Assembly: GCF_900155545.1 (NCBI RefSeq)
Contig: NZ_LT732526.1
Span: 1,432,796 to 1,496,795, forward strand
Direction of reading: 5' to 3'
Source: Clostridium sp. Marseille-P2415
GTDB taxonomy: Bacteria > Bacillota > Clostridia > Lachnospirales > Lachnospiraceae
DNA: 64,000 bases
Under the pieces are notes generated by a model, which did not search any database, was not told where the DNA came from, and saw nothing but the letters and a program-made list of their open reading frames with translations. The translations under genes and the position numbers were made by a program. Shown one piece after another: positions 1 to 64,000 of this stretch. The first letter of the stretch is position 1. Each line of letters opens with the position of its first letter.

Positions 1-141
1 CCTTTCCGCCACTCCGTTATTGATGATCATGGAGGTCAGCTTGGGCAGCATGATTTCGCCGAACACTTCTGTCAGCATCAGGAGCGGCGCCAGTATAAAT
101 GCCCCGAGATACGGCCTTATATATTTCCAATATCGTTTCAA
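1..141 (-). CDS. ABC exporter permease/ATPase, N-terminal fragment (cut by window edge)
   Basis: Only the first 47 codons are inside the window. The start is a TTG at 139-141, four bases after the stop of the MarR gene, with GAGAGG about ten bases upstream. The visible protein begins with a basic segment (KRYWKYIRPY) followed by a hydrophobic stretch, as in the first transmembrane helix of a fused membrane-domain/ATPase exporter of the MsbA/LmrA/BmrA type. MarR genes followed at once by such exporters are a common multidrug-efflux arrangement in Firmicutes, and these genes often come in heterodimer pairs. The ATPase half is outside the window, so the assignment rests on the N-terminal pattern and context. 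Confidence 0.6.
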   Translation of the reverse strand, partial: MKRYWKYIRPYLGAFILAPLLMLTEVFGEIMLPKLTSMIINNGVAER

Positions 142-145
142 GTTA

Positions 146-649
146 TCAGTCCTCTCTTTCTGTCATGTCCTTTTCCATAGGAATTTGAGATAAATTGTCA
201 TAAATACGGTCCAAATACTGTTCCATGACAGCCAGCTCTTCTTTTGAAAAATCATGAAACATCTGTGTCTCCACATTATGAAAAAATTCCCGGCTGTGCC
301 CTACCATATACTTTCCTTTTTCTGTCAGGCAAAGCTTATTCATCCGATTGTCCTCCTGATCGACGATCCGGGTGATGTAACCCCCTTTTTCCAGCTTCTT
401 TACCGATACTGCTATGGTAGCCGTGGAGACATAAAGGCGTTGTGCAATCTCCTTCTGGGATACATTGGAGTGATCGAAAAGCATCATGAGGATCTGATGC
501 TGGCTGCGGTATACCCCCGTCTGCTTTAAGCGCTCATCAAGAATATAGCGGTACAGCTTCATGATCCTCATATACCGTACCATCACACTGTGCATCGGTG
601 AAATATTCCTTTTCAATCTTTCATCCTGGCATCGGCACATTGGTTTCAT
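146..649 (-). CDS. MarR-family transcriptional regulator
   Basis: A 167-residue winged-helix regulator. The helix-turn-helix lies around residues 60-85 (SQKEIAQRLYVSTATIAVSVKKL), followed by the wing with the typical DxxDxR pattern (here DQEDNRMNKLCLTEKG). Family members bind palindromic DNA as dimers and usually repress their own operon until a ligand or oxidant releases them. GGGGAGG sits a few bases ahead of the start. The gene is the first of a unit with the ABC exporter that begins four bases downstream, so it probably controls efflux. A palindrome just upstream is a likely operator. The N-terminal extension with C5 and C7 is slightly longer than usual; whether these cysteines matter cannot be told from sequence. 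Confidence 0.9.
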   Translation of the reverse strand: MKPMCRCQDERLKRNISPMHSVMVRYMRIMKLYRYILDERLKQTGVYRSQHQILMMLFDHSNVSQKEIAQRLYVSTATIAVSVKKLEKGGYITRIVDQEDNRMNKLCLTEKGKYMVGHSREFFHNVETQMFHDFSKEELAVMEQYLDRIYDNLSQIPMEKDMTERED

Positions 650-670
650 TTATAAATATCCTCCCCTCTG

Positions 671-696
671 TTAGCCTGCTAATAATTAGCTAATTA
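671..696 (-). promoter_or_regulatory. putative MarR operator (two adjacent palindromes)
   Basis: Upstream of the MarR start, TAATTAGCTAATTA (683-696) is a perfect 14-bp palindrome, and TTAGC-CT-GCTAA (671-682) is a second dyad using the same half-site. Paired dyads of this size are typical of autoregulated MarR promoters. The sites are seen directly; binding is inferred. Confidence 0.55.
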
Positions 697-788
697 ACTA
701 TATGAAAGTATACCATCTTCTGTTCCTGTTTGCAATCGGACAAATTATGGAAATCGACAAAATAATCGAAGAAATTTTTGTGAATTTT

Positions 789-1379
789 TTAAAAAAGCTT
801 TAATTCCTGCTGTTCGTACTCCTGACGTTTTTTCAAGACAACCGGCCTTTGGCGGATCATTGACCGGAATGTTTCATCATTTAATATCCAGTCCCTGATC
901 TCATCCCGTTCCAGAACCAGGGGCATACGGTCATGGACAGGCGCCACGGAACGATTGGCCTCTGTAGTGAGGATCACAAAACGCTCCTCTGTACCAAAGG
1001 TATTAAAAAATCCTGCTAAAAACAGTACCGGGGAGTCCTCCCGGAAAAAAGCCGCCTTTTCTTTTGCCTTGCTCCATTCATAAAACCAGGTACAGGGAAT
1101 CACTGCCCGCCGGTGCAGAATGCTTTCCCGGAACATGCTCTTGTGAAGCGCTGTCTCAGACCTGGAGTTAAAAATCACGCCATTGCCCTGAAAGCCGGAA
1201 AAGCCCCAGCGCTGCCAGGCCAGCTTCACCTGGTCATTCTTCCCGATGAGCACCGGAGCCTCTTCTGTGGGATGAACATCTCCGGCAAGCCGGCTCCACC
1301 TGGCCCTGTCATCGATTTCCTTTACCAGCTTTTCAATTTCCCTTGCAGTTTCATCATCAACATAATATCTTCCGCACAT
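789..1379 (-). CDS. SOS-associated peptidase / abasic-site DNA-protein crosslink protein (YedK/HMCES family)
   Basis: The protein (196 aa from the chosen start) carries the SRAP signature. The start was set at the ATG that gives MCGRYY, because Cys2 must become the N-terminal residue to crosslink to the aldehyde of an abasic site in single-stranded DNA; an upstream in-frame start would bury it. Other conserved pieces are visible: the Asn/Arg segment FNSRSET, the Glu in FYEW, and the His in VHDRMP. Family members shield abasic sites at replication forks and reverse or autolyse the crosslink. The gene is third in a minus-strand unit behind dinB and an unknown gene, 29 bases after the latter, and the LexA box ahead of dinB suggests SOS induction of all three. 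Confidence 0.93.
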   Translation of the reverse strand: MCGRYYVDDETAREIEKLVKEIDDRARWSRLAGDVHPTEEAPVLIGKNDQVKLAWQRWGFSGFQGNGVIFNSRSETALHKSMFRESILHRRAVIPCTWFYEWSKAKEKAAFFREDSPVLFLAGFFNTFGTEERFVILTTEANRSVAPVHDRMPLVLERDEIRDWILNDETFRSMIRQRPVVLKKRQEYEQQELKLF

Positions 1380-1408
1380 CGTGTCCCCGCCAGCCTTTCC
1401 ATTTCTTC

Positions 1409-1726
1409 TTATTTTGGTAGTATCATAACCCATTTGCAGGCTTCCATGTAAAAAACCAGCTTAAATTCATGGAGTATGCCGCCGATCACGGCCTCGCAGT
1501 CATATTCCTTTGATGGGATGCCGGAATAATTTTTATCTTCGGCATACCTTACCGTAATATTTTTCACCGTCTGAATGATCCCGTCATCGCCTTCAAACTT
1601 AAAGCTCAAAGGCTGAGGGCTGCAGCTGGCCGTAAACCAGACCTTGCAGGCTATATGATACATTTTACCTTTTAATTCCCCGCTGTCAATCTCCCTTACG
1701 TTGACTCCGATTCCAAACGAAGACAT
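1409..1726 (-). CDS. hypothetical protein inside the SOS operon
   Basis: A 105-aa protein with no family I can name. AGGAAGTG lies about six bases before the ATG at 1726; a GTG nine bases earlier falls inside this ribosome site and is less likely. The sequence starts MSSFGIGVNVREID and alternates short beta-like stretches (MYHIACKVWFTA, ITVRYAEDK, KLVFYMEACKWVMILPK), with no signal peptide, no membrane helix and no obvious catalytic motif, so a small beta-rich cytosolic fold is likely. It lies 19 bases after dinB and 29 before the HMCES-like gene, on the same strand, behind the LexA box. A role in lesion tolerance or DNA-damage response is an inference from context only. Confidence 0.75.
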   Translation of the reverse strand: MSSFGIGVNVREIDSGELKGKMYHIACKVWFTASCSPQPLSFKFEGDDGIIQTVKNITVRYAEDKNYSGIPSKEYDCEAVIGGILHEFKLVFYMEACKWVMILPK

Positions 1727-1745
1727 ACACTTCACTTCCTGTTTT

Positions 1746-3026
1746 TTATAGAATATTCTGGTTCCTGTAATCCACGGTTCTCTTTTCCCTGCTGATTCCG
1801 CCGCCCATATGATCCAGATACCGGACCTTCAAATTGCCCGGGGATTCCAGAAAAGAGGCCCTTCGTATGGCATCATTGCCGAAACGGCTCCGGATCTCAT
1901 CCACCGCTTTGTCCAGCCGTTCCAGCTTTTCGTAATCCTTCCGGTCAAACAGGCTGAACTGCCTGGAGCCTGCACCCGTCACATGACTCATGTGGATGCC
2001 AAGGTGACGGACAGGGATCCCATCCCATGCCTGGTCAAAGGCCCGGCAGGCAGTTTCAAAAATTTCCGACGTAATATTGGTGGGAGAATTGAGCGGTATC
2101 TGATGGCTGTAATACCGGAAATCACAATCCTTGATTCCCACCGCCAGAACGCCTGCCCTGACCTGGTCCTCCCTCAGCCTGGCGCTCACTGTTTCCGCAA
2201 GGGACAACAGCACCAGATGAACCGTCTCCCGGTCTATGACATCAAAGGCTATGGTGGTGCTGTTGCCATACCCTTTGTTTGGCGGCGGGACCGGCTCTAC
2301 CGCAGAGCAGTCAACCCCCCGGGAAAAGGCATAAATGACCTCTCCCATTTTTCCCAGATGGCTTTTTATCATACCGGGATCGGACCCGGCCAGCTCCCCA
2401 ATGGTTTTGATCCCTAAGCTCCGCAGCTTCCGGAAAGTGGCCCGCCCCACAAAAAACAGCTCGCTCACAGGCAGAGGCCACAGCTTCTGCTCGATCTCCC
2501 CGGTCCACAGCGTATGGACCCGGTCCGGTTTTTTGAAATCCGATGCCATCTTAGCCAGGACCTTATTATCTGCCACACCGATATTGACCGTAAATCCCAA
2601 TTCCCGCTTAATCCTCCCGCCGATTTCCCGGGCCGCATCCTCCGGCCTTCCGAAAAGCCCTTCCATACCGGTCATATCCATATACGCCTCATCAATGGAA
2701 TACTGCTCTACCACAGGAGAATATTGCTTCAGAATATGGATAAATGCCGCTGATGACTTCTGGTAAAGATTGTAGTTCGGCGGAACCAGAAGCAGGTCCG
2801 GGCACTTCTGCAGCGCTTCCACAACAGACTGGCCTGTATGGATCCCATATTTTTTTGCAGGAATGCTTTTTGCCAGAATAATGCCATGACGCATGGTAAC
2901 ATCGCCTCCCACTGCCGATGGAACCAGACGCAGGTCTAAGCTTCCCCCAAGATGCTTTAACCGGTAGACTGCTTCCCAGCTTAAAAAAGCAGAATTTACG
3001 TCAATATGAAATACCACTCGATTCAT
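1746..3026 (-). CDS. dinB: DNA polymerase IV (Y-family translesion polymerase)
   Basis: A 426-aa Y-family polymerase. The first metal-binding Asp is D9 in HIDVNSAFLSW, and the second catalytic pair is D112/E113 in YSIDEAYMDM. Helix-hairpin-helix and little-finger regions follow. Near the C-terminus QFSLF (about residue 358) matches the beta-clamp-binding pattern QxxLF. The enzyme copies past damaged template bases at low fidelity. A LexA-like box 27-40 bases ahead of the ATG argues for SOS control. Two genes follow closely on the same strand, an unknown one and an SRAP/HMCES one, making a compact damage-tolerance unit. Some Gram-positive homologues are UvrX-like; length and motifs fit either label within the DinB group. 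Confidence 0.93.
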   Translation of the reverse strand: MNRVVFHIDVNSAFLSWEAVYRLKHLGGSLDLRLVPSAVGGDVTMRHGIILAKSIPAKKYGIHTGQSVVEALQKCPDLLLVPPNYNLYQKSSAAFIHILKQYSPVVEQYSIDEAYMDMTGMEGLFGRPEDAAREIGGRIKRELGFTVNIGVADNKVLAKMASDFKKPDRVHTLWTGEIEQKLWPLPVSELFFVGRATFRKLRSLGIKTIGELAGSDPGMIKSHLGKMGEVIYAFSRGVDCSAVEPVPPPNKGYGNSTTIAFDVIDRETVHLVLLSLAETVSARLREDQVRAGVLAVGIKDCDFRYYSHQIPLNSPTNITSEIFETACRAFDQAWDGIPVRHLGIHMSHVTGAGSRQFSLFDRKDYEKLERLDKAVDEIRSRFGNDAIRRASFLESPGNLKVRYLDHMGGGISREKRTVDYRNQNIL

Positions 3027-3052
3027 ACATTCACCTCTGACTCCATGATAAC

Positions 3053-3066
3053 CGAATGTATGTTCG
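3053..3066 (-). promoter_or_regulatory. LexA (DinR) box upstream of dinB
   Basis: CGAATGTATGTTCG reads CGAACATACATTCG on the coding strand and differs at one position from the Bacillus-type LexA consensus CGAACRNRYGTTYG. It lies 27-40 bases upstream of the dinB start, where a repressor would block transcription. Confidence 0.8.
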
Positions 3067-3077
3067 ATTCATAGTGG

Positions 3078-3104
3078 AAATTAAAGGAAGCATCTTAAGC
3101 TTCC
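3078..3104 (-). terminator. weak intrinsic terminator after the 46-aa ORF
   Basis: GGAAGC-N7-GCTTCC (3086-3104) forms a 6-bp stem followed on the minus strand by TTTAATTT. It separates the small ORF upstream from the LexA box and dinB. The stem is short, so efficiency is uncertain. Confidence 0.4.
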
Positions 3105-3169
3105 CTTTGAACGCCATTCCTGATTTAATAATTTTACCGGCTAAAAAGAGAAGCGGTCTCTCACTCCTC

Positions 3170-3310
3170 CTATTCATATACCCTTTTGTTTTTTTCATAT
3201 CTCAGAGTATTGGGACCCAGGAATTTACCGGTTCCCCAATGGTTGTGAAACGTTTCCGGCCCTTTGTACTGATTCTCTTTATGTCTGGTTCCCTTTTGCT
3301 TTTTCTCCAT
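3170..3310 (-). CDS. small hydrophilic protein, 46 aa, unknown function
   Basis: A short minus-strand ORF with AGAGGTGA nine bases before an ATG at 3310 and a TAG stop. The product starts MEKKQKGTRHKENQYKG and contains FHNHWGTGKFLGPNTLRYEK; it is basic, lysine-rich and has no membrane segment. The Gly/Asn/Trp-rich central part looks protein-like rather than random, and the competing plus-strand frame has no ribosome site. I do not recognise the family. It sits upstream of dinB on the same strand but a hairpin and the LexA box intervene, so it is probably a separate transcript. Confidence 0.5.
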   Translation of the reverse strand: MEKKQKGTRHKENQYKGPETFHNHWGTGKFLGPNTLRYEKNKRVYE

Positions 3311-3468
3311 GCTTGTCACCTCTTTGATAGTATGACCGGCCGGGATTCAAATTATGTGAAAGAAAACGGAGATCAGTAAGCCAATACAAAACACATTATT
3401 AAATTATTTTCATATAATGATCATGGAAATTAATATTTTCCTAATATTGCAACATAGGAGTGATATAT

Positions 3469-3825
3469 ATGAACAATTATAATCGAAGGCAATGCAATCA
3501 TGGTTATAAAGAACAGTCACACGTTCATGAAGTACAAGGCAGCGTTCAAATAGCAGAACCTGAAGAAGAACCCCATAACCATCGCTTTGCCACTGTTTCC
3601 GGTGAAGCGATCCCGGTCGGTGCGGACCACTATCATGAAGTAAAGTTTAAAACAGATTTTTATGAAGATCATTTTCATAGATTTTGCGGCAAAACATCAG
3701 GGGCCATTCCTGTTGGAGACAGACACGTTCATTTTCTGGAATCTGTAACAACAGAGAACGATGGTCACTTTCATAAATTTAGAGTTGCCACTTTGATTGA
3801 AGATCCAATTGGTGAAGAATGCTAA
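3469..3825 (+). CDS. YmaF-family His-rich protein
   Basis: A 118-aa histidine-rich protein that fits the YmaF family. AGGAG at 3456-3460 lies eight bases before the ATG at 3469, which is preferred over an in-frame GTG at 3460 that overlaps the ribosome site. The core is an internal repeat of about 40 residues with the pattern HxH-[RK]F-x5-G-x-AIPVG-xx-H-x-H (HNHRFATVSGEAIPVG, then HFHRFCGKTSGAIPVG, then a partial copy HFHKFRVATLIEDPIG). Regular HxH pairs suggest metal binding, but the family's function is not known to me. There is no signal peptide or membrane helix. TATAAT at 3413-3418 may be its -10 box. Confidence 0.8.
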   Translation: MNNYNRRQCNHGYKEQSHVHEVQGSVQIAEPEEEPHNHRFATVSGEAIPVGADHYHEVKFKTDFYEDHFHRFCGKTSGAIPVGDRHVHFLESVTTENDGHFHKFRVATLIEDPIGEEC

Positions 3826-3880
3826 AAACCTAACCCGATCAGCCGTTAAAATTGAAATTTGGCAATTAATTCCGGACACG

Positions 3881-3914
3881 CCCCAGGCAAACAGCTAATA
3901 TCTGCCGCCTGGGG
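3881..3914. repeat. inverted repeat, 8-bp arms
   Basis: CCCCAGGC (3881-3888) and GCCTGGGG (3907-3914) form a GC-rich hairpin with an 18-base loop between the convergent YmaF and holin genes. No T-tract follows on either strand. Outside it, TCCGGACA and TGTCCCGGA form a second imperfect pair. It may act as a weak bidirectional terminator. Confidence 0.4.
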
Positions 3915-3950
3915 TGGCTGATGCAATACCTGTCCCGGACAGCCGATCCA

Positions 3951-4154
3951 TTATTCGTTTAACTCTGGCAGCCCCGCAACAGATGTAAGCAGAGATAAAA
4001 TTCCTGCCAGAACTGACGTAGAGATTACCATAACCCAGTTAACCTCCGACACAGCCGCAGATGTTCCTATGGTTGCGACCGCTGTCTGCGCAACTGTTTT
4101 AACGGCTCTTACGCCTGCGGCTCTCGCCCATTTTAAAAACTTCTCCTTGTTCAT
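3951..4154 (-). CDS. phage-type holin (r1t-like), solitary
   Basis: A 67-aa membrane protein that starts MNKEKFLKWARAAGVRAVKT with a basic amphipathic N-terminus, then a long hydrophobic region from about residue 18 to 62 with an apparent turn at SEVNW, giving two helices. This matches r1t-type phage holins in size and layout; they make membrane lesions that release endolysin. AGGAGG stands seven bases upstream of the ATG. No endolysin, portal, tail or integrase gene is nearby, so it is either a prophage remnant or a domesticated holin. The assignment is from pattern, not from a database match. Confidence 0.72.
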   Translation of the reverse strand: MNKEKFLKWARAAGVRAVKTVAQTAVATIGTSAAVSEVNWVMVISTSVLAGILSLLTSVAGLPELNE

Positions 4155-4159
4155 TTATT

Positions 4160-4513
4160 TATCCTCCTAGCAATCTGCTTTATACTATATATATGCCAGA
4201 ACTTTCTATTTTTGTCCTTTTATAATCCATTCTCCCATAACTGCATGAACCCGTTATGCAAAAAAGGGCCTTGTCCTGCCGGAGCAAGGGTCCATCTGCA
4301 GTTCGCAAGGCTCCGCTTTTTCAGTTATTCTAATGCACTGTGATAAAAACAATATTATTTAATTTTAACCTTAATCATACTTATCTTGGTATTAAATATT
4401 ATAGAATACAAAATAAGTCTTTACGCATCATTATCCGGTTTGCTGAATCCTATAATTACTTACGCACTTCTTTCAAAATACTGGAAGCAAATGAATTAAA
4501 TGATTTCTTACTA
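4160..4513. other. intergenic region with hairpins, no credible gene
   Basis: The stretch contains TGCAT-N9-ATGCA (about 4243-4261) followed by A6, and an imperfect stem GGGCCTTG / CAAGGGTCC (about 4267-4293) that on the minus strand is followed by T6. A 61-codon plus-strand reading frame covers the rest but starts at a GTG without ribosome site. The hairpins look like minus-strand transcript ends or a small untranslated RNA; nothing decides between these. Confidence 0.35.
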
Positions 4514-4557
4514 AAACACGCTTAAACCAACCGGGCTGGTTTAAGCGTGTTTTTTTA
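4514..4557. terminator. strong bidirectional intrinsic terminator after tdk
   Basis: AAACACGCTTAAACCA (4514-4529) pairs perfectly with TGGTTTAAGCGTGTTT (4537-4552). T7 follows on the plus strand and TTTTAG on the minus strand. On the minus strand it ends the tdk transcript about 30 bases after the stop. Confidence 0.85.
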
Positions 4558-4584
4558 ACAAAACTGATCTTAATAAGATTTTTA

Positions 4585-5157
4585 TCAGGCATCTGGCTTG
4601 ATCTTTCCTTCTTTATAATGTTTACGGCACAATGAAACATATTTATCATTTGCACCCATTAATATCTGTTCTCCGTCCCTGAGCACGTTTCCGTTTTTAT
4701 CAATCCTTGCATTCATACCCGCGTTATTTCCGCACCAACAGACCGTCTTCAGCTCCTCGATCTCGTCAGCCAGTTCCAACAGACGTTTTGATCCCGGAAA
4801 AAGATGAGAAGTAAAATCCGTCCTGAGACCATAGCAGAGGACCGGAATCCGGTATTGATCAACAATATCGGCAAGCCGGTCAATATCTGTTTCTGAAAGG
4901 AATTGTACTTCATCTACGATTATCACATCGAATTCTTGGATTGATTTATGATCATAACCTTGGAATTCAGACCACAAAATACACTCCGCTTCTAACCCGA
5001 TTCTCGATCTGATCTTCTTTTTTTCATCCCGGGTTTCAATATCAGGTTTCACAAGCAGGACGCTTTTTTCTTTTTCCATGAAATTGTACCTGGTCATGAG
5101 CGCATTGGCTGTCTTAGAACTTCCCATTGCGCCGTACTTAAAATATAATTTAGCCAT
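4585..5157 (-). CDS. tdk: thymidine kinase (type II)
   Basis: A 190-aa salvage enzyme that phosphorylates thymidine with ATP. The Walker A motif is GAMGSSKT near residue 9-16. The Walker B-like DVIIVDEVQFL and the lasso/zinc region (VCWCGNNAG and the distal LCRKHY) are visible, with the substrate-binding segment GLRTDF between. Length is normal for type II (TK1-like) enzymes. AAAGGAGG precedes the ATG by a few bases. It is a single-gene unit with its own terminator at 4514-4557. Confidence 0.95.
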   Translation of the reverse strand: MAKLYFKYGAMGSSKTANALMTRYNFMEKEKSVLLVKPDIETRDEKKKIRSRIGLEAECILWSEFQGYDHKSIQEFDVIIVDEVQFLSETDIDRLADIVDQYRIPVLCYGLRTDFTSHLFPGSKRLLELADEIEELKTVCWCGNNAGMNARIDKNGNVLRDGEQILMGANDKYVSLCRKHYKEGKIKPDA

Positions 5158-5311
5158 TACTTCCTCCTTTATATTGATAAGAATGTATTTCTCCGCTTCT
5201 TAATAAATGACTGATATAAAATATTCCTGAAAAACAGGGAGAGTATATCCCTTGATACCACATATAGTAAGTGATATAATTCCTTTATTATGAAAACAGG
5301 AGGTAACACTT

Positions 5312-5593
5312 ATGAAATTCACCTGCAATCCAAACCAGATCGCGCTCTTTCATTCAGATAATAACCTGCTCGCCGAGGTCACTTTTCCAGACGTTGACCA
5401 AAATACCGTAAATATCAATCATACCTTTGTAGATGATTCTCTTAGAGGCCAGGGAGTGGCGGGGCAGCTTATGGAGGCTGCTGCAGAGCAGCTGCGTTCT
5501 CAAGGGAAAAAGGCCATCCTGACATGCTCCTATGCCATAAATTGGTTTGAAAAGCACCCGGAATATAATGATTTGGTGAAGCAGCACCTGTAA
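5312..5593 (+). CDS. small GNAT-like N-acetyltransferase (YjdJ/GCN5-related short family)
   Basis: A 93-aa single-domain protein. It has the short acetyltransferase core LRGQGVAGQLMEAA, which carries the acetyl-CoA pyrophosphate-binding pattern (R/Q-x-x-G-x-A/G), and the C-terminal CSYAINWFEKHPEYNDLV typical of the compact YjdJ-like group. Substrate is unknown. ACAGGAGGT is spaced well from the ATG. It stands alone, divergent from tdk. Downstream to 5729 there is no clear terminator, only T-rich direct repeats. Confidence 0.85.
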   Translation: MKFTCNPNQIALFHSDNNLLAEVTFPDVDQNTVNINHTFVDDSLRGQGVAGQLMEAAAEQLRSQGKKAILTCSYAINWFEKHPEYNDLVKQHL

Positions 5594-5729
5594 AATTTTT
5601 TAAATAAAACCTTTTTCAGGTTTTTTTCAGGTTTCTTTCGTATACTAATAACCGGAAAAAGGTATATTCTTTTAAAAGGTATATCATACTTCAGCCGGCA
5701 GGATTTCTCATCTTACCGGCTTCTCCCCC
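5594..5729. repeat. short direct repeats and inverted repeat between convergent genes
   Basis: TTTTTCAGG occurs twice in a row (about 5610-5630) and AAAGGTATAT occurs twice about 20 bases apart (about 5656-5685). AGCCGG and CCGGCT (about 5693-5721) form a 6-bp stem with a 17-base loop just after the histidine kinase stop. This is probably the transcript end of the two-component genes, though no T-tract follows the stem. Confidence 0.35.
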
Positions 5730-7007
5730 TTATGGGCATATCGGAAATATTATTTTTATCTTATAGTAACCATTACATTCCTCTACCTCACAGACTCCAT
5801 TCATTTTCTCCATCATGGACCGAATATTGTTCACTCCCATTTTGGTACTTTCAACCTTATCTTTATATGGAGAAATGCCATTGATAAACCACACTTCTAC
5901 GGAATTTTTTGAATACTGAATTCCGATTTCAACCGGTATTTGGGAATCTGCATATTTCAGGAGGTTAGAGCTTACATTATTGACAATCCGTATCATATAA
6001 TCTATGGAAACTGCTACTTTCACAGGTCTCCATTCAATTTGGGACTGCGTATGAAACCCCTGGCTTTCAAGAAACATAATCATATCAGATATGACATCCT
6101 CTAACACATACTGCACCATCTGGGGTTCTTCCAAATCTATCTCTTTTTTCTCACTGACTAATACACTTTCAAAAAGCTGATCTGATAAGGTCTTAATCTG
6201 TACTGCTTTTTCCGAGCATTTTTTTAAATACTGCTTTTCTTTAACAGGATCAGTGGCCTTACCATTTTCCAATAGCTCAAGATAAATCATAAGGGTGGTA
6301 AGCGGGGTTCTTAAATCGTGAGACAAACTTGTTACCAGGCTTTTATTTGCAGAGCGGAGCTTCTCCTTCATTTCCATATTTTCTTTTAAGGAAAGTCTCA
6401 TCTCATTTAAGCCTTCTGCCAGGGTCGCCAATTCATCAGATCCTTTAATGGAAATCACCGTTTCCAAAGAACCTCGTTTCAATACCTTAACTTCACGCTC
6501 CAACAGCATAATATATGAAATTTTTCGTTCCATATAGCCAATGCAGACGGCTAAAAATAATACTGATGCAAGGATCATTGACACCAATATGGCCGTATTA
6601 TAGTATTTGTATCCGTAGTATCCAAATAAATATACTTTAGCTGATCCATCTTGAAATTCAACATTATAATAAGGTTGATCCTCGTAGAATCCTTCATAGA
6701 CCATGATTGTATCATAAAGAATTGTATTATCTTTGAACACGGTAATGCACACATCTTTATGATTCTTTGACCATTCATCCAGTGAAGCTTTATCATATGA
6801 CTGTAAATGGTTTTTGCGGACAAATTCCTGCAGGCTTCCTATATTGCTGCGTGCCACTTTTGTGACATAATCTTTTCCCATAAAATAAGTATCCAGGGAA
6901 TCAAGTAATACCGTACACACGCCTTGGTATGCAAAAAATGCCATTATTCCTGCAATCAAAACAATCATAGCGAACTGCAGCTTCATGCTGCGCAGTCGAT
7001 TATTCAA
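5730..7007 (-). CDS. sensor histidine kinase
   Basis: A 425-aa membrane kinase. Helix 1 is about residues 11-34, an extracellular sensor of about 100 residues follows, and helix 2 is about 138-158. A HAMP-like linker precedes the dimerisation domain with the phospho-acceptor H230 in SLSHDLRTPL. In the ATPase domain the N-box region NNVSSNLLKYAD is present, but the usual DxGxG of the G1 box reads FINGISP and the G2 box reads KMGVNNIRSMM, so the nucleotide lid is atypical. It overlaps the response-regulator gene by eight bases, giving a translationally coupled pair. The adjacent exporter operon suggests sensing of a cell-envelope stress or antimicrobial compound; this is inferred. Confidence 0.93.
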   Translation of the reverse strand: MNNRLRSMKLQFAMIVLIAGIMAFFAYQGVCTVLLDSLDTYFMGKDYVTKVARSNIGSLQEFVRKNHLQSYDKASLDEWSKNHKDVCITVFKDNTILYDTIMVYEGFYEDQPYYNVEFQDGSAKVYLFGYYGYKYYNTAILVSMILASVLFLAVCIGYMERKISYIMLLEREVKVLKRGSLETVISIKGSDELATLAEGLNEMRLSLKENMEMKEKLRSANKSLVTSLSHDLRTPLTTLMIYLELLENGKATDPVKEKQYLKKCSEKAVQIKTLSDQLFESVLVSEKKEIDLEEPQMVQYVLEDVISDMIMFLESQGFHTQSQIEWRPVKVAVSIDYMIRIVNNVSSNLLKYADSQIPVEIGIQYSKNSVEVWFINGISPYKDKVESTKMGVNNIRSMMEKMNGVCEVEECNGYYKIKIIFPICP

Positions 7008-7704
7008 AACGGTACCCCTTGCCCCAGACCGTTTTTATATGTACCGGTTCCTGCGGGTTTTCTTCTACTTTTACTCTTAGCTTACGAATATGAACCATTA
7101 CCGTACTGTTGGAAGTATAAAAATAAGGCTCTTCCCATATGCTTTCGTATAAATTTTGCGCTGAAAAAATACGTTTGGGATGCTTCATCATTAATAGCAG
7201 CATTTTATATTCTATATCGGATAATTCCTTTTCCTGATCTTTCACCCACACTTCATTAAATTCTTCATTGATGCGAATGTCATACTGCTCCAGCCATTTT
7301 TCCCTTTGAGAATTTTCTATAAATTCTTTTCCCCTGTAAATACGATATCTTCTTAAAAGTGCCTGCACCCTTGCCAGCAGTTCAGAATAGGAAAATGGTT
7401 TTGAAAGGTAGTCATCACCACCTGCCATTAGTCCGATCAGTTTATCAGACTCCTGTGTCTTGGCAGTGAGGAACAAAACCGGAACAAAGGAGCGTTTACG
7501 GATCTCCTTGCATGTTTTTAATCCGTTCATGCCGGGCATCATGACATCTAAAATAACCATGTCCGTATCCTCGGTCAAAAGCTCCAGCCCTTCTTTTCCG
7601 TCTTTCGCTTCTTCTACCAGATAATTCTGGCTCTCCAGCAATATCCTGACACCTTCCCGAATATCTGCATCATCTTCAATAATTAAGATTTTTAATTGCT
7701 CCAT
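7000..7704 (-). CDS. OmpR/PhoB-family response regulator
   Basis: A 234-aa protein with a receiver domain and a winged-helix DNA-binding domain. The acidic pocket is EDDAD (10-14), the phosphorylation site D53 in VILDVMMPG, and the conserved Lys in YLSKPF near residue 103. The C-terminal half holds the OmpR-type trans-activation loop and recognition helix (SNSTVMVHIRKLRVKVE). It is cotranscribed with the kinase gene. About 190 AT-rich bases separate it from the permease gene upstream on the same strand, so it may have its own promoter or be read through from the exporter operon. Direct repeats ahead of the SLH gene are a candidate target. Confidence 0.95.
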   Translation of the reverse strand: MEQLKILIIEDDADIREGVRILLESQNYLVEEAKDGKEGLELLTEDTDMVILDVMMPGMNGLKTCKEIRKRSFVPVLFLTAKTQESDKLIGLMAGGDDYLSKPFSYSELLARVQALLRRYRIYRGKEFIENSQREKWLEQYDIRINEEFNEVWVKDQEKELSDIEYKMLLLMMKHPKRIFSAQNLYESIWEEPYFYTSNSTVMVHIRKLRVKVEENPQEPVHIKTVWGKGYRFE

Positions 7705-7892
7705 TTTGTTCCTTCCTTGCTCTAAATCTTCAACATAATTGTTGCCAGCTATGAATTTTTGAACGTATTTGTAAGCATTGATCTTTAATTTACATCATAT
7801 AAATTAAAATACCATTGCTTTATTTCTAAAATTTTATTAATTTTCTTTGCAGTACAAAAAATATATACTATAGCAAACTATAACCATTCACG

Positions 7893-9071
7893 TTAATCAC
7901 TTCTTAAAGCATCAATCGGGTTCAAACCAGCCGCTCTGCTGGCAGGCATGAATCCAAAAAACAAACCAATTCCAACGGATACTCCAAAAGATACCAAAAC
8001 AGCACTTAATGCAGGGGTCGCGCTTATGCCCACCGCTTTTCCTACAAACGCTGTAGCACTGCAGCCTAATAATATCCCGATGATCCCGCCAAGTGAACTG
8101 GTAACAGCCGCCTCAATGATAAACTGCTGCATGATTGCCCCCCTATTGGCTCCCAGAGATTTTCGGATTCCAATCTCTCTGGTACGTTCCGTTACTGAAA
8201 CCAGCATAATATTCATGACACCCACACCAGCCACCAAAAGGGATATTCCTGCGATTCCTCCCAGCATATTGCTTATTGTAGCCATCTGCTTTTTCATGGA
8301 ATCAAGCATTGCACTCATCGTCGTTACACGGTATAATTCTTTATCCTTAATAGCTTCCTGCAAAAAATTTCCGATGGTTGTAACGCCTTCATCGGCTTTT
8401 GAAATTTCCTTTACCGTAAAGATATAATCTCCTATATTTGCATTTTTTGCAACTTTTACTGCAACCGTATAAGGCATCCATACAAAATCATCTTCTCCAC
8501 CGCTATACATATAATCTTTATTCCTGGCTTCAAATGCTCCCACAATATCATAGGTATTTTCTCCTATTTTTATCTTCTGGCCTACCGCATTTTCCGCACT
8601 TCCATATAGCTTCTTGGCAACATAAGCCCCGATCACACAGATATTTTGCCTTGATATAACGTCAGAATACATGATGGAGCGGCCCTTTTGCAGCTTAAAG
8701 CCTTTGATCGCCATATACTGTTCACTGCACCCCTGAACCGTAGTATATTTTAGAGATGTGGTACCGTTTCTTACTTTTCCGGATATTGTCACACTAGGAC
8801 TTACGTTTTCAAATAGTTCCGAATTTTCTTCGTAAAATTGGTAAACATCTGCACTGCTAACCGCTCGAGTCGTTAAATTCGTAACGTTTACCTGGATCTG
8901 GTTTGCTCCCATATCAGAGTAACTTTTCATTACACCTGCCATATACCCATTTACCAGACTTACCAGTATTATAACAGCTGCAACCCCAATAATGATACCA
9001 AGCATCGTTAGAAAAGAACGCATTTTGTTACCCCATATACTTTTAATTGCAAGTTTAAAGGATTGCAGCAT
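7893..9071 (-). CDS. MacB/YknZ-like ABC transporter permease
   Basis: A 392-aa permease from the ATG at 9071, chosen because GAGAGG lies nine bases before it; an in-frame TTG seven codons earlier has none. Layout is typical of MacB-type proteins: one helix near the start (MRSFLTMLGIIIGVAAVIILVS), a large extracellular domain (about 50-270), then three helices (GGIAGISLLVAGVGVMNIML; GGIIGILLGCSATAF; SFGVSVGIGLFFGFMP). The cytoplasmic coupling segment REIGIRKSLGAN contacts the ATPase. It overlaps the ATPase gene by 17 bases. Together with the adaptor it should export, rather than import, a substrate such as a peptide or lipid-active compound. Confidence 0.93.
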   Translation of the reverse strand: MLQSFKLAIKSIWGNKMRSFLTMLGIIIGVAAVIILVSLVNGYMAGVMKSYSDMGANQIQVNVTNLTTRAVSSADVYQFYEENSELFENVSPSVTISGKVRNGTTSLKYTTVQGCSEQYMAIKGFKLQKGRSIMYSDVISRQNICVIGAYVAKKLYGSAENAVGQKIKIGENTYDIVGAFEARNKDYMYSGGEDDFVWMPYTVAVKVAKNANIGDYIFTVKEISKADEGVTTIGNFLQEAIKDKELYRVTTMSAMLDSMKKQMATISNMLGGIAGISLLVAGVGVMNIMLVSVTERTREIGIRKSLGANRGAIMQQFIIEAAVTSSLGGIIGILLGCSATAFVGKAVGISATPALSAVLVSFGVSVGIGLFFGFMPASRAAGLNPIDALRSD

Positions 9072-9816
9072 AATCGTTTGCCTCTCCGTCAAAATTTATT
9101 TTTCCATCTGCAACACGGACCACACGTTTTGCTTCTAAGGCAATTGAATTATCATGAGTAATCATAACAATGGTATTCCCTTCTTCGTTGATCTGCTTTA
9201 GAAAATCCAGCACTTCCCTGCTGGTTTTCGAGTCAAGAGCGCCGGTAGGTTCATCCGCCAATATCAAAGACGGATCTCCTGACAGAGCACGGGCAATGGA
9301 TACCCGTTGCTGCTGACCGCCAGAAAGCTGTCCCGGCAGATTTCTCCATTTCTCTGCCAAGCCTACTTTTTTCAGTGCATCAAAGGTACGCTCCCGTCTT
9401 TCGCCCGCCTCCATTCCTGCATAAAGCAGCGGAAGTTCTACATTTTCAGCAAGATTCAGTTTAGGGAGTAAATTATACTGCTGAAAAATAAATCCAATCA
9501 TCTCATTCCGAATACGCGCGAGCTGTGTGTCATTCATTTCACGTACAGACTCTCCGCCTAGATAATATTCGCCTTTGGAGGGAACATCCAAAGCTCCTAT
9601 GATATTCATGAGTGTGGACTTCCCGCTTCCTGATTTTCCTACGATCGCAACAAATTCACCTTTTCTGATGCAAAGACTCACATCATTGCTGGCATAAACC
9701 TCTTCTCCCCCCAGATTATAGATCTTAAAAATATGCTCCAGCTCGATTAAATTTTCGCTTGCAGATTCCCTGCTTTGGGTCTGACAAGCCTTGTTCCTAT
9801 TCCATATTTTCAGCAT
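9055..9816 (-). CDS. MacB/YknY-like ABC transporter ATP-binding protein
   Basis: A 253-aa ATPase. The ATG at 9816 has GGGAGGTGA five bases upstream and is preferred over an earlier in-frame ATG. Motifs in order: Walker [11 protein letters not shown]-loop [10 protein letters not shown], signature [15 protein letters not shown], Walker [13 protein letters not shown], and H-loop IVMITHD. The sequence is of the LolD/MacB/FtsE group that pairs with four-helix permeases. It overlaps the adaptor gene upstream by about 20 bases and the permease gene downstream, indicating translational coupling. Confidence 0.95.
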
Positions 9817-11440
9817 CCGGGTCACCTCCCATGTCATCCATAGAACTGTCCATAGAAGAGTCTGCATCTAGCTGCGCTACATAAACTTCATCCCCCTCTG
9901 ATAAACCGCTTTTAATTTCCACATCTTTTGCACTTATCAGACCTGTTTCCACCTTTACCGGACGAAATCCAGCCGGCACATCTCCCTGACCCACTTTCAC
10001 CTTATTATCTTTTACATAAACCTGATCGCCCCGGATCAGTGCCCCCGCAGGAATTACCAGCACATTTTCTGACTTTGCTAAGGTTATGATTCCTTCGACA
10101 TTCATTCCGGGAATAAGATTTTCCTTATTATCCAGAGTAATAATAACGGGATATGTACTGACTCCATTGGCGGCCGTGCTTTCCAAACTTACATTGGTAA
10201 CAGCTCCCTTATATGCCTTCCCTGGAAATGCTTCTGCAGACACGGTCACCTCCTGTCCTGTCTTAACCTTATGGATATCAAGCTCATCCACCGGCAGCTT
10301 AAAGGTCAGTTCTGAAAGGTCATAGATGACAGCCAGATCTGAATCTGTGCTTGTATTTTTACTGATGGTATCCCCTGCTTTATATTTTTTTGAAACTACA
10401 GTTCCGGATATGGGAGCTTTTATGGTATAGTTCTCATAATTCTTTCTGGTTGTATCTAATTTATTTTTTGCTGACTCTGCATTTTCTTCTGCCAGATTCA
10501 TGGAATCTGTATAATTCTTTTTCAAGTCATCCGCACTTTTTTCTGTCATGCGAAACAGGGGGGTGCCTTTTTGTACATAATCCCCTTCATTTACAAGCAC
10601 GGTCTCTACTTCAACAGAAACAGGCAGATCAGCTTCCATGGCATTATTGACATCTGGCTGAAAAGTTCCGTCTTCAACTCCCGGTACATTTCCAATTGCA
10701 GCAGAAGCCTTTGTATCCGCAGTTAAACCTCCAGGATTCTGTACCGATATGGTTACATTGCGAACCAGCCGTCCTCCTGTAAGTGCCACTTCCTGATTAG
10801 AGACCAAATCCACTGTTCCCTGTATCTGTTCTCCCGTATCTGCAAGAGTGATCACAGCTGTCATTCCTTTTCCAAAAGTACCGGCATCTCCTGACAAAAA
10901 TGGAACTTTCAGTTTCATGACCCGGTCACTATATAGGTCCGCAATTTTTGTACCTGAATCCACTTTAGAACCTGTTTTGATATACAGCTCCTTAATATAG
11001 CCCGTACTTTGTGCCTTATAAGTATTGCCGCTGTACTTCTGGCTGGAATCCTCGAATAGTTTTTTTGCCTGCTCAAGAGAGCTGGTATTCCGGTTTAACG
11101 AATTTTCTGCTCCTGACAGTTCTGAATCCATGCCTGACTTATCAATTTCATAGAGGATCTGCCCTTTCTTCACCTGATCTCCTTCTGAAAAATCAGCGGA
11201 CAGAATCTCTCCTTCCACCATAGATGTAATCTTATAGGTATTCTTGGCCGCCAAAGTACCAGAAGCTTTTAATTCAGAAGTAATATTTCCTCTTGTAACG
11301 ATAGCTGTATTTATAAAGTTCTGGCTCATAGCCATTGCCTGTTTCCTCATCTGACTCCAGGCCGAAAAACCGCCCAATGCAACTACAGCAACTACAACAA
11401 CCGAAACTATTACTATAACTTTCCGCTTTTTCTTAATCAT
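9797..11440 (-). CDS. HlyD/MacA/YknX-like membrane-fusion (adaptor) protein
   Basis: About 547 aa. The start is the ATG at 11440, with GATGAGG ahead of it; an ATG five codons upstream is possible. A membrane anchor (VIVIVSVVVVAVVALGGFSAW) follows a basic KKKRK stretch. Several half-motifs of biotinyl-lipoyl/barrel-sandwich domains are visible (GDQVKKGQILYEID, GSKVDSGTKIADLY, GDYVQKGTPLFRM, APISGTVVSKKYKAGD), suggesting two such domains, with a coiled coil between about 305-345. Beta-barrel and membrane-proximal parts follow, and the tail is acidic (DADSSMDSSMDD). In Gram-positives such adaptors span the wall and assist the ABC pair. The doubled barrel-sandwich arrangement makes it longer than YknX. 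Confidence 0.9.
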   Translation of the reverse strand: MIKKKRKVIVIVSVVVVAVVALGGFSAWSQMRKQAMAMSQNFINTAIVTRGNITSELKASGTLAAKNTYKITSMVEGEILSADFSEGDQVKKGQILYEIDKSGMDSELSGAENSLNRNTSSLEQAKKLFEDSSQKYSGNTYKAQSTGYIKELYIKTGSKVDSGTKIADLYSDRVMKLKVPFLSGDAGTFGKGMTAVITLADTGEQIQGTVDLVSNQEVALTGGRLVRNVTISVQNPGGLTADTKASAAIGNVPGVEDGTFQPDVNNAMEADLPVSVEVETVLVNEGDYVQKGTPLFRMTEKSADDLKKNYTDSMNLAEENAESAKNKLDTTRKNYENYTIKAPISGTVVSKKYKAGDTISKNTSTDSDLAVIYDLSELTFKLPVDELDIHKVKTGQEVTVSAEAFPGKAYKGAVTNVSLESTAANGVSTYPVIITLDNKENLIPGMNVEGIITLAKSENVLVIPAGALIRGDQVYVKDNKVKVGQGDVPAGFRPVKVETGLISAKDVEIKSGLSEGDEVYVAQLDADSSMDSSMDDMGGDPDAENME

Positions 11441-11457
11441 CTGTCCATGCCTCATCC

Positions 11458-12627
11458 TTAATAATCAATGGCATCCACTGCCGTATATGCCGTCCCGTTT
11501 TTACTGCATACGATTACAACCTTGTCTCCAACCGTTACCTTTCCATATATGGAAAATAAATACTGGAGTTTGGAGGAGTCCAGGTTGATGGACAGATATC
11601 CGTTGCCATCCATTGCTTCGCTGTCGCTGATATCGCTGTCAGAATTGCTGGTGTCAACTTCCAGTCTTATGGAGGTGGGGGTTATGACATCGGTTGATCT
11701 ATAATAGATATTCTTCACTTCACCCATAAGCAGGACATATGCATTTTCGCCTGTCAGAGTTTCCTTATCCCAACCATCTGTGGTATAAGCCCAAATGGTC
11801 TTTGATTTGACATTATAATAAAGAACAACAAATCCTGTTGCCTTTTGAGACGCCTTTACCGCAGCCAGAGTACTTGCGGTTCCATTTAAAAAGACATTTG
11901 CTTTCTCTGAGCTGAAAGGCACTGATTGAATAACACTAAACCCTTTTCGAACCAGAATCGGCCCCTTTCTTTCATCTTTCAAAATAGAGATCGGGTTGAT
12001 TTCACCATCAGAATTCAGTTCACAATTTAACAGTTTTCCATAAATATCAGCAGTGTCTTTCTTTTTTGTCTTCAAGAGATTATAAAAAAGATTCACGCAG
12101 TCGGTCTGGTTCAGCACTTCATCCGCCTCGCGGTTTAAGTTTTCATTCAGTTCCAGAAATTGAAATTTTGAGATTCGGGAAGACGACACATCTCCAGTAA
12201 AATCTCCATCCCCATATTCAAGAAGGGTAAGAACAGCTTTTACGCCATCTTTGTAAGTAACTTTCTCCTCCGGTTTAAACAAACCGCCAAGAAAACCGGT
12301 CATCCAGCCCTGGGAAGCAGCAATCTTAATATAGACGGCATTGGGGCTGCCTGCCGGTACATCAGCAAAAACTGAGGAATTAGAGAGAGGAAGGTTTTCC
12401 CGGAAACTGGAAGCATTCACCAGCATTCTTGCAAAATCGCCTCTCGTCACCTGCCCCATATTATTTGAAACTTCCATAATTCCTGTAAGATTAACAACAT
12501 TATTACGCATATTAAAATCAGAGGCGCTTATATTTGCATAAGCAATGATCGGATTTAGCTGCGAAATCACAGTGGTTACCGCCAAAAAGCCTGCCGCATA
12601 ACGGTGTGATTGAAATTTTTTATTCAT
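11458..12627 (-). CDS. secreted SLH-domain protein, first gene of the exporter operon
   Basis: A 389-aa protein with a signal peptide (hydrophobic AAGFLAVTTVISQLNPIIAYA). Residues about 45-190 hold S-layer-homology-like repeats: QVTRGDFARMLVNA, SVFADVPAGSPNAVYIKIAASQGWMTG and a degenerate further copy. The C-terminal half (about 210-389) is beta-rich and unassigned. SLH domains anchor proteins to wall polysaccharide. It ends only 17 bases before the adaptor start, so it belongs to the exporter operon. A wall-anchored partner, sensor or substrate-delivery factor for the exporter is a reasonable inference; nothing in the sequence fixes which. Confidence 0.82.
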   Translation of the reverse strand: MNKKFQSHRYAAGFLAVTTVISQLNPIIAYANISASDFNMRNNVVNLTGIMEVSNNMGQVTRGDFARMLVNASSFRENLPLSNSSVFADVPAGSPNAVYIKIAASQGWMTGFLGGLFKPEEKVTYKDGVKAVLTLLEYGDGDFTGDVSSSRISKFQFLELNENLNREADEVLNQTDCVNLFYNLLKTKKKDTADIYGKLLNCELNSDGEINPISILKDERKGPILVRKGFSVIQSVPFSSEKANVFLNGTASTLAAVKASQKATGFVVLYYNVKSKTIWAYTTDGWDKETLTGENAYVLLMGEVKNIYYRSTDVITPTSIRLEVDTSNSDSDISDSEAMDGNGYLSINLDSSKLQYLFSIYGKVTVGDKVVIVCSKNGTAYTAVDAIDY

Positions 12628-12658
12628 GAAGTAATTTCTCCTTTGCTTTATAATGGAT

Positions 12659-12685
12659 CTATTATCAACAGTAAATCTTAACAGT
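12659..12685 (-). promoter_or_regulatory. promoter with direct repeat, likely response-regulator target
   Basis: On the minus strand ACTGTTAAGATTT-ACTGTTGATAAT gives a direct repeat of ACTGTT(A/G)A spaced about 12-13 bases, ending in GATAAT, which can serve as a -10 box. OmpR-family regulators bind tandem repeats of this size. It lies 32 bases ahead of the SLH gene start. Confidence 0.4.
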
Positions 12686-12710
12686 TTCTGAATCGCTTCT
12701 AAACAATTCT

Positions 12711-12740
12711 AAAAAGCCAGACCGATACTGCTAGTCTGAC
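12711..12740 (-). terminator. intrinsic terminator
   Basis: GTCAGAC (minus strand) pairs with GTCTGGC around an 11-base loop, followed by TTTTT. It ends any transcript from the 12763-12984 fragment before the exporter promoter. Confidence 0.7.
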
Positions 12741-12762
12741 TTCTTCTAACCCCTGGATTCTG

Positions 12763-12984
12763 TTAACCATCAAGGTCACTCACAGTAGCGTTCGGAATGC
12801 CGTCCGGGTCTTGTGGTACTACATAGGCTCCATTTTTCACCCCTGGAAGAACTGTATCACTGATTTTAGCTGTTACAAACATTGTACTTCTTACTTTGTC
12901 GTTAGCGGTGAGTTCATCAAAGTTGTATAAGTCGCCCTTAGAAGCTAATTTACCGCTAAGTCTTACGTCAAGAACTGGTCTCAC
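12763..12984 (-). pseudogene. unrecognised gene fragment (73 codons)
   Basis: An open frame beginning at a GTG directly after an in-frame stop, without a convincing ribosome site. The product has a folded-protein composition (VRLSGKLASKGDLYNFDEL, STMFVTAKISDTVLPGVKNG, GIPNATVSDLDG) and looks like the C-terminal end of a larger beta-rich protein. It is followed by a good terminator. I cannot name the parent family; the neighbouring debris suggests a decayed mobile or accessory gene. Confidence 0.35.
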
Positions 12985-13400
12985 AATTTATCAGTACCTT
13001 TGACAAGCCTGAAAACAAGATATCCCCATTTGAACTGCGTTTGCCCTCAGTCTCAATCTATTTGAAAAGATATCCTTAAACGAGGGCTCTGCCTCGATTT
13101 ATAACTTTCACTGTGTCATGAAATCGGAAGCATATTTTCAGCAATTTCAAGCACGGTTAAATGTGACCCCAGAATTTACTGACCGCCAACACCGCAGTAT
13201 GCTACAGCTTTTAAGCAGACAAGACTCCCCTGCAAAAGTGGTTCTTTACGGATATAAAGAAAAAGAGAATGATATGTACAGCCGTTTTCTGAAACGTGCC
13301 CCTGTTCCATGACATTGCATTCAGTTTAAGCGAGCCGGAACCCCAATCCACTATTAGAATCCGATTTTGGTTCATTCGCTAATCATTTGTATTTAGAATC
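12985..13400. other. gene-poor region with debris
   Basis: A hairpin CGAGG-N6-CCTCG lies at about 13081-13096. A 64-codon plus-strand frame (13118-13312) starting MKSEAYFQQFQARLNV and containing VVLYGYKEKENDMYSRFLK looks protein-like but has no ribosome site and no recognisable family. The region between the exporter operon and the toxin-antitoxin locus is probably a decayed insertion. Confidence 0.35.
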
Positions 13401-13429
13401 TTGCATTCTTTGCCTCATTGTGTTATATT
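13401..13429 (+). promoter_or_regulatory. promoter of the antisense antitoxin RNA
   Basis: TTGCAT (13401-13406) and TATATT (13424-13429) are separated by exactly 17 bases, giving a start near 13436. Confidence 0.65.
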
Positions 13430-13436
13430 ATAACTA

Positions 13437-13466
13437 CAAAGAAACAACCGCCCCTCTACAAGGGGC
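13437..13466 (-). terminator. terminator of the toxin mRNA
   Basis: On the minus strand GCCCCT-TGTAG-AGGGGC (13450-13466) is followed by GGTTGTTTCTTTG. It ends the toxin message about 100 bases after its stop codon, inside the antisense RNA region. Confidence 0.65.
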
Positions 13467-13535
13467 TGACCAAGTTAATATTAAGCAGAAATTCCACCCT
13501 ATCAACGGCCAAGTTTACAAGGGTGGTTTTTCTTT
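13437..13535 (+). ncRNA. putative antisense RNA antitoxin of a type I toxin-antitoxin pair
   Basis: A transcript of about 100 bases is bounded by a good promoter (13401-13429) and by an intrinsic terminator, CCACCCT (13494-13500) pairing with AGGGTGG (13520-13526) followed by TTTTTCTTT. On the opposite strand the toxin mRNA runs in from 13565 and ends at a hairpin at 13450-13466, so the two RNAs overlap at their 3' ends by most of this RNA. That is the architecture of txpA/RatA in Bacillus and of the small type I systems of Clostridioides. Base pairing would direct RNase cleavage or block the toxin message. The RNA itself is inferred from signals. Confidence 0.65.
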
Positions 13536-13564
13536 GCCCATTTCTGGGACTTTATAGAAAAACG

Positions 13565-13648
13565 CTACTTACAATTAATAAAAATAAAGGTAAGTAATGC
13601 TAGAATGAATGTACCGAAAGCCATAAGGTCTTTGAAATCGTACTTCAT
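13565..13648 (-). CDS. small hydrophobic type I toxin (holin-like toxin family)
   Basis: A 27-aa peptide that starts MKYDFKDLMAFGTF and ends in a hydrophobic helix closing with a short polar tail (FINCK). A charged N-terminus of about seven residues, then one membrane helix, is the pattern of putative holin-like toxins such as TxpA/BsrG relatives. GGGAGGTGG lies seven to eight bases before this ATG and fixes the start; a longer in-frame reading frame upstream has no ribosome site and overlaps the promoter and leader. The message has a clear promoter at 13722-13750, a leader of about 65 bases, and a terminator inside the antisense RNA. Expected action is depolarisation or disturbance of the membrane; toxicity is inferred. 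Confidence 0.72.
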   Translation of the reverse strand: MKYDFKDLMAFGTFILALLTFIFINCK

Positions 13649-13721
13649 CTGACACCACCTCCCATCTATGTAATAATGGAAGGCCAACACCTTGCAGTGA
13701 CACAGTTGTTTCCTGCCTGCA

Positions 13722-13750
13722 ATCATATCATATGTCATTTCAATAGACAA
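13722..13750 (-). promoter_or_regulatory. promoter of the type I toxin
   Basis: On the minus strand TTGTCT (13745-13750), a 17-base spacer and TATGAT (13722-13727) form a near-consensus vegetative promoter, placing the start near 13715. Confidence 0.7.
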
Positions 13751-13766
13751 TCCCTTTTTCTTCATT

Positions 13767-13805
13767 AGAGTCAGTGACTTATTTCCCCGTCACGGCTCTT
13801 TTTTT
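13767..13805 (+). terminator. intrinsic terminator upstream of the toxin promoter
   Basis: AGAGTCAGTGAC (13767-13778) pairs with GTCACGGCTCT (13789-13799) with one mismatch/bulge, followed by T7. It would end plus-strand transcription just beyond the toxin promoter; the RNA it terminates is not evident. The following stretch to 14085 is AT-rich with no gene seen. Confidence 0.7.
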
Positions 13806-14085
13806 GGTATCTACTTTTCCTGCAATTCTTATACTACTCTCTCCTATTAAAAGTCTTTTCTTTTTTCCGGTTGCTACTGTTTTCGACTAGAATTATCAAA
13901 TTTTTAAAATCCCTTGGGAAACCCCATTTTTTTATTTTCCTTGTCCTGTTCTGATGGTTTATGACTTTTGTTGCTTAGATTATAGGCATTCCTTACCTAG
14001 TCACACAGATAAAGAATTATCTGACCTCAGAAGAATTGCGCTAAAATATTAATGTCTACAACTGTATACAAGCAATAAGACATAG

Positions 14086-14123
14086 AAAAACAGCGGAAAC
14101 CCTGATAAAACCTGGGTTTCCGC
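14086..14123 (-). terminator. tmRNA terminator
   Basis: GCGGAAACCC and GGGTTTCCGC form a perfect 10-bp stem; on the minus strand TGTTTTTC follows. It lies 14 bases beyond the tmRNA 3' end. Confidence 0.9.
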
Positions 14124-14136
14124 CATTAATTAAGAG

Positions 14137-14476
14137 TGGAGCAGACGGGAGTTGAACCCGTGTCCAAAAACCAATTCCCTGTTCTTCTACTATCATAGTT
14201 AGTTTTTTAACATTCCCTCCACCGCCCGGGAACTAACACCCTGACAGCTTCAGTAGCTTCATATTACGTCCGCATGCTCAAAGCTTTGCATACGTCGTTT
14301 CTCACATAGTCGATGCCGGGATCTTAAGGTGTGAGTGCCCTAAGGCCGACAAGCTGCATTAAGCAGCTAATGCTAATTCGTTATTGTTAGCGTTTATATT
14401 TAGGTTTGCCATTTAACGCATCGCATGCGGATAGCTTCACCAGCTGCATAGCCCCTGTCGAAACCAGTACTGCCCC
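14137..14476 (-). ncRNA. ssrA: transfer-messenger RNA (tmRNA)
   Basis: The tRNA-like ends are clear: 5' GGGGCAG pairs with 3' CTGCTCC (one G-U), and the T-arm sequence ACGGGTTCAACTCCCGT is present. The 5' side continues TACTGGTTTCGACAGGGG, the hallmark start of tmRNA. The tag-coding frame is at 14359-14391 (minus strand): GCT resume codon, then AAC AAT AAC GAA TTA GCA TTA GCT GCT TAA, giving the degradation tag A-NNNELALAA. The terminal CCA is not encoded (discriminator A is followed by CTC). Length is about 340 bases before CCA addition. It rescues ribosomes stalled on broken messages together with SmpB, which is not in this window. Confidence 0.97.
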
Positions 14477-14505
14477 TGACTGGTACTCTTCTACAGAGCA
14501 TTCCT

Positions 14506-14534
14506 ATACTAACATGAATGAAACCAATTGTCAA
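14506..14534 (-). promoter_or_regulatory. tmRNA promoter
   Basis: On the minus strand TTGACA (14529-14534), 17 bases, then TAGTAT (14506-14511). The predicted start is about 22 bases before the mature tmRNA 5' end, leaving a short leader for RNase P to remove. Confidence 0.8.
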
Positions 14535-14551
14535 GACTTCCGCTTCACCTG

Positions 14552-15604
14552 TTATAAATCATCTACCAGAGCGCTGCTTTTCGCATAAGCGGTACTTCGC
14601 GCTTCAAAAAAATCAGTTTTAATTAAATTTGCATTGCTGTACTGGCTGACCCAGGCCATGCTTTCCGGTTCCTTGTCATGGCCTTCGTAGATCCGCTCCC
14701 AGCCAAGACTTGCACACCGCAAATTTCCCAGATATTTAATATAATCTGCAATCATTTCCTTTGTAAGCCCCGGCACCTCATCACCGACGGCATAGCAGCC
14801 CCAGGCGATTTCCTGTTCGCACCCTTCCTTCACCATACCCCGGTAAATATCCACACGTTCCCTGGTAAACAGCTCCGGCTCTTCCTTCTCCAGTTCCAGA
14901 ATGATATTGCAAAACAGCCATAAATGGGTGTTCTCATCCCGGTTAATGTAGCGGATCTCCTGGGATGAACCTGTCATTTTGTGATTTCGGCCCAGATTAT
15001 AGAAGAACATAAATCCGCTGTAAAAATATATTCCTTCCAGGATGAAATTAGCCACCACCGCTTTCATGAATGCGAATGCACTCTTATCCTTCTGAAATTC
15101 ATTATACAGATTTCCGATAAAGGTATTGCGGGCCAGAAGGCGGGGGTCACTCTTCCACTGGTACAGCACATCGTTCCGGGTCTGGGGCTCACAGATGGTA
15201 TCTAACATATAACTGTAGCTCTGGCTGTGAACAGCCTCCTGAAATGTCTGGATGGAAAGACAAAGGTTAATTTCATTGGCTGTCACATATTCTCCGATGG
15301 CAGGCAGATTGGCCGTCTGGATGCTGTCCAAAAACACCAGAAAGGACAGGATCTTATCATAAGCCCTCCGCTCGGGGACACTTAACAGAGGATAGTCCTT
15401 TCTGTCTCTGCCAAGATTGATTTCCTCCGGAATCCAGAAGTTGTTCATGGCCTGGCGGTACCAGCCGCTGACCCATGCGTATTTCATATTATTAAAATCA
15501 TTGAGGTTGGTCGTGTTTCCGTTGATCATGCGCCTCTCTCTTACCTCAATTTCTCCATCCGGATTAAAGAGGGGCCTCTTTTTCAATTGTTCCATACCTG
15601 TCAT
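14552..15604 (-). CDS. nrdB: ribonucleoside-diphosphate reductase, beta subunit (class Ia)
   Basis: The small subunit (350 aa from the chosen ATG) houses the diiron-tyrosyl radical cofactor. All ligand positions known from the E. coli enzyme are readable: Asp in FLDSIQTANL, Glu and His with the radical Tyr in QEAVHSQSY, Glu in FILEGIYFYSGF, and Glu/His in RDENTHLW. The C-terminus (SALVDDL) is the tail that docks on the alpha subunit. The start at 15604 has AGGAAAG upstream; a longer frame would overlap nrdA and lacks a ribosome site. It follows nrdA by 46 bases in the same operon. Oxygen-dependent radical formation in an anaerobe suggests use under microaerobic exposure. Confidence 0.95.
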   Translation of the reverse strand: MTGMEQLKKRPLFNPDGEIEVRERRMINGNTTNLNDFNNMKYAWVSGWYRQAMNNFWIPEEINLGRDRKDYPLLSVPERRAYDKILSFLVFLDSIQTANLPAIGEYVTANEINLCLSIQTFQEAVHSQSYSYMLDTICEPQTRNDVLYQWKSDPRLLARNTFIGNLYNEFQKDKSAFAFMKAVVANFILEGIYFYSGFMFFYNLGRNHKMTGSSQEIRYINRDENTHLWLFCNIILELEKEEPELFTRERVDIYRGMVKEGCEQEIAWGCYAVGDEVPGLTKEMIADYIKYLGNLRCASLGWERIYEGHDKEPESMAWVSQYSNANLIKTDFFEARSTAYAKSSALVDDL

Positions 15605-15650
15605 CCCACACTTTCCTGTTTTATTCTTTCCCACCGGCAGACCGGCTTCT

Positions 15651-17915
15651 CTAGCTGGAGCACGCCTCGCACTCATCCACTTCCAGGCTCTTGGAACGGA
15701 TATAATAAATGGTTTTTACGCCGCATTCCCAGGCCAGGATATAGAGTCCCAGCACCTGGCGCAGGGTATAATCATTGGTTATATAAAGGTTCATGCTCTG
15801 GGCCTGGTCCACGTGCCGCTGCCGGATTCCCGCCGCACGCACGGACCATCTCTGATCGATATAATGGGCATTTTTATAATTCCAGAACGTTTCCGAAGAC
15901 AGGTCCGGCGCCACCCGCGGAACCAGGCCATTCTTTTTCTCCTCTAAGTAATACCGGCTCATGATCGGGTCCAGCCCGGCCGTTGTGCCGGCGATCATGC
16001 TGGTGCTGCTGGTCGGGGCAATGGCCATGAGCCAGCCGTTTCTCATACCGCAGGATTCCACTTTTTCACGGAGACGGTTCCATTCCTGTGAAACATATCC
16101 CCTCTTTTCAAAATACGCTCCGGTCTGCCAGTCACTGCCCTCATACAGCTCATAGCTGCCTTTTTCCCCGGCAATATCACAGCTTGCTTCAATGGCCGCA
16201 TAATTGATCGCCTCAAATATGCGGTCTGCAAATTCCAGATGCCCGGCCGACTCCCAGATGATTCCGTTTTTCGCCAGCATGTGATGATACCCGCTCACCC
16301 CCAGTCCCACCGGGCGGTAGCGTAAATTACTGATCTTCGCATAAGGCACAGGGAAGAAATTCAAATCGATCACATTGTCCAAAGCCCTGACTGCGCTTCG
16401 GGTCAGCTCCGTCAATTCATGTTTGTCATTGAAATCAATTTTCCCCAGGGAAAGGCTGGCCAGGTTGCAGACCACAAAATCACCGGGTTTTGTGACAGTA
16501 ACCACCACCGTTTCCCCATCCACGGTCTCGATCCGCTGCTCTATCTGGCCGACAGCGCTCATGTTCTGGGCAATTTCCGTACAGAGGTTGCTGCAGTAAA
16601 TGATGCCACTGTGATTGTTGGGATTGGCTTCATTCACAAGATCCCGGTTAAAGGCAAATGGAGTTCCCGTCTCCACGGCGCTCTTTAAGATCAGGCGGAT
16701 GATATCCCTGATCGGAATGATACGTTTTTGAATCCGGCTGTCATTCACACAGTCTAAGTAGCGCTCTTCCCACTGGGTCCCATAAGAGTCTTCCAGCGCC
16801 CAGCCCTTTACCGTCAGAATCTCATGAGGGCACATGAGATACCAGTCTCCCTCTAGATTCTCCTTTGCCTGCTTCCAGAACAGATCGGGATAACAAACCG
16901 CAGGAAAAACATCATGAGCCTTCATGCGGTCATCGCCGTTATTGGTCTTAAGGGCCAGAAATTCCGGCAGATCCTTATGCCATGCGTCCAGATACACCGC
17001 AACAGCACCCTGGCGCACCCCCAGCTGGTCCACAGCCACAGCGGTATCGTTAGCCAGCTTGATCCAGCGTATGACGCCTCCCGCAGCTCCCTTAAAGCCG
17101 CGGATCGAACTTCCTGCCGCCCGTACCTTCCCAAAGTAAAGCCCCATGCCGCCTCCGAACTTGCTGACCTTGGCAAAGCTGTCAATGCTCCGGTAAATTC
17201 CATCCAGGCTGTCCGGTACTGTATCTATGAAACAGGATGAAAGCTGATGATACGGCTTTCTGGCGTTTGAAAGAGTTGGGGTAGCCATGGTCACCTTTAA
17301 GGTACTGAGCATATCGTAAAACCGTTTCACCCAGCCATCCCGGTCCTTCTTTTCCAGCATGGCAAGGTGCATGGCGATTCCCAGATACATCTCCTGGGGC
17401 GTTTCCAGAGGCACATTCCGGCGGCTGCGGATCACATACCGGCTGAGAAGCAGCTCCAGCCCTGAATAGTTAAAGAGATGATTTCTCGACCGGTCTATAT
17501 ACCCTTCATACCGGTCAACTTCTTCTTTGGAATAATTCTCCAGAATATACGTTCCATAGAGCTGTTCCTCTGTCAGAAAGCATATTTTTTCATAAAAGCT
17601 TCCTATCCGGTGCCGTTCCGATTCAGCCTTTAATCCTGTCTCAAACCGAAGCATCAGAAGTCTTGCCCCTATATACTCCCAATCCGGCGCTTCCTGGGTG
17701 GTCAGTTCCACAGCAGCCCGTATCAGAGCATCGAACCGTTCGGAAAGATCCATCTCCTGCTTGCAGAACGCCGTGAATTTTAAAAAGAGCTGGTCCAGAC
17801 AGTAGGGCACAGAATCCCACTGCCTCTGAATGCCTTTTAAAACATCTTCCAGTTCCGGTACTTCTTTAAAATATTCTAAAATTTCCTGAAGTCCTCTTTT
17901 CTCACTGATATCCAT
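15651..17915 (-). CDS. nrdA: ribonucleoside-diphosphate reductase, alpha subunit (class Ia)
   Basis: A 754-aa catalytic subunit. Visible landmarks are the first active-site Cys region (HQLSSCFID), the specificity/loop region (KFGGGMGLYFGKVRAAGSSI), the catalytic NLCTEI segment with the radical-bearing Cys and Glu, the barrel motif MAIAPTSSTSMIAGTT, and the C-terminal redox pair in CEACSS that receives electrons from thioredoxin. The N-terminal 100 residues resemble a divergent or reduced ATP-cone. It reduces ribonucleoside diphosphates to deoxy forms with NrdB. An NrdR-like box upstream implies repression when dNTPs are plentiful. Confidence 0.95.
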   Translation of the reverse strand: MDISEKRGLQEILEYFKEVPELEDVLKGIQRQWDSVPYCLDQLFLKFTAFCKQEMDLSERFDALIRAAVELTTQEAPDWEYIGARLLMLRFETGLKAESERHRIGSFYEKICFLTEEQLYGTYILENYSKEEVDRYEGYIDRSRNHLFNYSGLELLLSRYVIRSRRNVPLETPQEMYLGIAMHLAMLEKKDRDGWVKRFYDMLSTLKVTMATPTLSNARKPYHQLSSCFIDTVPDSLDGIYRSIDSFAKVSKFGGGMGLYFGKVRAAGSSIRGFKGAAGGVIRWIKLANDTAVAVDQLGVRQGAVAVYLDAWHKDLPEFLALKTNNGDDRMKAHDVFPAVCYPDLFWKQAKENLEGDWYLMCPHEILTVKGWALEDSYGTQWEERYLDCVNDSRIQKRIIPIRDIIRLILKSAVETGTPFAFNRDLVNEANPNNHSGIIYCSNLCTEIAQNMSAVGQIEQRIETVDGETVVVTVTKPGDFVVCNLASLSLGKIDFNDKHELTELTRSAVRALDNVIDLNFFPVPYAKISNLRYRPVGLGVSGYHHMLAKNGIIWESAGHLEFADRIFEAINYAAIEASCDIAGEKGSYELYEGSDWQTGAYFEKRGYVSQEWNRLREKVESCGMRNGWLMAIAPTSSTSMIAGTTAGLDPIMSRYYLEEKKNGLVPRVAPDLSSETFWNYKNAHYIDQRWSVRAAGIRQRHVDQAQSMNLYITNDYTLRQVLGLYILAWECGVKTIYYIRSKSLEVDECEACSS

Positions 17916-17983
17916 TTTTCCACCATTCTCTCATTTATATATTAATATCAATAACTGTTATCGAATACCGCTTGTAAAAATAT

Positions 17984-18000
17984 ACCACAATATATGGTTT
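17984..18000 (-). promoter_or_regulatory. NrdR-box-like site upstream of nrdAB
   Basis: ACCACAATATATGGTTT contains CAATATATGG, matching the NrdR core CWATATATWG except at one position, and is a dyad (CCA...TGG). It lies about 70-85 bases ahead of nrdA. Usually two boxes occur; I see only one good copy. Confidence 0.5.
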
Positions 18001-18098
18001 ATTTCAACCATGCAATCACAAAATGTTCTCTTTTTTTCATGTCTATCCATCTTCCGGTAAAAAAAGAAAGAGACAAAGGCTTCCCTCTGTCCCCTCAA

Positions 18099-19049
18099 TC
18101 AGAATATCTTTGAATACCGTAAATCAAAATCCCGAAACAGGCTGTCCACAGCCATTCTGTAATCCGAAAGGTGCTGGGACTTACGGATCTTTTTTGCTTG
18201 CTTTTCGCTGCCATCAAACATCTGGATCATATAAGCCCACAATTCTTTCATCTTAAACAGAACATTACGTTCGCCCGGTATGGTCTGCTCATATCCCGTT
18301 AATACCTCGTCATGAAACGCCCTAAGCCGTGATTTTTCCATTTTTTCCCCATTTTTTATCTCTCCTGCCAGACCCGGATTGGCCACCAGGCCTCTTCCAA
18401 GCATCACCCGGTCCACAGACGGGAAGGAATCCGTAAATTTCCCGTTATCCTCTGCTGTAAACAGATTTCCGTTGTAGCACAAGGGATTTCTGCTCAAGGA
18501 AACTGCTTCTTTAAAAATTTCCCAATTCGGTTCATTCCGGTAAAAATCCTTCTGGATCCGCGGGTGGATGATGAGTTCCTCCAGCGGATACTCATTATAA
18601 ATTTCCATGAGCCGATAAAATTCCTCCGGGCTGTCCTTTCCGATCCTGGTCTTCACGGAAACTTTCATATCAAGTGCCGAAAAAACCTGGTCAAAAAAAC
18701 GCTCCAGCATGTCCGGTTCCCCAAGAAAACCGGAGCCTCTGTGCTTGGAAACCACCGTAGCGGAGGGGCAGCCCAGATTTAAATTTACTTCATCATACCC
18801 GTATTTCTTAAGCTCCTCTGCCGCCCATATAAAATCTTCTCCCTTATTGGTGAGAATCTGAGGAATTACGCGGATCCCCTCATTATGTTCCGGCAAAAAG
18901 TCGTTTTTTTCTCTGGACGAAAACTTCCGGTTCCGGGCCGGAACGATAAAAGGAGTAAAATACACGTCCAGCTGGTCAAAAAACCTGCGGTGTGCGTTCC
19001 GGTAAACATAACCGGTAATTCCTTCCATGGGAGCGAAATAGTACTTCAT
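18099..19049 (-). CDS. tRNA-dihydrouridine synthase
   Basis: A 316-aa FMN enzyme that reduces uridines in tRNA D-loops. It begins with the family pattern APMEGIT, has the catalytic Cys in NLNLGCPS followed by SKHRGSGFLG, and the FMN-phosphate region (CYNGNLF, VMLGRGLVANPGL). A C-terminal helical tRNA-binding domain starts about residue 245. AAGGAGG precedes the ATG. It is a monocistronic gene divergent from the amidase. Which Dus subgroup it belongs to (DusA/B/C) cannot be set by eye; the short length fits the Firmicutes DUS family. Confidence 0.93.
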   Translation of the reverse strand: MKYYFAPMEGITGYVYRNAHRRFFDQLDVYFTPFIVPARNRKFSSREKNDFLPEHNEGIRVIPQILTNKGEDFIWAAEELKKYGYDEVNLNLGCPSATVVSKHRGSGFLGEPDMLERFFDQVFSALDMKVSVKTRIGKDSPEEFYRLMEIYNEYPLEELIIHPRIQKDFYRNEPNWEIFKEAVSLSRNPLCYNGNLFTAEDNGKFTDSFPSVDRVMLGRGLVANPGLAGEIKNGEKMEKSRLRAFHDEVLTGYEQTIPGERNVLFKMKELWAYMIQMFDGSEKQAKKIRKSQHLSDYRMAVDSLFRDFDLRYSKIF

Positions 19050-19190
19050 AAATGCGGCCTCCTTTTTCTGCTTTTTCTTTTTCGATTCATTTTATCACAT
19101 TAAGAAATAAATTCAAAGAAGACCATTTACAGGAACTGCCAAAGAGTGCTATAATATTGGGAAAAATGCCAATATTCGGGAGGAACTATC

Positions 19191-20066
19191 ATGATACAGA
19201 TTAAGAATTTTTTACCGGCCGCTAAAAAAGCCCTGTTGCTTGCCGCCCTTATTTCCACCGCTTCCGTTTTTGCCGCACAGGCAGAAGAAGAATCCGGGCC
19301 TGCCTTTGCGCCTCCGGTAACCAAAACCGTGACTCCTGAAATCGGACCGGGCATACGTAACAACAACTTCATCGTAGTTCTTGACCCCGGCCACGGCAAA
19401 ACAGACGGCCATTATTCCGGCTGCAGCTTCGAATACAATGGAGTCACTTATTATGAAGACGAAATAACCATGAAAATTGCCAACTACACAAAGCAGTATC
19501 TGGAACAAAATTCCAACTATACGGTTTATTTAACAAAAGACAGTGCGGAAACAACCGTTGCCCTGGAACAGCGTGCCGCCTTTGCCGCTTCTGTTCATGC
19601 AGACTTATTCGTAAGCCAGCATGTGGATTCGGCATTGGGTAACGGAACGGTTAAAAATGCCTATGGAGTAAGCTCCATGGCTCCCAGGACCGGCCGCTAT
19701 AACAGCGATCTTGCCGTTCAGTCCCAGGAGGCGGCCAATACCATTTTAAATCAGTTAAACGCGCTGGGCCTTCATAACCGCGGACTGCTCCTGCGGGATT
19801 CACAGAATGGAACCTTATATCCGGACGGAAGCCAGGCCGATTATTATGCAATTCCCCGTTATTCCCAGATGTACGGCATCCGCGGTTTCATTATTGAGCA
19901 CGGCTTTTTAAATCATCCCAGCGATCTGACTTTATTTCTGTCCACAGAAGAGCAATATAAGGCCCTGGGAGAAGCCGACGCCAAAGGGATTATGGAATAT
20001 TTAAAAAAAGCGGGAAAAGCCCCTCAGCCTCAAACGCCCCAGAACAGCGAAACAAACGCCGGCTAA
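19191..20066 (+). CDS. secreted N-acetylmuramoyl-L-alanine amidase (Amidase_3)
   Basis: A 291-aa wall hydrolase that cuts the lactyl-amide bond between MurNAc and the stem peptide. A signal peptide (AAKKALLLAALISTASVFAAQA) ends near residue 31. Zinc ligands and catalytic residues of the family are visible: H68 in LDPGHGK, a Glu in YYEDE (89-91), H144 in SQHVDS, and the catalytic E236 in IIEHGF. GGAGG precedes the ATG by seven bases. No wall-binding repeats are present. It lies just upstream of a spore-protease-like gene on the same strand, so a role in sporulation or germination is possible but not shown. GCCGGC repeats around the stop (20058-20082) may form a weak terminator. Confidence 0.92.
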   Translation: MIQIKNFLPAAKKALLLAALISTASVFAAQAEEESGPAFAPPVTKTVTPEIGPGIRNNNFIVVLDPGHGKTDGHYSGCSFEYNGVTYYEDEITMKIANYTKQYLEQNSNYTVYLTKDSAETTVALEQRAAFAASVHADLFVSQHVDSALGNGTVKNAYGVSSMAPRTGRYNSDLAVQSQEAANTILNQLNALGLHNRGLLLRDSQNGTLYPDGSQADYYAIPRYSQMYGIRGFIIEHGFLNHPSDLTLFLSTEEQYKALGEADAKGIMEYLKKAGKAPQPQTPQNSETNAG

Positions 20067-20100
20067 ACATATGGCAGCCGGCACTTTACCCGCAAAACTC

Positions 20101-20127
20101 ATAACGGGAACCCTGCCGCATAAAATA
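20101..20127 (+). promoter_or_regulatory. sporulation sigma-type promoter of subtilase copy 1
   Basis: AAAACTCATA ends at 20103, and CATAAAATA (20119-20127) fits the CATANNNTA -10 pattern of SigE/SigK and related sporulation factors; 15 bases separate ATA and CATA. The same two blocks at the same spacing precede the second copy at 22227-22253. Confidence 0.5.
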
Positions 20128-20167
20128 TATTATATGTTTTGTTCGAATGCGACAGGGAGGAATGATT

Positions 20168-21838
20168 TTGGTTAAAGCACTGGATAATAATTATTATGAT
20201 TTGATCATTAACAACGTTTTGGCTTCGACCTATGCTACCGATAGTATTACTTATTTAAACGAAAGGCATTCCATGCTTCACCTTCCTGCCGGTAACGTAA
20301 ATCCCTGCGACATAGGACGGCATCCTTATCACAGTTTTCCCTCACTGTTTACCCTTACTTCTACCGTAAGCCTTGAAAAATCAGGAGTTGCAACGATCCA
20401 GCGGAATCCTTCTTTAGCCCTGTTCGGCCTCGGGGTCTTAGTCGCTGTCATTGATACCGGCATCGATTATCAGCATCCGGCATTCCGAAATAATGACGGG
20501 ACCTCCCGCATCCTTACCATGTGGGACCAGACCGATCAAAGCGGTACGATCCCCGATACCTTCACCTTTGGCTCAGAATACAGCAGAGAGCAGATCAATA
20601 CTGCACTGAGCTCAGAAAACCCAATGTCCGTTGTCCCGGAAACGGATACCAATGGTCATGGAACCGCCATAGCCAGCATACTGGCAGGTACGCCAAATGA
20701 AGACGGATCGTTCAGCGGTGTCGTGCCCCAGGCTGATCTGGTAATCATAAAGCTGAAAGAGGCAAAAGAAAATTTAAAAAGAATCTTTTTTGTGCCGGAA
20801 AGTGCACTCTGCTATCAGGAATCTGATGTGATACTTGGTATTCGCTATGCTGTTACGGTTTCGGGACAGCTAAACCGTCCCATTGTCATATGCCTTGCCC
20901 TTGGAACCAGCCAGGGAGGCCATGACGGAAAAGGGGCTACAAGCAGCTACATAGATACTCTTTCCTTATTGCCCGGGTACGGGGTTTCCGTTTCTGCCGG
21001 GAATGAAGGGAATGCCCAAAGGCACTATTTTAATGCTACTGCAGCAGCTCCGTACTATCATGATATCGAATTAAGGGTAGGGAATAATGATACTATGCTT
21101 TCTATGGAAATCTGGTCCTATTCTCCCGCAAGGCTTTCCATAGATGTCTCTTCTCCAAACCGGGAATCCACTCAGCCTGTTTTTCCTTCCCTTAATCAAT
21201 GCAGGAGATTCGGCTTTATCTTTACCCAGACGATCATCTACGTCAACAACATTATTTTTGAGGAAGAAACCGGGGATCAGCTTATCCTGCTGCGCTTTCA
21301 AAATCTCCTTCCGGGAGTCTGGTATCTCCGTGTTCAAAACCCTGAAAATGAACCATTCTCATTTCATTCCTGGCTGCCTTCCGGAGATTTGATATCAAAC
21401 GATACATTCTTCCTGAATCCCAACCCGGACACTACTATAACTTCCCCCGGAAATGCAAGGCACCAGCTGACCGTCACGGCCTACAATCAGTTAAATGACA
21501 GCATCCTGACGGAATCCGGCAGGGGCTATACAAGGTCCGGCGAGATCAAACCTGATATCGCGGCTCCAGGCTATCAGATTCCCTGCGCAGTTCCAGGAAA
21601 CCAATACGGAACGGCAACCGGTACCGGGGCTGCCGCCGCACAGGCAGCCGGCATTATTGCCATGGCTTTTGAATGGGCGATTGTCAGGGGGAATTATCCA
21701 AGAATTACCGGAAATAATGTCAACCGCCTCCTGATCAGCGGCGCAATCCGGAGCCCGTCCAATACGTATCCGAATAACATATGGGGATACGGTCAGATTG
21801 ATGTAAACAGAATGTTTGAGCGTTTTACCAGCCAATGA
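20168..21838 (+). CDS. subtilase-family (S8) Csp-like pseudoprotease, copy 1
   Basis: A 556-aa protein started at the TTG at 20168, seven bases after GGGAGG and aligned with the start of copy 2. The S8 fold is clear: Asp motif VAVIDTGID (D96), His motif NGHGTAIAS (H164), and oxyanion-hole Asn in SAGNEGN. At the Ser motif, where active members read GTSxAA, this protein reads GTGAAAAQAAG, so the nucleophile is Gly (G487). It should be catalytically dead. A beta-rich insert (about 290-440) separates the halves, as in Csp proteins of clostridial spores. There is no signal peptide. In Clostridioides, pseudoprotease Csp proteins act in germinant signalling; a similar role here is an inference. Confidence 0.88.
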   Translation: MVKALDNNYYDLIINNVLASTYATDSITYLNERHSMLHLPAGNVNPCDIGRHPYHSFPSLFTLTSTVSLEKSGVATIQRNPSLALFGLGVLVAVIDTGIDYQHPAFRNNDGTSRILTMWDQTDQSGTIPDTFTFGSEYSREQINTALSSENPMSVVPETDTNGHGTAIASILAGTPNEDGSFSGVVPQADLVIIKLKEAKENLKRIFFVPESALCYQESDVILGIRYAVTVSGQLNRPIVICLALGTSQGGHDGKGATSSYIDTLSLLPGYGVSVSAGNEGNAQRHYFNATAAAPYYHDIELRVGNNDTMLSMEIWSYSPARLSIDVSSPNRESTQPVFPSLNQCRRFGFIFTQTIIYVNNIIFEEETGDQLILLRFQNLLPGVWYLRVQNPENEPFSFHSWLPSGDLISNDTFFLNPNPDTTITSPGNARHQLTVTAYNQLNDSILTESGRGYTRSGEIKPDIAAPGYQIPCAVPGNQYGTATGTGAAAAQAAGIIAMAFEWAIVRGNYPRITGNNVNRLLISGAIRSPSNTYPNNIWGYGQIDVNRMFERFTSQ

Positions 21839-21854
21839 TCCCCCGCTGAAAAAA

Positions 21855-21899
21855 AACCTTCAAGCCGGGTAATTTACTTCCCAACAGCTTGAAGGTTTT
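21855..21899. terminator. bidirectional terminator between subtilase copy 1 and rubredoxin
   Basis: AACCTTCAAGC pairs with GCTTGAAGGTT around a 21-base loop. TTTT follows on the plus strand and T8 on the minus strand, so it serves both convergent genes. Confidence 0.85.
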
Positions 21900-21928
21900 A
21901 CCTGCTTACCAGTGAAATGGCTGCAGTT

Positions 21929-22087
21929 TTACTCTTCTACGAACATGTCCTTACCAACTCCGCAAACCGGACATACCCAATCCTCAGGCAAATCTTCAAA
22001 TGCAGTACCTGGCTCAATACCAGAATCCGGATCACCGATTTCAGGATCGTACACATATCCGCATGGCTCACAAACATACTTTCCCAT
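21929..22087 (-). CDS. rubredoxin
   Basis: A 52-aa iron protein beginning [16 protein letters not shown]. The two CxxC knuckles, CEPCG and CPVCG, bind one iron in an FeS4 site. The middle shows the usual [15 protein letters not shown] pattern. AGGAGGTGA fixes the ATG at 22087. It carries single electrons in the cytoplasm, commonly to peroxide- or oxygen-reducing partners in anaerobes. It sits alone between the duplicated subtilase units on the opposite strand. Confidence 0.97.
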
Positions 22088-22226
22088 CCCAATCACCTCC
22101 TTTAATTTCACTGTGTTTCATTTATAGCATATTATACCATTTTTATCAATAGATTTATGAAACATAGATTTATAAAACATGCCCGGGAAGAACTGCCGGC
22201 AGCCGGAGCTTCGCCAGTTAAAACTC

Positions 22227-22253
22227 ATATTAGGAACCCGGAAGCATAAACTA
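22227..22253 (+). promoter_or_regulatory. sporulation sigma-type promoter of subtilase copy 2
   Basis: AAAACTCATA (ATA at 22227-22229), 15 bases, then CATAAACTA (22245-22253), the same layout as upstream of copy 1, and again followed by TATATTATATGTTTTGTT. Confidence 0.5.
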
Positions 22254-22292
22254 TATTATATGTTTTGTTTAAATAAACAGGGGGAGTTGATT

Positions 22293-23966
22293 TTGCAAAA
22301 AATACTGGATAATAATTATTATGATCTGATTATCAACAACACCTTAGCTCCGACCTATGATACTGGTGATAATATAACTTATATGAACAGAGTGCATTCT
22401 TTGCTTCATATTCCTGTCGGAAATGCAAATCCCTGCGACTTGGGCCGGCATTCCTATAGCAGCTTTCCAACACTTTATACCCTTACTTCTACCATTGCCC
22501 TCGAAAAATCCGGTGTTGCAACGGTCCAGCGAAATCCGGCTTTAGCTTTGTTCGGGCTTGGAGTTCTGGTCGCTGTCATTGATACCGGTATTGATTACCG
22601 GCATCCGGCATTCCTATTTAATGACGGAACCTCCCGTATCCTTACCATGTGGGATCAAACCGAGCAAAGCGGTACCATTCCCGAAGCCTTCACCTATGGC
22701 TCAGAATACAGCAGAGAACAAATCAATACCGCATTAAGCTCAGATGACCCTTTGTCCGTTGTTCCCACGACGGATTTAAATGGGCATGGAACCGCTATGG
22801 CCAGCATATTGGCAGGTACTCCGAATGAAGACGGATCGTTCAGCGGTGTAGTACCTCAGGCCGACCTGGTGATCATAAAATTGAAAGAAGCAAAACAGAA
22901 CTTAAAAAACATTTTTTTTGTTCCGGAAAATGCTCTCTGCTATCAGGAATCCGACATCATACTTGGTGTCCGCTATGCGGTTACGGCAGCAGAACGCTTC
23001 AGCCGCCCTGTTGTCATATGCATCTCTCTGGGAAGCAGTCAGGGAGGCCATGACGGCAAAGACGCAATCAGCGGCTACTTAGACCACCTTTCCCTGCTGC
23101 CTGGAAACGCGGTTTCAGTTTCTGCCGGAAATGAAGGGAATGACCAAAGGCACTATTTTAATGCTACTACCGCAGCCCCGTACTATCATGATGTTGAATT
23201 AAGAGTAGGGAATAATGACACTATGTTTTCCATGGAAATCTGGTCCTATACTCCGGCAAGGCTTTCCATAGATGTCTCTTCCCCGAACCGTGAATCCACC
23301 CGGCCGGTCTTTCCCTCCCTTAATCAATGCAGAAGGTTCAGCTTTATATTTACCCAGACGATTATTTACGTTAACAACATCATTTTTGAGGAAGAATCCG
23401 GAGATCAGCTTATTCTGCTGCGCTTTCAAAATCTCCTCCCGGGAATCTGGTATCTTCGTGTTCAAAACCCTGAAAATGAACCATTCTCATTTCATTCCTG
23501 GCTGCCTTCCGGAGATTTGATATCAAATGATACATTTTTCCTGAATTCCAATCCGGATACTACCATAACTTCTCCCGGAAATGCAAGGCATCCGCTGACC
23601 GTCACCGCCTATAACCAGCTGAATGACAGCATCCTGACGGAATCCAGCAGAGGTTATACAAGAATCGGCGAGATCAAACCTGATATCGCTGCTCCAGGTT
23701 ATCAGATTCCCTGTGCAGTGCCCGGAAACCAATACGGTACCGCAACCGGTACCGGGGCCGCAGCCGCTCAGTCAGCCGGTATTGTTGCAATGGTCTTTGA
23801 GTGGGCAATTGTCAGGGGAAATTATCCAAGAATAACCGGAAATAATGTCAACCGCCTCCTGATCGGCGGTGCAATCCGGAGCCCGTCCGATACATATCCG
23901 AATAACATATGGGGATACGGTCAGGTTGATGTAAACAGACTGTTTGAGCGTTTTACCAGCCAATGA
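22293..23966 (+). CDS. subtilase-family (S8) Csp-like pseudoprotease, copy 2
   Basis: A 557-aa paralogue of the gene at 20168, nearly collinear with it. The TTG at 22293 follows GGGGGAG; a longer upstream reading is not supported because the homology starts here (xxLDNNYYDLIINN). The triad is again incomplete: Asp in VAVIDTGIDY (D97) and His in NGHGTAMAS (H165) are kept, but the Ser motif reads GTGAAAAQSAG (G488). Differences from copy 1 are mostly conservative and spread over the length, with a cluster around the 225-260 region. Loss of the same residue in both copies shows it predates the duplication, and the frame has been maintained since, which points to a selected non-catalytic role. 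Confidence 0.88.
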   Translation: MQKILDNNYYDLIINNTLAPTYDTGDNITYMNRVHSLLHIPVGNANPCDLGRHSYSSFPTLYTLTSTIALEKSGVATVQRNPALALFGLGVLVAVIDTGIDYRHPAFLFNDGTSRILTMWDQTEQSGTIPEAFTYGSEYSREQINTALSSDDPLSVVPTTDLNGHGTAMASILAGTPNEDGSFSGVVPQADLVIIKLKEAKQNLKNIFFVPENALCYQESDIILGVRYAVTAAERFSRPVVICISLGSSQGGHDGKDAISGYLDHLSLLPGNAVSVSAGNEGNDQRHYFNATTAAPYYHDVELRVGNNDTMFSMEIWSYTPARLSIDVSSPNRESTRPVFPSLNQCRRFSFIFTQTIIYVNNIIFEEESGDQLILLRFQNLLPGIWYLRVQNPENEPFSFHSWLPSGDLISNDTFFLNSNPDTTITSPGNARHPLTVTAYNQLNDSILTESSRGYTRIGEIKPDIAAPGYQIPCAVPGNQYGTATGTGAAAAQSAGIVAMVFEWAIVRGNYPRITGNNVNRLLIGGAIRSPSDTYPNNIWGYGQVDVNRLFERFTSQ

Positions 23967-23985
23967 TTCCCCGCTGTAACTAAAA

Positions 23986-24028
23986 AACCTTCAAGCCAGG
24001 TAATTTACTTACCAACAGCTTGAAGGTT
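23986..24028. terminator. bidirectional terminator after subtilase copy 2 and the cupin gene
   Basis: AACCTTCAAGC and GCTTGAAGGTT pair as in copy 1. On the minus strand it is followed by T6 and ends the cupin transcript; on the plus strand the T-tract is weak. Confidence 0.8.
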
Positions 24029-24033
24029 ATGTT

Positions 24034-24378
24034 TTATAAAAAGTCTTCTCTCATCGGTGTAAAGATGTCTACCAGAATTCCTTTTTCAAGGCAGACACAG
24101 CCATGCATGATGCCATCCTGCTTTAAAAGAGTATCCCCCGCTTCCACAACTTTCTTTTCATCTCCTATGGTGAATTCAAACTTTCCGCTTGCCACATAAG
24201 TGATCTGGGTATGAGGGTGGTTATGCAGTTTCCCAATGGCACCCTTTTCAAACCGGTTTTCCACGCACATCATGCCATCGCAATATGCCAGGATCTTTCT
24301 GACAACGCCTTCTGCTGCCTGCTCTCCTTCAATATCCTTATTGAATACCCACTTCTGATCTTTTTCCGGTTTTCTCAT
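24034..24378 (-). CDS. cupin-domain protein (KdgF-like)
   Basis: A 114-aa single cupin barrel. Motif 1 is GAIGKLHNHPHTQITYVASG with three histidines, and motif 2 is GDTLLKQDGIMHGCVCLEKG with a further His, together forming the metal site. The ending ILVDIFTPMREDFL is common in KdgF-type proteins, which help linearise unsaturated uronates from pectin or alginate; without pectin genes nearby this is only a family likeness. It is a single gene on the minus strand, terminated by the hairpin at 23986-24028. Confidence 0.85.
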   Translation of the reverse strand: MRKPEKDQKWVFNKDIEGEQAAEGVVRKILAYCDGMMCVENRFEKGAIGKLHNHPHTQITYVASGKFEFTIGDEKKVVEAGDTLLKQDGIMHGCVCLEKGILVDIFTPMREDFL

Positions 24379-24448
24379 CTCTCCGTCTCCTTGTTTAGTT
24401 GATTTTTACTTAATTCTAAGTAATTTTTTCGTCAATGTCATTCTCCGG

Positions 24449-24790
24449 TTAATTCCAGCTTTTCCATACCTCCGGCTGAAATCCCACCGTAGCCTGTTTC
24501 CCGTTTCTGACAATAGGGGTTTTTAATACCTTCTGGTTTTCCAGGACCTTATCATCTTTCTCCTCGTCTGCAATGTACCTGATAAGCGCCAAAGCGTCCT
24601 GGTCCCGGCAGTTTTCATCCAGCATGGCATGAAGCCCGCCCACTGCCTGCTTTACCCCATTGTACTCGCCTTTGCTCATGCCCTTTTCTTTCATATCTAT
24701 GAATTGATATTTTACGCCGCGCTCTTTAAAATAGCGCTCTGCCTTTTTAGTATCAAAACATTTTCTGGTCCCAAAAATCTGTATATTCAT
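24449..24790 (-). CDS. ArsC/Spx-family thioredoxin-fold protein
   Basis: A 113-aa protein that starts MNIQIFGTRKCFDTKKAERYF. It has the ArsC/Spx fold with a single Cys in TRKC rather than a CxxC, and the conserved cis-Pro region LKTPIVRNGKQATVGFQPEVW. It resembles the YffB/ArsC-like group rather than a transcription-controlling Spx. GGGGTGG precedes the ATG, which overlaps the stop of the upstream wall-binding gene (ATGA), suggesting translational coupling. Function is likely a glutathione- or thiol-dependent reductase; the substrate is unknown. Confidence 0.85.
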   Translation of the reverse strand: MNIQIFGTRKCFDTKKAERYFKERGVKYQFIDMKEKGMSKGEYNGVKQAVGGLHAMLDENCRDQDALALIRYIADEEKDDKVLENQKVLKTPIVRNGKQATVGFQPEVWKSWN

Positions 24791-25785
24791 GAACCACCCC
24801 ATGCGCCGTCATTTCCCACATAAAACCCGTCCGGCGTTGTCGCATTGGCATACATGGCGCCGCTTTCGCCGCAGTAATACCACTTTGAATTCCAATTAAC
24901 CCAGCCGGTCACCATATACCCCGTCTCATTAAAATAATACCAGTTGCTATTGATATACTGCCAGTTGTTTACGGTGTAACTTCTGTCCGCATTGCAATAC
25001 CACCAGCCAATGTCATCCTGTAACCACGCTCCGGTGCTGCTGCCTGCTCCCGGACCGGAGGAACTTGAAGAGCTGCCGGAGCGGATCTCCTCCGCCTCGG
25101 ACGAAGTTACATACCAGGAATCGGACTCTTCCCAGCTGCCTTTGTTTGAGGAACTGTAGACGCCGCGAACCTTGAATGTATAATAACCGCTTTGCGTTAT
25201 ATAACCGGCAAAACTATAGCTGGTGTCTGTGGTTGTGAGTACAGAGGTTACAGAACTGTCCCCGCGGTAAAGCCTTACCTCATATTTATTAGCATCCTCA
25301 CAATCATCCCAGCTGGCCTCGCCATTGGATTCATCCCACTCCAGACCATCCACATCAAGTTCATAATCACCATCCTCATCTTCCAGTGCATCCAGGGTGA
25401 TAGAAACAAGTAATTCCGAGCTGCTGCTGCGGCTTACAGAGGTAACCGTTCCATCCGAACCGCTGATGCTCACACTGCTTTTGGCAAAGCCGCTGGCAAA
25501 ATAATAATCGTCTTCGGCTTCTACGGTAACCTTTAGCTTTGGTTTATCCTCTTCATCCCACTCATCGCTTGGCGTGTTCGTTACTGTTACATCCTCTATC
25601 CGATACTTACTGGAACTGGTTGTTACCGATACATCACTATCGCTGCTTCCTGCCTCGATTTCAGATGTTATCTTAAGGGAAACACTGCTGATTTTAGTCT
25701 CTGTCGCCGCCATCGAGGTAAGTGGAAGCGCTGTAACCAAAATTGTTGTGCCAAATATGGCAATGATTTTACCGCAATTAAACAT
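24787..25785 (-). CDS. secreted protein with choline-binding-type wall repeats
   Basis: A 332-aa exported protein. AGGAGGG is seven bases from the ATG at 25785. A signal peptide ends around TSMAA. Residues about 30-130 form an acidic, Ser/Thr-rich beta domain, about 130-215 look like a fibronectin-type domain (GEASWDDCEDANKYEVRLYRG), and a Ser-rich linker (SGSSSSSSG) leads to four aromatic repeats at the C-terminus (GWWYCNADRSYTVNNWQYI, WYYFNETGYMVTGWV, WYYCGESGAMYANAT) of the cell-wall/choline-binding type. It is probably wall-attached. The partner or substrate is not evident. Its stop overlaps the next gene by four bases. Confidence 0.88.
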   Translation of the reverse strand: MFNCGKIIAIFGTTILVTALPLTSMAATETKISSVSLKITSEIEAGSSDSDVSVTTSSSKYRIEDVTVTNTPSDEWDEEDKPKLKVTVEAEDDYYFASGFAKSSVSISGSDGTVTSVSRSSSSELLVSITLDALEDEDGDYELDVDGLEWDESNGEASWDDCEDANKYEVRLYRGDSSVTSVLTTTDTSYSFAGYITQSGYYTFKVRGVYSSSNKGSWEESDSWYVTSSEAEEIRSGSSSSSSGPGAGSSTGAWLQDDIGWWYCNADRSYTVNNWQYINSNWYYFNETGYMVTGWVNWNSKWYYCGESGAMYANATTPDGFYVGNDGAWGGS

Positions 25786-25942
25786 ATACAATCCCTCCTG
25801 TCTTCGTTTCTATGAAGCTTAACAATCCTGCCTTTCGGCAATCCGTTTTCCTCCTATCTATGTATTAACATATCTAACTGAAAACAATCTTAAATTTAAA
25901 ACCGGACGGCAAAATATTCCATACCTCTTATATATTAAAATA

Positions 25943-25988
25943 CCGCGGAGAAAAATGCAACACAATCCACTTTCTCCGCGGCATATTT
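25943..25988. terminator. strong bidirectional terminator
   Basis: CCGCGGAGAAA (25943-25953) and TTTCTCCGCGG (25971-25981) pair perfectly; T7 follows on the plus strand and TATTTTAATA on the minus. It ends the methionine synthase-like gene on the minus strand. Confidence 0.85.
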
Positions 25989-26003
25989 TTTTCTATACAG
26001 TTG

Positions 26004-27122
26004 TTACCAGACTTCTTCTGAAATCTCCTTCACAAGCTTAAGCTTCGCCCACTGCTCCTCTTCCGTTAATATATTGCCTTCTTCGGTAGAAGCAAAACCG
26101 CACTGAGGGCTGATGGAAAGGCGTTCCAAGGGAATGTACCGGGAAGCCTTGCGGATTCTTGTTATGATGCGTTCCTTGTCCTCCAGCTTTGGCGTTTTCG
26201 TGGTCACAAGCCCCAGCACCACCTGTTTGTCACCATTTACGAACCGAAGCGGATCGAAATCTCCGGAACGCTCATCATCAAATTCCAGATAATATGCCGA
26301 TACATTTTCCTCTCCAAACAGATGAGGCGCTATGGGGGCATATCCGCCGGAAGAAGCCCAGGTAGAATGATAATTCCCCCTGCACACATGTGTATTAATG
26401 ACTAAGTCCTCCGGATGTCCCTCCATGGCGAGATTATTAACCCTTACGTACTTTTGGGCTTCTTCTGCCGCGGATTTCTTCTCTTTTTGCCTGGCCTCCC
26501 AATATTTGGTATCACAGAACATTCCCCAGGTACAGTCATCAAACTGTACGTTCCTGCAGCCTGCCGCGTAAAGATCCGCAAGGACCGTCCGGTAAGCAGC
26601 CGCGATATCCTGGATCAGGCTTTCTTCCTCTTCATAATATGATCTCGTCCGTTCCAGGTTATCCCCCCGCTCCAATTCTGCTAAAAGCTGGGCCGGTGCC
26701 GGTATGGTCTGCCTTGCAGTCACCGTTTCGTCTTCAAACAGCTTTACAAATTTAAAATGCTCTATAAAAGGGTGGTTTTCTCCTGAAATTTTTCCGCATA
26801 ATCCGGCTGATTCGCCCCTTGTAACCTCATCATGAAACGTATATCCCTGGGAAACTTCCAGCTTTTCCACCCCTTTAAGCCCCCACATAAAATCCAGGTG
26901 CCACCAGCTTCTGCGGAACTCACCGTCCGTAATAACAGGAAGGCCGGCCTCCTTTTGCTTTGCGATCAGCTCCGTAATTGCCTGATCCTCAATCTTTCTC
27001 AGCTCTTCATCGGTAACAGTGCCGTTCTTCCAGCCTTCCCGTGCTTTCTTCAAATAATCCGGACGCAGGAAGCTTCCTACTATATCAAATTTAAACGGCG
27101 CTCTTTTTTTTGTCTGGCTCAT
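26004..27122 (-). CDS. cobalamin-independent methionine synthase-like protein (MetE C-terminal family, YxjG/YxjH type)
   Basis: A 372-aa protein with only the catalytic barrel of MetE. The zinc ligands are visible: His and Cys in NTHVCRGNYHST, Glu in YYLEFDDER, and the distal Cys in SPQCGFAS. The usual MetE N-terminal barrel is missing, as in Bacillus YxjG and YxjH, which are used in methionine recycling and may take methyl groups from donors other than the polyglutamyl folate. It diverges from a LysR gene with a perfect MET-box in between, so control by sulphur-amino-acid status is likely. AGGAGAT precedes the ATG. Confidence 0.9.
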   Translation of the reverse strand: MSQTKKRAPFKFDIVGSFLRPDYLKKAREGWKNGTVTDEELRKIEDQAITELIAKQKEAGLPVITDGEFRRSWWHLDFMWGLKGVEKLEVSQGYTFHDEVTRGESAGLCGKISGENHPFIEHFKFVKLFEDETVTARQTIPAPAQLLAELERGDNLERTRSYYEEEESLIQDIAAAYRTVLADLYAAGCRNVQFDDCTWGMFCDTKYWEARQKEKKSAAEEAQKYVRVNNLAMEGHPEDLVINTHVCRGNYHSTWASSGGYAPIAPHLFGEENVSAYYLEFDDERSGDFDPLRFVNGDKQVVLGLVTTKTPKLEDKERIITRIRKASRYIPLERLSISPQCGFASTEEGNILTEEEQWAKLKLVKEISEEVW

Positions 27123-27214
27123 AGATCCATCTCCTTTTTATTCTACATTTGTTTATTCTCTTAAATTCTAGCGGAATAAAAACAAAATGTAAAATTCTAT
27201 AAATTTATGGCACA

Positions 27215-27233
27215 ATATAGTTTGAAACTATAT
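27215..27233. promoter_or_regulatory. MET-box (MtaR/MetR-type LysR operator)
   Basis: ATATAGTTTGAAACTATAT is a perfect dyad with 9-bp arms around one central G. The inner 17 bases match the streptococcal MtaR/MetR MET-box TATAGTTTSAAACTATA exactly. It lies between the methionine synthase-like gene and the LysR gene, about 92 bases from the former and 51 from the latter. Confidence 0.82.
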
Positions 27234-27284
27234 CAATCTATGTTAAAATACCAAAAAAGGTGATAGATACGGAAGGAGAACACA

Positions 27285-28232
27285 ATGACCCTGCAGCAGC
27301 TTCGCTATATCATTACCATCGTCAACTGCGGTTCCATATCAGAGGCAGCAAAACAGCTTTATATCACCCAGCCCAGTCTGTCCAATGCAGTCAAAGAGCT
27401 GGAACATGAATATGGAATTTCCATTTTTAACAGAACCCCCAAAGGCATCTCTCTTTCTCTGGACGGAACGGAATTCCTCTCTTATGCCAGACAGGTGCTG
27501 GAACAAACGGACCTGATGGAGCAGCATTATCTAAACAAAAAGCCCCTCAAAAGAATCTGCTCCATATCCACCCAGCACTATGCCTTTGCTGTCAATGCCT
27601 TTGTCAATCTGGTGTCCAGGCAGGAAAATGAGGAATACGAATTTACGCTCCGGGAGACCAGGACCCATGAGATCATCGAGGATGTGAAGAATTTCCGAAG
27701 CGAGCTTGGTATTCTCTACTTGAACGATTTCAACCGGAAGGTACTGGAAAAGCTTTTTAAGGAGAGCGGCCTCATCTTTCATCCGCTGTTTGAAGCCTCT
27801 CCCCATGTGTTCATAAGCTCTGCCCATCCGTTATCGCGCCAGGATTCCGTTACCCTTGACGATCTTCAACCGTTTCCCTTCCTGGCCTTTGAGCAGGGAG
27901 AGAAGAACTCCTTTTATTATTCTGAAGAAATATTAAGCACTGTGCCCAGAAAGAAAATCATCTATGTCAGCGACCGGGCCACTCTTTTCAATCTGCTGAT
28001 CGGTTTAAACGGTTATACCATCTGCAGCGGCATTTTAAACAGCAACTTAAACGGCGATAATATCATTGCTGTTCCGCTTCGCACCTCGGAACATATGAAG
28101 ATCGGCTGGATTGCCAATCCGAAAGTCCATTTAAGCATATTTGCGGAAAATTACCTGGAAGAATTAAAAAATCTGATCCAGAAGGATGGCTTAGCTGTAT
28201 ATCCTGTGGAACCGTCTTCCACCGATGTTTAA
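27285..28232 (+). CDS. LysR-family regulator, probably of methionine metabolism
   Basis: A 315-aa LysR protein. The N-terminal helix-turn-helix (SISEAAKQLYITQPSLSNAVKELE) and the following RTPKGISLSLDG wing are standard. The effector domain runs from about residue 92 to the end. It resembles CysB/MtaR/CmbR-type regulators of sulphur metabolism in the low-GC Gram-positives, and the perfect MET-box in its own promoter region supports that. It probably senses homocysteine or O-acetylserine-like signals, controls the divergent synthase gene and represses itself. GGAAGGAG precedes the ATG. Confidence 0.9.
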   Translation: MTLQQLRYIITIVNCGSISEAAKQLYITQPSLSNAVKELEHEYGISIFNRTPKGISLSLDGTEFLSYARQVLEQTDLMEQHYLNKKPLKRICSISTQHYAFAVNAFVNLVSRQENEEYEFTLRETRTHEIIEDVKNFRSELGILYLNDFNRKVLEKLFKESGLIFHPLFEASPHVFISSAHPLSRQDSVTLDDLQPFPFLAFEQGEKNSFYYSEEILSTVPRKKIIYVSDRATLFNLLIGLNGYTICSGILNSNLNGDNIIAVPLRTSEHMKIGWIANPKVHLSIFAENYLEELKNLIQKDGLAVYPVEPSSTDV

Positions 28233-28234
28233 TT

Positions 28235-28522
28235 TTCAGTGACCGCATTTACGCAGCCGGGGAGATAAAGAAGCGGGTTTCCGTTCCGGTCTATGCTGTC
28301 GGAGGAATCACGACTGTTAATATGGCCGGGGAGATATTGCAGAAAACCGGAGCAGATATGGTTGATATTGGCCGTGGTACGCTGGTAAATCCCAATTGGG
28401 CCAATGATGCAAAAGCCGGGAAAGACGTAGGAACCTGCTTTCATTGCAAAACCTGCATGTGGCGAGTGGACCCCGGGAAATGTCCGGGCAGAAGCAAACG
28501 AAACGCCAGAAAGGAACAGTAA
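28235..28522 (+). pseudogene. C-terminal remnant of an NADH:flavin oxidoreductase (old yellow enzyme family)
   Basis: The frame encodes only the last roughly 95 residues of an OYE-type enzyme: SDRIYAAGEIKKRVSVPVYA, VGGITTVNMAGEIL, GADMVDIGRGTLVNPNW and the Cys-rich CFHCKTCMW. The N-terminal two thirds of the barrel, including the FMN-contacting start, are missing. The homology begins about three bases after the LysR stop codon, with no spacer or start codon, so a deletion joined the LysR gene to the tail of the next gene. An internal ATG at 28322 has no role evident. It is followed by a good terminator. Confidence 0.85.
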
Positions 28523-28530
28523 GAATATTC

Positions 28531-28572
28531 AAAGAGGATCCGCGCACAGCATCCTGTGAGCGGGTCCTCTTT
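28531..28572. terminator. bidirectional terminator
   Basis: AAAGAGGATCCGC pairs with GCGGGTCCTCTTT with one wobble pair. It lies between the convergent OYE remnant and DUF4914 gene. Confidence 0.8.
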
Positions 28573-28587
28573 GATATAGAACCAATA

Positions 28588-30465
28588 TTAATATCTCATT
28601 GGTATAATGTCTAAATATTCCTTAACCGTCGCACCTTCAAGGAACATTTGAATGATCTGTCTTCCTAACGGATTCAAATCTTCCGTGTTATACTTGATGA
28701 GCTCCTGTCTGAAAAAGTCTGTTAGTATCTTAGCTCCGGCATCATATCCTTCCAGCCCTACCTCCTGCTGGGTCTCCGGTCTTAAAAAGGCTCTTCTTAT
28801 ATACTGGCCGTCAATTTTCAATGAATCAAGGCCAAATCCCAAAAGCGGGCAGCGTGCTTCCACCAGATGCTCCGGTTTAAACTTGGCACTGCCGCGGCGC
28901 GCAATGTACTCTCTGGCAACCCACTGCGGCATAAAGCTTACTTCATAGGCACCAATGTGCTGATTGGGTATCAAAACATACCGGGTATTGGTCGATTTTA
29001 CAATCTGGTCAAGCAGCAGATTGGCCTGAGTTACCATTTTTCCGGTTGCGAACGGCCAGTAAGAACCAACTCCTTCGCTGGTCATTTCCAGAGAATCAAT
29101 AATACTTGGATTGTTGAATCCTCTTGGAGCCACCAGACGCCACAGCCATGCCAGCGCCGGAGGCAGAATGTGGAGAATGCCCAGAATTCCGTATGACGGG
29201 TTTTCCTTCGTACATGCCGGGGTCCGCACGCCAAAGCTCCTCACATCCACTTCCACCGGGGTATCAATGGCCTTGGGAACCAGCCTTCTTGGCAAAATTA
29301 CACGTGGATTGGGGCAGGGTTTCCCATTCTGATCCAATGTGTGTTCCCAAACCAGACAGGTCGCCCCCGGAACTGCCTGCATATTTAAGAAAATAAGGGG
29401 TTCTTCCGGCTGGATCAATATTTTCTCATATTGAGGAGAGGAACCATAGCACTTAATATTATCCAACCGCAAAAACCATGCGGATTCCGCATCCTTAACA
29501 ACCAGCTTTTTGCTGTCATTTTGCATGTTCGGATGGCATAATGCCATATCATCCGTCACCGGAATCAGATCGCAGGTTTCGTTTAATACCAGATAATTTT
29601 TTTCACCTGTAACTGTATTTTTGCCCAATATGGCTCTGCCATCCATTTCCTTATGAATGTCTTCGATCATCTCACTTTTTCCGCCTCCGGAAGCGCCTTC
29701 GTGCATGATGACGATCTCATTATCATAAGGAGTGATCACTTTTACTGTTGATGCGTGTGCGGTTACCCAGCCTTCCTCTTCTCCTATATTGAGTAGAACT
29801 CCATAAATGCCCTTTTTTGCACTTGGGCCTGGATATAAATTATAGGAATAAACCTCGTGAATATCATCGAGGCGGTTATGAACAACGATCTGTTTCCCAT
29901 TAAAATGGGTATGACGGAATGGGGGGGCCAGAAAAACAATAGCTCTTGGCTTAAAATCGGAAGAAATCTCATCGATATTTAAAAATCCCTGTAAATCTGC
30001 AAGGCCCGCTGCGAAAAATCCTGCATTTGACGGAGCGATCAGGACGGAATCATATCCATACTCAAGCCCGCCTGATTTAAATGGGAAAAAAATAAGCTCC
30101 TGTTTCTTCAGCCAATCAAAGGTTCCCATTCTCAAAGTTTCAAAATCAGCTTGATAAACCTCCTCGTATCTGGGCTTATCCGTTGGTTTCCGGTCCGCAA
30201 TTAACAGGCAGTCAGGATCTCGCCTTCTCATATAGTCATCCGTATAATTAACAACGACTCCGTTTTTACATTTCGTAGCGGTTGCTTCTAATATCGTACC
30301 TTTGCCCTCAACATCATATTCAATATCAAACACAGGGTTCTCCGAATTCCCCATTGCAAGCGCCAGCAGATCTTCTCTTGTCTTAGGTATGACAACACCC
30401 TTTGATTGAACTAATATTTCCTGTACATACTCCGGTAAACTCATATTGTGTAAACATTCCAGCAT
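28588..30465 (-). CDS. DUF4914-family protein, P-loop nucleotide-binding
   Basis: A 625-aa protein. The start is the ATG at 30465 with GGAGG six bases ahead; the longer frame upstream runs through hairpins and is not coding. A glycine-rich loop IVMHEGASGGGKSEMIEDIH (about residue 260-280) is a Walker A of the kind seen in PEP-carboxykinase-like and HPr-kinase-like folds. Further conserved-looking stretches are LIFFPFKSGGLEYGYDS, IVFLAPPFRHTHFNGKQIVV and FLNMQAVPGATCLVWEH. The domain of unknown function DUF4914 has this length and loop. No signal peptide or helix is seen. Function is unknown; nucleotide binding is the safe statement. The leader carries two hairpins. Confidence 0.82.
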   Translation of the reverse strand: MLECLHNMSLPEYVQEILVQSKGVVIPKTREDLLALAMGNSENPVFDIEYDVEGKGTILEATATKCKNGVVVNYTDDYMRRRDPDCLLIADRKPTDKPRYEEVYQADFETLRMGTFDWLKKQELIFFPFKSGGLEYGYDSVLIAPSNAGFFAAGLADLQGFLNIDEISSDFKPRAIVFLAPPFRHTHFNGKQIVVHNRLDDIHEVYSYNLYPGPSAKKGIYGVLLNIGEEEGWVTAHASTVKVITPYDNEIVIMHEGASGGGKSEMIEDIHKEMDGRAILGKNTVTGEKNYLVLNETCDLIPVTDDMALCHPNMQNDSKKLVVKDAESAWFLRLDNIKCYGSSPQYEKILIQPEEPLIFLNMQAVPGATCLVWEHTLDQNGKPCPNPRVILPRRLVPKAIDTPVEVDVRSFGVRTPACTKENPSYGILGILHILPPALAWLWRLVAPRGFNNPSIIDSLEMTSEGVGSYWPFATGKMVTQANLLLDQIVKSTNTRYVLIPNQHIGAYEVSFMPQWVAREYIARRGSAKFKPEHLVEARCPLLGFGLDSLKIDGQYIRRAFLRPETQQEVGLEGYDAGAKILTDFFRQELIKYNTEDLNPLGRQIIQMFLEGATVKEYLDIIPMRY

Positions 30466-30481
30466 ATTTTCCTCCGTTCCT

Positions 30482-30531
30482 GTGCATACCCGATGCACAT
30501 CTTTCGTCTGCACCGAAAAAATGCCGGTGCA
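30482..30531 (-). promoter_or_regulatory. two-hairpin 5' leader of the DUF4914 gene
   Basis: TGCACCG-N9-CGGTGCA (30509-30531) and GTGCAT-N5-ATGCAC (30482-30498) are perfect stems that share GTGCA/TGCAC ends, so they could also pair with each other as alternative structures. The second ends about six bases before the ribosome site. No known riboswitch consensus is recognised. Confidence 0.45.
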
Positions 30532-30599
30532 AACCTTGTAAGTCCAAGTTTTCCTCGACTTACTGATTCCCAATTTTATTAAGTATTACATAGTTTTTA

Positions 30600-30687
30600 T
30601 TATAATATTCCAAACAGAAACCGTTTCATAATCGGACGAACCATACCTTCTATTGCACTTGTCAGGTTACTGCGGTTTTTTATTCAT
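30600..30687 (-). pseudogene. possible small ORF interrupted at a six-A run
   Basis: On the minus strand AGGAGG is followed, seven to eight bases later, by ATG AAT AAA AAA, then a stop after six codons. One base shift at the A6 run opens a frame reading RSNLTSAIEGMVRPIMKRFL and ending in FGIL, about 28 residues in all. This is either a short decayed gene, a sequencing slip or a slippage-controlled peptide. The strong ribosome site with no usable long frame is the reason for listing it. Confidence 0.3.
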
Positions 30688-30710
30688 TGATCAGCCTCCT
30701 CCATGTAATA

Positions 30711-30749
30711 TATTTTAAAAGCCGATATCCATAAAATGGATATCGGCTT
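30711..30749 (-). terminator. terminator of the MpsC/DUF2294 gene
   Basis: AAGCCGATATCCAT and ATGGATATCGGCTT form a perfect 14-bp stem around AAA; TTTTAAAATA follows on the minus strand. Confidence 0.85.
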
Positions 30750-30793
30750 ACTTACAACTTAGAATCAATTCTATTTTGCAATGTCTTCCGGCA

Positions 30794-31159
30794 CTATTTA
30801 ACTGTATAAAGCTCTTCTAAATTTTTATCGACAGTTATGATAATGACCTTTTCGCCTGTCTTGGTACTGATATCAGAGTGGGTACTGACAATGTCTGCAT
30901 CCAGGATATTCGTTAACAGCTTCTCCAGATAGCCTCTTCCGCCTTCAAACAGGGAAGTTCTGACTTTCTTTAATAATTCGATACCCTGTACATTCTCCGT
31001 TAATTTTTTCTCGGAAGGGCTTAAGAATCCTAATAATCTGACAACAATCATGTCATTTAAAATATAAGTACGGATTGTCTTGGGACCCCTCCCCATGTAT
31101 TCAACTTCGAATTTGCTGATTATTTCACTGATCTTGGCTTCTAACTGACCCTTTGTCAT
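30794..31159 (-). CDS. DUF2294 / MpsC-family protein
   Basis: A 121-aa protein with the family's N-terminal helix (GQLEAKISEIISKFEVEYMGRGP) and the core IRTYILNDMIVVRLLGFLSPSEKKL, followed by VRTSLFEGGRGYLEKLL. Members named MpsC are linked to the membrane-potential-generating MpsABC system in staphylococci, but stand-alone DUF2294 proteins are common and of uncertain role. It is soluble by sequence, has the length usual for the family, and forms a single-gene unit with its own terminator. Confidence 0.85.
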   Translation of the reverse strand: MTKGQLEAKISEIISKFEVEYMGRGPKTIRTYILNDMIVVRLLGFLSPSEKKLTENVQGIELLKKVRTSLFEGGRGYLEKLLTNILDADIVSTHSDISTKTGEKVIIITVDKNLEELYTVK

Positions 31160-31258
31160 ATTTGCACCACCTGTCGTAGAGATACAATATCATGAAAATC
31201 AAATCATGTCAACGACTTTTTCATAAACCTTTTTCATAAACCAGCTGATAATCTGTCT

Positions 31259-31636
31259 TTATGACCGGCCTGATTCATGGACTATCCGTTCAACAATTTC
31301 CAAACTCAGAGTCCCAAACATCGCCAGGCTCCGAAGGGGCATATCCTGAAGCATGGCCATAGCCTTACCCATCTCATATAATGCAGCGCTATCCCAGCTG
31401 CTGGCCGATGTCACGGCCGGCGGAAAACACGTTGCCTTCACACTCTGGTTCAATCCCAGGTGATCCGCATCACCTGCCTGCTTACGTAGTCCATGAGGAC
31501 CGTCGGTCACCATAATGGATGGAATCCCTAAGCGTTCAACTCCCTTTAACTGCCAGAAATTCTTTCCTGAGCATAATGATGCTTTTTCTTCCAGAGTCAT
31601 TTGTGAAATTATATTTTTTACTTTTTCTATCATCAT
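31259..31636 (-). pseudogene. GH3 beta-glucosidase with large internal deletion (N- and C-terminal tips only)
   Basis: The 125-codon frame begins like a family 3 glycoside hydrolase (QMTLEEKASLCSGKNFWQLK, VTDGPHGLRKQ, CFPPAVTSASSWD) up to about residue 92, then changes abruptly to a sequence resembling the extreme C-terminus of the same enzymes (MPLRSLAMF, then a Glu/Val-rich last helix). Intact enzymes have about 700-800 residues, so roughly 600 codons are missing while the frame is preserved. The catalytic nucleophile Asp lies in the lost part, so it cannot be active. The start overlaps the symporter stop by four bases (ATGA), showing it was the last gene of the sulfatase operon. Confidence 0.8.
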
Positions 31637-32994
31637 ACGCTCTCCTTCTTGCTGCCTGCATCTAATTCCGATCGGATCTGTGCATACTTTTCATTGGTAA
31701 TCTCATAAAATGCCATGGAAATCAAAGAAGCCATATAACCGATTACCGGCATTCCGAATCTTAAAAAAACAATCATGTCCAGAACCTGCGGAGTCTGCTC
31801 CTGGTTCGCCACAAAACCCACTAATCCAAGGAAAAAGCTGGCAATAAACCCGCCGATCGCCATACCGAATTTATTGATAAATGTTAAGGATGAAGACATC
31901 AGGCCATCCGAACGCTGCCCAAATTTCCACTCACCGAAATCAGAACATTCCGGAAGCATCGCCCAGCCCAGGTTGCTGGGGATACGGGAAAGGAATCCAA
32001 AAACTGCCATCATGCTCATGAGTATCGTAACCGATGCCGTAGGCCGTAGCCACATAACAACCAGAGGGAAAATGGAAAACAGGCTTCCCAGCCAGTATAG
32101 ACGCTTTTTTCCTACTATTTTAGAAATTGCCGGCAGCACAGGAAGAAGGATAATCCCCGCAAACAAAATCGCAGAAGCGACTTTGGGTACCAAATCCACA
32201 CGGTTCAGCACATATTTAAAATAATACATATTGACTGCACTGTAAGTCGCATTCGCCAGTACGTCCGTACCAAAAGCAATCATAAGCATCAGCATCGGTT
32301 TATTCCTGATCAAAAGCTTTAAATCCTTTGCCATATTCATCCGGACTTTTTCCTTTTGCATATCGCAAACGTCATATTTTTTTCCGCCCCATGCACAAAT
32401 CCAGAATGCAAAGGTCGTCATGATGCCAATGAATGCTCCATAAATCGCCCAGCCCTGTTTACCGCCTCCAAATGCCTCAACGAAAGGCAGCGCCATAATG
32501 GTAATGATGAACTGAGCTACCGTCCCCATCCCCTGTTTCCATGATACGATTACCGTCCGCTGATATGGATCCTGAGACATTACCGGAGTCAGGGAATGGT
32601 AAGGAATATTGACTACCGTAGATGCCAATGAATATGTAATATATACAACATACACATATACAATCTTCATATTTGGCGACAGCTCCGGTGCCGTAAACAG
32701 CATAAAGATAAGGAATCCAAGGATTGGTGCCCCGCCTATAATCCAAGGCCTGTATTTTCCCATCTTTGAACGGGTATGGTCGCCCATCATTCCCATGATC
32801 GGATCTGTAAATGCATCGATAAATCTTGAGATCAGCATCAGACCGGAAACTACCATTGTGTCTATACCAAAAATATCCGTATAAAAAAATGTCAGATAAG
32901 ACATCACCAGAAAAAATGCCAAATTTGAACCCAGGCCCCCAAATGAATATTTAAAAACATCTAGAAATTTTGCTCTTGCATATTTAGTCTCCAT
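31633..32994 (-). CDS. GPH-family sugar:cation symporter (MFS fold)
   Basis: A 453-aa membrane protein with about 12 helices. The glycoside-pentoside-hexuronide family marks are visible: DAFTDPIMGMMGDHTRSKMGKYRPW near residues 60-85 and the cytosolic loop after helix 6. It brings glycosides into the cell with Na+ or H+. It is third in the operon behind two sulfatases lacking signal peptides, so it should import a sulfated mono- or oligosaccharide that is desulfated inside. AAAGGAGAAGG precedes the ATG by six bases. Confidence 0.92.
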   Translation of the reverse strand: METKYARAKFLDVFKYSFGGLGSNLAFFLVMSYLTFFYTDIFGIDTMVVSGLMLISRFIDAFTDPIMGMMGDHTRSKMGKYRPWIIGGAPILGFLIFMLFTAPELSPNMKIVYVYVVYITYSLASTVVNIPYHSLTPVMSQDPYQRTVIVSWKQGMGTVAQFIITIMALPFVEAFGGGKQGWAIYGAFIGIMTTFAFWICAWGGKKYDVCDMQKEKVRMNMAKDLKLLIRNKPMLMLMIAFGTDVLANATYSAVNMYYFKYVLNRVDLVPKVASAILFAGIILLPVLPAISKIVGKKRLYWLGSLFSIFPLVVMWLRPTASVTILMSMMAVFGFLSRIPSNLGWAMLPECSDFGEWKFGQRSDGLMSSSLTFINKFGMAIGGFIASFFLGLVGFVANQEQTPQVLDMIVFLRFGMPVIGYMASLISMAFYEITNEKYAQIRSELDAGSKKESV

Positions 32995-33038
32995 ACGATT
33001 CCTTCTCCTTTACAAGGTGCAGTAAACCCCCAAACTGT

Positions 33039-34526
33039 TTAATGCATAAATTTTTTCGTGAAATCCCGGTCCATCCGGGCATCCTTTTTAAATGGGACAA
33101 CATCACAGGTATCCTGATAGAATTCCAGCAGTTTCTCCTTCATCTCTGCAACCGCGCCCTGGTATTCTTCGCAGCCGATCTGATTCCGGACTTCCTCCGG
33201 GTCCTTCCTCAAATCATAGAATTCGTCCCCCTCATAGAGCCTTCTGATGTATTTATAATCCTTTGTCCGGCACATGACGGCTTTTCCATTGTACATCTCA
33301 TCCGATGCCTGCAGGGACTGCCTCGGATAATACAACCCATTGGGGTCAGGCACCGTCTGGCCTCCCGTCTCCTTGCAGTGATCCTCTCCCTTGCGGAAGC
33401 CGCCCTCACAGAATACGTTCTGCCGCAGTGTCTCCTGCTTCTGCCCCATATAGGCAGCCAGAGATTTCCCAAAGTGGGTGTGTTCCGCAGGAAGCCCTGC
33501 CAGCTCCTCTGCCGTTGCGTAGAAATCAATCAACTCTGTCAGCTCTTTACTGACTCCATGGCGTCTCTGCAGTTCCTTTGGCAGTTTTACAATAAACGGA
33601 ACATTAGTCAGACAGTCCTCAAAGCAATTCTGTACCTTTTCCACCAGGTTGTAATCCCCTGTATAATCCCCATGGTCACTGAAAAAGAAAACAGCCGTGT
33701 CGTCATAAATCCCCTTTTCCTTCAGTGCCCGGACAATCTGGCCTGTGAGATCGTCCACCTTGCTGCACATGCCCAGATAAACCGCGCGCAATTCATCATA
33801 CTCCGCCTCATTCCAGTCTTTCAAATTCTGCAGCCTGGACAGTTCTTTCTGCATCCGGGATTTCCCTTTGAATCCATCCGGCGGCAAGATCCGTTTTTTC
33901 AGCTTTTTCCGGTCGATTCTGCTGAAATATGGCTCGCTGACCTGATAGGCCGGGTGGGGTAACATTAGGGGAAGGAATATGCAAAACGGCCTTTCCTCCT
34001 CATAGCTCCGGATAAACTCCGCTGCGCCATCTGTCCAGATCTGGTCTATGTCTTTATGCTCCGGCAGTTTTCCGCGGTAAAAGGAATAAAAGTTTTTCTC
34101 TCCCGGTTCTCCCCTCCATTCTTCCCGTGGAAGCACATCCGGCTGTCTGTCATCATTCAGTGTAAAATAAGTATCGCAGTAGGATTTGTAATACTCCGGT
34201 TCCTGTGCCGGAAGCAAATCATTTCTCTGATTCATCCACACGTGATAATTATGGTCCTTCAACCTTTTCAGCAAGACCGGTTCATGCCCATGCATCATGT
34301 GATTCATGGTGCGGTGGCCGGCAACATGGGGATACCAGCCGCTCATAAAGCTGCACCGCGACGGCGTACACACCGGATTCTGACAGAATGCATGTGCAAA
34401 GGACACCCCTTCCTTTGCAAGCTCATCCAGATTGGGCGTGACCGCCGCCGGATTACCAAGATGGAACATAGCGTCTGCCCGCATTTGATCCGGATTGATA
34501 ATTACAATGTTAGGACGTTTTTTCAT
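33039..34526 (-). CDS. cytoplasmic Cys-type sulfatase
   Basis: A 495-aa sulfatase of the alkaline phosphatase superfamily. The activation motif is CTPSR with C53, the residue converted to formylglycine, within PVCTPSRCSFMSGWYPH. The N-terminal metal segment is INPDQMRAD and the distal metal pair is SDHGD in FFFSDHGDYTGDYN. A C-terminal subdomain (YDLRKDPEEVRNQ) completes the S1 sulfatase layout. There is no signal peptide, so it acts on imported substrate. Its ATG overlaps the preceding sulfatase stop by four bases. The maturase (anSME) needed for formylglycine in anaerobes is not in the window. Confidence 0.93.
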   Translation of the reverse strand: MKKRPNIVIINPDQMRADAMFHLGNPAAVTPNLDELAKEGVSFAHAFCQNPVCTPSRCSFMSGWYPHVAGHRTMNHMMHGHEPVLLKRLKDHNYHVWMNQRNDLLPAQEPEYYKSYCDTYFTLNDDRQPDVLPREEWRGEPGEKNFYSFYRGKLPEHKDIDQIWTDGAAEFIRSYEEERPFCIFLPLMLPHPAYQVSEPYFSRIDRKKLKKRILPPDGFKGKSRMQKELSRLQNLKDWNEAEYDELRAVYLGMCSKVDDLTGQIVRALKEKGIYDDTAVFFFSDHGDYTGDYNLVEKVQNCFEDCLTNVPFIVKLPKELQRRHGVSKELTELIDFYATAEELAGLPAEHTHFGKSLAAYMGQKQETLRQNVFCEGGFRKGEDHCKETGGQTVPDPNGLYYPRQSLQASDEMYNGKAVMCRTKDYKYIRRLYEGDEFYDLRKDPEEVRNQIGCEEYQGAVAEMKEKLLEFYQDTCDVVPFKKDARMDRDFTKKFMH

Positions 34527-36037
34527 TTACACCTCTCTTCCTGCAAACCCAATCTCAAATAAAGTTCCGGCGGAGCATCGTTCTTTTCCATATACTCCCG
34601 GATATAGCCCTTCATCCTGCTGCGCACGGATTCATCCTGAATGGAATGGGTCTCAGCCGGATCTTCTTTTAAGTCAAACAGCAGGGAGCCAAATGAAGTT
34701 GTGTCACCCATCCTTTCTTTTCCCTGAATTTTCATCACCCTGCAGCCTTTGGTAAATGAAAACGGTCCTGCCAGTTCCATCCCCTCAAATTCAGCCGGCC
34801 GAAACATATTTCTCATATGAGTAGGCATCAGGGTATATTCGTAAACAGGCAGATCGGGATTTTCTGCTGCGTGCATATACACATACCTTCCATCAGTGAC
34901 ATTCACCTGGCTTCCATGATAACCAAATACCGCATACTTTCGGATTGGTTCATCGGAATCCATCACACTGTCCAGCGGTTTCCCCTCCATATCCTTTGGT
35001 ATATCCACTCCGAAGTACTCTAAAAGTGTCGGTGCCAGGTCAATGGTCTGTACGATAGCATTTCTCTTGATTCCGGCACACTCTTTTCTCCTCGGATCAT
35101 AAATATACAAAGGTGTATGAGCGATTTCTTCATAAACCGGCATGCTGGTTTTCCCCCACCAACCGTGCTCCCCCAATAAAAAGCCGTGATCCGTGTTGAC
35201 AATCAGCATCGTATCCTCCCACAAATGAAACCGGTCCATCAGGTCCAGGACCTTTCCCAGATACCGGTCGCATTTTGAAAGCAGCGCAGCATATTCATAC
35301 CTTACATGCCAGACGGTATTTTCATCTTCTGCCACCGGAGCATACGGAGGCCAATCCGCTTCTGCAGCCGCATCGCCGAGAAAAGTATGAGGATACAATG
35401 CCTTATCCTCTTTCATCGAATAAAATGGTTCATGCGGGTCAAAGGTCTCAATCTGAAGAAACCAGTTATCCTCTCCATGGTTCTTTTCAATGAACTCCAG
35501 ACCATGCCGGAACGTAACCGCCTGTGATGTTTTCTCCTCTTTATCCATATATCTGCGGTTCATGCCATCATGAGCCATCATCCTTCTGTACGGCGCATAA
35601 GCGAGCATCACCTCTTTATTTTTAAAAACGGTTTGTTTATCGTATTCATAAGACAAATCCGCTTTCCATAAATCCCCCTCCTGGCCCCTGGAAATCTCCC
35701 AGGATGAGTAGCGGTTATGATAGGTACACCCCCCGTCTTCCCAATAATGCTGATGGTCGCTGACCAAATGTGTGTAGATGCCTTCTTTTTTCAGGATTTC
35801 CGGCATTGAGTCGTCAAACGGTTCCATCGGTCCCCAGCTCCTGTGGAAAAGATTGATCCTTCCCGTGTGCAGCTCTCTCCGCGCCGGCATACAGGGCATA
35901 CTTCCCACATAACAATTTTCAAACTGCACACTGGCTTCTGCCAATCTCTTGAAATTCGGCGTCACCGTCCAGTCACAGCCGTATGATTCCAGCATATCCC
36001 GCCTTAACGAATCATACATTACCATAATTGCTTTCAT
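34523..36037 (-). CDS. cytoplasmic sulfatase with CxPAR activation motif
   Basis: A 504-aa sulfatase-fold protein, first gene of the operon. It begins MKAIMVMYDSLRRDML with the metal-binding Asp D9. The activation motif reads CMPARRELHTG (C49), where the commoner form is CxPSR; CxPAR is accepted in the wider consensus, so formylglycine formation is still expected. The C-terminal metal segment is VNTDHGFLLGEHGWWGK. No signal peptide. The pair of different sulfatases suggests removal of sulfate from two positions on one glycan. Phosphonate or phosphodiester hydrolase activity is a possible alternative in this superfamily. Confidence 0.88.
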   Translation of the reverse strand: MKAIMVMYDSLRRDMLESYGCDWTVTPNFKRLAEASVQFENCYVGSMPCMPARRELHTGRINLFHRSWGPMEPFDDSMPEILKKEGIYTHLVSDHQHYWEDGGCTYHNRYSSWEISRGQEGDLWKADLSYEYDKQTVFKNKEVMLAYAPYRRMMAHDGMNRRYMDKEEKTSQAVTFRHGLEFIEKNHGEDNWFLQIETFDPHEPFYSMKEDKALYPHTFLGDAAAEADWPPYAPVAEDENTVWHVRYEYAALLSKCDRYLGKVLDLMDRFHLWEDTMLIVNTDHGFLLGEHGWWGKTSMPVYEEIAHTPLYIYDPRRKECAGIKRNAIVQTIDLAPTLLEYFGVDIPKDMEGKPLDSVMDSDEPIRKYAVFGYHGSQVNVTDGRYVYMHAAENPDLPVYEYTLMPTHMRNMFRPAEFEGMELAGPFSFTKGCRVMKIQGKERMGDTTSFGSLLFDLKEDPAETHSIQDESVRSRMKGYIREYMEKNDAPPELYLRLGLQEERCK

Positions 36038-36067
36038 GATATTCCTCCTGCCTTTTTTCTATATCTT

Positions 36068-36110
36068 CTCTTTTTTGAAAACGCTTTCAGAAAACGTTTT
36101 CAAAAAAGAG
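36068..36110 (-). promoter_or_regulatory. double LacI-type operator ahead of the sulfatase operon
   Basis: TGAAAACGCTTTCA (36076-36089) fits the LacI/CcpA operator pattern TGWNANCGNTNWCA, and GAAAACGTTTTC (36090-36101) is a second perfect dyad directly beside it. Both lie inside a larger inverted repeat with 16-bp arms (36068-36083 and 36095-36110). The site is between the LacI gene and the first sulfatase. Confidence 0.75.
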
Positions 36111-36124
36111 AAATCAAAAGGTTG

Positions 36125-37156
36125 CTACAACAGCCGCCTTATTGATTCTCTGTTTATATACTTAGTCTCATACTCTCTGGATATTTCACCGGAAGACCGG
36201 TTCTCAATCGCATCCAGCAAAAGCTGTGCCGCCCCGCTTCCCATATCCTTTGCAGGCACGTAAAATGCCGATATCTGCGGAAACAACTGCCGTCCATCGC
36301 CGTTCTTGTGTTCTGCCGACAGGATGGATACCGTCTCCGGCACGGATACTCTGAGCTCCCCGCATACGCTTAACAGCACCCGGGTCGTCTCGGTGCCGGG
36401 CGAACATACCGCCGTGTATCCTGCTCCTAAGACATATTTCCTGATATCAACGGTAAGTATCTGTCTGATTTCCGTCATATCGGGAAGGATTGCAGCCACC
36501 AAATCCATATCCGGCATCTTCTCCTCAGCCCGTTTCACAATGGGATTTAAATAATTCTGATGGGAATAGTACAAATACAGAAGTATTTTCCGATGCCCGT
36601 TCTGATACAGTATTTCAAGCATCTGATACATATAGCTTTCATATTGTGCATAAACATTGATTCCGTTTTTATGAAACCGTTTGCCTATATATACAACCGG
36701 ATATTCTTCATCCAGTATCTGCCTGAAAGCCTCTTCCTCTATGGACTTGCCGGTCAGTCCGCTGAGAAGCAAACCGTCGATCCTCCTCTGCCGGATGTAT
36801 TCAAGGAAACGCGGCATACCTTTCACCCTGTTTAAATACTCCTCCGATTCGCTGATCAATACCATACTGTAGTTCTGTCTTGTGAGGATTTTCTCAATTC
36901 CTTTCAGCAATTCCAGATTGTACGAGGATTCAAAAACCGACCCGGAATAATATGGAAAATAAACGCCTATAATATTGGACCGCTGCTTTACCAGGCCCCT
37001 TCCGAACTGATTCGGTTCATATTGATAGAATTCCATTGCTTCCTTTACGGCCTGAATCTTCTTCTCACTTACATTGGCACTTTGATTCAGAATCCTTGAC
37101 ACGGTGGAGATGGAAACCCCTGCCCTTTTGGCCACATCGTAAATGGATACTGTCAT
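36125..37156 (-). CDS. LacI-family regulator of the sulfatase locus
   Basis: A 343-aa repressor. The N-terminal DNA-binding domain is typical (SIYDVAKRAGVSISTVSRILNQSANVSE), with hinge helix near residue 50 and a periplasmic-binding-protein-like sensor from about 62 onward. It lies directly upstream of the sulfatase genes on the same strand. Identical-type dyads in its own promoter (37170-37183) and ahead of the first sulfatase (36076-36101) indicate that it controls itself and the operon. The inducer is probably a sulfated sugar. Confidence 0.92.
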   Translation of the reverse strand: MTVSIYDVAKRAGVSISTVSRILNQSANVSEKKIQAVKEAMEFYQYEPNQFGRGLVKQRSNIIGVYFPYYSGSVFESSYNLELLKGIEKILTRQNYSMVLISESEEYLNRVKGMPRFLEYIRQRRIDGLLLSGLTGKSIEEEAFRQILDEEYPVVYIGKRFHKNGINVYAQYESYMYQMLEILYQNGHRKILLYLYYSHQNYLNPIVKRAEEKMPDMDLVAAILPDMTEIRQILTVDIRKYVLGAGYTAVCSPGTETTRVLLSVCGELRVSVPETVSILSAEHKNGDGRQLFPQISAFYVPAKDMGSGAAQLLLDAIENRSSGEISREYETKYINRESIRRLL

Positions 37157-37169
37157 GTCTCTCCTTTCT

Positions 37170-37183
37170 TGAAAGCGTTTTCA
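37170..37183 (-). promoter_or_regulatory. LacI-type operator at the regulator's own promoter
   Basis: TGAAAGCGTTTTCA is the reverse complement of the operator at 36076-36089, an exact match, and lies 14 bases ahead of the LacI start codon. The stretch from here to 37386 contains no gene that I can support. Confidence 0.75.
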
Positions 37184-37386
37184 ACTTTATTTTATGATAA
37201 CAGAAGCTTTTTTCATTCACAATATCTTATTTTTACAAAAACCAAGAGCACAATTCGTCATTTTTCACAAATATTTAAAAATGCTCCAAAAGTGATTCTG
37301 CCGAAACACGGCACCTTGAGTATACCGCTTTATCTATCATACTATTTCGTTCCATATCATGGTTTCTCACTGCCACCTCAAAATGC

Positions 37387-37430
37387 AAAAGACAGGCAAT
37401 CAGCTTTACTCTGATTGCCTGTCTTTTGTT
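37387..37430. terminator. strong bidirectional terminator after purD
   Basis: AAAAGACAGGCAATCAG and CTGATTGCCTGTCTTTT form a perfect 17-bp stem around GCTTTACT-type loop bases. It lies 46 bases after the purD stop on the minus strand. Confidence 0.9.
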
Positions 37431-37475
37431 TTCACACCGCCAACTGCTATGCTTCCATCCCCTGCCAATCACTGC

Positions 37476-38750
37476 TTAGACCTCATCAATTGCTTTGCCA
37501 ATATCATGTCTCATATATTTATTCTCAAAAGAAACCCATTCTGCCGCTTGATAAGCATTCGCCCTTGCCTCCTTTAAATCACTTCCGGTTGCGGTTACAC
37601 CCAGCACCCTTCCGCCATTCGTCACGATATTTCCATCACTATCGAGTTTACTCCCCGCATGGAATACGAAATATCCATCATTATCCTCAAAAGCCTCAAG
37701 CCCGGTAATCGGATAGCCCTTTTCATAATGCTCCGGATACCCATCAGAAGCCAGAACCACACAAACTGCCGCATTATCATCAAACTGCAGGTCTATCTGA
37801 TCCAGGGTACCGTCGATGCAGGCTAAAAAAACCTCTACAATGTCATTCTTCATACGGGGAAGTACCACCTGGGTCTCCGGATCTCCAAATCTGGCGTTAT
37901 ACTCCAGCACTCTCGGCCCTTTTTCCGTCAGCATCAGACCGAAGAAAATAATTCCCTTAAATTCCCGTCCCTCTGCCTTCATGGCATCCACAGTCGCCTG
38001 ATAAATATAATTCCTGCAGAATTCATCCACTTCTTCTGTATAGAAGGGGCTCGGAGAAAAGGTTCCCATACCGCCTGTATTCAACCCCTGATCCCCATCC
38101 TTAGCCCGCTTATGATCCTGGGCGGAAGTCATGATCTTGATGGTTGTTCCATCCACAAAAGAAAGAACCGATACTTCACGGCCGGTCATAAACTCTTCTA
38201 TAACGATCCGGTCTCCGGCAGAGCCAAACTGCCTGTCTAACATGAGGGTTTTTACCCCTTCTATGGCTTCTTCCCGCGTGCTGCAGATCAGCACCCCTTT
38301 TCCCAGAGCCAGACCGTCAGCCTTTAAAACAATGGGCATTTCTGCTGTTTCCAGGTAGTTTAAAGCCGCCTCCGGGGAATCAAAGGTTTCGTATGCAGCC
38401 GTAGGAATTCCATACTTCTTCATCAAATCCTTGGAAAATGATTTGGAGCCTTCCAGTAAAGCAGCATTCTTATTGGGACCGAATACCTTAAGTCCTGCTG
38501 CCTCAAACGCATCCACAGCCCCCGCGACCAGGGGATCATCCGGCCCCACAATGGTCAGATCAATTTCCTTTTCTCTGGCAAAAGCCACCTGTTTGTCAAA
38601 GTCCATAACGCCGATGTCCACGCATTCTGCAATCTCCGCAATTCCCGCGTTTCCGGGGGCACAGTACAATTTGCCGACCTTAGGGCTCTGGGCCGCCTTC
38701 CATGCAATTGCATGTTCACGCCCACCGCCGCCTATGATTAAAACCTTCAT
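37476..38750 (-). CDS. purD: phosphoribosylamine--glycine ligase
   Basis: A 424-aa ATP-grasp enzyme making glycinamide ribonucleotide in purine synthesis. It starts [15 protein letters not shown], the family signature, at an ATG overlapping the purN stop by four bases. ATP-grasp motifs follow (VLKADGLALGKGVLI; EEFMTGREVSVLSFVDG; EYNARFGDPETQ). It is last in purE-M-N-D and followed by a strong terminator. Confidence 0.96.
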   Translation of the reverse strand: MKVLIIGGGGREHAIAWKAAQSPKVGKLYCAPGNAGIAEIAECVDIGVMDFDKQVAFAREKEIDLTIVGPDDPLVAGAVDAFEAAGLKVFGPNKNAALLEGSKSFSKDLMKKYGIPTAAYETFDSPEAALNYLETAEMPIVLKADGLALGKGVLICSTREEAIEGVKTLMLDRQFGSAGDRIVIEEFMTGREVSVLSFVDGTTIKIMTSAQDHKRAKDGDQGLNTGGMGTFSPSPFYTEEVDEFCRNYIYQATVDAMKAEGREFKGIIFFGLMLTEKGPRVLEYNARFGDPETQVVLPRMKNDIVEVFLACIDGTLDQIDLQFDDNAAVCVVLASDGYPEHYEKGYPITGLEAFEDNDGYFVFHAGSKLDSDGNIVTNGGRVLGVTATGSDLKEARANAYQAAEWVSFENKYMRHDIGKAIDEV

Positions 38751-39349
38751 TCCGATTCCTCCTGTCCGTTTGCGATCATCTGAATGGCCTGGGGAAGGAT
38801 CAGCCACTCCGCCTCTTCCATGACACGCTGCTGCAGCTTCTGGGGCGTATCCCCCTCATGGACATCAACTGCCTTCTGTAAAATAATGGGACCTGTATCC
38901 GTCCCCTCATCCACATAGTGGACGGTAGCTCCCGTAATTTTCACTCCACGGGCCAAAGCGGCCTCATGGACCTTCAGCCCATAATACCCGGCTCCGCAAA
39001 AAGAAGGGATCAGGGATGGATGAACATTAATAATCCGGTTCCGGTACTTCTGTATCATGGCTGCCGGAATCGTAACCAGGAATCCGGCAAGAACAATCAG
39101 ATCCAGCTGATACTCGTCTATTTTTTCAAGAAGCGCTTCATAAAACTGCTCTCTCCCATCAAAATCCCCGGGAGAAATGCAGAATGCGTCAATCCCATGA
39201 TTTCTGGCCCTCTCCAGGGCATAAGCATTCCTATTATTGCTGATGACCACGTCTATCTCAGCACCCGTGACCGTTCCGCTGTCTATGGCATCTAAAATCG
39301 ACTGAAGGTTGGTTCCCCCTCCGGAAACCAATACGCCGACCCTCAGCAT
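38747..39349 (-). CDS. purN: phosphoribosylglycinamide formyltransferase
   Basis: A 200-aa formyl-folate-dependent enzyme for the third purine step. Phosphate-binding SGGGTNLQS near residue 10, catalytic Asn/His in [11 protein letters not shown], and Asp in [12 protein letters not shown] are visible. It overlaps purM by seven bases and purD by four, so translation of the three is coupled. Confidence 0.96.
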
Positions 39350-40368
39350 AAGGTCACACCCTTCTCACCTGATCTGGTGCATCCGATCACATATGGAGTC
39401 TCTCCAACCTTGCGGACCGCCTCCATAGCCTTGTCCACATCTGCCGGGGCAACTGCCAGCACCATTCCAATTCCCATATTATAGGTGTTATACATCATCT
39501 CTTCTTCAATATCACCTTTTTCAGCCAGCAGCTTAAAAATGGCAGGCATCTCATAGCTGTTCTTCTCAATAACAGCCTGAATTCCATCGGCCAGCATGCG
39601 GGGAATGTTTTCATAAAAGCCACCGCCTGTAATATGGCTGCAGGCTTTGATCACCACACCGCTCTCCTTTACACTTTTCAACGCCTTTACGTAAATCTTC
39701 GTAGGAACGATAAGTGCCTCGCCAAGGGTTTTTCCCAATTCATCATAATAGGTATTAAGGCCTTCTTCTGTCATATCAAACACCTTGCGGACCAGGGAGA
39801 AGCCATTGCTGTGAACACCGGAAGAAGCCATTCCGATCAGTACGTCTCCAGCCTTTAAGCCGGCTCCTGTAATGAGATTCTTCTCATCTACCACGCCAAC
39901 CGCAAAGCCGGCTAAATCGTATTCATCTTCCGGATAAAAGCCCGGCATTTCCGCTGTCTCGCCGCCGATCAAAGCTGCTCCGGCCTGCTTGCAGCCTTCT
40001 GCAACGCCGCTTACGATCTCTGCGATCTTTTCCGGGAAATTCTTGCCGCAGGCGATATAATCCAGGAAAAATAAAGGCTCACCGCCTGCACAGGCAATAT
40101 CATTGACACACATGGCCACGCAGTCGATCCCAACAGTATCATGCTTGTCCAGCAGAAATGCAAGCTTCAGCTTTGTACCTACCCCGTCGGTTCCGGATAC
40201 CAGGGTCGGCTTCTCCATTTCTTTAAAGGCAGACATGGAAAATGCACCTGAGAATCCTCCTATTCCGCCAAGAACCTCCGGTCTCATGGTTTCCTTAACA
40301 TGCTTTTTCATTAATTCAACCGATCTGTAACCGGCTTCAATGTCCACTCCGGCATTCTTATAATCCAT
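39343..40368 (-). CDS. purM: phosphoribosylformylglycinamidine cyclo-ligase (AIR synthetase)
   Basis: A 341-aa enzyme of the PurM/PurL ATP-binding fold. Family stretches: [49 protein letters not shown] and [14 protein letters not shown]. It closes the imidazole ring in purine synthesis. Length is standard. It follows purE by 26 bases. Confidence 0.97.
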
Positions 40369-40394
40369 TTCTTTCTCCTCCGCTCCTGCTTTCC

Positions 40395-40913
40395 CTACTT
40401 TTTCATCTGGGATAAATATTCCTCATAACCAATCTGATCCAGCTTCTCCGCTTTTTTCACAACATCATTTTTTAAATTTTCGGAATATTCCTTCAGTTTT
40501 TCTAAAAGCTCTGCGTCACTGGCTGCCAAAATCTTAGCGGCCAGGATTCCTGCATTGGTTCCCCCATTAATGGCAACCGTGGCTACCGGAATACCGGAAG
40601 GCATCTGTACAATGGAATAAAGAGAATCCACTCCGCCAAGGTCCGAAGTCTTCATGGGGATCCCGATGACCGGCATTGGGAATAAAGCTGCGCACATTCC
40701 GGGAAGGTGAGCTGCTTTGCCCGCACCTGCGATGATAACCTTTATGCCTCTCGCCTCCGCTGTTTTGGCATATTCGAAAAATATGTCCGGCTCCCTGTGG
40801 GCAGAGATCACTGTAATCTCAAACGCTACCCCAAGTTTCTCCAATACATCTGCAGCCTGAGCCATAACAGGCATATCCGAATCACTTCCCATAACAATTG
40901 ACACTTTTGCCAT
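40395..40913 (-). CDS. purE: N5-carboxyaminoimidazole ribonucleotide mutase
   Basis: A 172-aa class I PurE with the start motif [14 protein letters not shown], the HREP loop in VISAHREPD, and [12 protein letters not shown]. It is the first gene of purE-M-N-D. The upstream 240 bases are very AT-rich and contain TTAATAAG and CTTATTAA as distant inverted arms (about 40969-41022), with no purine-riboswitch core that I can recognise, so the control mechanism is open. The rest of the pathway is elsewhere. Confidence 0.96.
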
Positions 40914-41091
40914 AGTAAATTCTCCTTTTCATTTTGTATGATATGGTAATTCATTATTAGCGGTAATACTTTTAATAAGCACAATTAATAATTAATGCAT
41001 ATTAATCAATTTATACTTATTAATTATAATACTAGCTTTTTTATACTGCGTCAATGGTTTTCTTCACAAATTTAAGTATAACCTGTTCCTT

Positions 41092-41144
41092 AAAAAAAGC
41101 ATGAGGACCGGAAAGAAATTTTACCTTCTTTCCTGCTCTCATGC
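41092..41144 (-). terminator. terminator of the chemoreceptor gene
   Basis: GCATGAG and CTCATGC, with an inner GGAAAGAA/TTCTTTCC stem, form a long hairpin followed on the minus strand by T7. Confidence 0.9.
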
Positions 41145-41157
41145 CTGATGATGCAGA

Positions 41158-43005
41158 TTAATACTTCCCTCCTCCAAATGAGGTGGGTTCATCAAAATAT
41201 ACCGCATCCATATTCAGAGCCGGGACCTCCGGTTCTTCCACATAAGCGGACCGTTCCGGCCGGACAGCCTTTGGCTTTGATTGAATCCTCTGCTTCGGCG
41301 GCTCTTTTGAAGCTTTCTTCTCCTCTTCACCGTTATAAAGCTTAAAGCGCTGTACAAGCCCCTTCATAATCTGAGCCTGGCCCGATAATTCCTCGCTTGC
41401 CGCTGCGCTCTGCTCTGCTGTTGCGGAATTGGTCTGGACCACGCTGGAAATCTGGTCAATTCCCTGGGTCACCTGGTTAACCGCTATTGCCTGCTTATCG
41501 GAAGCCGACGCAATCTCTTCAACAATCATTTTTATACGCAGGCTGCCTTCGACTACATCCTGCATGGCCTTAGCCGTCTCCGCCGTAATTCTGGTTCCGT
41601 TTTCCACGGCCTGCATGCTTTCCTCAATCAGCATTGTGGTATTCTTAGCCGCTTCCCCGGATTTGCTGGCAAGGCTGCGGACCTCATCCGCCACGACCGC
41701 AAAGCCTTTTCCGGCTTCGCCTGCACGGGCTGCCTCTACCGCAGCATTTAATGCCAGAATGTTGGTCTGGAATGCAATGTCTTCAATGGTCCTTATGATC
41801 TTTCCGATTTCATTGGACTTATCACTGATCTCCATCATGGCCTGGTTCATTTCAGCCATCTTTTCATTGCTTTTCGCTACATTCTTCGCAGCCTCTTCCG
41901 AATTGAGCCGTGCCTCTTTGGCGCTCCGGGCATTGCTGTTGATCTGATCTGATATATCGCTTATGGTAGCCGCAAGCTCCTGAATGGAGGAAGCCTGCTC
42001 CGTAGCTCCCTGCGACAGCGCCTGGGCGCCGGAAGATACCTGTTCCGAACCGTTGGCTACTAAGTCCGCAGACTGGTTAATGCGGAAAAGAGCATCGCTT
42101 AAATTGTTTCTGATATTACGCATAGCCTCCAGAATCGGCTCATAATCAAGAACATACTGTTCCCGATTCCCGGAACCCACCTGGAAATCCCCGGATGCCA
42201 GCGCTCCCAACAGACTGTTGATATCGTCGATGATGGTCCCAATATTGAAAATCGTAGTCCGCATGCTGTCAGCCAGACCGCCGAGCTCATCCTTTGACTG
42301 ATAATTCAGTGACACATGAAGGCTTCCCTTTGACATCTCCCCGGCTGCTTTTTCGATCTCTTTTACCGGAACCACAATGCTCTTCGTCATGAAATATGAC
42401 AGCCCCAATGTTGCCAATACGGCAAGAACCTGCATGGCAGCCACAACCGTCTGGGTAATGCCCACCATCTGCTGGGCGTTCTTATAATCGGCATTGGCGC
42501 TTTCATTCGCCGAATCACTGATTTTTACTAAGTCCTCCTGAACCTTGGTAAAATAAGGGTCCAATGACTCAAAGAAAAGGTCGGCTGCCTGCCTGGTCTT
42601 ATTTTCCCGTGCCAGACCGAACACCTGGTCCTTATAAGGCTCTGCCTCCTTTAAGGTATTCTCGATGCTGTCTACCACAGACTGGTCCCCCTGGTAGTTG
42701 TCTCTCAAAAACTGAATTCCGGTCTGGAAGTTTTCCAAATCTGCTTCCGCAGCATCAATATAACTTCCGGTGGTCTTTAAATCCAGGCTCATGGTGGCAT
42801 ATCCCACATTTTTAGCCGCTGACTGAATGTCACGTCTCATGTCAAGTGCATGTATCGTGACCTGATGCCCGTTATTAAAAAAATTAACAAACTTACCGTT
42901 ATTCTGTCTTAAGCTTACCATGGAAATACTGGAAACGATCAAAAATAACACAAGGATAACCCCAAAAGCAAGTGCGATTCTTTTACCGATCTTTAAATTT
43001 TTCAC
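41158..43005 (-). CDS. methyl-accepting chemotaxis protein
   Basis: A 615-aa chemoreceptor. Helix 1 is about residues 11-32, the extracellular part (33-185) is helical as in four-helix-bundle sensors, and helix 2 is about 188-210. A HAMP domain ([20 protein letters not shown]) follows. The signalling hairpin tip is the conserved [34 protein letters not shown] (about 430-465). The tail is basic and proline-containing without a clear CheR-binding pentapeptide. It is a single-gene unit with terminator. The ligand is unknown. Confidence 0.94.
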
Positions 43006-43146
43006 CTTAGCTCCTCCATTCCCCTAATTCATTTGTACTATTAGCCCCCATAATTGGCTTATCGGCATTTTGCTCATTTTATAAGTATTTTGATGCAATT
43101 CATCAAACATTTTCACAATTTTTCTTTTTTACAACCTTTTAACCGA

Positions 43147-45222
43147 TTATATTCCTAATAAAGGAACATTTAATTCTTCCGTTCCCTTTAATACAAATCT
43201 GCCATCCTCAATAATGAGAACCCGTTTCCCTTCAGCCGTTACCGCTTCAATTTTATCCAGCTCCGCATAGGGGATGGTAATATCCGTATGACAGCTGAAA
43301 TAAGCCTTAGACAGATCCTCTTTTCTGAGAATGGAAACCTCATTGTCCCTGGCAATGACTTCTTTGCCGTTGGGGTTATAAACAGAGCTTTCCTCTGCCC
43401 AGCTGTAACAGGTATCGCCAACAGCAAAGTGGGGCCCCATTTTCTCCACAATCAGAATCGGCAGCCTGTCAAGGATACCGTATTTCCGGGCCATTGCGTA
43501 AGCCGTGGTATTGGTTCCTATGGCAAACTCTCCCATGGGAAGGGTATCGTGATTCTTTAAAATCATCTGTTTTACCAGAGCTTTCCCCTCTTCCGGATCT
43601 TCAAAATTGCCGCAGGTATAGTCCTTGATCATGCCATTTTCAAAGGTGATCACAAGGTCCTTAATCTGGAATTCCGCAATATAAACCGTACTGACTGCCA
43701 GAATTCCTTCCGTACCCGAAAGCTTCGGAGAAGTGAATACCTCCCCCAAAGGAATATTTACATCAGCTACACAATTTTCAAATTTTGTTTCCTTATTCCG
43801 GTCCGCCAACGGATGGAGCGATACTTTAAGCCGGGTCCTGTTGCTGCCTTTTCCCGTGACCTCCACATACTCCGCCTCATCCAGAGTATCGATTATGGTC
43901 TGCTGGAGTCCCTTATATTTTTCATAATCCAGCGTGTTAATGGCAATGGTCTCTTCAAAAATCTGCTCAAAATCCTCCCCGATCTCCGGAACCGGAAAGG
44001 CGATGATAGTAAAGCTGGTCTCATCTCCCGGTACATACTGATTCAGTATCCTGGAGGTTTCATTGGACATCTCCGCGGCAAGCTTCTCCTGTCTGGAATC
44101 CAGACTGTTTGCTTCCGGCTTATTCACCGGTTTAAAGCCTTCTTTTCCAAAGGTTTCGATAACCGCAGGCCCTGCAAAAGCGGCTGCCTGTTCTTTATAA
44201 GTTTCATAAGCAACCTTCAAAACAGCTGCTTTCCGGTCCTTAAACGCCTTGTTTAAATAAATGGCATCATCATAGCGGTGGTCATAATCATACTGCCTGT
44301 TGGGGGATGTTCCATGGTAACCTGCCTTACGGCCGGCATTGGTGTTCACCGTCCACACGGCTGCACGGCAGAGAATGACCTTAAGGCCAAGTTTTTCAAA
44401 ATTCTCCATGGCATACTTCACCATGCGTTCAAACCCCAGTTCATAGCGGATCTGCACGGCTCTCTTTTTCTTTAAGTCCCGTCCCATTACCTCAAAGCCT
44501 TTGCGGTAGCCTTCCGTATAAGTGTCCGCCATGAGGCGCACCTTTTCCTCAGGCAGGGAATTTAAAAATTCCGCAACCTTAAGATCTGATTCGGAAATAT
44601 ACTCACCAAAATAATACAGATAACGAAGATCATTTAAATCATTGCCGCGTATGATATCCGCAGCAAAGGAAAGAGACGGGTCAAGCCCTTCCCGGATGCG
44701 GTAGGTGACCGTATGATCCGTATAATCGCTGACAAACCAGTAGATCACTTCTTTTACGGCGGAAGCTTCCGGAACATTCTCCTCAAACATGTTGTAAATT
44801 TCAATGAATGTTTCATTTAAAATGGTAATATCCGTAAGCCTCCACTCATGGATAAAAATAATATCTCCCCGTATCTCCTTATACAAATACGAAAGAAGCT
44901 GGCCGTACCCCTCACCCAGCCTTGATACTGCATATGCCGGGTTCGCATAGCTCTCTTCATAACGGCCGGGTAAAATATCCTGATAAAGCTTCTGGTTCCA
45001 TTCTTTTAAAACCCCGGCAGGCGCCGTCTTCTGATATCCGGCCTCAATAAACCGAAGATATTCTCCGATCATACCGATAAAGGATGCCGTCCTGGTAAAA
45101 TAATCCCGGTACGGCTCAGACACAGTATGTTCTGATGTTATCCGGCCGATCCGTTCCATGGAGAGCCGGAAGCGCTCCATGATGCTCTCGTTTTCCTTCT
45201 GAAATATAATTCGATAATCCAT
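43147..45222 (-). CDS. M29-family aminopeptidase with long N-terminal extension
   Basis: A 691-aa protein. The C-terminal part (about 400-691) carries M29 (AmpS/PepS-like) features: RTRLKVSLHPL, ENCVADVNIPLGEVFTSPKLSGTEG, GEFAIGTNT and the metal-binding EKMGPHFAVGDTCYS. Such enzymes are metal-dependent aminopeptidases of about 410 residues. Here a helical N-terminal region of nearly 300 residues precedes, whose role I cannot name. The ATG at 45222 has AGGGGGT upstream. It follows the small membrane-protein gene by five bases, and VanZ is the first gene of the unit. Confidence 0.88.
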   Translation of the reverse strand: MDYRIIFQKENESIMERFRLSMERIGRITSEHTVSEPYRDYFTRTASFIGMIGEYLRFIEAGYQKTAPAGVLKEWNQKLYQDILPGRYEESYANPAYAVSRLGEGYGQLLSYLYKEIRGDIIFIHEWRLTDITILNETFIEIYNMFEENVPEASAVKEVIYWFVSDYTDHTVTYRIREGLDPSLSFAADIIRGNDLNDLRYLYYFGEYISESDLKVAEFLNSLPEEKVRLMADTYTEGYRKGFEVMGRDLKKKRAVQIRYELGFERMVKYAMENFEKLGLKVILCRAAVWTVNTNAGRKAGYHGTSPNRQYDYDHRYDDAIYLNKAFKDRKAAVLKVAYETYKEQAAAFAGPAVIETFGKEGFKPVNKPEANSLDSRQEKLAAEMSNETSRILNQYVPGDETSFTIIAFPVPEIGEDFEQIFEETIAINTLDYEKYKGLQQTIIDTLDEAEYVEVTGKGSNRTRLKVSLHPLADRNKETKFENCVADVNIPLGEVFTSPKLSGTEGILAVSTVYIAEFQIKDLVITFENGMIKDYTCGNFEDPEEGKALVKQMILKNHDTLPMGEFAIGTNTTAYAMARKYGILDRLPILIVEKMGPHFAVGDTCYSWAEESSVYNPNGKEVIARDNEVSILRKEDLSKAYFSCHTDITIPYAELDKIEAVTAEGKRVLIIEDGRFVLKGTEELNVPLLGI

Positions 45223-45227
45223 AATGC

Positions 45228-45548
45228 TTACCCCCTTATTCCGATTATAATAAGAACGATCCAAAGGATGACCAAAATCCCGCTGATCCCCATCCCAATT
45301 TTGGACAGTATGTACTTTTTCTCCTTTTCAAAAAAAGAACGGGTACCATAAACCAGGGAAAAAACTGAAATAACCAGGCTGCAGAAACAGACAGCAGCCA
45401 CATTAAGCTGTGCCTGTCCTGCAGTCATGACAGAGCTGGCAATTCCAATGATTCCCAGAACCAGAGCTCCAATTGCAAGTCCCAGGGACAGAAAACTTCT
45501 CTTTGCAAAGGGCTTTCTAATGTAGGACACTTTTTTCTGCTTTCGCAC
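45228..45548 (-). CDS. small three-helix membrane protein (DUF6142-like)
   Basis: A 106-aa protein with a basic N-terminus (RKQKKVSYIRKPFAKR) and three hydrophobic segments (SLGLAIGALVLGIIGIAS; AAVCFCSLVISVFSLVYG; GISGILVILWIVLIIIGI). The layout resembles the small DUF6142 proteins of Lachnospiraceae; I am not certain of the label. It starts at a GTG with AAGGAAAAGG ahead, overlapping the VanZ gene by 32 bases, and is followed closely by the aminopeptidase gene. Function unknown. Confidence 0.75.
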   Translation of the reverse strand: MRKQKKVSYIRKPFAKRSFLSLGLAIGALVLGIIGIASSVMTAGQAQLNVAAVCFCSLVISVFSLVYGTRSFFEKEKKYILSKIGMGISGILVILWIVLIIIGIRG

Positions 45549-46008
45549 GCCTTTTCCTCCTTATCCTTATGTGCTGTACTATTTTATACAGGATATATCC
45601 CAGTATCCCTCCCAGTGTATTCAATATCATGTCATCCACATCAAAGCTCCCCACCTTGAAAACCAACTGCACGGTTTCAATGCTTAAACTAAACAGGAAG
45701 CTTAAAAGCACCGTATTGAACCAGCGGCGGCTCCTGCGGCTGATGACCGGAAGAAAGAAACCACAGGGCATAAACCCCATAATATTACCCACGATATTGA
45801 GAAAAAAGGACTGGGTTCCAACCACACGGCGGTAAACAATGAAACGTCTTATTTCCTTAAACGGAACCAGGTTATAAGCATATTCCTCCTGAATATGGTT
45901 TCCTCTGCCGAAATAGTCGGAGAAAAACAGAAAGTACGCTAAAAGGATCAGGTAAAATACAAAAATTACCCAACCCATTTTCTGTCGTTTAGTCGTATTT
46001 TTAATCAT
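45517..46008 (-). CDS. VanZ-family membrane protein
   Basis: A 163-aa protein. The ATG at 46008 has GGAG upstream; a longer frame would run into a terminator hairpin and is rejected. It has the VanZ pattern: YNLVPFKEIRRF after helix 1, NIVGNIMGFMPCGFFLP, and the motif SIETVQLVFKVGSFDVDDMILNTLGGILGY with conserved Glu and Asp residues. VanZ homologues give low-level teicoplanin resistance in one case, but most are of unknown envelope function. Confidence 0.9.
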   Translation of the reverse strand: MIKNTTKRQKMGWVIFVFYLILLAYFLFFSDYFGRGNHIQEEYAYNLVPFKEIRRFIVYRRVVGTQSFFLNIVGNIMGFMPCGFFLPVISRRSRRWFNTVLLSFLFSLSIETVQLVFKVGSFDVDDMILNTLGGILGYILYKIVQHIRIRRKRRAKAEKSVLH

Positions 46009-46028
46009 AACAGCTCCATCTATATACT

Positions 46029-46079
46029 GAAAAAGAGAGAGGCTGCCCGAAAGCAATTCCTTCCTAACAGCATCCTCTC
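46029..46079 (-). terminator. terminator after the 49-aa membrane protein gene
   Basis: GAGAGG-x-TGC and GCA-x-CCTCTC pair around a 27-base loop; TCTCTTTTTC follows on the minus strand. It lies just before the VanZ start. Confidence 0.7.
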
Positions 46080-46091
46080 CTTTGATGACGG

Positions 46092-46241
46092 TTAAAATGT
46101 AATCTCAGATTTCCTCTTCAGCAGTACTGCCCCATTTACGATCGACATGATTCCGGCAGCAAGTCCGATAACGGTCACAATAATTCCAACAGTAATGTTT
46201 AATGCACCTGCATTTCTCATAGTCTTGTAGACTCTTTCCAT
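46092..46241 (-). CDS. small single-helix membrane protein, 49 aa
   Basis: A short gene with AGGAGAG six bases before its ATG. The product starts MERVYKTMRNAG, has one or two helices in the stretch ITVGIIVTVIGLAAGIMSIV, and ends LLKRKSEITF. Its size, composition and basic end resemble small conserved membrane proteins of Lachnospiraceae. It lies between pyrE and a terminator on the same strand, 60 bases after pyrE. Function unknown. Confidence 0.7.
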   Translation of the reverse strand: MERVYKTMRNAGALNITVGIIVTVIGLAAGIMSIVNGAVLLKRKSEITF

Positions 46242-46301
46242 ATCAAGCTCTCCTTTCCTTCTGCACCGCCCGCTCTTTAGGGCACCAATGTGCCATAGGG
46301 C

Positions 46302-46976
46302 TTATTTCACGCCATAGATCCCATAGTAAGCATCAATGGCTGCTTTTAACGTATCATCAATGATCACTTTTCCGGCATATTTCCTGTTATATAAATGTTC
46401 GGTCACTTCTGCCATGGTCACAATGGCAGATGCCTGAAACCCATATTTTTCCCGGATCTCGTCCAGAGCTCCCTTGTCGCCCTTGCCCTTCTCCATGCGG
46501 TTTAAGGAAACCATGAGCCCTAAAATCTCCACATTTCCCTGAGCCTTCAGGATGGGGAATGTCTCTTCAATTGATTTGCCGGAGGTTGTCACATCCTCAA
46601 TGATCACTACCCGGTCGCCATCCTTTAGGGGACTTCCCAGGAGGATCCCGGCATCACCGTGATCCTTCTCCTCTTTTCTGTTAGAACAATATCTGATTTC
46701 CTTTCCGTACAGTTCATGAAAGGCGATGGCCGCAGCAACGCTTATGGGAATTCCTTTATAAGCCGGCCCGAACAGCACATCAAAATCATCGCCGAAGTTA
46801 TCGTGGATCGCCTTCGCATAATATTCTCCCAGCTTCTTAAGCTGCGCTCCTGTCACATAGGAACCTGCATTCATAAAAAACGGAGATTTTCTTCCGCTTT
46901 TCAGAGTGAAGTCTCCAAATTTAAGGACATCGCTGTCCACCATAAATTCAATAAATTCCTGCTTATACTGTTCCAT
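46302..46976 (-). CDS. pyrE: orotate phosphoribosyltransferase
   Basis: A 224-aa enzyme. The PRPP-binding motif is VVIIEDVTTSGKSIEE, and the orotate loop FGPAYKGIPI is present. The start at 46976 follows GAGAGGA by eight bases; an upstream in-frame TTG is less likely. It is last of the pyrF-K-D-E cluster, making OMP from orotate. Confidence 0.96.
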   Translation of the reverse strand: MEQYKQEFIEFMVDSDVLKFGDFTLKSGRKSPFFMNAGSYVTGAQLKKLGEYYAKAIHDNFGDDFDVLFGPAYKGIPISVAAAIAFHELYGKEIRYCSNRKEEKDHGDAGILLGSPLKDGDRVVIIEDVTTSGKSIEETFPILKAQGNVEILGLMVSLNRMEKGKGDKGALDEIREKYGFQASAIVTMAEVTEHLYNRKYAGKVIIDDTLKAAIDAYYGIYGVK

Positions 46977-47007
46977 TTTTTCGTCCTCTCTATTCAAAAT
47001 AATTCCA

Positions 47008-47910
47008 TTAACGGACAGCTCCGATCAGCTCCCGGATATCTTCAACGTTATATTTCTTCATATAATCCTCAATGCCGCGAACCACTTCTTCCGTTGCATA
47101 GGGATTCCGGAAATTAGCTGTTCCCACGGAAACAGCCGCAGCTCCCGCCAGAATGAATTCCATGGCATCTGATCCATTCATGATGCCGCCCATGCCGATA
47201 ATGGGAATCTTCACCGCATTGGCAGCCTGGTATACCATGCGGACCGCAACCGGCTTAATGGCAGGACCGGATAATCCTCCCGTTTTATTGGCAACCGCAA
47301 AGGTGCGGCGGTTAATGTCGATCTTCATACCGGTCAACGTGTTAATAAGAGACAGCACATCCGCTCCCCCGGCTTCCGCTGCCTTTGCCATGACCGTAAT
47401 ATCCGTCACATTGGGACTCAGCTTCATGATGACCGGCTGCTTTGCATATCTTTTCACTTCCCTCGTTATGGCCTCAACCGCTTTGGGGTCCTGGCCGAAA
47501 GCGATCCCCCCCTCTTTTACATTGGGGCAGGAAATATTGATCTCCAGCATGTCTACCGGCTCATCCGCCAGCCGCTCTACAACTTCTACATAATCTTCCG
47601 CAGTCTTTCCGCAGACATTAACAATGATCTTTGTATCATACTGTTTTAAAAACGGGATGTCTCTCTTAATGAAAACTTCCATCCCCGGATTCTGAAGGCC
47701 GATGGCATTGATCATGCCGCCATAGGTTTCCGCGATCCTGGGAGTAGGGTTCCCGGGCCATGGCACATTGGCCACGCCTTTGGTAACCACTGCGCCCAAA
47801 CGGTTTAAATCAACCATCTCGCTGTATTCTTCCCCGGAACCAAAGGTGCCGGAAGCGGTCATAACCGGATTCTTAAGCTCGACTCCGGCCAGATTTACTT
47901 TCATATTCAT
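47008..47910 (-). CDS. pyrD: dihydroorotate dehydrogenase, class 1B catalytic subunit
   Basis: A 300-aa FMN barrel. The catalytic base Cys is in EINISCPNVKEGG, and FMN segments TASGTFGSGEEY, IGMGGIMNG and GTANFRNP are visible. Class 1B enzymes pass electrons to NAD+ through PyrK, whose gene ends at the base before this start. Confidence 0.96.
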   Translation of the reverse strand: MNMKVNLAGVELKNPVMTASGTFGSGEEYSEMVDLNRLGAVVTKGVANVPWPGNPTPRIAETYGGMINAIGLQNPGMEVFIKRDIPFLKQYDTKIIVNVCGKTAEDYVEVVERLADEPVDMLEINISCPNVKEGGIAFGQDPKAVEAITREVKRYAKQPVIMKLSPNVTDITVMAKAAEAGGADVLSLINTLTGMKIDINRRTFAVANKTGGLSGPAIKPVAVRMVYQAANAVKIPIIGMGGIMNGSDAMEFILAGAAAVSVGTANFRNPYATEEVVRGIEDYMKKYNVEDIRELIGAVR

Positions 47911-48687
47911 CTAAAAGTCCACCTCCTCAGCCCTAAATACCGGTCCATCTTTGCAAATGCGCTTGTTATGAACCATGGAATGCTCATCCAGTGACCTGCT
48001 TTTGCATACACAGGCAAGACAGGCCCCAATGCCGCATGCCATCTTTTCCTCTAAGGAAAGATAGCATTCCACCTGGTTTTCAAGGGCGTAAGCCTTAATT
48101 GCTCTAAGCATGGGAGCAGGACCGCAGGCAAAGATCACATCGCCTGTCAGACCGTGTTCCCGGACCGCATCCATAACATTGCCTTTTGTTCCCGCACTTC
48201 CGTCTTCTGTTGCAACAAAAACATCCCCATAAGGGAGAAACTCTTCATTCAAAAACAGCACATCCCGGTAGCCCAGCACTGTCTGGCACTCACACTCCAA
48301 GTGTTTTGCCAGCTCCAGCATGGGAGGGATTCCGATTCCTCCGCCGATTAACAAAGCCTTTTTTCCTTTTCTGCCCGCCAAAAGGGGAAATCCATTGCCC
48401 AAAGGCCCCATGATTTCAATGGAATCCCCAGCCTGGTAATGAGAAAACTCTTCCGTTCCTCCGCCTGCAGTCCGGTACACGATCCTTAACAGCCCCTTTT
48501 CCCTGTCAGTCCCGCAAATGCTGATGGGACGGGGCAAAAGCTTGGCGCCATCCTTTGTATATACAGAAATGAACTGTCCCGGTTTTGCCTGGGCAGTAAT
48601 TTCCCTTGTCTCGATCCACATGCTGAATACACCGTCCGCAAGCCGTATCTGGCCGGCAACCGTTGCAGTCTCCTTTACTTTTGCCAT
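47911..48687 (-). CDS. pyrK: dihydroorotate dehydrogenase electron-transfer subunit
   Basis: A 258-aa FAD and [2Fe-2S] protein. FAD binding is shown by RPISICG, NAD binding by IGGGIGIPPMLELA, and the cluster ligands by CGIGACLACVC with a further Cys in HNKRICKDGP. It connects PyrD to NAD+. It directly precedes pyrD. Confidence 0.95.
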   Translation of the reverse strand: MAKVKETATVAGQIRLADGVFSMWIETREITAQAKPGQFISVYTKDGAKLLPRPISICGTDREKGLLRIVYRTAGGGTEEFSHYQAGDSIEIMGPLGNGFPLLAGRKGKKALLIGGGIGIPPMLELAKHLECECQTVLGYRDVLFLNEEFLPYGDVFVATEDGSAGTKGNVMDAVREHGLTGDVIFACGPAPMLRAIKAYALENQVECYLSLEEKMACGIGACLACVCKSRSLDEHSMVHNKRICKDGPVFRAEEVDF

Positions 48688-48695
48688 GATTCCTC

Positions 48696-49613
48696 CTATA
48701 ATACGCGGCTGATATCCGCCACCATATCAATGACTGCCTGTCTGGAAGCTTCGCCGAAATGTTCTGCACCGAACTGGACATACTTTTCCTGTTTGTAAGC
48801 AGCGATGATTCCTCTGGAGGAATTTACGATGGCGCCAAGGCCGTCCTCATTGAAGCAGGGCTTTAAATCTTCTGCCGTTCCGCCCTGAGCCCCGTATCCC
48901 GGTACCAGAAAATAAGTGTTCGGCATAAGCTTGCGGAGAATCCTGCTCATTTCCGGATAGGTGGCTCCTACCACCGCACCCACATTGCTGTAAGTGCCAT
49001 CCATGCAGTCTGCCCCCCATTCTACCGTCTTTTCCGCAACCAGTTCGTATAACGGCCTTCCGTTCACCAGCTGGTCCTGGAATTCCCCGCTGGAAGGATT
49101 GGAAGTCTTGACCAGAATGAAAAGGCCTTTATCCTCTTCCTTACACACATCCACAAAGGGCTTCACGCCATCGGTCCCCAGATATGGATTAACCGTAAGG
49201 AAATCTGTGCCGAAAGCGGAAAAACGTTTGTCCCCAACCTTCACCTGACCGATGTGCGCAGCAGCATAAGCGGCTGATGTGGAACCAATATCTCCTCTTT
49301 TAGCATCCCCAATGACGAAAAGCCCCTTTTCCCGGCAATAGTTCACCGTCTTTGTATACGCTTTCAGGCCCTCGATGCCAAACTGCTCATACATGGCAAT
49401 CTGAGGTTTCACGGATGGGACCAAATCATAAACATGATCTACGATTTCTTTATTGAACTGCCAAACTGCTTCCGCGGCGCCTTGTAATGTCTCACCGAAT
49501 TCTTCAAATGCTTTCTTTGTTACATGCTCTGGTATATAGTTTAACATCGGGTCCAAACCGACACAGACCGGTGCGTTTGTTTTTTGAATTCTGTCAATTA
49601 ACTGCCTGATCAT
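48696..49613 (-). CDS. pyrF: orotidine 5'-phosphate decarboxylase (long type)
   Basis: A 305-aa enzyme of the longer (type 2) OMP decarboxylase group. VCVGLDPML at the start and the catalytic Lys-Asp-Lys region in VIGDAKRGDIGSTSAAYA are clear; LVPGYGAQGG binds phosphate. It starts the pyrF-K-D-E set, overlapping none but only eight bases from pyrK. Confidence 0.96.
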   Translation of the reverse strand: MIRQLIDRIQKTNAPVCVGLDPMLNYIPEHVTKKAFEEFGETLQGAAEAVWQFNKEIVDHVYDLVPSVKPQIAMYEQFGIEGLKAYTKTVNYCREKGLFVIGDAKRGDIGSTSAAYAAAHIGQVKVGDKRFSAFGTDFLTVNPYLGTDGVKPFVDVCKEEDKGLFILVKTSNPSSGEFQDQLVNGRPLYELVAEKTVEWGADCMDGTYSNVGAVVGATYPEMSRILRKLMPNTYFLVPGYGAQGGTAEDLKPCFNEDGLGAIVNSSRGIIAAYKQEKYVQFGAEHFGEASRQAVIDMVADISRVL

Positions 49614-49667
49614 TGTCTCCTCCTTGGTTCTCTTCGTCCTTATTTTTCTCTATTCTTACCAATTCTA

Positions 49668-50324
49668 TCATAAGAAGGAACTGGCTTCAAGCCTTTTACC
49701 GAACTGATCATAAAAATCCTGGTCCGCATCATAAGGAGTAAGAAAAAACTGCTTTAAAACATACATACTGGCATCTCTCGCAAACGTCTGATCCTCTCTT
49801 TCCTCTATCCGCTTCTCTAACCGCTTCAAAAAGCAGTGCCAGTCAAATATGAATTTCTCATAACGCTTCCCGTCAGGCATGTCGATCCATTTGCGTACCT
49901 TGACCTTCGTCCGGTTCTCCATCCGGCACTCATGGATCTGCAGGAAATAATGAAATCCCTGTTCTTCATACACCCGTCCCAAAGGAAACAGGCGGCAGAT
50001 GCCCGGCCGGAAGCCATGGATCCGGCAGCGTCCCTGTTGATCCAGGAAACCGCACCGTTCCTCTTGCCCTCCCATTTTAAGATTCGGGAGAACGATGCCA
50101 TCCACTACATTTAATTCAAGCTTATGGGCGAGAAGCGTTTCCAGTGTGCAATGAAGGTTTTCAGCCAGCCGGAAGCAGTCAAGCGGATCTAAGACGACCG
50201 ACTGCCCCATCCCCTGACAACAGGCCGAACACCCTTTGCAATCACCGCAATCCGCCTTGACCATATCGTTTAAGCCGTATAATTTTCCATCCGAAATCTC
50301 TTTTAAATCGATTTCCCGTTTCAT
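49668..50324 (-). CDS. YkgJ-family cysteine-cluster protein
   Basis: A 218-aa protein with the metal-binding pattern CGDCKGCSACC...C in the first 40 residues and a second set (RCGFLDQQGRCRIHGFRPGICRLFPLG). The family is thought to bind zinc or iron; its reaction is unknown. The start at 50324 follows GAGGAAAG; the longer frame lacks a ribosome site. It ends 54 bases before pyrF on the same strand with no terminator between, so it may be transcribed with the pyrimidine genes. Confidence 0.88.
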   Translation of the reverse strand: MKREIDLKEISDGKLYGLNDMVKADCGDCKGCSACCQGMGQSVVLDPLDCFRLAENLHCTLETLLAHKLELNVVDGIVLPNLKMGGQEERCGFLDQQGRCRIHGFRPGICRLFPLGRVYEEQGFHYFLQIHECRMENRTKVKVRKWIDMPDGKRYEKFIFDWHCFLKRLEKRIEEREDQTFARDASMYVLKQFFLTPYDADQDFYDQFGKRLEASSFL

Positions 50325-50403
50325 GAATTGTCTTTCCTCGCTTTTTCTTTTTAGCAAACATGGATATTCTACCATTTCCTGTCCCCACAATCAACGGCAG
50401 ATT

Positions 50404-50475
50404 ATATTAAAACTGGTTGTTCCAAAAGAAGCGCCAAAACAGGTTGAGGAGAATCACTACATTACCATTGAATAA
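50404..50475 (+). other. possible C-terminal gene remnant before a terminator
   Basis: A plus-strand frame ends with LKLVVPKEAPKQVEENHYIT and is followed 20 bases later by a good terminator. No start or upstream homology remains. It may be the stub of a deleted gene; the terminator is also used by the opposite-strand nitroreductase gene. Confidence 0.25.
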
Positions 50476-50493
50476 CAGGATACAGTCAAAGAA

Positions 50494-50527
50494 GAGAAGG
50501 CCCTGCGTCAGGAGCCTTCTCTTTTTT
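50494..50527. terminator. bidirectional intrinsic terminator
   Basis: GAGAAGGC and GCCTTCTC pair around a 12-base loop, followed by T6 on the plus strand and TTCTTT on the minus. It ends the nitroreductase gene. Confidence 0.8.
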
Positions 50528-50557
50528 GCCGGTATCAATCAATTTTCCGGTTTTCCA

Positions 50558-51331
50558 TTACCATTTATACTCTTTTAAATATGCGGTAGCCACATAAGTT
50601 CCACTTTTATAGGGCTTCTTCTCCATAGCCTCTTCTACTTCCAGCCTGATATTCATCCACATCTCTTCTGCTGCAATGGTTAAATGTGAGAGCATGATCC
50701 CAACGCTCAGCTCCCGTAATGTCAAAAGAGAAGGGGACGGCAGGAACTCCCGGCAGGAAAAGATATAGATTTTATCATGATAAACAATAAAACGCCATGG
50801 CTGGGTGTTCATGACGGATGGTGCAAGCCGGACCGCCTTTAAAATATTCTTCATGGACTCCCCGGCTTCTTCCTTAAACACGCAAAGCTCCTTTAAAGGA
50901 AGCCTCTTTGCCGTCGCCGGATCCCGGTAAAGCAGGGTCTTCGGATAACCGAAGGCAACTGCGATCACCTGCTTCATCCCCGCAGGGCCGGACCCCGGCA
51001 CCCTTGTATTCCCCAGATAGCAGGTGCCAAGTCCTTTTCCTGTCATGTATAAAAGGACAGGCTCCAGAATATACCCCGCATTTGTCAGGTAGCTGTCCTT
51101 CTCCTCCGAATAAAATACCAGATAATAAGGCGCCTCCACTTTCCATAACCCCTTAACCGGAAGATGCTCATCCAGATTTTCTCTTATCTCCATCCTGATC
51201 TGAATGTCTGCATGCAGCCTTGACACACATTTCCCGAAATAAAGGATGTCCTTTAAAAGCTGTTCCGGGACCTGTTCTTTCTTAAATTTCCTGATGGATC
51301 TTCTTTTAAATATCATCTGATACAGATTCAT
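50558..51331 (-). CDS. nitroreductase-family protein
   Basis: A 257-aa FMN protein. It starts MNLYQMIFKRRSIRKF, the FMN-phosphate-binding pattern, at an ATG preceded by GGGGAG. A second nitroreductase signature (LKAVRLAPSVMNTQPWRF) lies near residue 175, and the last part is the usual dimer region. The domain order suggests a fused or rearranged nitroreductase of the type sometimes called TM1586-like. Substrate unknown. It lies 28 bases after pepF in the same direction. Confidence 0.88.
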   Translation of the reverse strand: MNLYQMIFKRRSIRKFKKEQVPEQLLKDILYFGKCVSRLHADIQIRMEIRENLDEHLPVKGLWKVEAPYYLVFYSEEKDSYLTNAGYILEPVLLYMTGKGLGTCYLGNTRVPGSGPAGMKQVIAVAFGYPKTLLYRDPATAKRLPLKELCVFKEEAGESMKNILKAVRLAPSVMNTQPWRFIVYHDKIYIFSCREFLPSPSLLTLRELSVGIMLSHLTIAAEEMWMNIRLEVEEAMEKKPYKSGTYVATAYLKEYKW

Positions 51332-51359
51332 ACCTGCTCCCCTCTTCTCTATCTGACAA

Positions 51360-53150
51360 TCAGGTTTCAATGAGCCCGCTCATTTCTTCCAAAAGCCCGG
51401 CAAACACCAGAAGCGCGTCCTTAACCGGCTCTGCTGCCTGCATATCAACGCCGCACAGCTTCAGAAGGTCTATTGGGGGCATGGAATTTCCGCCGCTTAA
51501 GAATTTATAATAACCCTTGACTGCCTTTTCATCTCCCTTAAGAATTTTACTGCTGATAGCAACCGCAGCCGAAAACCCCGTGGCATACTGGTACACGTAA
51601 AACGGCGTATAAAAATGCGGTATCCTGGACCATTCATAATCAATCTCCGGATCAACGGCCACTTCCGGACCAAAGTATTCTTCATTCAGCCTGTGGTATA
51701 TCCTGCACAAAAGCTCCGCAGTCAGTACTTCGCCTTCTCCTTCCCGGCGGTGGGTTTCTGCTTCAAACTCCGCAAACATGGCCTGCCGGTACAACGTCCC
51801 CCGGAAACTGTCCATAAAATGATTCACCAGATAGGCCCGCTCCTTCTTATCCTCCGTAGTATCTAACAAATGCCTGATCAGCAGCGCTTCGTTGCAGGTA
51901 GAAGCTACCTCCGCCACAAATATTTTATAGCCGGCATCTACATAGGTCTGGCTTTTATCCGAAAACCAGCTGTGAAGGGCATGCCCCATCTCATGGGCCA
52001 GGGTAAAAACACTGTCCAGAGTCCCATTGAAATTTAACAGCACATAAGGATGGATCCCGTAAACTCCCCAGGAATAAGCCCCGCTGCGCTTTCCTTCATT
52101 CTCATAAACATCAATCCACCGGTTCTCAAAGCCTTCCTTTAATAAAGCCAGATATTCCTCTCCCAATGGCTTAAGGCCCTCAAGCACCATGCGCTTCGCT
52201 TCTTCAAACGTGATTTTGCGTTCTTCCCTGGAAACCATGGGCACATAAAGATCATACATGTGCAGTTCTTCTACCCCAAGAGCTCTTTTCCTGATCGACA
52301 TATATTTATGAAGATAGGGAAGCCCTTCATGAACCGCTTTTATAAGATTGTCGTATACCTCTTCGGGTATCTCATTCTCCGCAAGGGAATGAGCCCTGGC
52401 AGAAGGATAATTCCTTGCCCCGGCGTAAAAAGCCGCCTGCTTTACATTGGATGCAAACGTTGCCGCCAGGGTGTTGCCAAATTGTTTATAAACGCTGTAC
52501 AGGGCTTGAAAGGCGGACTTGCGCACTCCCCTGTCCTGCTTCTCCATAAGAGCAACGTAATTTCCATGGGTAATCCGGACCGGATCATTTTTTTCATCCA
52601 GGATCTCCGGAAATTTCACATCCGCATTGTTAAACATATTAAAAATATCGGAAGAGCCGGATGTGGCTTCCATGGATTTCGCCAGCAGAGCTTCCATGGA
52701 GGCGGACAGGGTGTGGGCTTTCTTTTTTAAAATGATCTCAAAGGTTCTGTCATAGCGTTTCAGTTTTGCAACATTCTTCCGGTATTGAGAAAGAGTCTCC
52801 TCAGGAATGTCCAAAATTTCCGGAATCAGAAAAGACGACATCCCGGCCGCCTGATAGGAAAGGGCTCTGGCCCTGGAAGAAAATCCCTGATATCTGGCAT
52901 TGCCCGTATCCTCATCGGATTTCTCTTTCCCATATACAAATAATGTTTCAATCTTTAAGGACACTTCCTCATCAAATTTCAGACAGGAAAAAAGCATCTC
53001 GCCCGAATCTGCCAGATGTCCCTCATACTTTTTATAACCTGACAGCGAGCTTTCCGTTTCATGGAATAAATCCTCCCATGCCTGTTCAGACGGCAGAATA
53101 TCCGCCAGGTTCCAGGTATCGCAAACCGGTATTTCTTCTCTCTTTTTCAA
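51360..53150 (-). CDS. oligoendopeptidase F (M3B family)
   Basis: A 596-aa zinc peptidase that cleaves oligopeptides of roughly 7-17 residues in the cytoplasm. The zinc motif HEMGHALHSWF has its third ligand downstream in EVASTCNEALL. The first 15 codons of the longest frame were dropped because GGAGGG lies six bases before a TTG at 53150 that gives a protein starting KKREEIPVCDTWNL, where PepF homology begins. It appears first in a two-gene unit with the nitroreductase gene. Confidence 0.94.
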   Translation of the reverse strand: MKKREEIPVCDTWNLADILPSEQAWEDLFHETESSLSGYKKYEGHLADSGEMLFSCLKFDEEVSLKIETLFVYGKEKSDEDTGNARYQGFSSRARALSYQAAGMSSFLIPEILDIPEETLSQYRKNVAKLKRYDRTFEIILKKKAHTLSASMEALLAKSMEATSGSSDIFNMFNNADVKFPEILDEKNDPVRITHGNYVALMEKQDRGVRKSAFQALYSVYKQFGNTLAATFASNVKQAAFYAGARNYPSARAHSLAENEIPEEVYDNLIKAVHEGLPYLHKYMSIRKRALGVEELHMYDLYVPMVSREERKITFEEAKRMVLEGLKPLGEEYLALLKEGFENRWIDVYENEGKRSGAYSWGVYGIHPYVLLNFNGTLDSVFTLAHEMGHALHSWFSDKSQTYVDAGYKIFVAEVASTCNEALLIRHLLDTTEDKKERAYLVNHFMDSFRGTLYRQAMFAEFEAETHRREGEGEVLTAELLCRIYHRLNEEYFGPEVAVDPEIDYEWSRIPHFYTPFYVYQYATGFSAAVAISSKILKGDEKAVKGYYKFLSGGNSMPPIDLLKLCGVDMQAAEPVKDALLVFAGLLEEMSGLIET

Positions 53151-53290
53151 ATAGATCCCTCCAACTGCTTCACTTGTGTTTATTCTATCACCCATATATC
53201 AAAGAAACAACCATCAATATGGAAAATATTTGATTGAAATTTTACTTTTTCTTGTATTATACTATACGAAAACGAATCAGGAGTCCTGTC

Positions 53291-54058
53291 ATGAATATTA
53301 TCCGAATGAAAAACCCAGGTGAATTACAAAAAAACAACTTATTGCTTTTGCAGGAGACCTGTCAGAAGCATGACCGCCTCTCTCTTACATTTCCCATGGA
53401 GGAAGACTGCGTCTATTATTTATTATACGACGAAGACAGCCTCTTATCCGCTCTTTGCGCTTTTTTTAATGAAAATGGAGACTGCGAATGCTGCGCCTTT
53501 ACACGTCCGGAAAAAAGGAGGCTCGGGTATTTCACTCTGCTCTTAAATGAATTTCTAAAAGAGGCTGATGACTGCGATTTGATATTTCCAATTGATGAAT
53601 CCTGCCCGGATACAGTCCGCACCCTGGAAGCCATGGGAACATTCTTTTGGTACAGCGAACACATCATGGAGCTTGCTTCCACTGCCATTTTGGAAACAAA
53701 ACCGTTAAAAAGAAACTCTCTCTGTGATGAGCTTACGGTATCGGCGGCCTCTGGCCCGGTTACAGGCCCCACCCAATACATGTTTTTTATGAATGACAGT
53801 CCCATAGGCAGCTGTTATCTGGATTCCAGGGAACAGGCGGCTTATTTCTATGGGTTTGAAATTGCGGAAAATTTGCGCGGCAAGGGACTTGGAAATGCAT
53901 GTTTTTCTCTGTTTTTAGAAACATTATTTTCACAGCCGGCCGAAAAAAAGCCAAAAAAACTGTTTCTCCAGGTATCCGGCCAAAACAAACCGGCCATGGC
54001 CATATACCAAAAGGCAGGTTTTAAAATTACGGAAAGCCTGTCCTACTATGTATATTAA
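53291..54058 (+). CDS. GNAT acetyltransferase with degenerate N-terminal domain
   Basis: A 255-aa protein started at the ATG after AGGAGTCC. The C-terminal half is a full GNAT domain with the acetyl-CoA motif ENLRGKGLGNACFSLFL and the terminal QVSGQNKPAMAIYQKAGFKITES. The N-terminal half keeps GNAT topology (TRPEKRRLGYFTLLLNEFL) but is less conserved, so it looks like a tandem-GNAT protein. Substrate unknown. It is convergent with the next acetyltransferase gene, two bases apart. Confidence 0.88.
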   Translation: MNIIRMKNPGELQKNNLLLLQETCQKHDRLSLTFPMEEDCVYYLLYDEDSLLSALCAFFNENGDCECCAFTRPEKRRLGYFTLLLNEFLKEADDCDLIFPIDESCPDTVRTLEAMGTFFWYSEHIMELASTAILETKPLKRNSLCDELTVSAASGPVTGPTQYMFFMNDSPIGSCYLDSREQAAYFYGFEIAENLRGKGLGNACFSLFLETLFSQPAEKKPKKLFLQVSGQNKPAMAIYQKAGFKITESLSYYVY

Positions 54059-54060
54059 AT

Positions 54061-54702
54061 TTATCGCATTTCCCTCACCATGCAGTACTGTTTTAAATGA
54101 AAATGTTTCTCCACAATACCAAAAATCCGGAAGCCAAAGTGCTGATAAAACGCTACGTTCTTATCATTGTGTGTTTCCAGGGAGATCATAAGCCCATTTT
54201 TATCCGCATAATCAATGGCCTCATTTAACAGGACTGCAGATATTCCATGATGCTGCATACTGGGCCTCACAGCCAGATATATGATATGCAGCCGTTCCTC
54301 CTGATGAAGCTGGTCCGTCCATCTGGAATTTAAGTAATCCCTTCCCTGGTAAAAATTCCAGAATGTTTTTAAGGAAGGATCCTCCCTGATCAGACAGCTG
54401 TCCGTTTTTAAAAAGGCGGCCGCCTCTGTCAGATAGTAATGAAACGGATTATAAGGCTCCGATTCATCGTCCACCACAATAATGCCATGGATCTCCTGGC
54501 TGTCAGCATATATTTCACAAGTCTCAAAGAATTCCTCCATATCGCATTCAAATAACTCAGGAAGCAAACGCTTTCTGGTTTCTTCGTCAGGGATCAGCTT
54601 GCAGTAGAGCGGATCCCCGGCAAAGCATACCGTCAAGAGTTCCTTCAGTTTCTCCACATCTTCTTTTTGTACCCGATACAATCGGTCGCTTTCCATCGTC
54701 AT
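54061..54702 (-). CDS. GNAT acetyltransferase
   Basis: A 213-aa single-domain acetyltransferase. The acetyl-CoA site is LAVRPSMQHHGISAVLLNEA, with Q-H-H-G in place of the commoner Q-G-x-G, and the end motif THNDKNVAFYQHFGFRIFG is standard. The N-terminal 90 residues form an acidic family-specific part. Substrate unknown. The stop lies two bases from that of the opposite-strand acetyltransferase, with no terminator between them. Confidence 0.88.
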   Translation of the reverse strand: MTMESDRLYRVQKEDVEKLKELLTVCFAGDPLYCKLIPDEETRKRLLPELFECDMEEFFETCEIYADSQEIHGIIVVDDESEPYNPFHYYLTEAAAFLKTDSCLIREDPSLKTFWNFYQGRDYLNSRWTDQLHQEERLHIIYLAVRPSMQHHGISAVLLNEAIDYADKNGLMISLETHNDKNVAFYQHFGFRIFGIVEKHFHLKQYCMVREMR

Positions 54703-54900
54703 AAACCTCTTCTATTTCGTGTAAACTCTGTATCATTTTTTCATTGGCATTTCGTTGGTTTTATATTGTTCCACTTCTTCAATCCATTCCTGCAGTCCGT
54801 GTCTGCATCATAACCTGCTTGTAATTATCTCCTCCTTATTATATAATAATATACATAAAAATTGTACAGTACTTTAATAGAGAAAGGGCGGCAAAAAGGT

Positions 54901-55680
54901 ATGATCGATATTAAAAAGTTTATTGATTTAAAGGCATTGCAGGAAATCCAGGATCAATTTTCCGCATCTACCGGATTGGCAGCTATCATGGTAGATGCAG
55001 AGGGCAATTACATAACAAAAGGAAGCAACTTCACCGATTTCTGCATGAAATACAACCGGGGAAGTGAAGAAGGCCTCCGGCGCTGTAAAAAGTGTGATGC
55101 AGAAGGAAGCGGTACCTATTTCTGCCATGCAGGGCTCATGGACTTTTCTTCCGATATCATCATAAACGGCGAAAAAGCGGGCGCCATCATCGGCGGACAG
55201 GTTCTCCCTAATGCGCCTGAAGAAGACAAGTTCCGGGGGATTGCAAGAGAGCTTGGCGTCAGGGAAGATGCCTATGTGGACGCATTAAATAAGGTTCCGG
55301 TGCGGTCCGAGCGCATGATCCGGGCTTCCGCCCAAATGTTAGGCAACATAGTGAACCAGCTGGTGAATCTGGAATATATGAAAACAATCACTCAGAAAAG
55401 AAACGATATCCTTGACTCTGAGATCGAAAACATTCAAAATTCCTTAAGTGAAGTAACGGCCAAAACCCATGATCTTCAAAAGGTAGCTTCTATGGAAAAC
55501 ATCCTTTCCATCAACGCCTCCATCGAAGCCGCCAGAGCAGGCGAAGCAGGGGTCGGTTTTGCCGTAGTGGCCAGAGAGTTCGGGGACATATCCAAGAATT
55601 CCGGAGCCGTTTATCAAAGAATCCATGAACTGATCGGGGAGATCGGGATGTCTGTCAGGAGCTTAACGGAAGTCGGCTGA
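54901..55680 (+). CDS. soluble PocR-domain chemoreceptor-like protein
   Basis: A 259-aa cytoplasmic protein. Residues about 5-150 match a PocR ligand-binding domain: LQEIQDQFSASTGLAAIMVD, then a Cys-rich set (FCMKY, RRCKKCD, FCHAGLMDF) and IIGGQVLP. The second part is a shortened chemoreceptor hairpin with the tip [26 protein letters not shown]. No membrane helix is present. Start at 54901 follows AAAAAGGT, weak but placed. The Cys pattern suggests redox, metal or 1,2-propanediol-type sensing; PocR domains are linked to such small molecules. It is followed by a terminator. Confidence 0.9.
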   Translation: MIDIKKFIDLKALQEIQDQFSASTGLAAIMVDAEGNYITKGSNFTDFCMKYNRGSEEGLRRCKKCDAEGSGTYFCHAGLMDFSSDIIINGEKAGAIIGGQVLPNAPEEDKFRGIARELGVREDAYVDALNKVPVRSERMIRASAQMLGNIVNQLVNLEYMKTITQKRNDILDSEIENIQNSLSEVTAKTHDLQKVASMENILSINASIEAARAGEAGVGFAVVAREFGDISKNSGAVYQRIHELIGEIGMSVRSLTEVG

Positions 55681-55685
55681 AAATA

Positions 55686-55729
55686 AAAAAGTGAGGAATG
55701 CCTTTTATAAAGGTTCATCCTCACTTTTT
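55686..55729. terminator. bidirectional terminator
   Basis: GTGAGGA and TCCTCAC form the outer stem, flanked by A5 on the left and T5 on the right, so it works for both the PocR gene and the convergent yebC gene. Confidence 0.85.
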
Positions 55730-55735
55730 GATCGT

Positions 55736-56464
55736 TTATTCGTCCCAGTTATGATAAGTAGCCTGTACGTCATCATCTGCATCCAGAAGATCCAGAATCC
55801 GATTCATCTTCTTAATGGAATCTTCATCTGCCAGTTCCACCCAGGTCTGAGGTATCATGGTGACATCTGCTTCAACCATGGGAACTCCTGCTGCTTCCAA
55901 CGCTTCGCGCACCGCACTGAATTCATCCGGTCCGGTGATCACTTCAAAGCTGTCTTCCTCTTCTGAAAAATCCTCTGCTCCGGCATCCAGGGCAACCATC
56001 ATCAGCTCATCCGGATCCATATCACATTCTTCCTTGTCAATGATGATCTGTCCCTTTTTATCGAATAGAAAGGACACGCAGCCAGGAGTACCCACATTCC
56101 CGCCGCCTTTGGTAAATGCATTTCTCACATTTGCCGCTGTCCTGTTCTTATTATCTGTCAGCGTATCTACGATGATCGCAACCCCATTGGGGCCGTATCC
56201 CTCGTATGTAATCGTCTCGTAATTCACGGAGCCCGCATCGCCGGCCGCTTTTTTAATGCCCCGGTCAATGGTATCGTTGGGCATATTATTCGCCTTCGCT
56301 TTTGCGACCACATCACGAAGCTTACTGTTGTTTGCAGGGTCTGGTCCGCCTTCTTTAACCGCTACCGCCAATTCTCTGCCGATGACAGTGAAAATCTTGC
56401 CTTTCGCGGCGTCGTTTCTCTCTTTTTTGTGCTTAATATTTGCGAACTTTGAATGTCCTGACAT
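55736..56464 (-). CDS. YebC/PmpR-family protein
   Basis: A 242-aa member of the TACO1/YebC family. It begins [23 protein letters not shown] and contains the core [22 protein letters not shown] and [22 protein letters not shown]. Annotated long as transcription regulators, members are now also linked to ribosome stalling at proline stretches. A TTG four codons upstream is possible; the ATG fits the family start. Confidence 0.95.
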
Positions 56465-56561
56465 TGTTTCCAACACTCCTTTTCTTTCTCTATTTCGTCC
56501 TTATCATTTCTAAAAAATCAACATCTTTTCCATTTTAGCACTATTTATTTCAGATGGCAAG

Positions 56562-56624
56562 AAAAAATAACGCACAGCCCCAATTCTCCCCGTTTTCAAG
56601 CTGGGAAAGAATTGGCAGCTGTGC
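56562..56624 (-). terminator. terminator of the CNNM/CorC gene
   Basis: GCACAGC and GCTGTGC, with AATTCT/AGAATT further in, form a long stem with one internal mismatch block; TTATTTTTTC follows on the minus strand. Confidence 0.8.
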
Positions 56625-56629
56625 CGGTT

Positions 56630-58036
56630 TTACGTCTCTTCTTCCGAGGATTCTTCTTCGGCCGAACTTTTCTTTATGACCGTATCTTCCTCCTGTACCT
56701 CTTCGGGCTCTGCCTTCTGGACCCGGACGGTATGAATCATTTTATTTTCCACCTGAAGGATCTTGAAGTTGTATCCCAGAATGGACACTTCTGTCTGTTC
56801 GTCTTCCTGCGGAATCCGGTCCAGCTTGGAAATCAGCAGACCATTTATAGTATCATAGGAATCGTAATCCTCTTCTTCAAATTCAATGTTTAAGGCCTTT
56901 TCCACTTCTTCCAGGGGTGTCATGCCGTTCATCATGTAGGATCCGTCATCTGACTGGACGATGTATTCCTCATCCACATCATATTCATCCAGAATATTGC
57001 CCACGATTTCTTCCAGGATGTCCTCCATGGTTACAATACCTGCCGTCTGCCCATACTCATCCACTACGATAACCATATGGATCTTTCCGGACTGCATTTC
57101 CTTAAACAGAGTATCAATATTCCTGGTCTCCGGAATAAAATGAGCCTCTCTGAGAAGCCCGTCTATTTCCCACAGCTGGCGCCCCGCATTCCTTTTATTT
57201 TCAACGGCAATCAGGGCATCCTTCATATGAAGGATCCCGATGATATCATCAACATCTTTTTTATAAACCGGATAACGGGAATTAAATCCCTCCTTCAGTA
57301 TGAAATTCACCGCTTCCCGGAGAGTTATTTCCCCATCCAGAGCGACCAGGTTCTTTCTGTGGGTCATAATATCCCCGGCTTCTTTATCGTTCAATTCGAA
57401 GATGTTCGTAATCATCTCCGCTTCTCTGGCCTCTAAAACTCCCTGCTCATGGCCTTCGTTTACCATAGACATGATGTCCTCTTCCGTAACGTTCTCATAA
57501 TCCGATGCCATACCGATTCCCAACAGCTTTAAGACGAAGTGAGCCACCTTATTTGCCAGCCAGGTGAATGGCACAAGGGGTATCATGATAAGGGTTACTG
57601 CAGGCAGCATCCGATAGCCCCATTTCTCAGGGTTCTCTGCCGCGCAGCGTTTCGGAATAATGATTCCAAAGCTGATTAAAAGCACGACCAGTACTACCGA
57701 AACCAGCAACAGGCTGGTAAATGACATCCATTGTCTCGGGTATGTACTGCCCCGTGCCAGAATCGCCTCCAGCTCTGCCCCAAACTGCTCCAAAACAAAG
57801 GCTCCGGTTACCATTCCGATCAAGTTGGTCGTTATCTGGATGGTATTTACGAACCTGGTAGGTCTGTTAACAATATGTAACAGCTTCCGGGCCTTTTCAC
57901 TTCCTTCTTCCATCTGATGTTCCAGTTCGCTTGTATTCACGTTTTGGATTGCTGCTCCAAATCCATAGAATATTGCGTCCAACACGATAAAAGCAATAAA
58001 AATAATCACGCGTAAAAGCGGATTGCCATCGTCCAT
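56630..58036 (-). CDS. CNNM/CorC (HlyC/CorC) family membrane protein with CBS domains
   Basis: A 468-aa protein. The N-terminal CNNM domain (DUF21) has about four hydrophobic segments up to residue 190. Two CBS domains (about 215-340) follow, containing IMTHRKNLVALDG and MVIVVDEYGQTAGIVTMEDILEEIVGNILDEYD. The C-terminal CorC_HlyC domain is about 355-440, then an acidic, Glu/Ser-rich tail. Family members are magnesium exporters or transport regulators rather than haemolysins. Confidence 0.93.
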   Translation of the reverse strand: MDDGNPLLRVIIFIAFIVLDAIFYGFGAAIQNVNTSELEHQMEEGSEKARKLLHIVNRPTRFVNTIQITTNLIGMVTGAFVLEQFGAELEAILARGSTYPRQWMSFTSLLLVSVVLVVLLISFGIIIPKRCAAENPEKWGYRMLPAVTLIMIPLVPFTWLANKVAHFVLKLLGIGMASDYENVTEEDIMSMVNEGHEQGVLEAREAEMITNIFELNDKEAGDIMTHRKNLVALDGEITLREAVNFILKEGFNSRYPVYKKDVDDIIGILHMKDALIAVENKRNAGRQLWEIDGLLREAHFIPETRNIDTLFKEMQSGKIHMVIVVDEYGQTAGIVTMEDILEEIVGNILDEYDVDEEYIVQSDDGSYMMNGMTPLEEVEKALNIEFEEEDYDSYDTINGLLISKLDRIPQEDEQTEVSILGYNFKILQVENKMIHTVRVQKAEPEEVQEEDTVIKKSSAEEESSEEET

Positions 58037-58130
58037 TCCTAAAATCTACTCCTTTTGTTCATTATCTTTTGTATTTTTTCTCACAACTATTAAGAATATA
58101 TCATTTTATCAGCTTTCCGTCAATGGTGAA

Positions 58131-58478
58131 CTATGTATCCAGTTCCAGGCTCACCTTTAATGCACAGTCCACTTCTTGCTGAAGTTCCTCATCGATATGG
58201 CAGATCTTCTCCTTCAGCCTCTGCTTGTCAATCGTTCGAAGCTGCTCTAAAAGAATCACCGAATCCTTTATCATATCGCATTTTTTTGTGTCAAGCTCCA
58301 CATGGGTGGGAAGCTTTGCCTTGTTCATTCTCGAGGTAATTGCCGCACAGATTACAGTAGGGCTGTGCTTATTACCTATGTCATTCTGTATAATAAGAAC
58401 CGGACGAATCCCGCCCTGTTCAGAACCTACGACCGGTCTTAGATCGGCATAGTAAATGTCTCCACGTCTGATTATCAC
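58131..58478 (-). CDS. mazF: MazF/EndoA-family endoribonuclease toxin
   Basis: A 115-aa protein, the usual EndoA size. The start is the GTG at 58478 giving [13 protein letters not shown], with GGAG ahead; the longer frame lacks a ribosome site. Conserved parts are [18 protein letters not shown], the catalytic Arg in that stretch and the Thr in [15 protein letters not shown], and [13 protein letters not shown]. Such enzymes cut mRNA at short sequences. The gene follows alr as in Bacillus, where the antitoxin gene lies between; here no antitoxin frame is present in the 116-base gap. Confidence 0.95.
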
Positions 58479-58594
58479 ACTCTCACACTCCGTCAATTTA
58501 TTTAAGTCTAGTATTGACCTTTTTTGACTCGTGTATTCACTTAAGTTTTATCCGCCGCATACCTTATGATATGTTCCGGACATGGAGTTTGTTA

Positions 58595-59785
58595 TCAACC
58601 CTTTGGAAACCCTTTGTAGCAATCGTCAAAATAATCTTTCGTTCCAATGATCCGGCCGGCTTCCAGATAAACTCTGGGAACCCGTTTGCCAATGTCACAG
58701 AGGATCTCATAATGGAATCCTCCGCCGGTTTCCGCCAGTTCCTCTACTGTAATCTGCTGGCCTCTCTGTCTGCCGATCAAAGTCACCTCATCCTCTTCTT
58801 CCACCCCTGGGATGGCTGTCACATCGACCATGAACTGATCCATGCAGACACGCCCCAGGATTTTGGCCCGGTACCCCCGTATGAGCACCTCCCCCTTCCC
58901 TGAAAGATTCCTTGGATAGCCATCCCCGTACCCTACCGGGATGGTAGCCACTGTCATTTCCCTGTCTGCGGTAAAGGTACCTCCATAGCTTACAGAGGTT
59001 CCCGGTCCGATCTTTTTGATATAAGAGATAAAACTCCTTAATTCCATCGCAGGCTTTAGTCTTACCTTCTCCCGGTCCACCTCAGCCGAAGGATAAAGGC
59101 CATAGATAGAAATTCCGGCCCGTACCACATGAAAATTCGCCCTCTGTAAATCCAGTATGCCTGCGCTGTTGGAACAATGAAGCACCGGAATGGTAATTCC
59201 CCGTACGGAAAGCATGGCCACAAACGTACGGTATCTTTCAATCTGTTTGTCTGTGGCTGTTTTATCCGTCTCATCTGCCTTTGCAAAATGGGTGAACAGC
59301 CCCTCCACTTTAATTCCCGGCAGGCTGCAGATTTTCGCCGCCTCATCCGCGGCTTCCTCTGTAACCGGATATCCGATCCGGCTCATACCGGTATCCACTG
59401 CCAGATGTACAACAGCAGTCTTTCCCGCCTTTTTGGCGGCTTTCGAAAGGTGCTCCGCTCTCTTTAGCTGAAAAATGGCCGAACTGATCTCATATTCCAC
59501 CAGCTTGTCTGCATCCGCATAAGGAACAACCCCAAGTACCAGAATGGGTTTTCTGATTCCGTGCTTTCTTAAGATCACGCCTTCTTCCACAGTGGCCACT
59601 GCATACCCGCACACATAGGGATCAATGGCCCAGGCTACCGGAACTGCGCCGTGGCCGTATCCGTCGGATTTCACGACGCCGATCATTTTGGTTCCTGAAC
59701 TTAAATTTGCTCTCATGGCTTCCATATTATGCCGGATGGCATCTAAGTCCACTGCTTCATAAACTCTGCCATATGTATTCATCAC
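58595..59785 (-). CDS. alr: alanine racemase
   Basis: A 396-aa PLP enzyme making D-alanine for the wall. The PLP lysine is in VVKSDGYGHGAVP, the catalytic Tyr is in SYGGTFTADREMTVATIPVGYGDGYPR, and RVCMDQFMVDVT is present. GAGG is seven bases from a GTG and ten from the next ATG, so either may be the start. It follows nnr by four bases, the arrangement nnr-alr-mazF. Confidence 0.96.
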   Translation of the reverse strand: MMNTYGRVYEAVDLDAIRHNMEAMRANLSSGTKMIGVVKSDGYGHGAVPVAWAIDPYVCGYAVATVEEGVILRKHGIRKPILVLGVVPYADADKLVEYEISSAIFQLKRAEHLSKAAKKAGKTAVVHLAVDTGMSRIGYPVTEEAADEAAKICSLPGIKVEGLFTHFAKADETDKTATDKQIERYRTFVAMLSVRGITIPVLHCSNSAGILDLQRANFHVVRAGISIYGLYPSAEVDREKVRLKPAMELRSFISYIKKIGPGTSVSYGGTFTADREMTVATIPVGYGDGYPRNLSGKGEVLIRGYRAKILGRVCMDQFMVDVTAIPGVEEEDEVTLIGRQRGQQITVEELAETGGGFHYEILCDIGKRVPRVYLEAGRIIGTKDYFDDCYKGFPKG

Positions 59786-59789
59786 TCTG

Positions 59790-61313
59790 TTACCTCATCC
59801 GTTCCTTCAATATTGTATGTATTTCTTCTGTCAGTTCCCTGGCAAGCAAACTATAATCCCCATACTTTTCTTTTACCGTGTCACCTGCCCGGCCATGAAG
59901 CCAGACTCCCAAAGCTGCTGCTTCCGACTCTTCCAAACCTAATGCCAGAAGGCCGGCTATGATTCCGGTCAGCACATCTCCGGCTCCTGCCTTTGCCATG
60001 GCACTGTTTCCGCTTGCACTGACATAGGTCCTCTGATCCTTTAAGGCCCCGATGGTCACTGCATCTTTAAGTATACAGGTGATGCCGAACCGGTCCGCAT
60101 ATTCTCTGGCCGTGGCAACCAGATGTTTCCGGATCGTTTCCACAGAGCTTCCGGTAAGCCTGGCCATCTCTCCCAGGTGAGGCGTAATGATGATATTTTC
60201 CGTGAAATAACTGGTCAGTTCCGGGCTTTTCGCGATCGCATTAAGCCCATCTGCGTCCAGTATAATGGGAACATACGCATTTGTAAGGACCTCTTCCACC
60301 AGATTTCTCACATAATCCTCCTGGCCCAGTCCCGGTCCCAGGACTATGACGCTGGCCCATTCACACTGTTTCCTTAACAGTTCGATAAAATTCCCGGTCC
60401 CTGCCCCCGTCTCCCGGGGATCATAACCGGTAATGACAGCCTCCGGAAGCTGGGTCTGAAGAATGGCCCTGTTTTCCTCTACCGTAAAAATCCTTACAAG
60501 GCCGGCTCCGGTCCGGTAAGCAGCAAGGGCGCTCAAATAAGCCGCTCCGCTCATACCGGGGGCTCCGGCCACCACCAGAACCTTTCCGAAATCCCCTTTA
60601 TTGGAATAGGCCGGGCGTTCCGGTACCAGCTTTTCATCCCCGGGCTCCAGGGTAAAGTATTCAGTCTTAAGACGTTCAAAGCCGGCTTGCGGAAAACCGA
60701 TATCAGCAACAAGAACCTTACCGCTGTATTCTTTTCCGGGATACAGCATGGTCCCCAGCTTTTCACAGCCGAATGTCACGGTCACATCTGCACATAAGGC
60801 AGCCCCCATAATCTGCCCGGTATCCGAGTGAATGCCGGATGGGATATCCACAGCCACCGTAAATTCCGGCCGGCAGCGGACGATCGCATCCAGGATTTCC
60901 CGGTATGAACCCAGAATATCCCGGTCCAGTCCCACACCAAAAAGTGCATCTACCAGAATATCACACTTCCCGGGAATAAAATCAGAAAACTCCATCACCT
61001 TAACGCCCGTTTTTTCCGCTATGGAAATCTGCGTTAAATACTCGCCGCTCCCCTTATCCTTGTTACCGGCCAGTATGACCGAAGCCTCATAGCCTTTTAA
61101 ATGCAGCATTCTGGCAGCTGCAATTCCATCCGCCCCATTATTGCCGCTTCCGCACAGGACCCATATCCGGTCCGTCTTTTTTCCGTGCTTTAAAACCTCT
61201 TCCGCAACTGCCATGGCGGCCCGTTCCATCAGCACCAGAGAGGGAATCCCTATTTTCTCAATGGTGTAGCGGTCCACCTCTTTCATCTGTCCTCCTGTTA
61301 CCAGATATCTCAT
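59790..61313 (-). CDS. nnr: bifunctional NAD(P)H-hydrate epimerase / dehydratase
   Basis: A 507-aa fusion. Residues about 1-215 are the YjeF_N epimerase (VLCGSGNNGADGIAAARML, VDALFGVGLDR). Residues about 225-500 are the ADP/ATP-dependent dehydratase of the ribokinase fold, with SGNSAMAKAGAGDVLTGIIA as the nucleotide/anion site. The enzyme repairs hydrated NAD(P)H. It is the first gene of the nnr-alr-mazF run. Confidence 0.95.
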   Translation of the reverse strand: MRYLVTGGQMKEVDRYTIEKIGIPSLVLMERAAMAVAEEVLKHGKKTDRIWVLCGSGNNGADGIAAARMLHLKGYEASVILAGNKDKGSGEYLTQISIAEKTGVKVMEFSDFIPGKCDILVDALFGVGLDRDILGSYREILDAIVRCRPEFTVAVDIPSGIHSDTGQIMGAALCADVTVTFGCEKLGTMLYPGKEYSGKVLVADIGFPQAGFERLKTEYFTLEPGDEKLVPERPAYSNKGDFGKVLVVAGAPGMSGAAYLSALAAYRTGAGLVRIFTVEENRAILQTQLPEAVITGYDPRETGAGTGNFIELLRKQCEWASVIVLGPGLGQEDYVRNLVEEVLTNAYVPIILDADGLNAIAKSPELTSYFTENIIITPHLGEMARLTGSSVETIRKHLVATAREYADRFGITCILKDAVTIGALKDQRTYVSASGNSAMAKAGAGDVLTGIIAGLLALGLEESEAAALGVWLHGRAGDTVKEKYGDYSLLARELTEEIHTILKERMR

Positions 61314-61358
61314 ACTGCTCCCGCCTTTCTTTCCTGACAGGGATCAATCATGTCATAG

Positions 61359-61401
61359 AAAAACAACCGGCAGCGAAGAGCTGTTTCCCTTCACCTGCCG
61401 G
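61359..61401 (-). terminator. terminator of rex
   Basis: CCGGCAG (61367-61373) and CTGCCGG (61395-61401) pair perfectly; on the minus strand TTGTTTTTC follows. Confidence 0.85.
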
Positions 61402-61427
61402 CAGGCATGTTATCCCTTTTTTCCGAA

Positions 61428-62093
61428 TTACCTGTTCTGTTCTTCCTTCTCTTTCTCAGCATTGTCCTGCATGCTGCAGACCCGGTAAGATAAGCGCATC
61501 AGACTTTCCGACAAGTGAACGTTCTCCACTACCACATCGTCGGGTACACTCAAATCCGTATGGGCAAAATTCCAGATAGCCTTGATCCCTGCCCTCACAA
61601 GGCGGTCTGCGATCTCCGGCGCCTTGGTCTTTGGAATGGTCAGGGCTGCGATCTGAACATCATTATCTTTCACAAACTGTTCCAGATCATCCACACTTCG
61701 TATCTCAATTCCACGGACTACAAGGCCGATCAGACGTGGATTAATATCAAACATTCCCTTGATTAAGAATCCGCGCTTTTCAAAATTCGAATAATTGGCG
61801 ATCGCCTGACCCAAATTACCGGCGCCTATGATAACGATATTGTGCTGTCTGTCTATGCCCAGTATCTTTGCAATCTCCGTATATAAATATTTTACATTAT
61901 AGCCATAACCCTGCTGGCCAAATCCGCCGAAATTATTCAAATCCTGACGGATCTGGGAAGCGGTAACTTTCATTCTGACACTTAAATCATTGGAGGATAT
62001 CCGTTCTACTCCATCTTCCATTAACTCACCCAGATATCGGTAATATCTCGGAAGCCTGGCAACCACTGCTTTGGAAATCTCTTTCTCTGCCAC
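61428..62093 (-). CDS. rex: redox-sensing repressor Rex
   Basis: A 221-aa NADH-responsive repressor. The N-terminal winged helix (LPRYYRYLGELMEDG, SQIRQDLNNFGGFG) recognises the Rex operator. The Rossmann domain has VIIGAGNLGQAIANY. Rex leaves DNA when NADH/NAD+ rises and controls fermentative genes in clostridia. It is monocistronic. No convincing Rex operator is seen in its own promoter region. Confidence 0.97.
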   Translation of the reverse strand: MAEKEISKAVVARLPRYYRYLGELMEDGVERISSNDLSVRMKVTASQIRQDLNNFGGFGQQGYGYNVKYLYTEIAKILGIDRQHNIVIIGAGNLGQAIANYSNFEKRGFLIKGMFDINPRLIGLVVRGIEIRSVDDLEQFVKDNDVQIAALTIPKTKAPEIADRLVRAGIKAIWNFAHTDLSVPDDVVVENVHLSESLMRLSYRVCSMQDNAEKEKEEQNR

Positions 62094-62249
62094 ATCTTCA
62101 CCTTCTTTAACTTAGAATTAAACTAATACCATTATAACTGCGTGTCAAAATAATGTCAAACGGGTTTTATGATTGTATCCTTGAAAAAAGAAAGCACCTA
62201 TATTATACTTATTCTGTTGTCTTACACTTAATCAGGAGGAAAATGAAAC

Positions 62250-64000
62250 ATGATTCTGTCATGCAGCAATATAAGCAAAGCATTTGGAAGCAACGAGGTC
62301 ATCAAACATGCTTCCTTTCATATAGAGGACCATGAGAAAGCCGCTATTGTGGGAATTAACGGAGCCGGGAAATCCACCATGTTAAAAATCATCATTGGTG
62401 AACTCTCTGCAGACGAAGGGGAAGTGGTTGTTTCCAAGGGGAAATCCATCGGCTATCTGGCTCAGCACCAGGATTTATCCGGAGACCGGACTATCTACGA
62501 GGAAGTCCTGGAGATCAAGCGCCCCATCATTGAAATGGAAGCAAGGATCCGCCAGCTTGAAATGGATATGAAACATGCCTCCGGGGAAGAACTTGATTCC
62601 ATGCTCGCCACTTACAGCCGCTTAAACCATGAATTTGAACTTCAAAACGGCTATGCCTATCAAAGTGAGGTAACAGGCGTTTTAAAGGGTCTTGGTTTTA
62701 CGGAAGAGGAATTTCATAAGCCTGTGTCCTCCTTATCCGGGGGACAAAAAACCCGCGTTTCCTTAGGAAGGCTTCTCCTTACCAGGCCGGACATCATCCT
62801 GCTTGACGAGCCTACCAACCATTTGGACATGGAATCCATTGCCTGGCTGGAAGGATATCTGATCAATTATGACGGCAGCGTCATCATCGTGGCTCATGAC
62901 CGCTATTTTCTGGACCGGGTGGTCACGAAGATCATAGAGCTGGATAGCGGCCTCATGACCGTATATCAGGGGAATTACACCGACTACAGCGGGAAGCGGG
63001 CCATGATCCGGGAGGCCCAGATGAAAGCGTACTTAAACCAGCAGCAGGAAATCAGACACCAGGAAGAGGTCATTGCCAAATTAAAGTCCTTTAACCGGGA
63101 AAAATCCATTAAGCGGGCGGAAAGCCGGGAAAAGATGCTGGATAAAATCGAAGTGCTGGAAAAACCATCGGAAGTAAACGATGAGATGCGGATCCGCCTG
63201 GAGCCAAATATCATCAGCGGGAACGATGTTCTCACCGTACGGGACTTAAGAAAAGCTTTTGGCCGGAACCTGCTTTTTGATCATGTGAATTTTGAGATCA
63301 AGCGCGGGGAACGGGTCGCCGTAATCGGAGGAAACGGAACCGGCAAGACCACCATACTAAAAATCTTAAATGGTATCCTGAACCCGGATGAAGGGGAAGT
63401 AACTCTGGGCTCCAAGGTACATATCGGTTATTATGACCAGGAGCACCAGGTGCTTCATATGGAGAAGACCTTGTTTGACGAGCTGCAGGACACCTACCCT
63501 GCCATGAATAACACGCAGATACGCAACATCCTGGCAGCCTTTCTTTTTACCGGAGACGACGTTTTTAAAAGGGTAAAGGATTTGAGCGGCGGGGAACGGG
63601 GACGTGTGTCCCTGGCAAAGCTCATGCTTTCCGAAGCCAACTTCCTTATCCTGGATGAGCCCACCAACCACTTGGACATCACCTCAAAAGAAATTTTAGA
63701 GGCTGCCCTGGTAAACTATACCGGAACCATTTTGTACGTGTCCCATGACCGTTACTTCATAAACAAAACCGCCACCAGGATTTTAGACTTAACCAACCGG
63801 ACTTTGGTTAATTATATCGGAAACTATGACTACTACCTGGAAAAGAAGGAAGTCATGACGAATTTATATGCGGCCCCTTCTTCTGCAGGGGATGACCGGC
63901 CGGAAGACGTTTCCGAAATCAAACTGGACTGGAAGGCGCAGAAGGAAGAACAGGCCCGCATCCGCAAGCGCCAGAACGATTTAAAGAAAACAGAGGATGA
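62250..64000 (+). CDS. ABC-F family ATPase (ribosome-associated), 3' end outside the window
   Basis: 583 codons are visible without a stop. AGGAGGA lies nine bases before the ATG at 62250. Two ATPase domains are present: Walker A GINGAGKST and signature LSGGQKTRVSL with DEPTNHLD in the first; GGNGTGKTT, LSGGERGRVSL and DEPTNHLD in the second. The linker between (about 235-320) is the charged helical P-site tRNA-interaction motif. There are no membrane segments. The protein resembles YdiF-type ABC-F translation factors; the C-terminal coiled coil (KLDWKAQKEEQARIRKRQND) is cut by the window edge. Antibiotic resistance or translation rescue are both possible. Confidence 0.93.
   Translation, partial: MILSCSNISKAFGSNEVIKHASFHIEDHEKAAIVGINGAGKSTMLKIIIGELSADEGEVVVSKGKSIGYLAQHQDLSGDRTIYEEVLEIKRPIIEMEARIRQLEMDMKHASGEELDSMLATYSRLNHEFELQNGYAYQSEVTGVLKGLGFTEEEFHKPVSSLSGGQKTRVSLGRLLLTRPDIILLDEPTNHLDMESIAWLEGYLINYDGSVIIVAHDRYFLDRVVTKIIELDSGLMTVYQGNYTDYSGKRAMIREAQMKAYLNQQQEIRHQEEVIAKLKSFNREKSIKRAESREKMLDKIEVLEKPSEVNDEMRIRLEPNIISGNDVLTVRDLRKAFGRNLLFDHVNFEIKRGERVAVIGGNGTGKTTILKILNGILNPDEGEVTLGSKVHIGYYDQEHQVLHMEKTLFDELQDTYPAMNNTQIRNILAAFLFTGDDVFKRVKDLSGGERGRVSLAKLMLSEANFLILDEPTNHLDITSKEILEAALVNYTGTILYVSHDRYFINKTATRILDLTNRTLVNYIGNYDYYLEKKEVMTNLYAAPSSAGDDRPEDVSEIKLDWKAQKEEQARIRKRQNDLKKTED

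What the first reader, a model, noticed from the sequence alone, without database searches (positions are those of the whole stretch)
20168..23966. Two tandem Csp-like subtilases that have both lost the catalytic serine
Both proteins keep Asp (D96/D97), His (H164/H165) and the oxyanion Asn, but the GTS motif reads GTG in each. As I recall, CspC of Clostridioides difficile also has Gly at its Ser position and acts in bile-salt germinant signalling without protease activity. Here two closely related pseudoproteases sit side by side with no active partner in the window, and intact frames imply selection. They could be paired co-receptors or regulators of an active Csp elsewhere.
Basis: partly seen in the sequence, partly recalled or inferred. 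Interest (0 to 1): 0.75.

Follow-up and report, generated by a model that had tools for sequence, protein, structure and literature searches.

The report
Amplified dead proteases for spore germination
Two neighbouring genes encode germination-type proteases whose cutting residue is gone, and they belong to a family of ten such dead copies in one bacterium of a spore-forming genus that keeps a single working copy, which suggests that it may sense when to wake its spores with many soluble dead proteases.

Summary
Both proteins are Csp-like subtilases that keep Asp, His and the oxyanion Asn but have Gly for the catalytic Ser. They are not an isolated pair. The host genome (Lacrimispora-like, Lachnospiraceae, inferred from nearest hits) encodes ten intact Csp pseudoproteases, all Ser-to-Gly, and one intact CspB-type protease. 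It has a SleC homologue and no GerB-type permease hit.

All 24 sampled same-genus genomes carry several relatives (7-19 profile matches each). In a tree without the motif columns, one Ser-to-Gly loss best explains the whole clade (100/100), separate from C. difficile CspC (AU p = 1.4e-4). Published introductions call Lachnospiraceae Csps catalytically competent; this genus is an exception.

The genes are under purifying selection. Many carry a conserved motif resembling mother-cell promoters (64 of 120 against 2 of 378 controls). Two pairs of sub-families keep fixed gene arrangements. One sub-family seems to have regained Ser or Cys.

Best reading: soluble germination-signalling pseudoproteases upstream of CspB and SleC, as in C. 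difficile but independently evolved and amplified. Ligands, dimers and spore location are inferred. The window pair itself looks like a recent duplication, with a rubredoxin gene between the copies.

The parts
20168..21838 (+). Csp-like pseudoprotease A (556 aa from the TTG start; the longer ORF begins at 20147). D96, H164, N279 kept, Ser to Gly487
22293..23966 (+). Csp-like pseudoprotease B (557 aa from the TTG start; the longer ORF begins at 22179). D97, H165, N280 kept, Ser to Gly488; 86% identical to A
21626..21628 (+). Gly codon (GGG) at the nucleophile position of A
23754..23756 (+). Gly codon (GGG) at the nucleophile position of B
20099..20123 (+). conserved TCATA[AT]-N13-GCATAA motif 44 nt before the start of A, resembling a mother-cell (sigma-E/K type) promoter
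22225..22249 (+). the same motif 43 nt before the start of B

Best explanation
A and B are two of ten paralogous, catalytically dead Csp subtilases that this Lachnospiraceae spore-former probably makes in the mother cell during sporulation and loads into the spore as soluble regulators of germination. They are proposed to sense or relay germinant signals and to control the single active CspB, which would cleave pro-SleC and start cortex hydrolysis. Shown here: the lost Ser, the amplification, one CspB and one SleC homologue, no GerB-type permease hit in this genome, purifying selection, a conserved sporulation-like promoter motif, fixed pairing of two sets of sub-families. Inferred: spore location, ligand sensing, dimer formation, control of CspB. 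The window pair itself is best read as a recent duplication within one sub-family.
For: Ten of ten intact CspA/C-type paralogues are Ser-to-Gly; the one CspB-type protein has Ser. It carries the CspB prodomain (Pfam 107 bits) and matches C. perfringens CspB best (327 bits). A prodomain hit over the cut-off occurs in 24 of 25 same-genus genomes (the miss, G010, is 67% complete; G011 has two such genes), and 25 of 25 Csp ORFs read at the fetched places are DHNS, one of them (G023) in a frame split from its prodomain. SleC homologue: 457 bits over residues 14-418 of 420 to PDB 9h68, SleC pre-pro form. GerB permease PF03845: none in this genome. Purifying selection. Motif in 64 of 120 Gly-type genes and 8 of 8 Ser/Cys genes against 2 of 378 control ORFs, spacer exactly 13 in 64 of 64. 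C. difficile precedent: csp operon sigma-E dependent, no known Ger homologues (PMC3789822 passages); CspC:CspA dimer proposed to act on CspB and so SleC (PMC12880746 discussion part 1). Conserved pairs: 21 tandem 'first-second' and 13 divergent.
Against: No expression, proteome or germination data. The promoter motif was found by eye and then counted; the genes are homologous, so counts are not independent; 56 of 120 lack it; its ATA-CATA gap of 15 nt is below the 16-18 called classical in a PMC3789822 passage. PF03845 has weak hits (21-27 bits) in 9 of 25 same-genus genomes, 4 of them at or over its cut-off; I read them as transporter cross-talk because the model also rings in 6 of 14 control genomes, E. 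coli among them. One GerA-family place is present in each of 25 genomes, and GerC was not searched, so loss of all Ger function is not proven. The mapped CspC:CspA contact residues are not conserved.
Confidence: 0.6

Rival explanations
1. Scaffolds, chaperones or inhibitors: the dead copies bind CspB, SleC or each other to store them safely in the spore, without sensing any ligand.
For: Among the ten paralogues the stretches around the His and Gly positions are among the least varying, while stretches of the prodomain and jelly-roll vary most, though regional means differ little (0.72-0.87 bits). A conserved binding face would look like this. PMC12880746 discusses CspA stabilising CspC in the spore.
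Against: Ten diverged copies are more than storage seems to need; sub-families keep fixed pairs.
Confidence: 0.22
2. Structural or coat proteins of the spore, or another sporulation role outside germination.
For: Only the promoter motif points to sporulation.
Against: Kinship to germination Csps over the subtilase and jelly-roll parts and co-occurrence with CspB and SleC in this genome.
Confidence: 0.1
3. They are still proteases that use another nucleophile or water.
For: Asp, His and oxyanion Asn are kept in 10 of 10 own copies, whereas C. difficile CspC and CspA have each lost two triad residues.
Against: Gly at the nucleophile column in 52 of 57 rows of the clade. No structure could be predicted to look for a substitute.
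Confidence: 0.04
4. A vegetative signalling or defence role unrelated to spores.
For: None found here.
Against: A simplified sigma-A pattern is no commoner (6 of 120) than in controls (27 of 378), and the mother-cell-like motif is enriched.
Confidence: 0.04

Closest known systems
CspC and CspA pseudoproteases of Clostridioides difficile (Peptostreptococcaceae)
   Same: Similarity over the subtilase and jelly-roll parts, from about residue 70 on (204-254 bits); incomplete triad; Gly in the CspC Ser column; an active CspB and a SleC in the same genome; no GerB-type permease hit.
   Different: Ser losses appear independent. Only Ser is lost here, while CspC has Thr and Gly for His and Ser and CspA has Gln and Ala. 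Ten copies instead of two, unfused, dispersed; mapped dimer contact residues not conserved.
CspB of Clostridium perfringens and the Ser-bearing second Csp of other Lachnospiraceae
   Same: Same family; Ser-bearing second Csps of other Lachnospiraceae genera are the nearest outgroup.
   Different: Those keep Ser: 35 of 41 second-type Csps read in the family sample against 10 of 10 Gly here.
GerA-type germinant receptor repertoires
   Same: Several paralogues per genome could allow several germinants (analogy only).
   Different: Membrane A/B/C complexes (recalled); here subtilase-like proteins without a signal peptide by eye, and no GerB hit in this genome.

Membership tests
Csp family (clostridial subtilisin-like germination proteases, S8) | S8 subtilase domain with long similarity to Csps | tested here: met
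   Pfam S8; PDB CspA, CspC and CspB are the best solved relatives, aligned from about residue 70 to the end
Csp family (clostridial subtilisin-like germination proteases, S8) | N-terminal prodomain of the CspB type | tested here: inconclusive
   No Pfam CspB_prodomain hit in A or B; weak profile link, hhalign 94%, E 1.5e-7, to CspB N-termini and 99.7% to Ser-bearing second Csps; the stretches include the first residues of the subtilase domain
Csp family (clostridial subtilisin-like germination proteases, S8) | Intact Asp-His-Ser triad (active members) | tested here: not met
   Ser to Gly in both
Csp family (clostridial subtilisin-like germination proteases, S8) | Mother-cell expression and presence in spores | not testable with these tools
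   Only a promoter-like motif
CspC/CspA pseudoproteases of Peptostreptococcaceae | NCBIfam cut-off for CspC (675 bits) or CspBA (1250 bits) | tested here: not met
   280-301 bits
CspC/CspA pseudoproteases of Peptostreptococcaceae | Common descent of the dead state | tested here: not met
   Separate branches; joining CspC to the Gly clade is rejected, p 1.4e-4, with a long-branch caveat
CspC/CspA pseudoproteases of Peptostreptococcaceae | Lost His and lost Ser | tested here: not met
   His kept in 10 of 10
CspC/CspA pseudoproteases of Peptostreptococcaceae | Contact residues of the CspC:CspA heterodimer | tested here: not met
   Positions of Asp429, Arg456, Gln516, Thr520 of CspC and of Asp1008, Arg1036, Gln1090, Gln1094, Thr1098 of CspA differ; Arg896 of CspA and Tyr361 of CspC were not mapped
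CspC/CspA pseudoproteases of Peptostreptococcaceae | Control of germination through CspB | not testable with these tools
   Needs genetics

The most novel reading that the evidence does not exclude
A spore-forming genus without GerB-type receptors uses a repertoire of about ten soluble, partly paired pseudoproteases as its germinant receptors, all feeding one CspB and SleC. The repertoire arose from a single Ser-to-Gly loss independent of C. difficile, and inside it one sub-family has regained a Ser or Cys nucleophile and may be a protease again.
Probability: 0.3. Interest if true: 0.88.

Novelty: new variant of a known kind. Interest (0 to 1): 0.72.

Why it matters
Three introductions whose passages I read (PMC6636752, PMC6021603, PMC12880746) say that Lachnospiraceae Csps are catalytically competent or predicted to be so, and the first says that Csp pseudoproteases appear unique to Peptostreptococcaceae. 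A Lachnospiraceae genus with dead, amplified, partly paired copies is an apparent second origin. It makes an open question of the field testable outside C. difficile: whether Csp pseudoproteases themselves sense germinants and how they switch CspB on. Ten natural paralogues, Ser/Cys/Gly variants at one position and fixed gene pairs form a ready-made comparison.

Tried and rejected
Rejected: sequencing error or decay (ten intact copies with the same change; dN/dS well below 1). Rejected: winA-winB as a conserved co-receptor pair (only the window has two). Rejected: common descent of the dead state with C. difficile CspC. Considered: a swapped-charge contact R470-E498 in the window pair (595-aa numbering of B); in the 15 related loci the win-type orthologues read R with Q, I or L, so I give it no weight, although opposite charges at these two columns exceed shuffles in both Gly-type (4 of 151 rows, p 0.016) and Ser-type rows (14 of 110, p 0.0005) of related sequences. 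Considered: loss of Ser as the cause of amplification; not supported, since one genome of another family has 23 second-type hits and all 15 complete Csp domains that I read there (14 second-type, one CspB half) have Ser (only part of its loci read).

Led nowhere: structure prediction (switched off, not tried again), so no fold search was made. The paper by Kevorkian et al. 2016 on Csps across families is not held. Searches for earlier reports of Lachnospiraceae or Lacrimispora Csp pseudoproteases, with the number of papers listed of those found: 20 of 30; 12 of 48; 15 of 21; 15 of 17; 9 of 9; 12 of 39; 1 of 1; no title or abstract start shown reported one, but unlisted papers were not seen and the library lacks most subscription papers and preprints. 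(C. septicum CspC; regained catalytic residues) gave nothing that I used. The phylum-level sample gave almost no strong Csp hit beyond the own genome and one other. Not searched: GerC, YabG, Spo0A.

Limits of counts: relatives are homologous and partly overlapping loci, not independent events. In one search only genes whose start could be placed and with 200 clean upstream bases were used (120 of 144 unique Gly-type rows); no Ser-type second Csp passed, so there is no comparison for these. Looser motif patterns gave 67 of 120 against 8 of 378 and 84 of 120 against 31 of 378; a sigma-G-like pattern 4 of 120 against 6 of 378. Loci for one search were chosen from a truncated listing, before their residue was known; three partial hits, one CspB and two domains of another family were left out of the 41.
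Full report
WHAT IS THERE. The window holds two intact Csp-like subtilases on the plus strand. Ribosome-binding-site spacing (by eye) and the paralogues favour TTG starts at 20168 and 22293, giving 556 and 557 aa. Both keep Asp, His and the oxyanion Asn; the GTS motif reads GTG. They are 86% identical. A 52-aa rubredoxin-like ORF on the other strand separates them (named by eye). No other S8 hit of the genome falls in the window.

THE GENOME. The window lies in a 5.25-Mb genome in nine contigs. The genome has ten intact proteins of this type, 58-86% identical to each other, all with Gly (GTG or GSG) at the Ser position. One further protein, at C9 about 810.2 kb, is 30-34% identical to them, has GTSFATP and the CspB prodomain, and matches C. 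perfringens CspB best. It lies directly behind a 758-aa SpoIID/LytB-domain gene. A 420-aa protein at C9 about 1933.2 kb matches the SleC pre-pro form (PDB 9h68) at 457 bits. The permease subunit GerB (PF03845) is not found here; in the genus 9 of 25 genomes have weak hits of 21-27 bits, 4 at or over the cut-off, with a model that also rings in E. coli and other controls. The GerA family has one place in each of 25 genomes (in G023 in two pieces); here it is an orphan without GerB or GerC among the neighbouring ORFs as far as their starts could be judged by eye. GerC itself was not searched. In the wider family 16 of 70 genomes pass the PF03845 cut-off, so absence of GerB is common there and not special to this genus.

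DISTRIBUTION. All 24 same-genus genomes sampled have 7-19 matches to the profile (matches include CspB and weaker S8 proteins, so pseudoprotease counts are lower). The truncated listing shows at least 9, 10, 8 and 9 long matches in G001, G005, G008 and G013. Where the active-site columns were read, 41 of 41 domains in 24 same-genus loci, one locus per genome, are DHNG. In 99 loci (74 from named genome records, 25 from unnamed ones) 171 Csp ORFs were found, 156 with all four positions: 140 DHNG, 7 DHDG, 5 DHNC, 3 DHNS, 1 DHNA; 15 were partial. CspB: a prodomain hit over the cut-off in 24 of 25 genomes, twice in G011, and 25 of 25 Csp ORFs read there are DHNS, in G023 in a frame split from the prodomain.

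THE FAMILY. In a sample of 70 family genomes, 57 have a hit to the CspBA model at E up to 0.001 (some are weak S8 hits). 30 of 30 CspB-half loci read have Ser. Of 41 second-type Csps read in 39 loci of the family, 35 have Ser (one of them with a changed oxyanion residue), 5 Gly and 1 Cys. So the published statement that Lachnospiraceae Csps are intact holds for most second-type Csps that I read but fails for this genus and a few others.

TREE. A 97-row IQ-TREE without the motif columns puts 57 rows in one clade (100/100): 52 Gly, 3 Ser, 1 Cys, 1 Ala. Its sister is a largely Ser-bearing group from other Lachnospiraceae (9 Ser, 2 Gly). C. difficile CspA and CspC lie elsewhere, with the Ser-bearing second halves of CspBA-like fusions. 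The root is the midpoint; a single Ser-to-Gly loss at the base of the clade is the simplest reading. Joining CspC to the Gly clade is rejected (AU p 1.4e-4), though CspC is a long branch.

RETURN OF A NUCLEOPHILE. Four rows with Ser or Cys form a group (100/100) deep inside the Gly clade; holding the Gly rows together without them is rejected (p 2.6e-6; the group was seen before it was tested). The eight genes of this kind have codons AGC, AGT, TGC or TGT, each one base from GGC or GGT. The simplest reading is Gly back to Ser or Cys. Activity is unknown. I found no gene of that sub-family in this genome.

PAIRS. Among the own loci and the 74 loci of named genomes (identical sequences counted once), 21 tandem pairs join the same two sub-families in the same order, 4 in the other order, and 13 divergent pairs join the sub-family that holds the Ser/Cys genes (14 genes) with that of own gene 724917. 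C. difficile CspC and CspA form a heterodimer (PMC12880746: abstract, passages, one results section and part 1 of the discussion seen). Whether these pairs form dimers is unknown, and the mapped C. difficile contact residues are not conserved. The window's two genes are different: 14 of 15 win-type loci show amidase - single gene - rubredoxin - cupin, so one of the two is an extra copy here, by position B.

SELECTION AND EXPRESSION. dN/dS is 0.137 for A against B; against the orthologue L040 it is 0.050 and 0.058, but dS there is near saturation. A motif TCATA[AT]-N13-GCATAA ends 41-48 nt before the start in 64 of 120 Gly-type genes and occurs in 8 of 8 Ser/Cys genes, against 2 of 378 control ORFs of loci L040-L113. 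[quoted passage not shown] difficile csp operon. The exact -10 consensus is recalled, not read; the spacing here is slightly short. No signal peptide was seen by eye.

HOW IT MAY WORK. By analogy with the C. difficile model: made in the mother cell, packed into the spore, the pseudoproteases receive a germinant signal and release or activate CspB, which activates SleC. The analogy rests on kinship, on the shared CspB and SleC, on the missing GerB hit and on the promoter motif. Nothing here shows a ligand. PMC7490687 (passages) reports that bile acids raised the recovery of Lachnospiraceae from ethanol-treated faeces, so bile acids are possible signals in the family; I did not see this genus named there. 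Several relatives are not gut bacteria (recalled), so a common bile-acid signal should not be assumed.

VERDICT. A real and informative finding: an apparently independent, amplified and partly paired set of Csp pseudoproteases in a family whose Csps were described as intact. It is a new variant of a known kind; the receptor role is likely but untested.

Noticed in passing
L067-L069, L071, L072, L074, L085, L095 (Ser or Cys); L073, L076, L078, L087 (Gly); minus-strand genes beside the 724917 sub-family: A pseudoprotease sub-family in which the nucleophile position is Ser, Cys or Gly in different species: apparent return of a nucleophile, including natural Cys variants.
   Followed up: partly
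L278-L282 (G037, another family of the order): 23 second-type Csp hits in one genome; all 15 complete Csp domains read keep Ser: a separate amplification without loss of the triad.
   Followed up: partly
L242/L174 (G038), L289 (G039), L280 (G037), L292-L295: CspB-CspA-like fusions in several other families, with Ser in both halves, so fusion and loss of activity are separate events.
   Followed up: partly
L032 about 8.2-9.0 kb: A broken remnant of a pseudoprotease gene, closest to the win-type.
   Followed up: partly
L034 5873-8149: A 758-aa SpoIID/LytB-domain protein lies directly before the active cspB gene, a possible second lytic partner.
   Followed up: no
L275 6752-8374: One GerA-family place per genome in 25 of 25 same-genus genomes; here no GerB or GerC recognised beside it.
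   Followed up: partly
L035 5728-14104: Lachnocin-type radical-SAM maturase (831 bits) near an S8 protein that also matches TIGR04066, and an ABC exporter: a peptide cluster.
   Followed up: no
window 21929-22087, minus strand: Rubredoxin-like ORF of 52 aa between the two pseudoprotease genes.
   Followed up: yes
window 19191-20066: An Amidase_3 gene keeps its place beside the win-type gene in 14 of 15 related loci.
   Followed up: partly
L104, L106-L109, L112, L087: Pseudoproteases that have also changed the oxyanion Asn to Asp (DHDG).
   Followed up: no
L041, L045 (MAGs titled Paenibacillaceae SIG287, SIG286): Records named Paenibacillaceae carry genes 75-76% identical to these with the same neighbours as Lacrimispora, so the names look wrong.
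   Followed up: no
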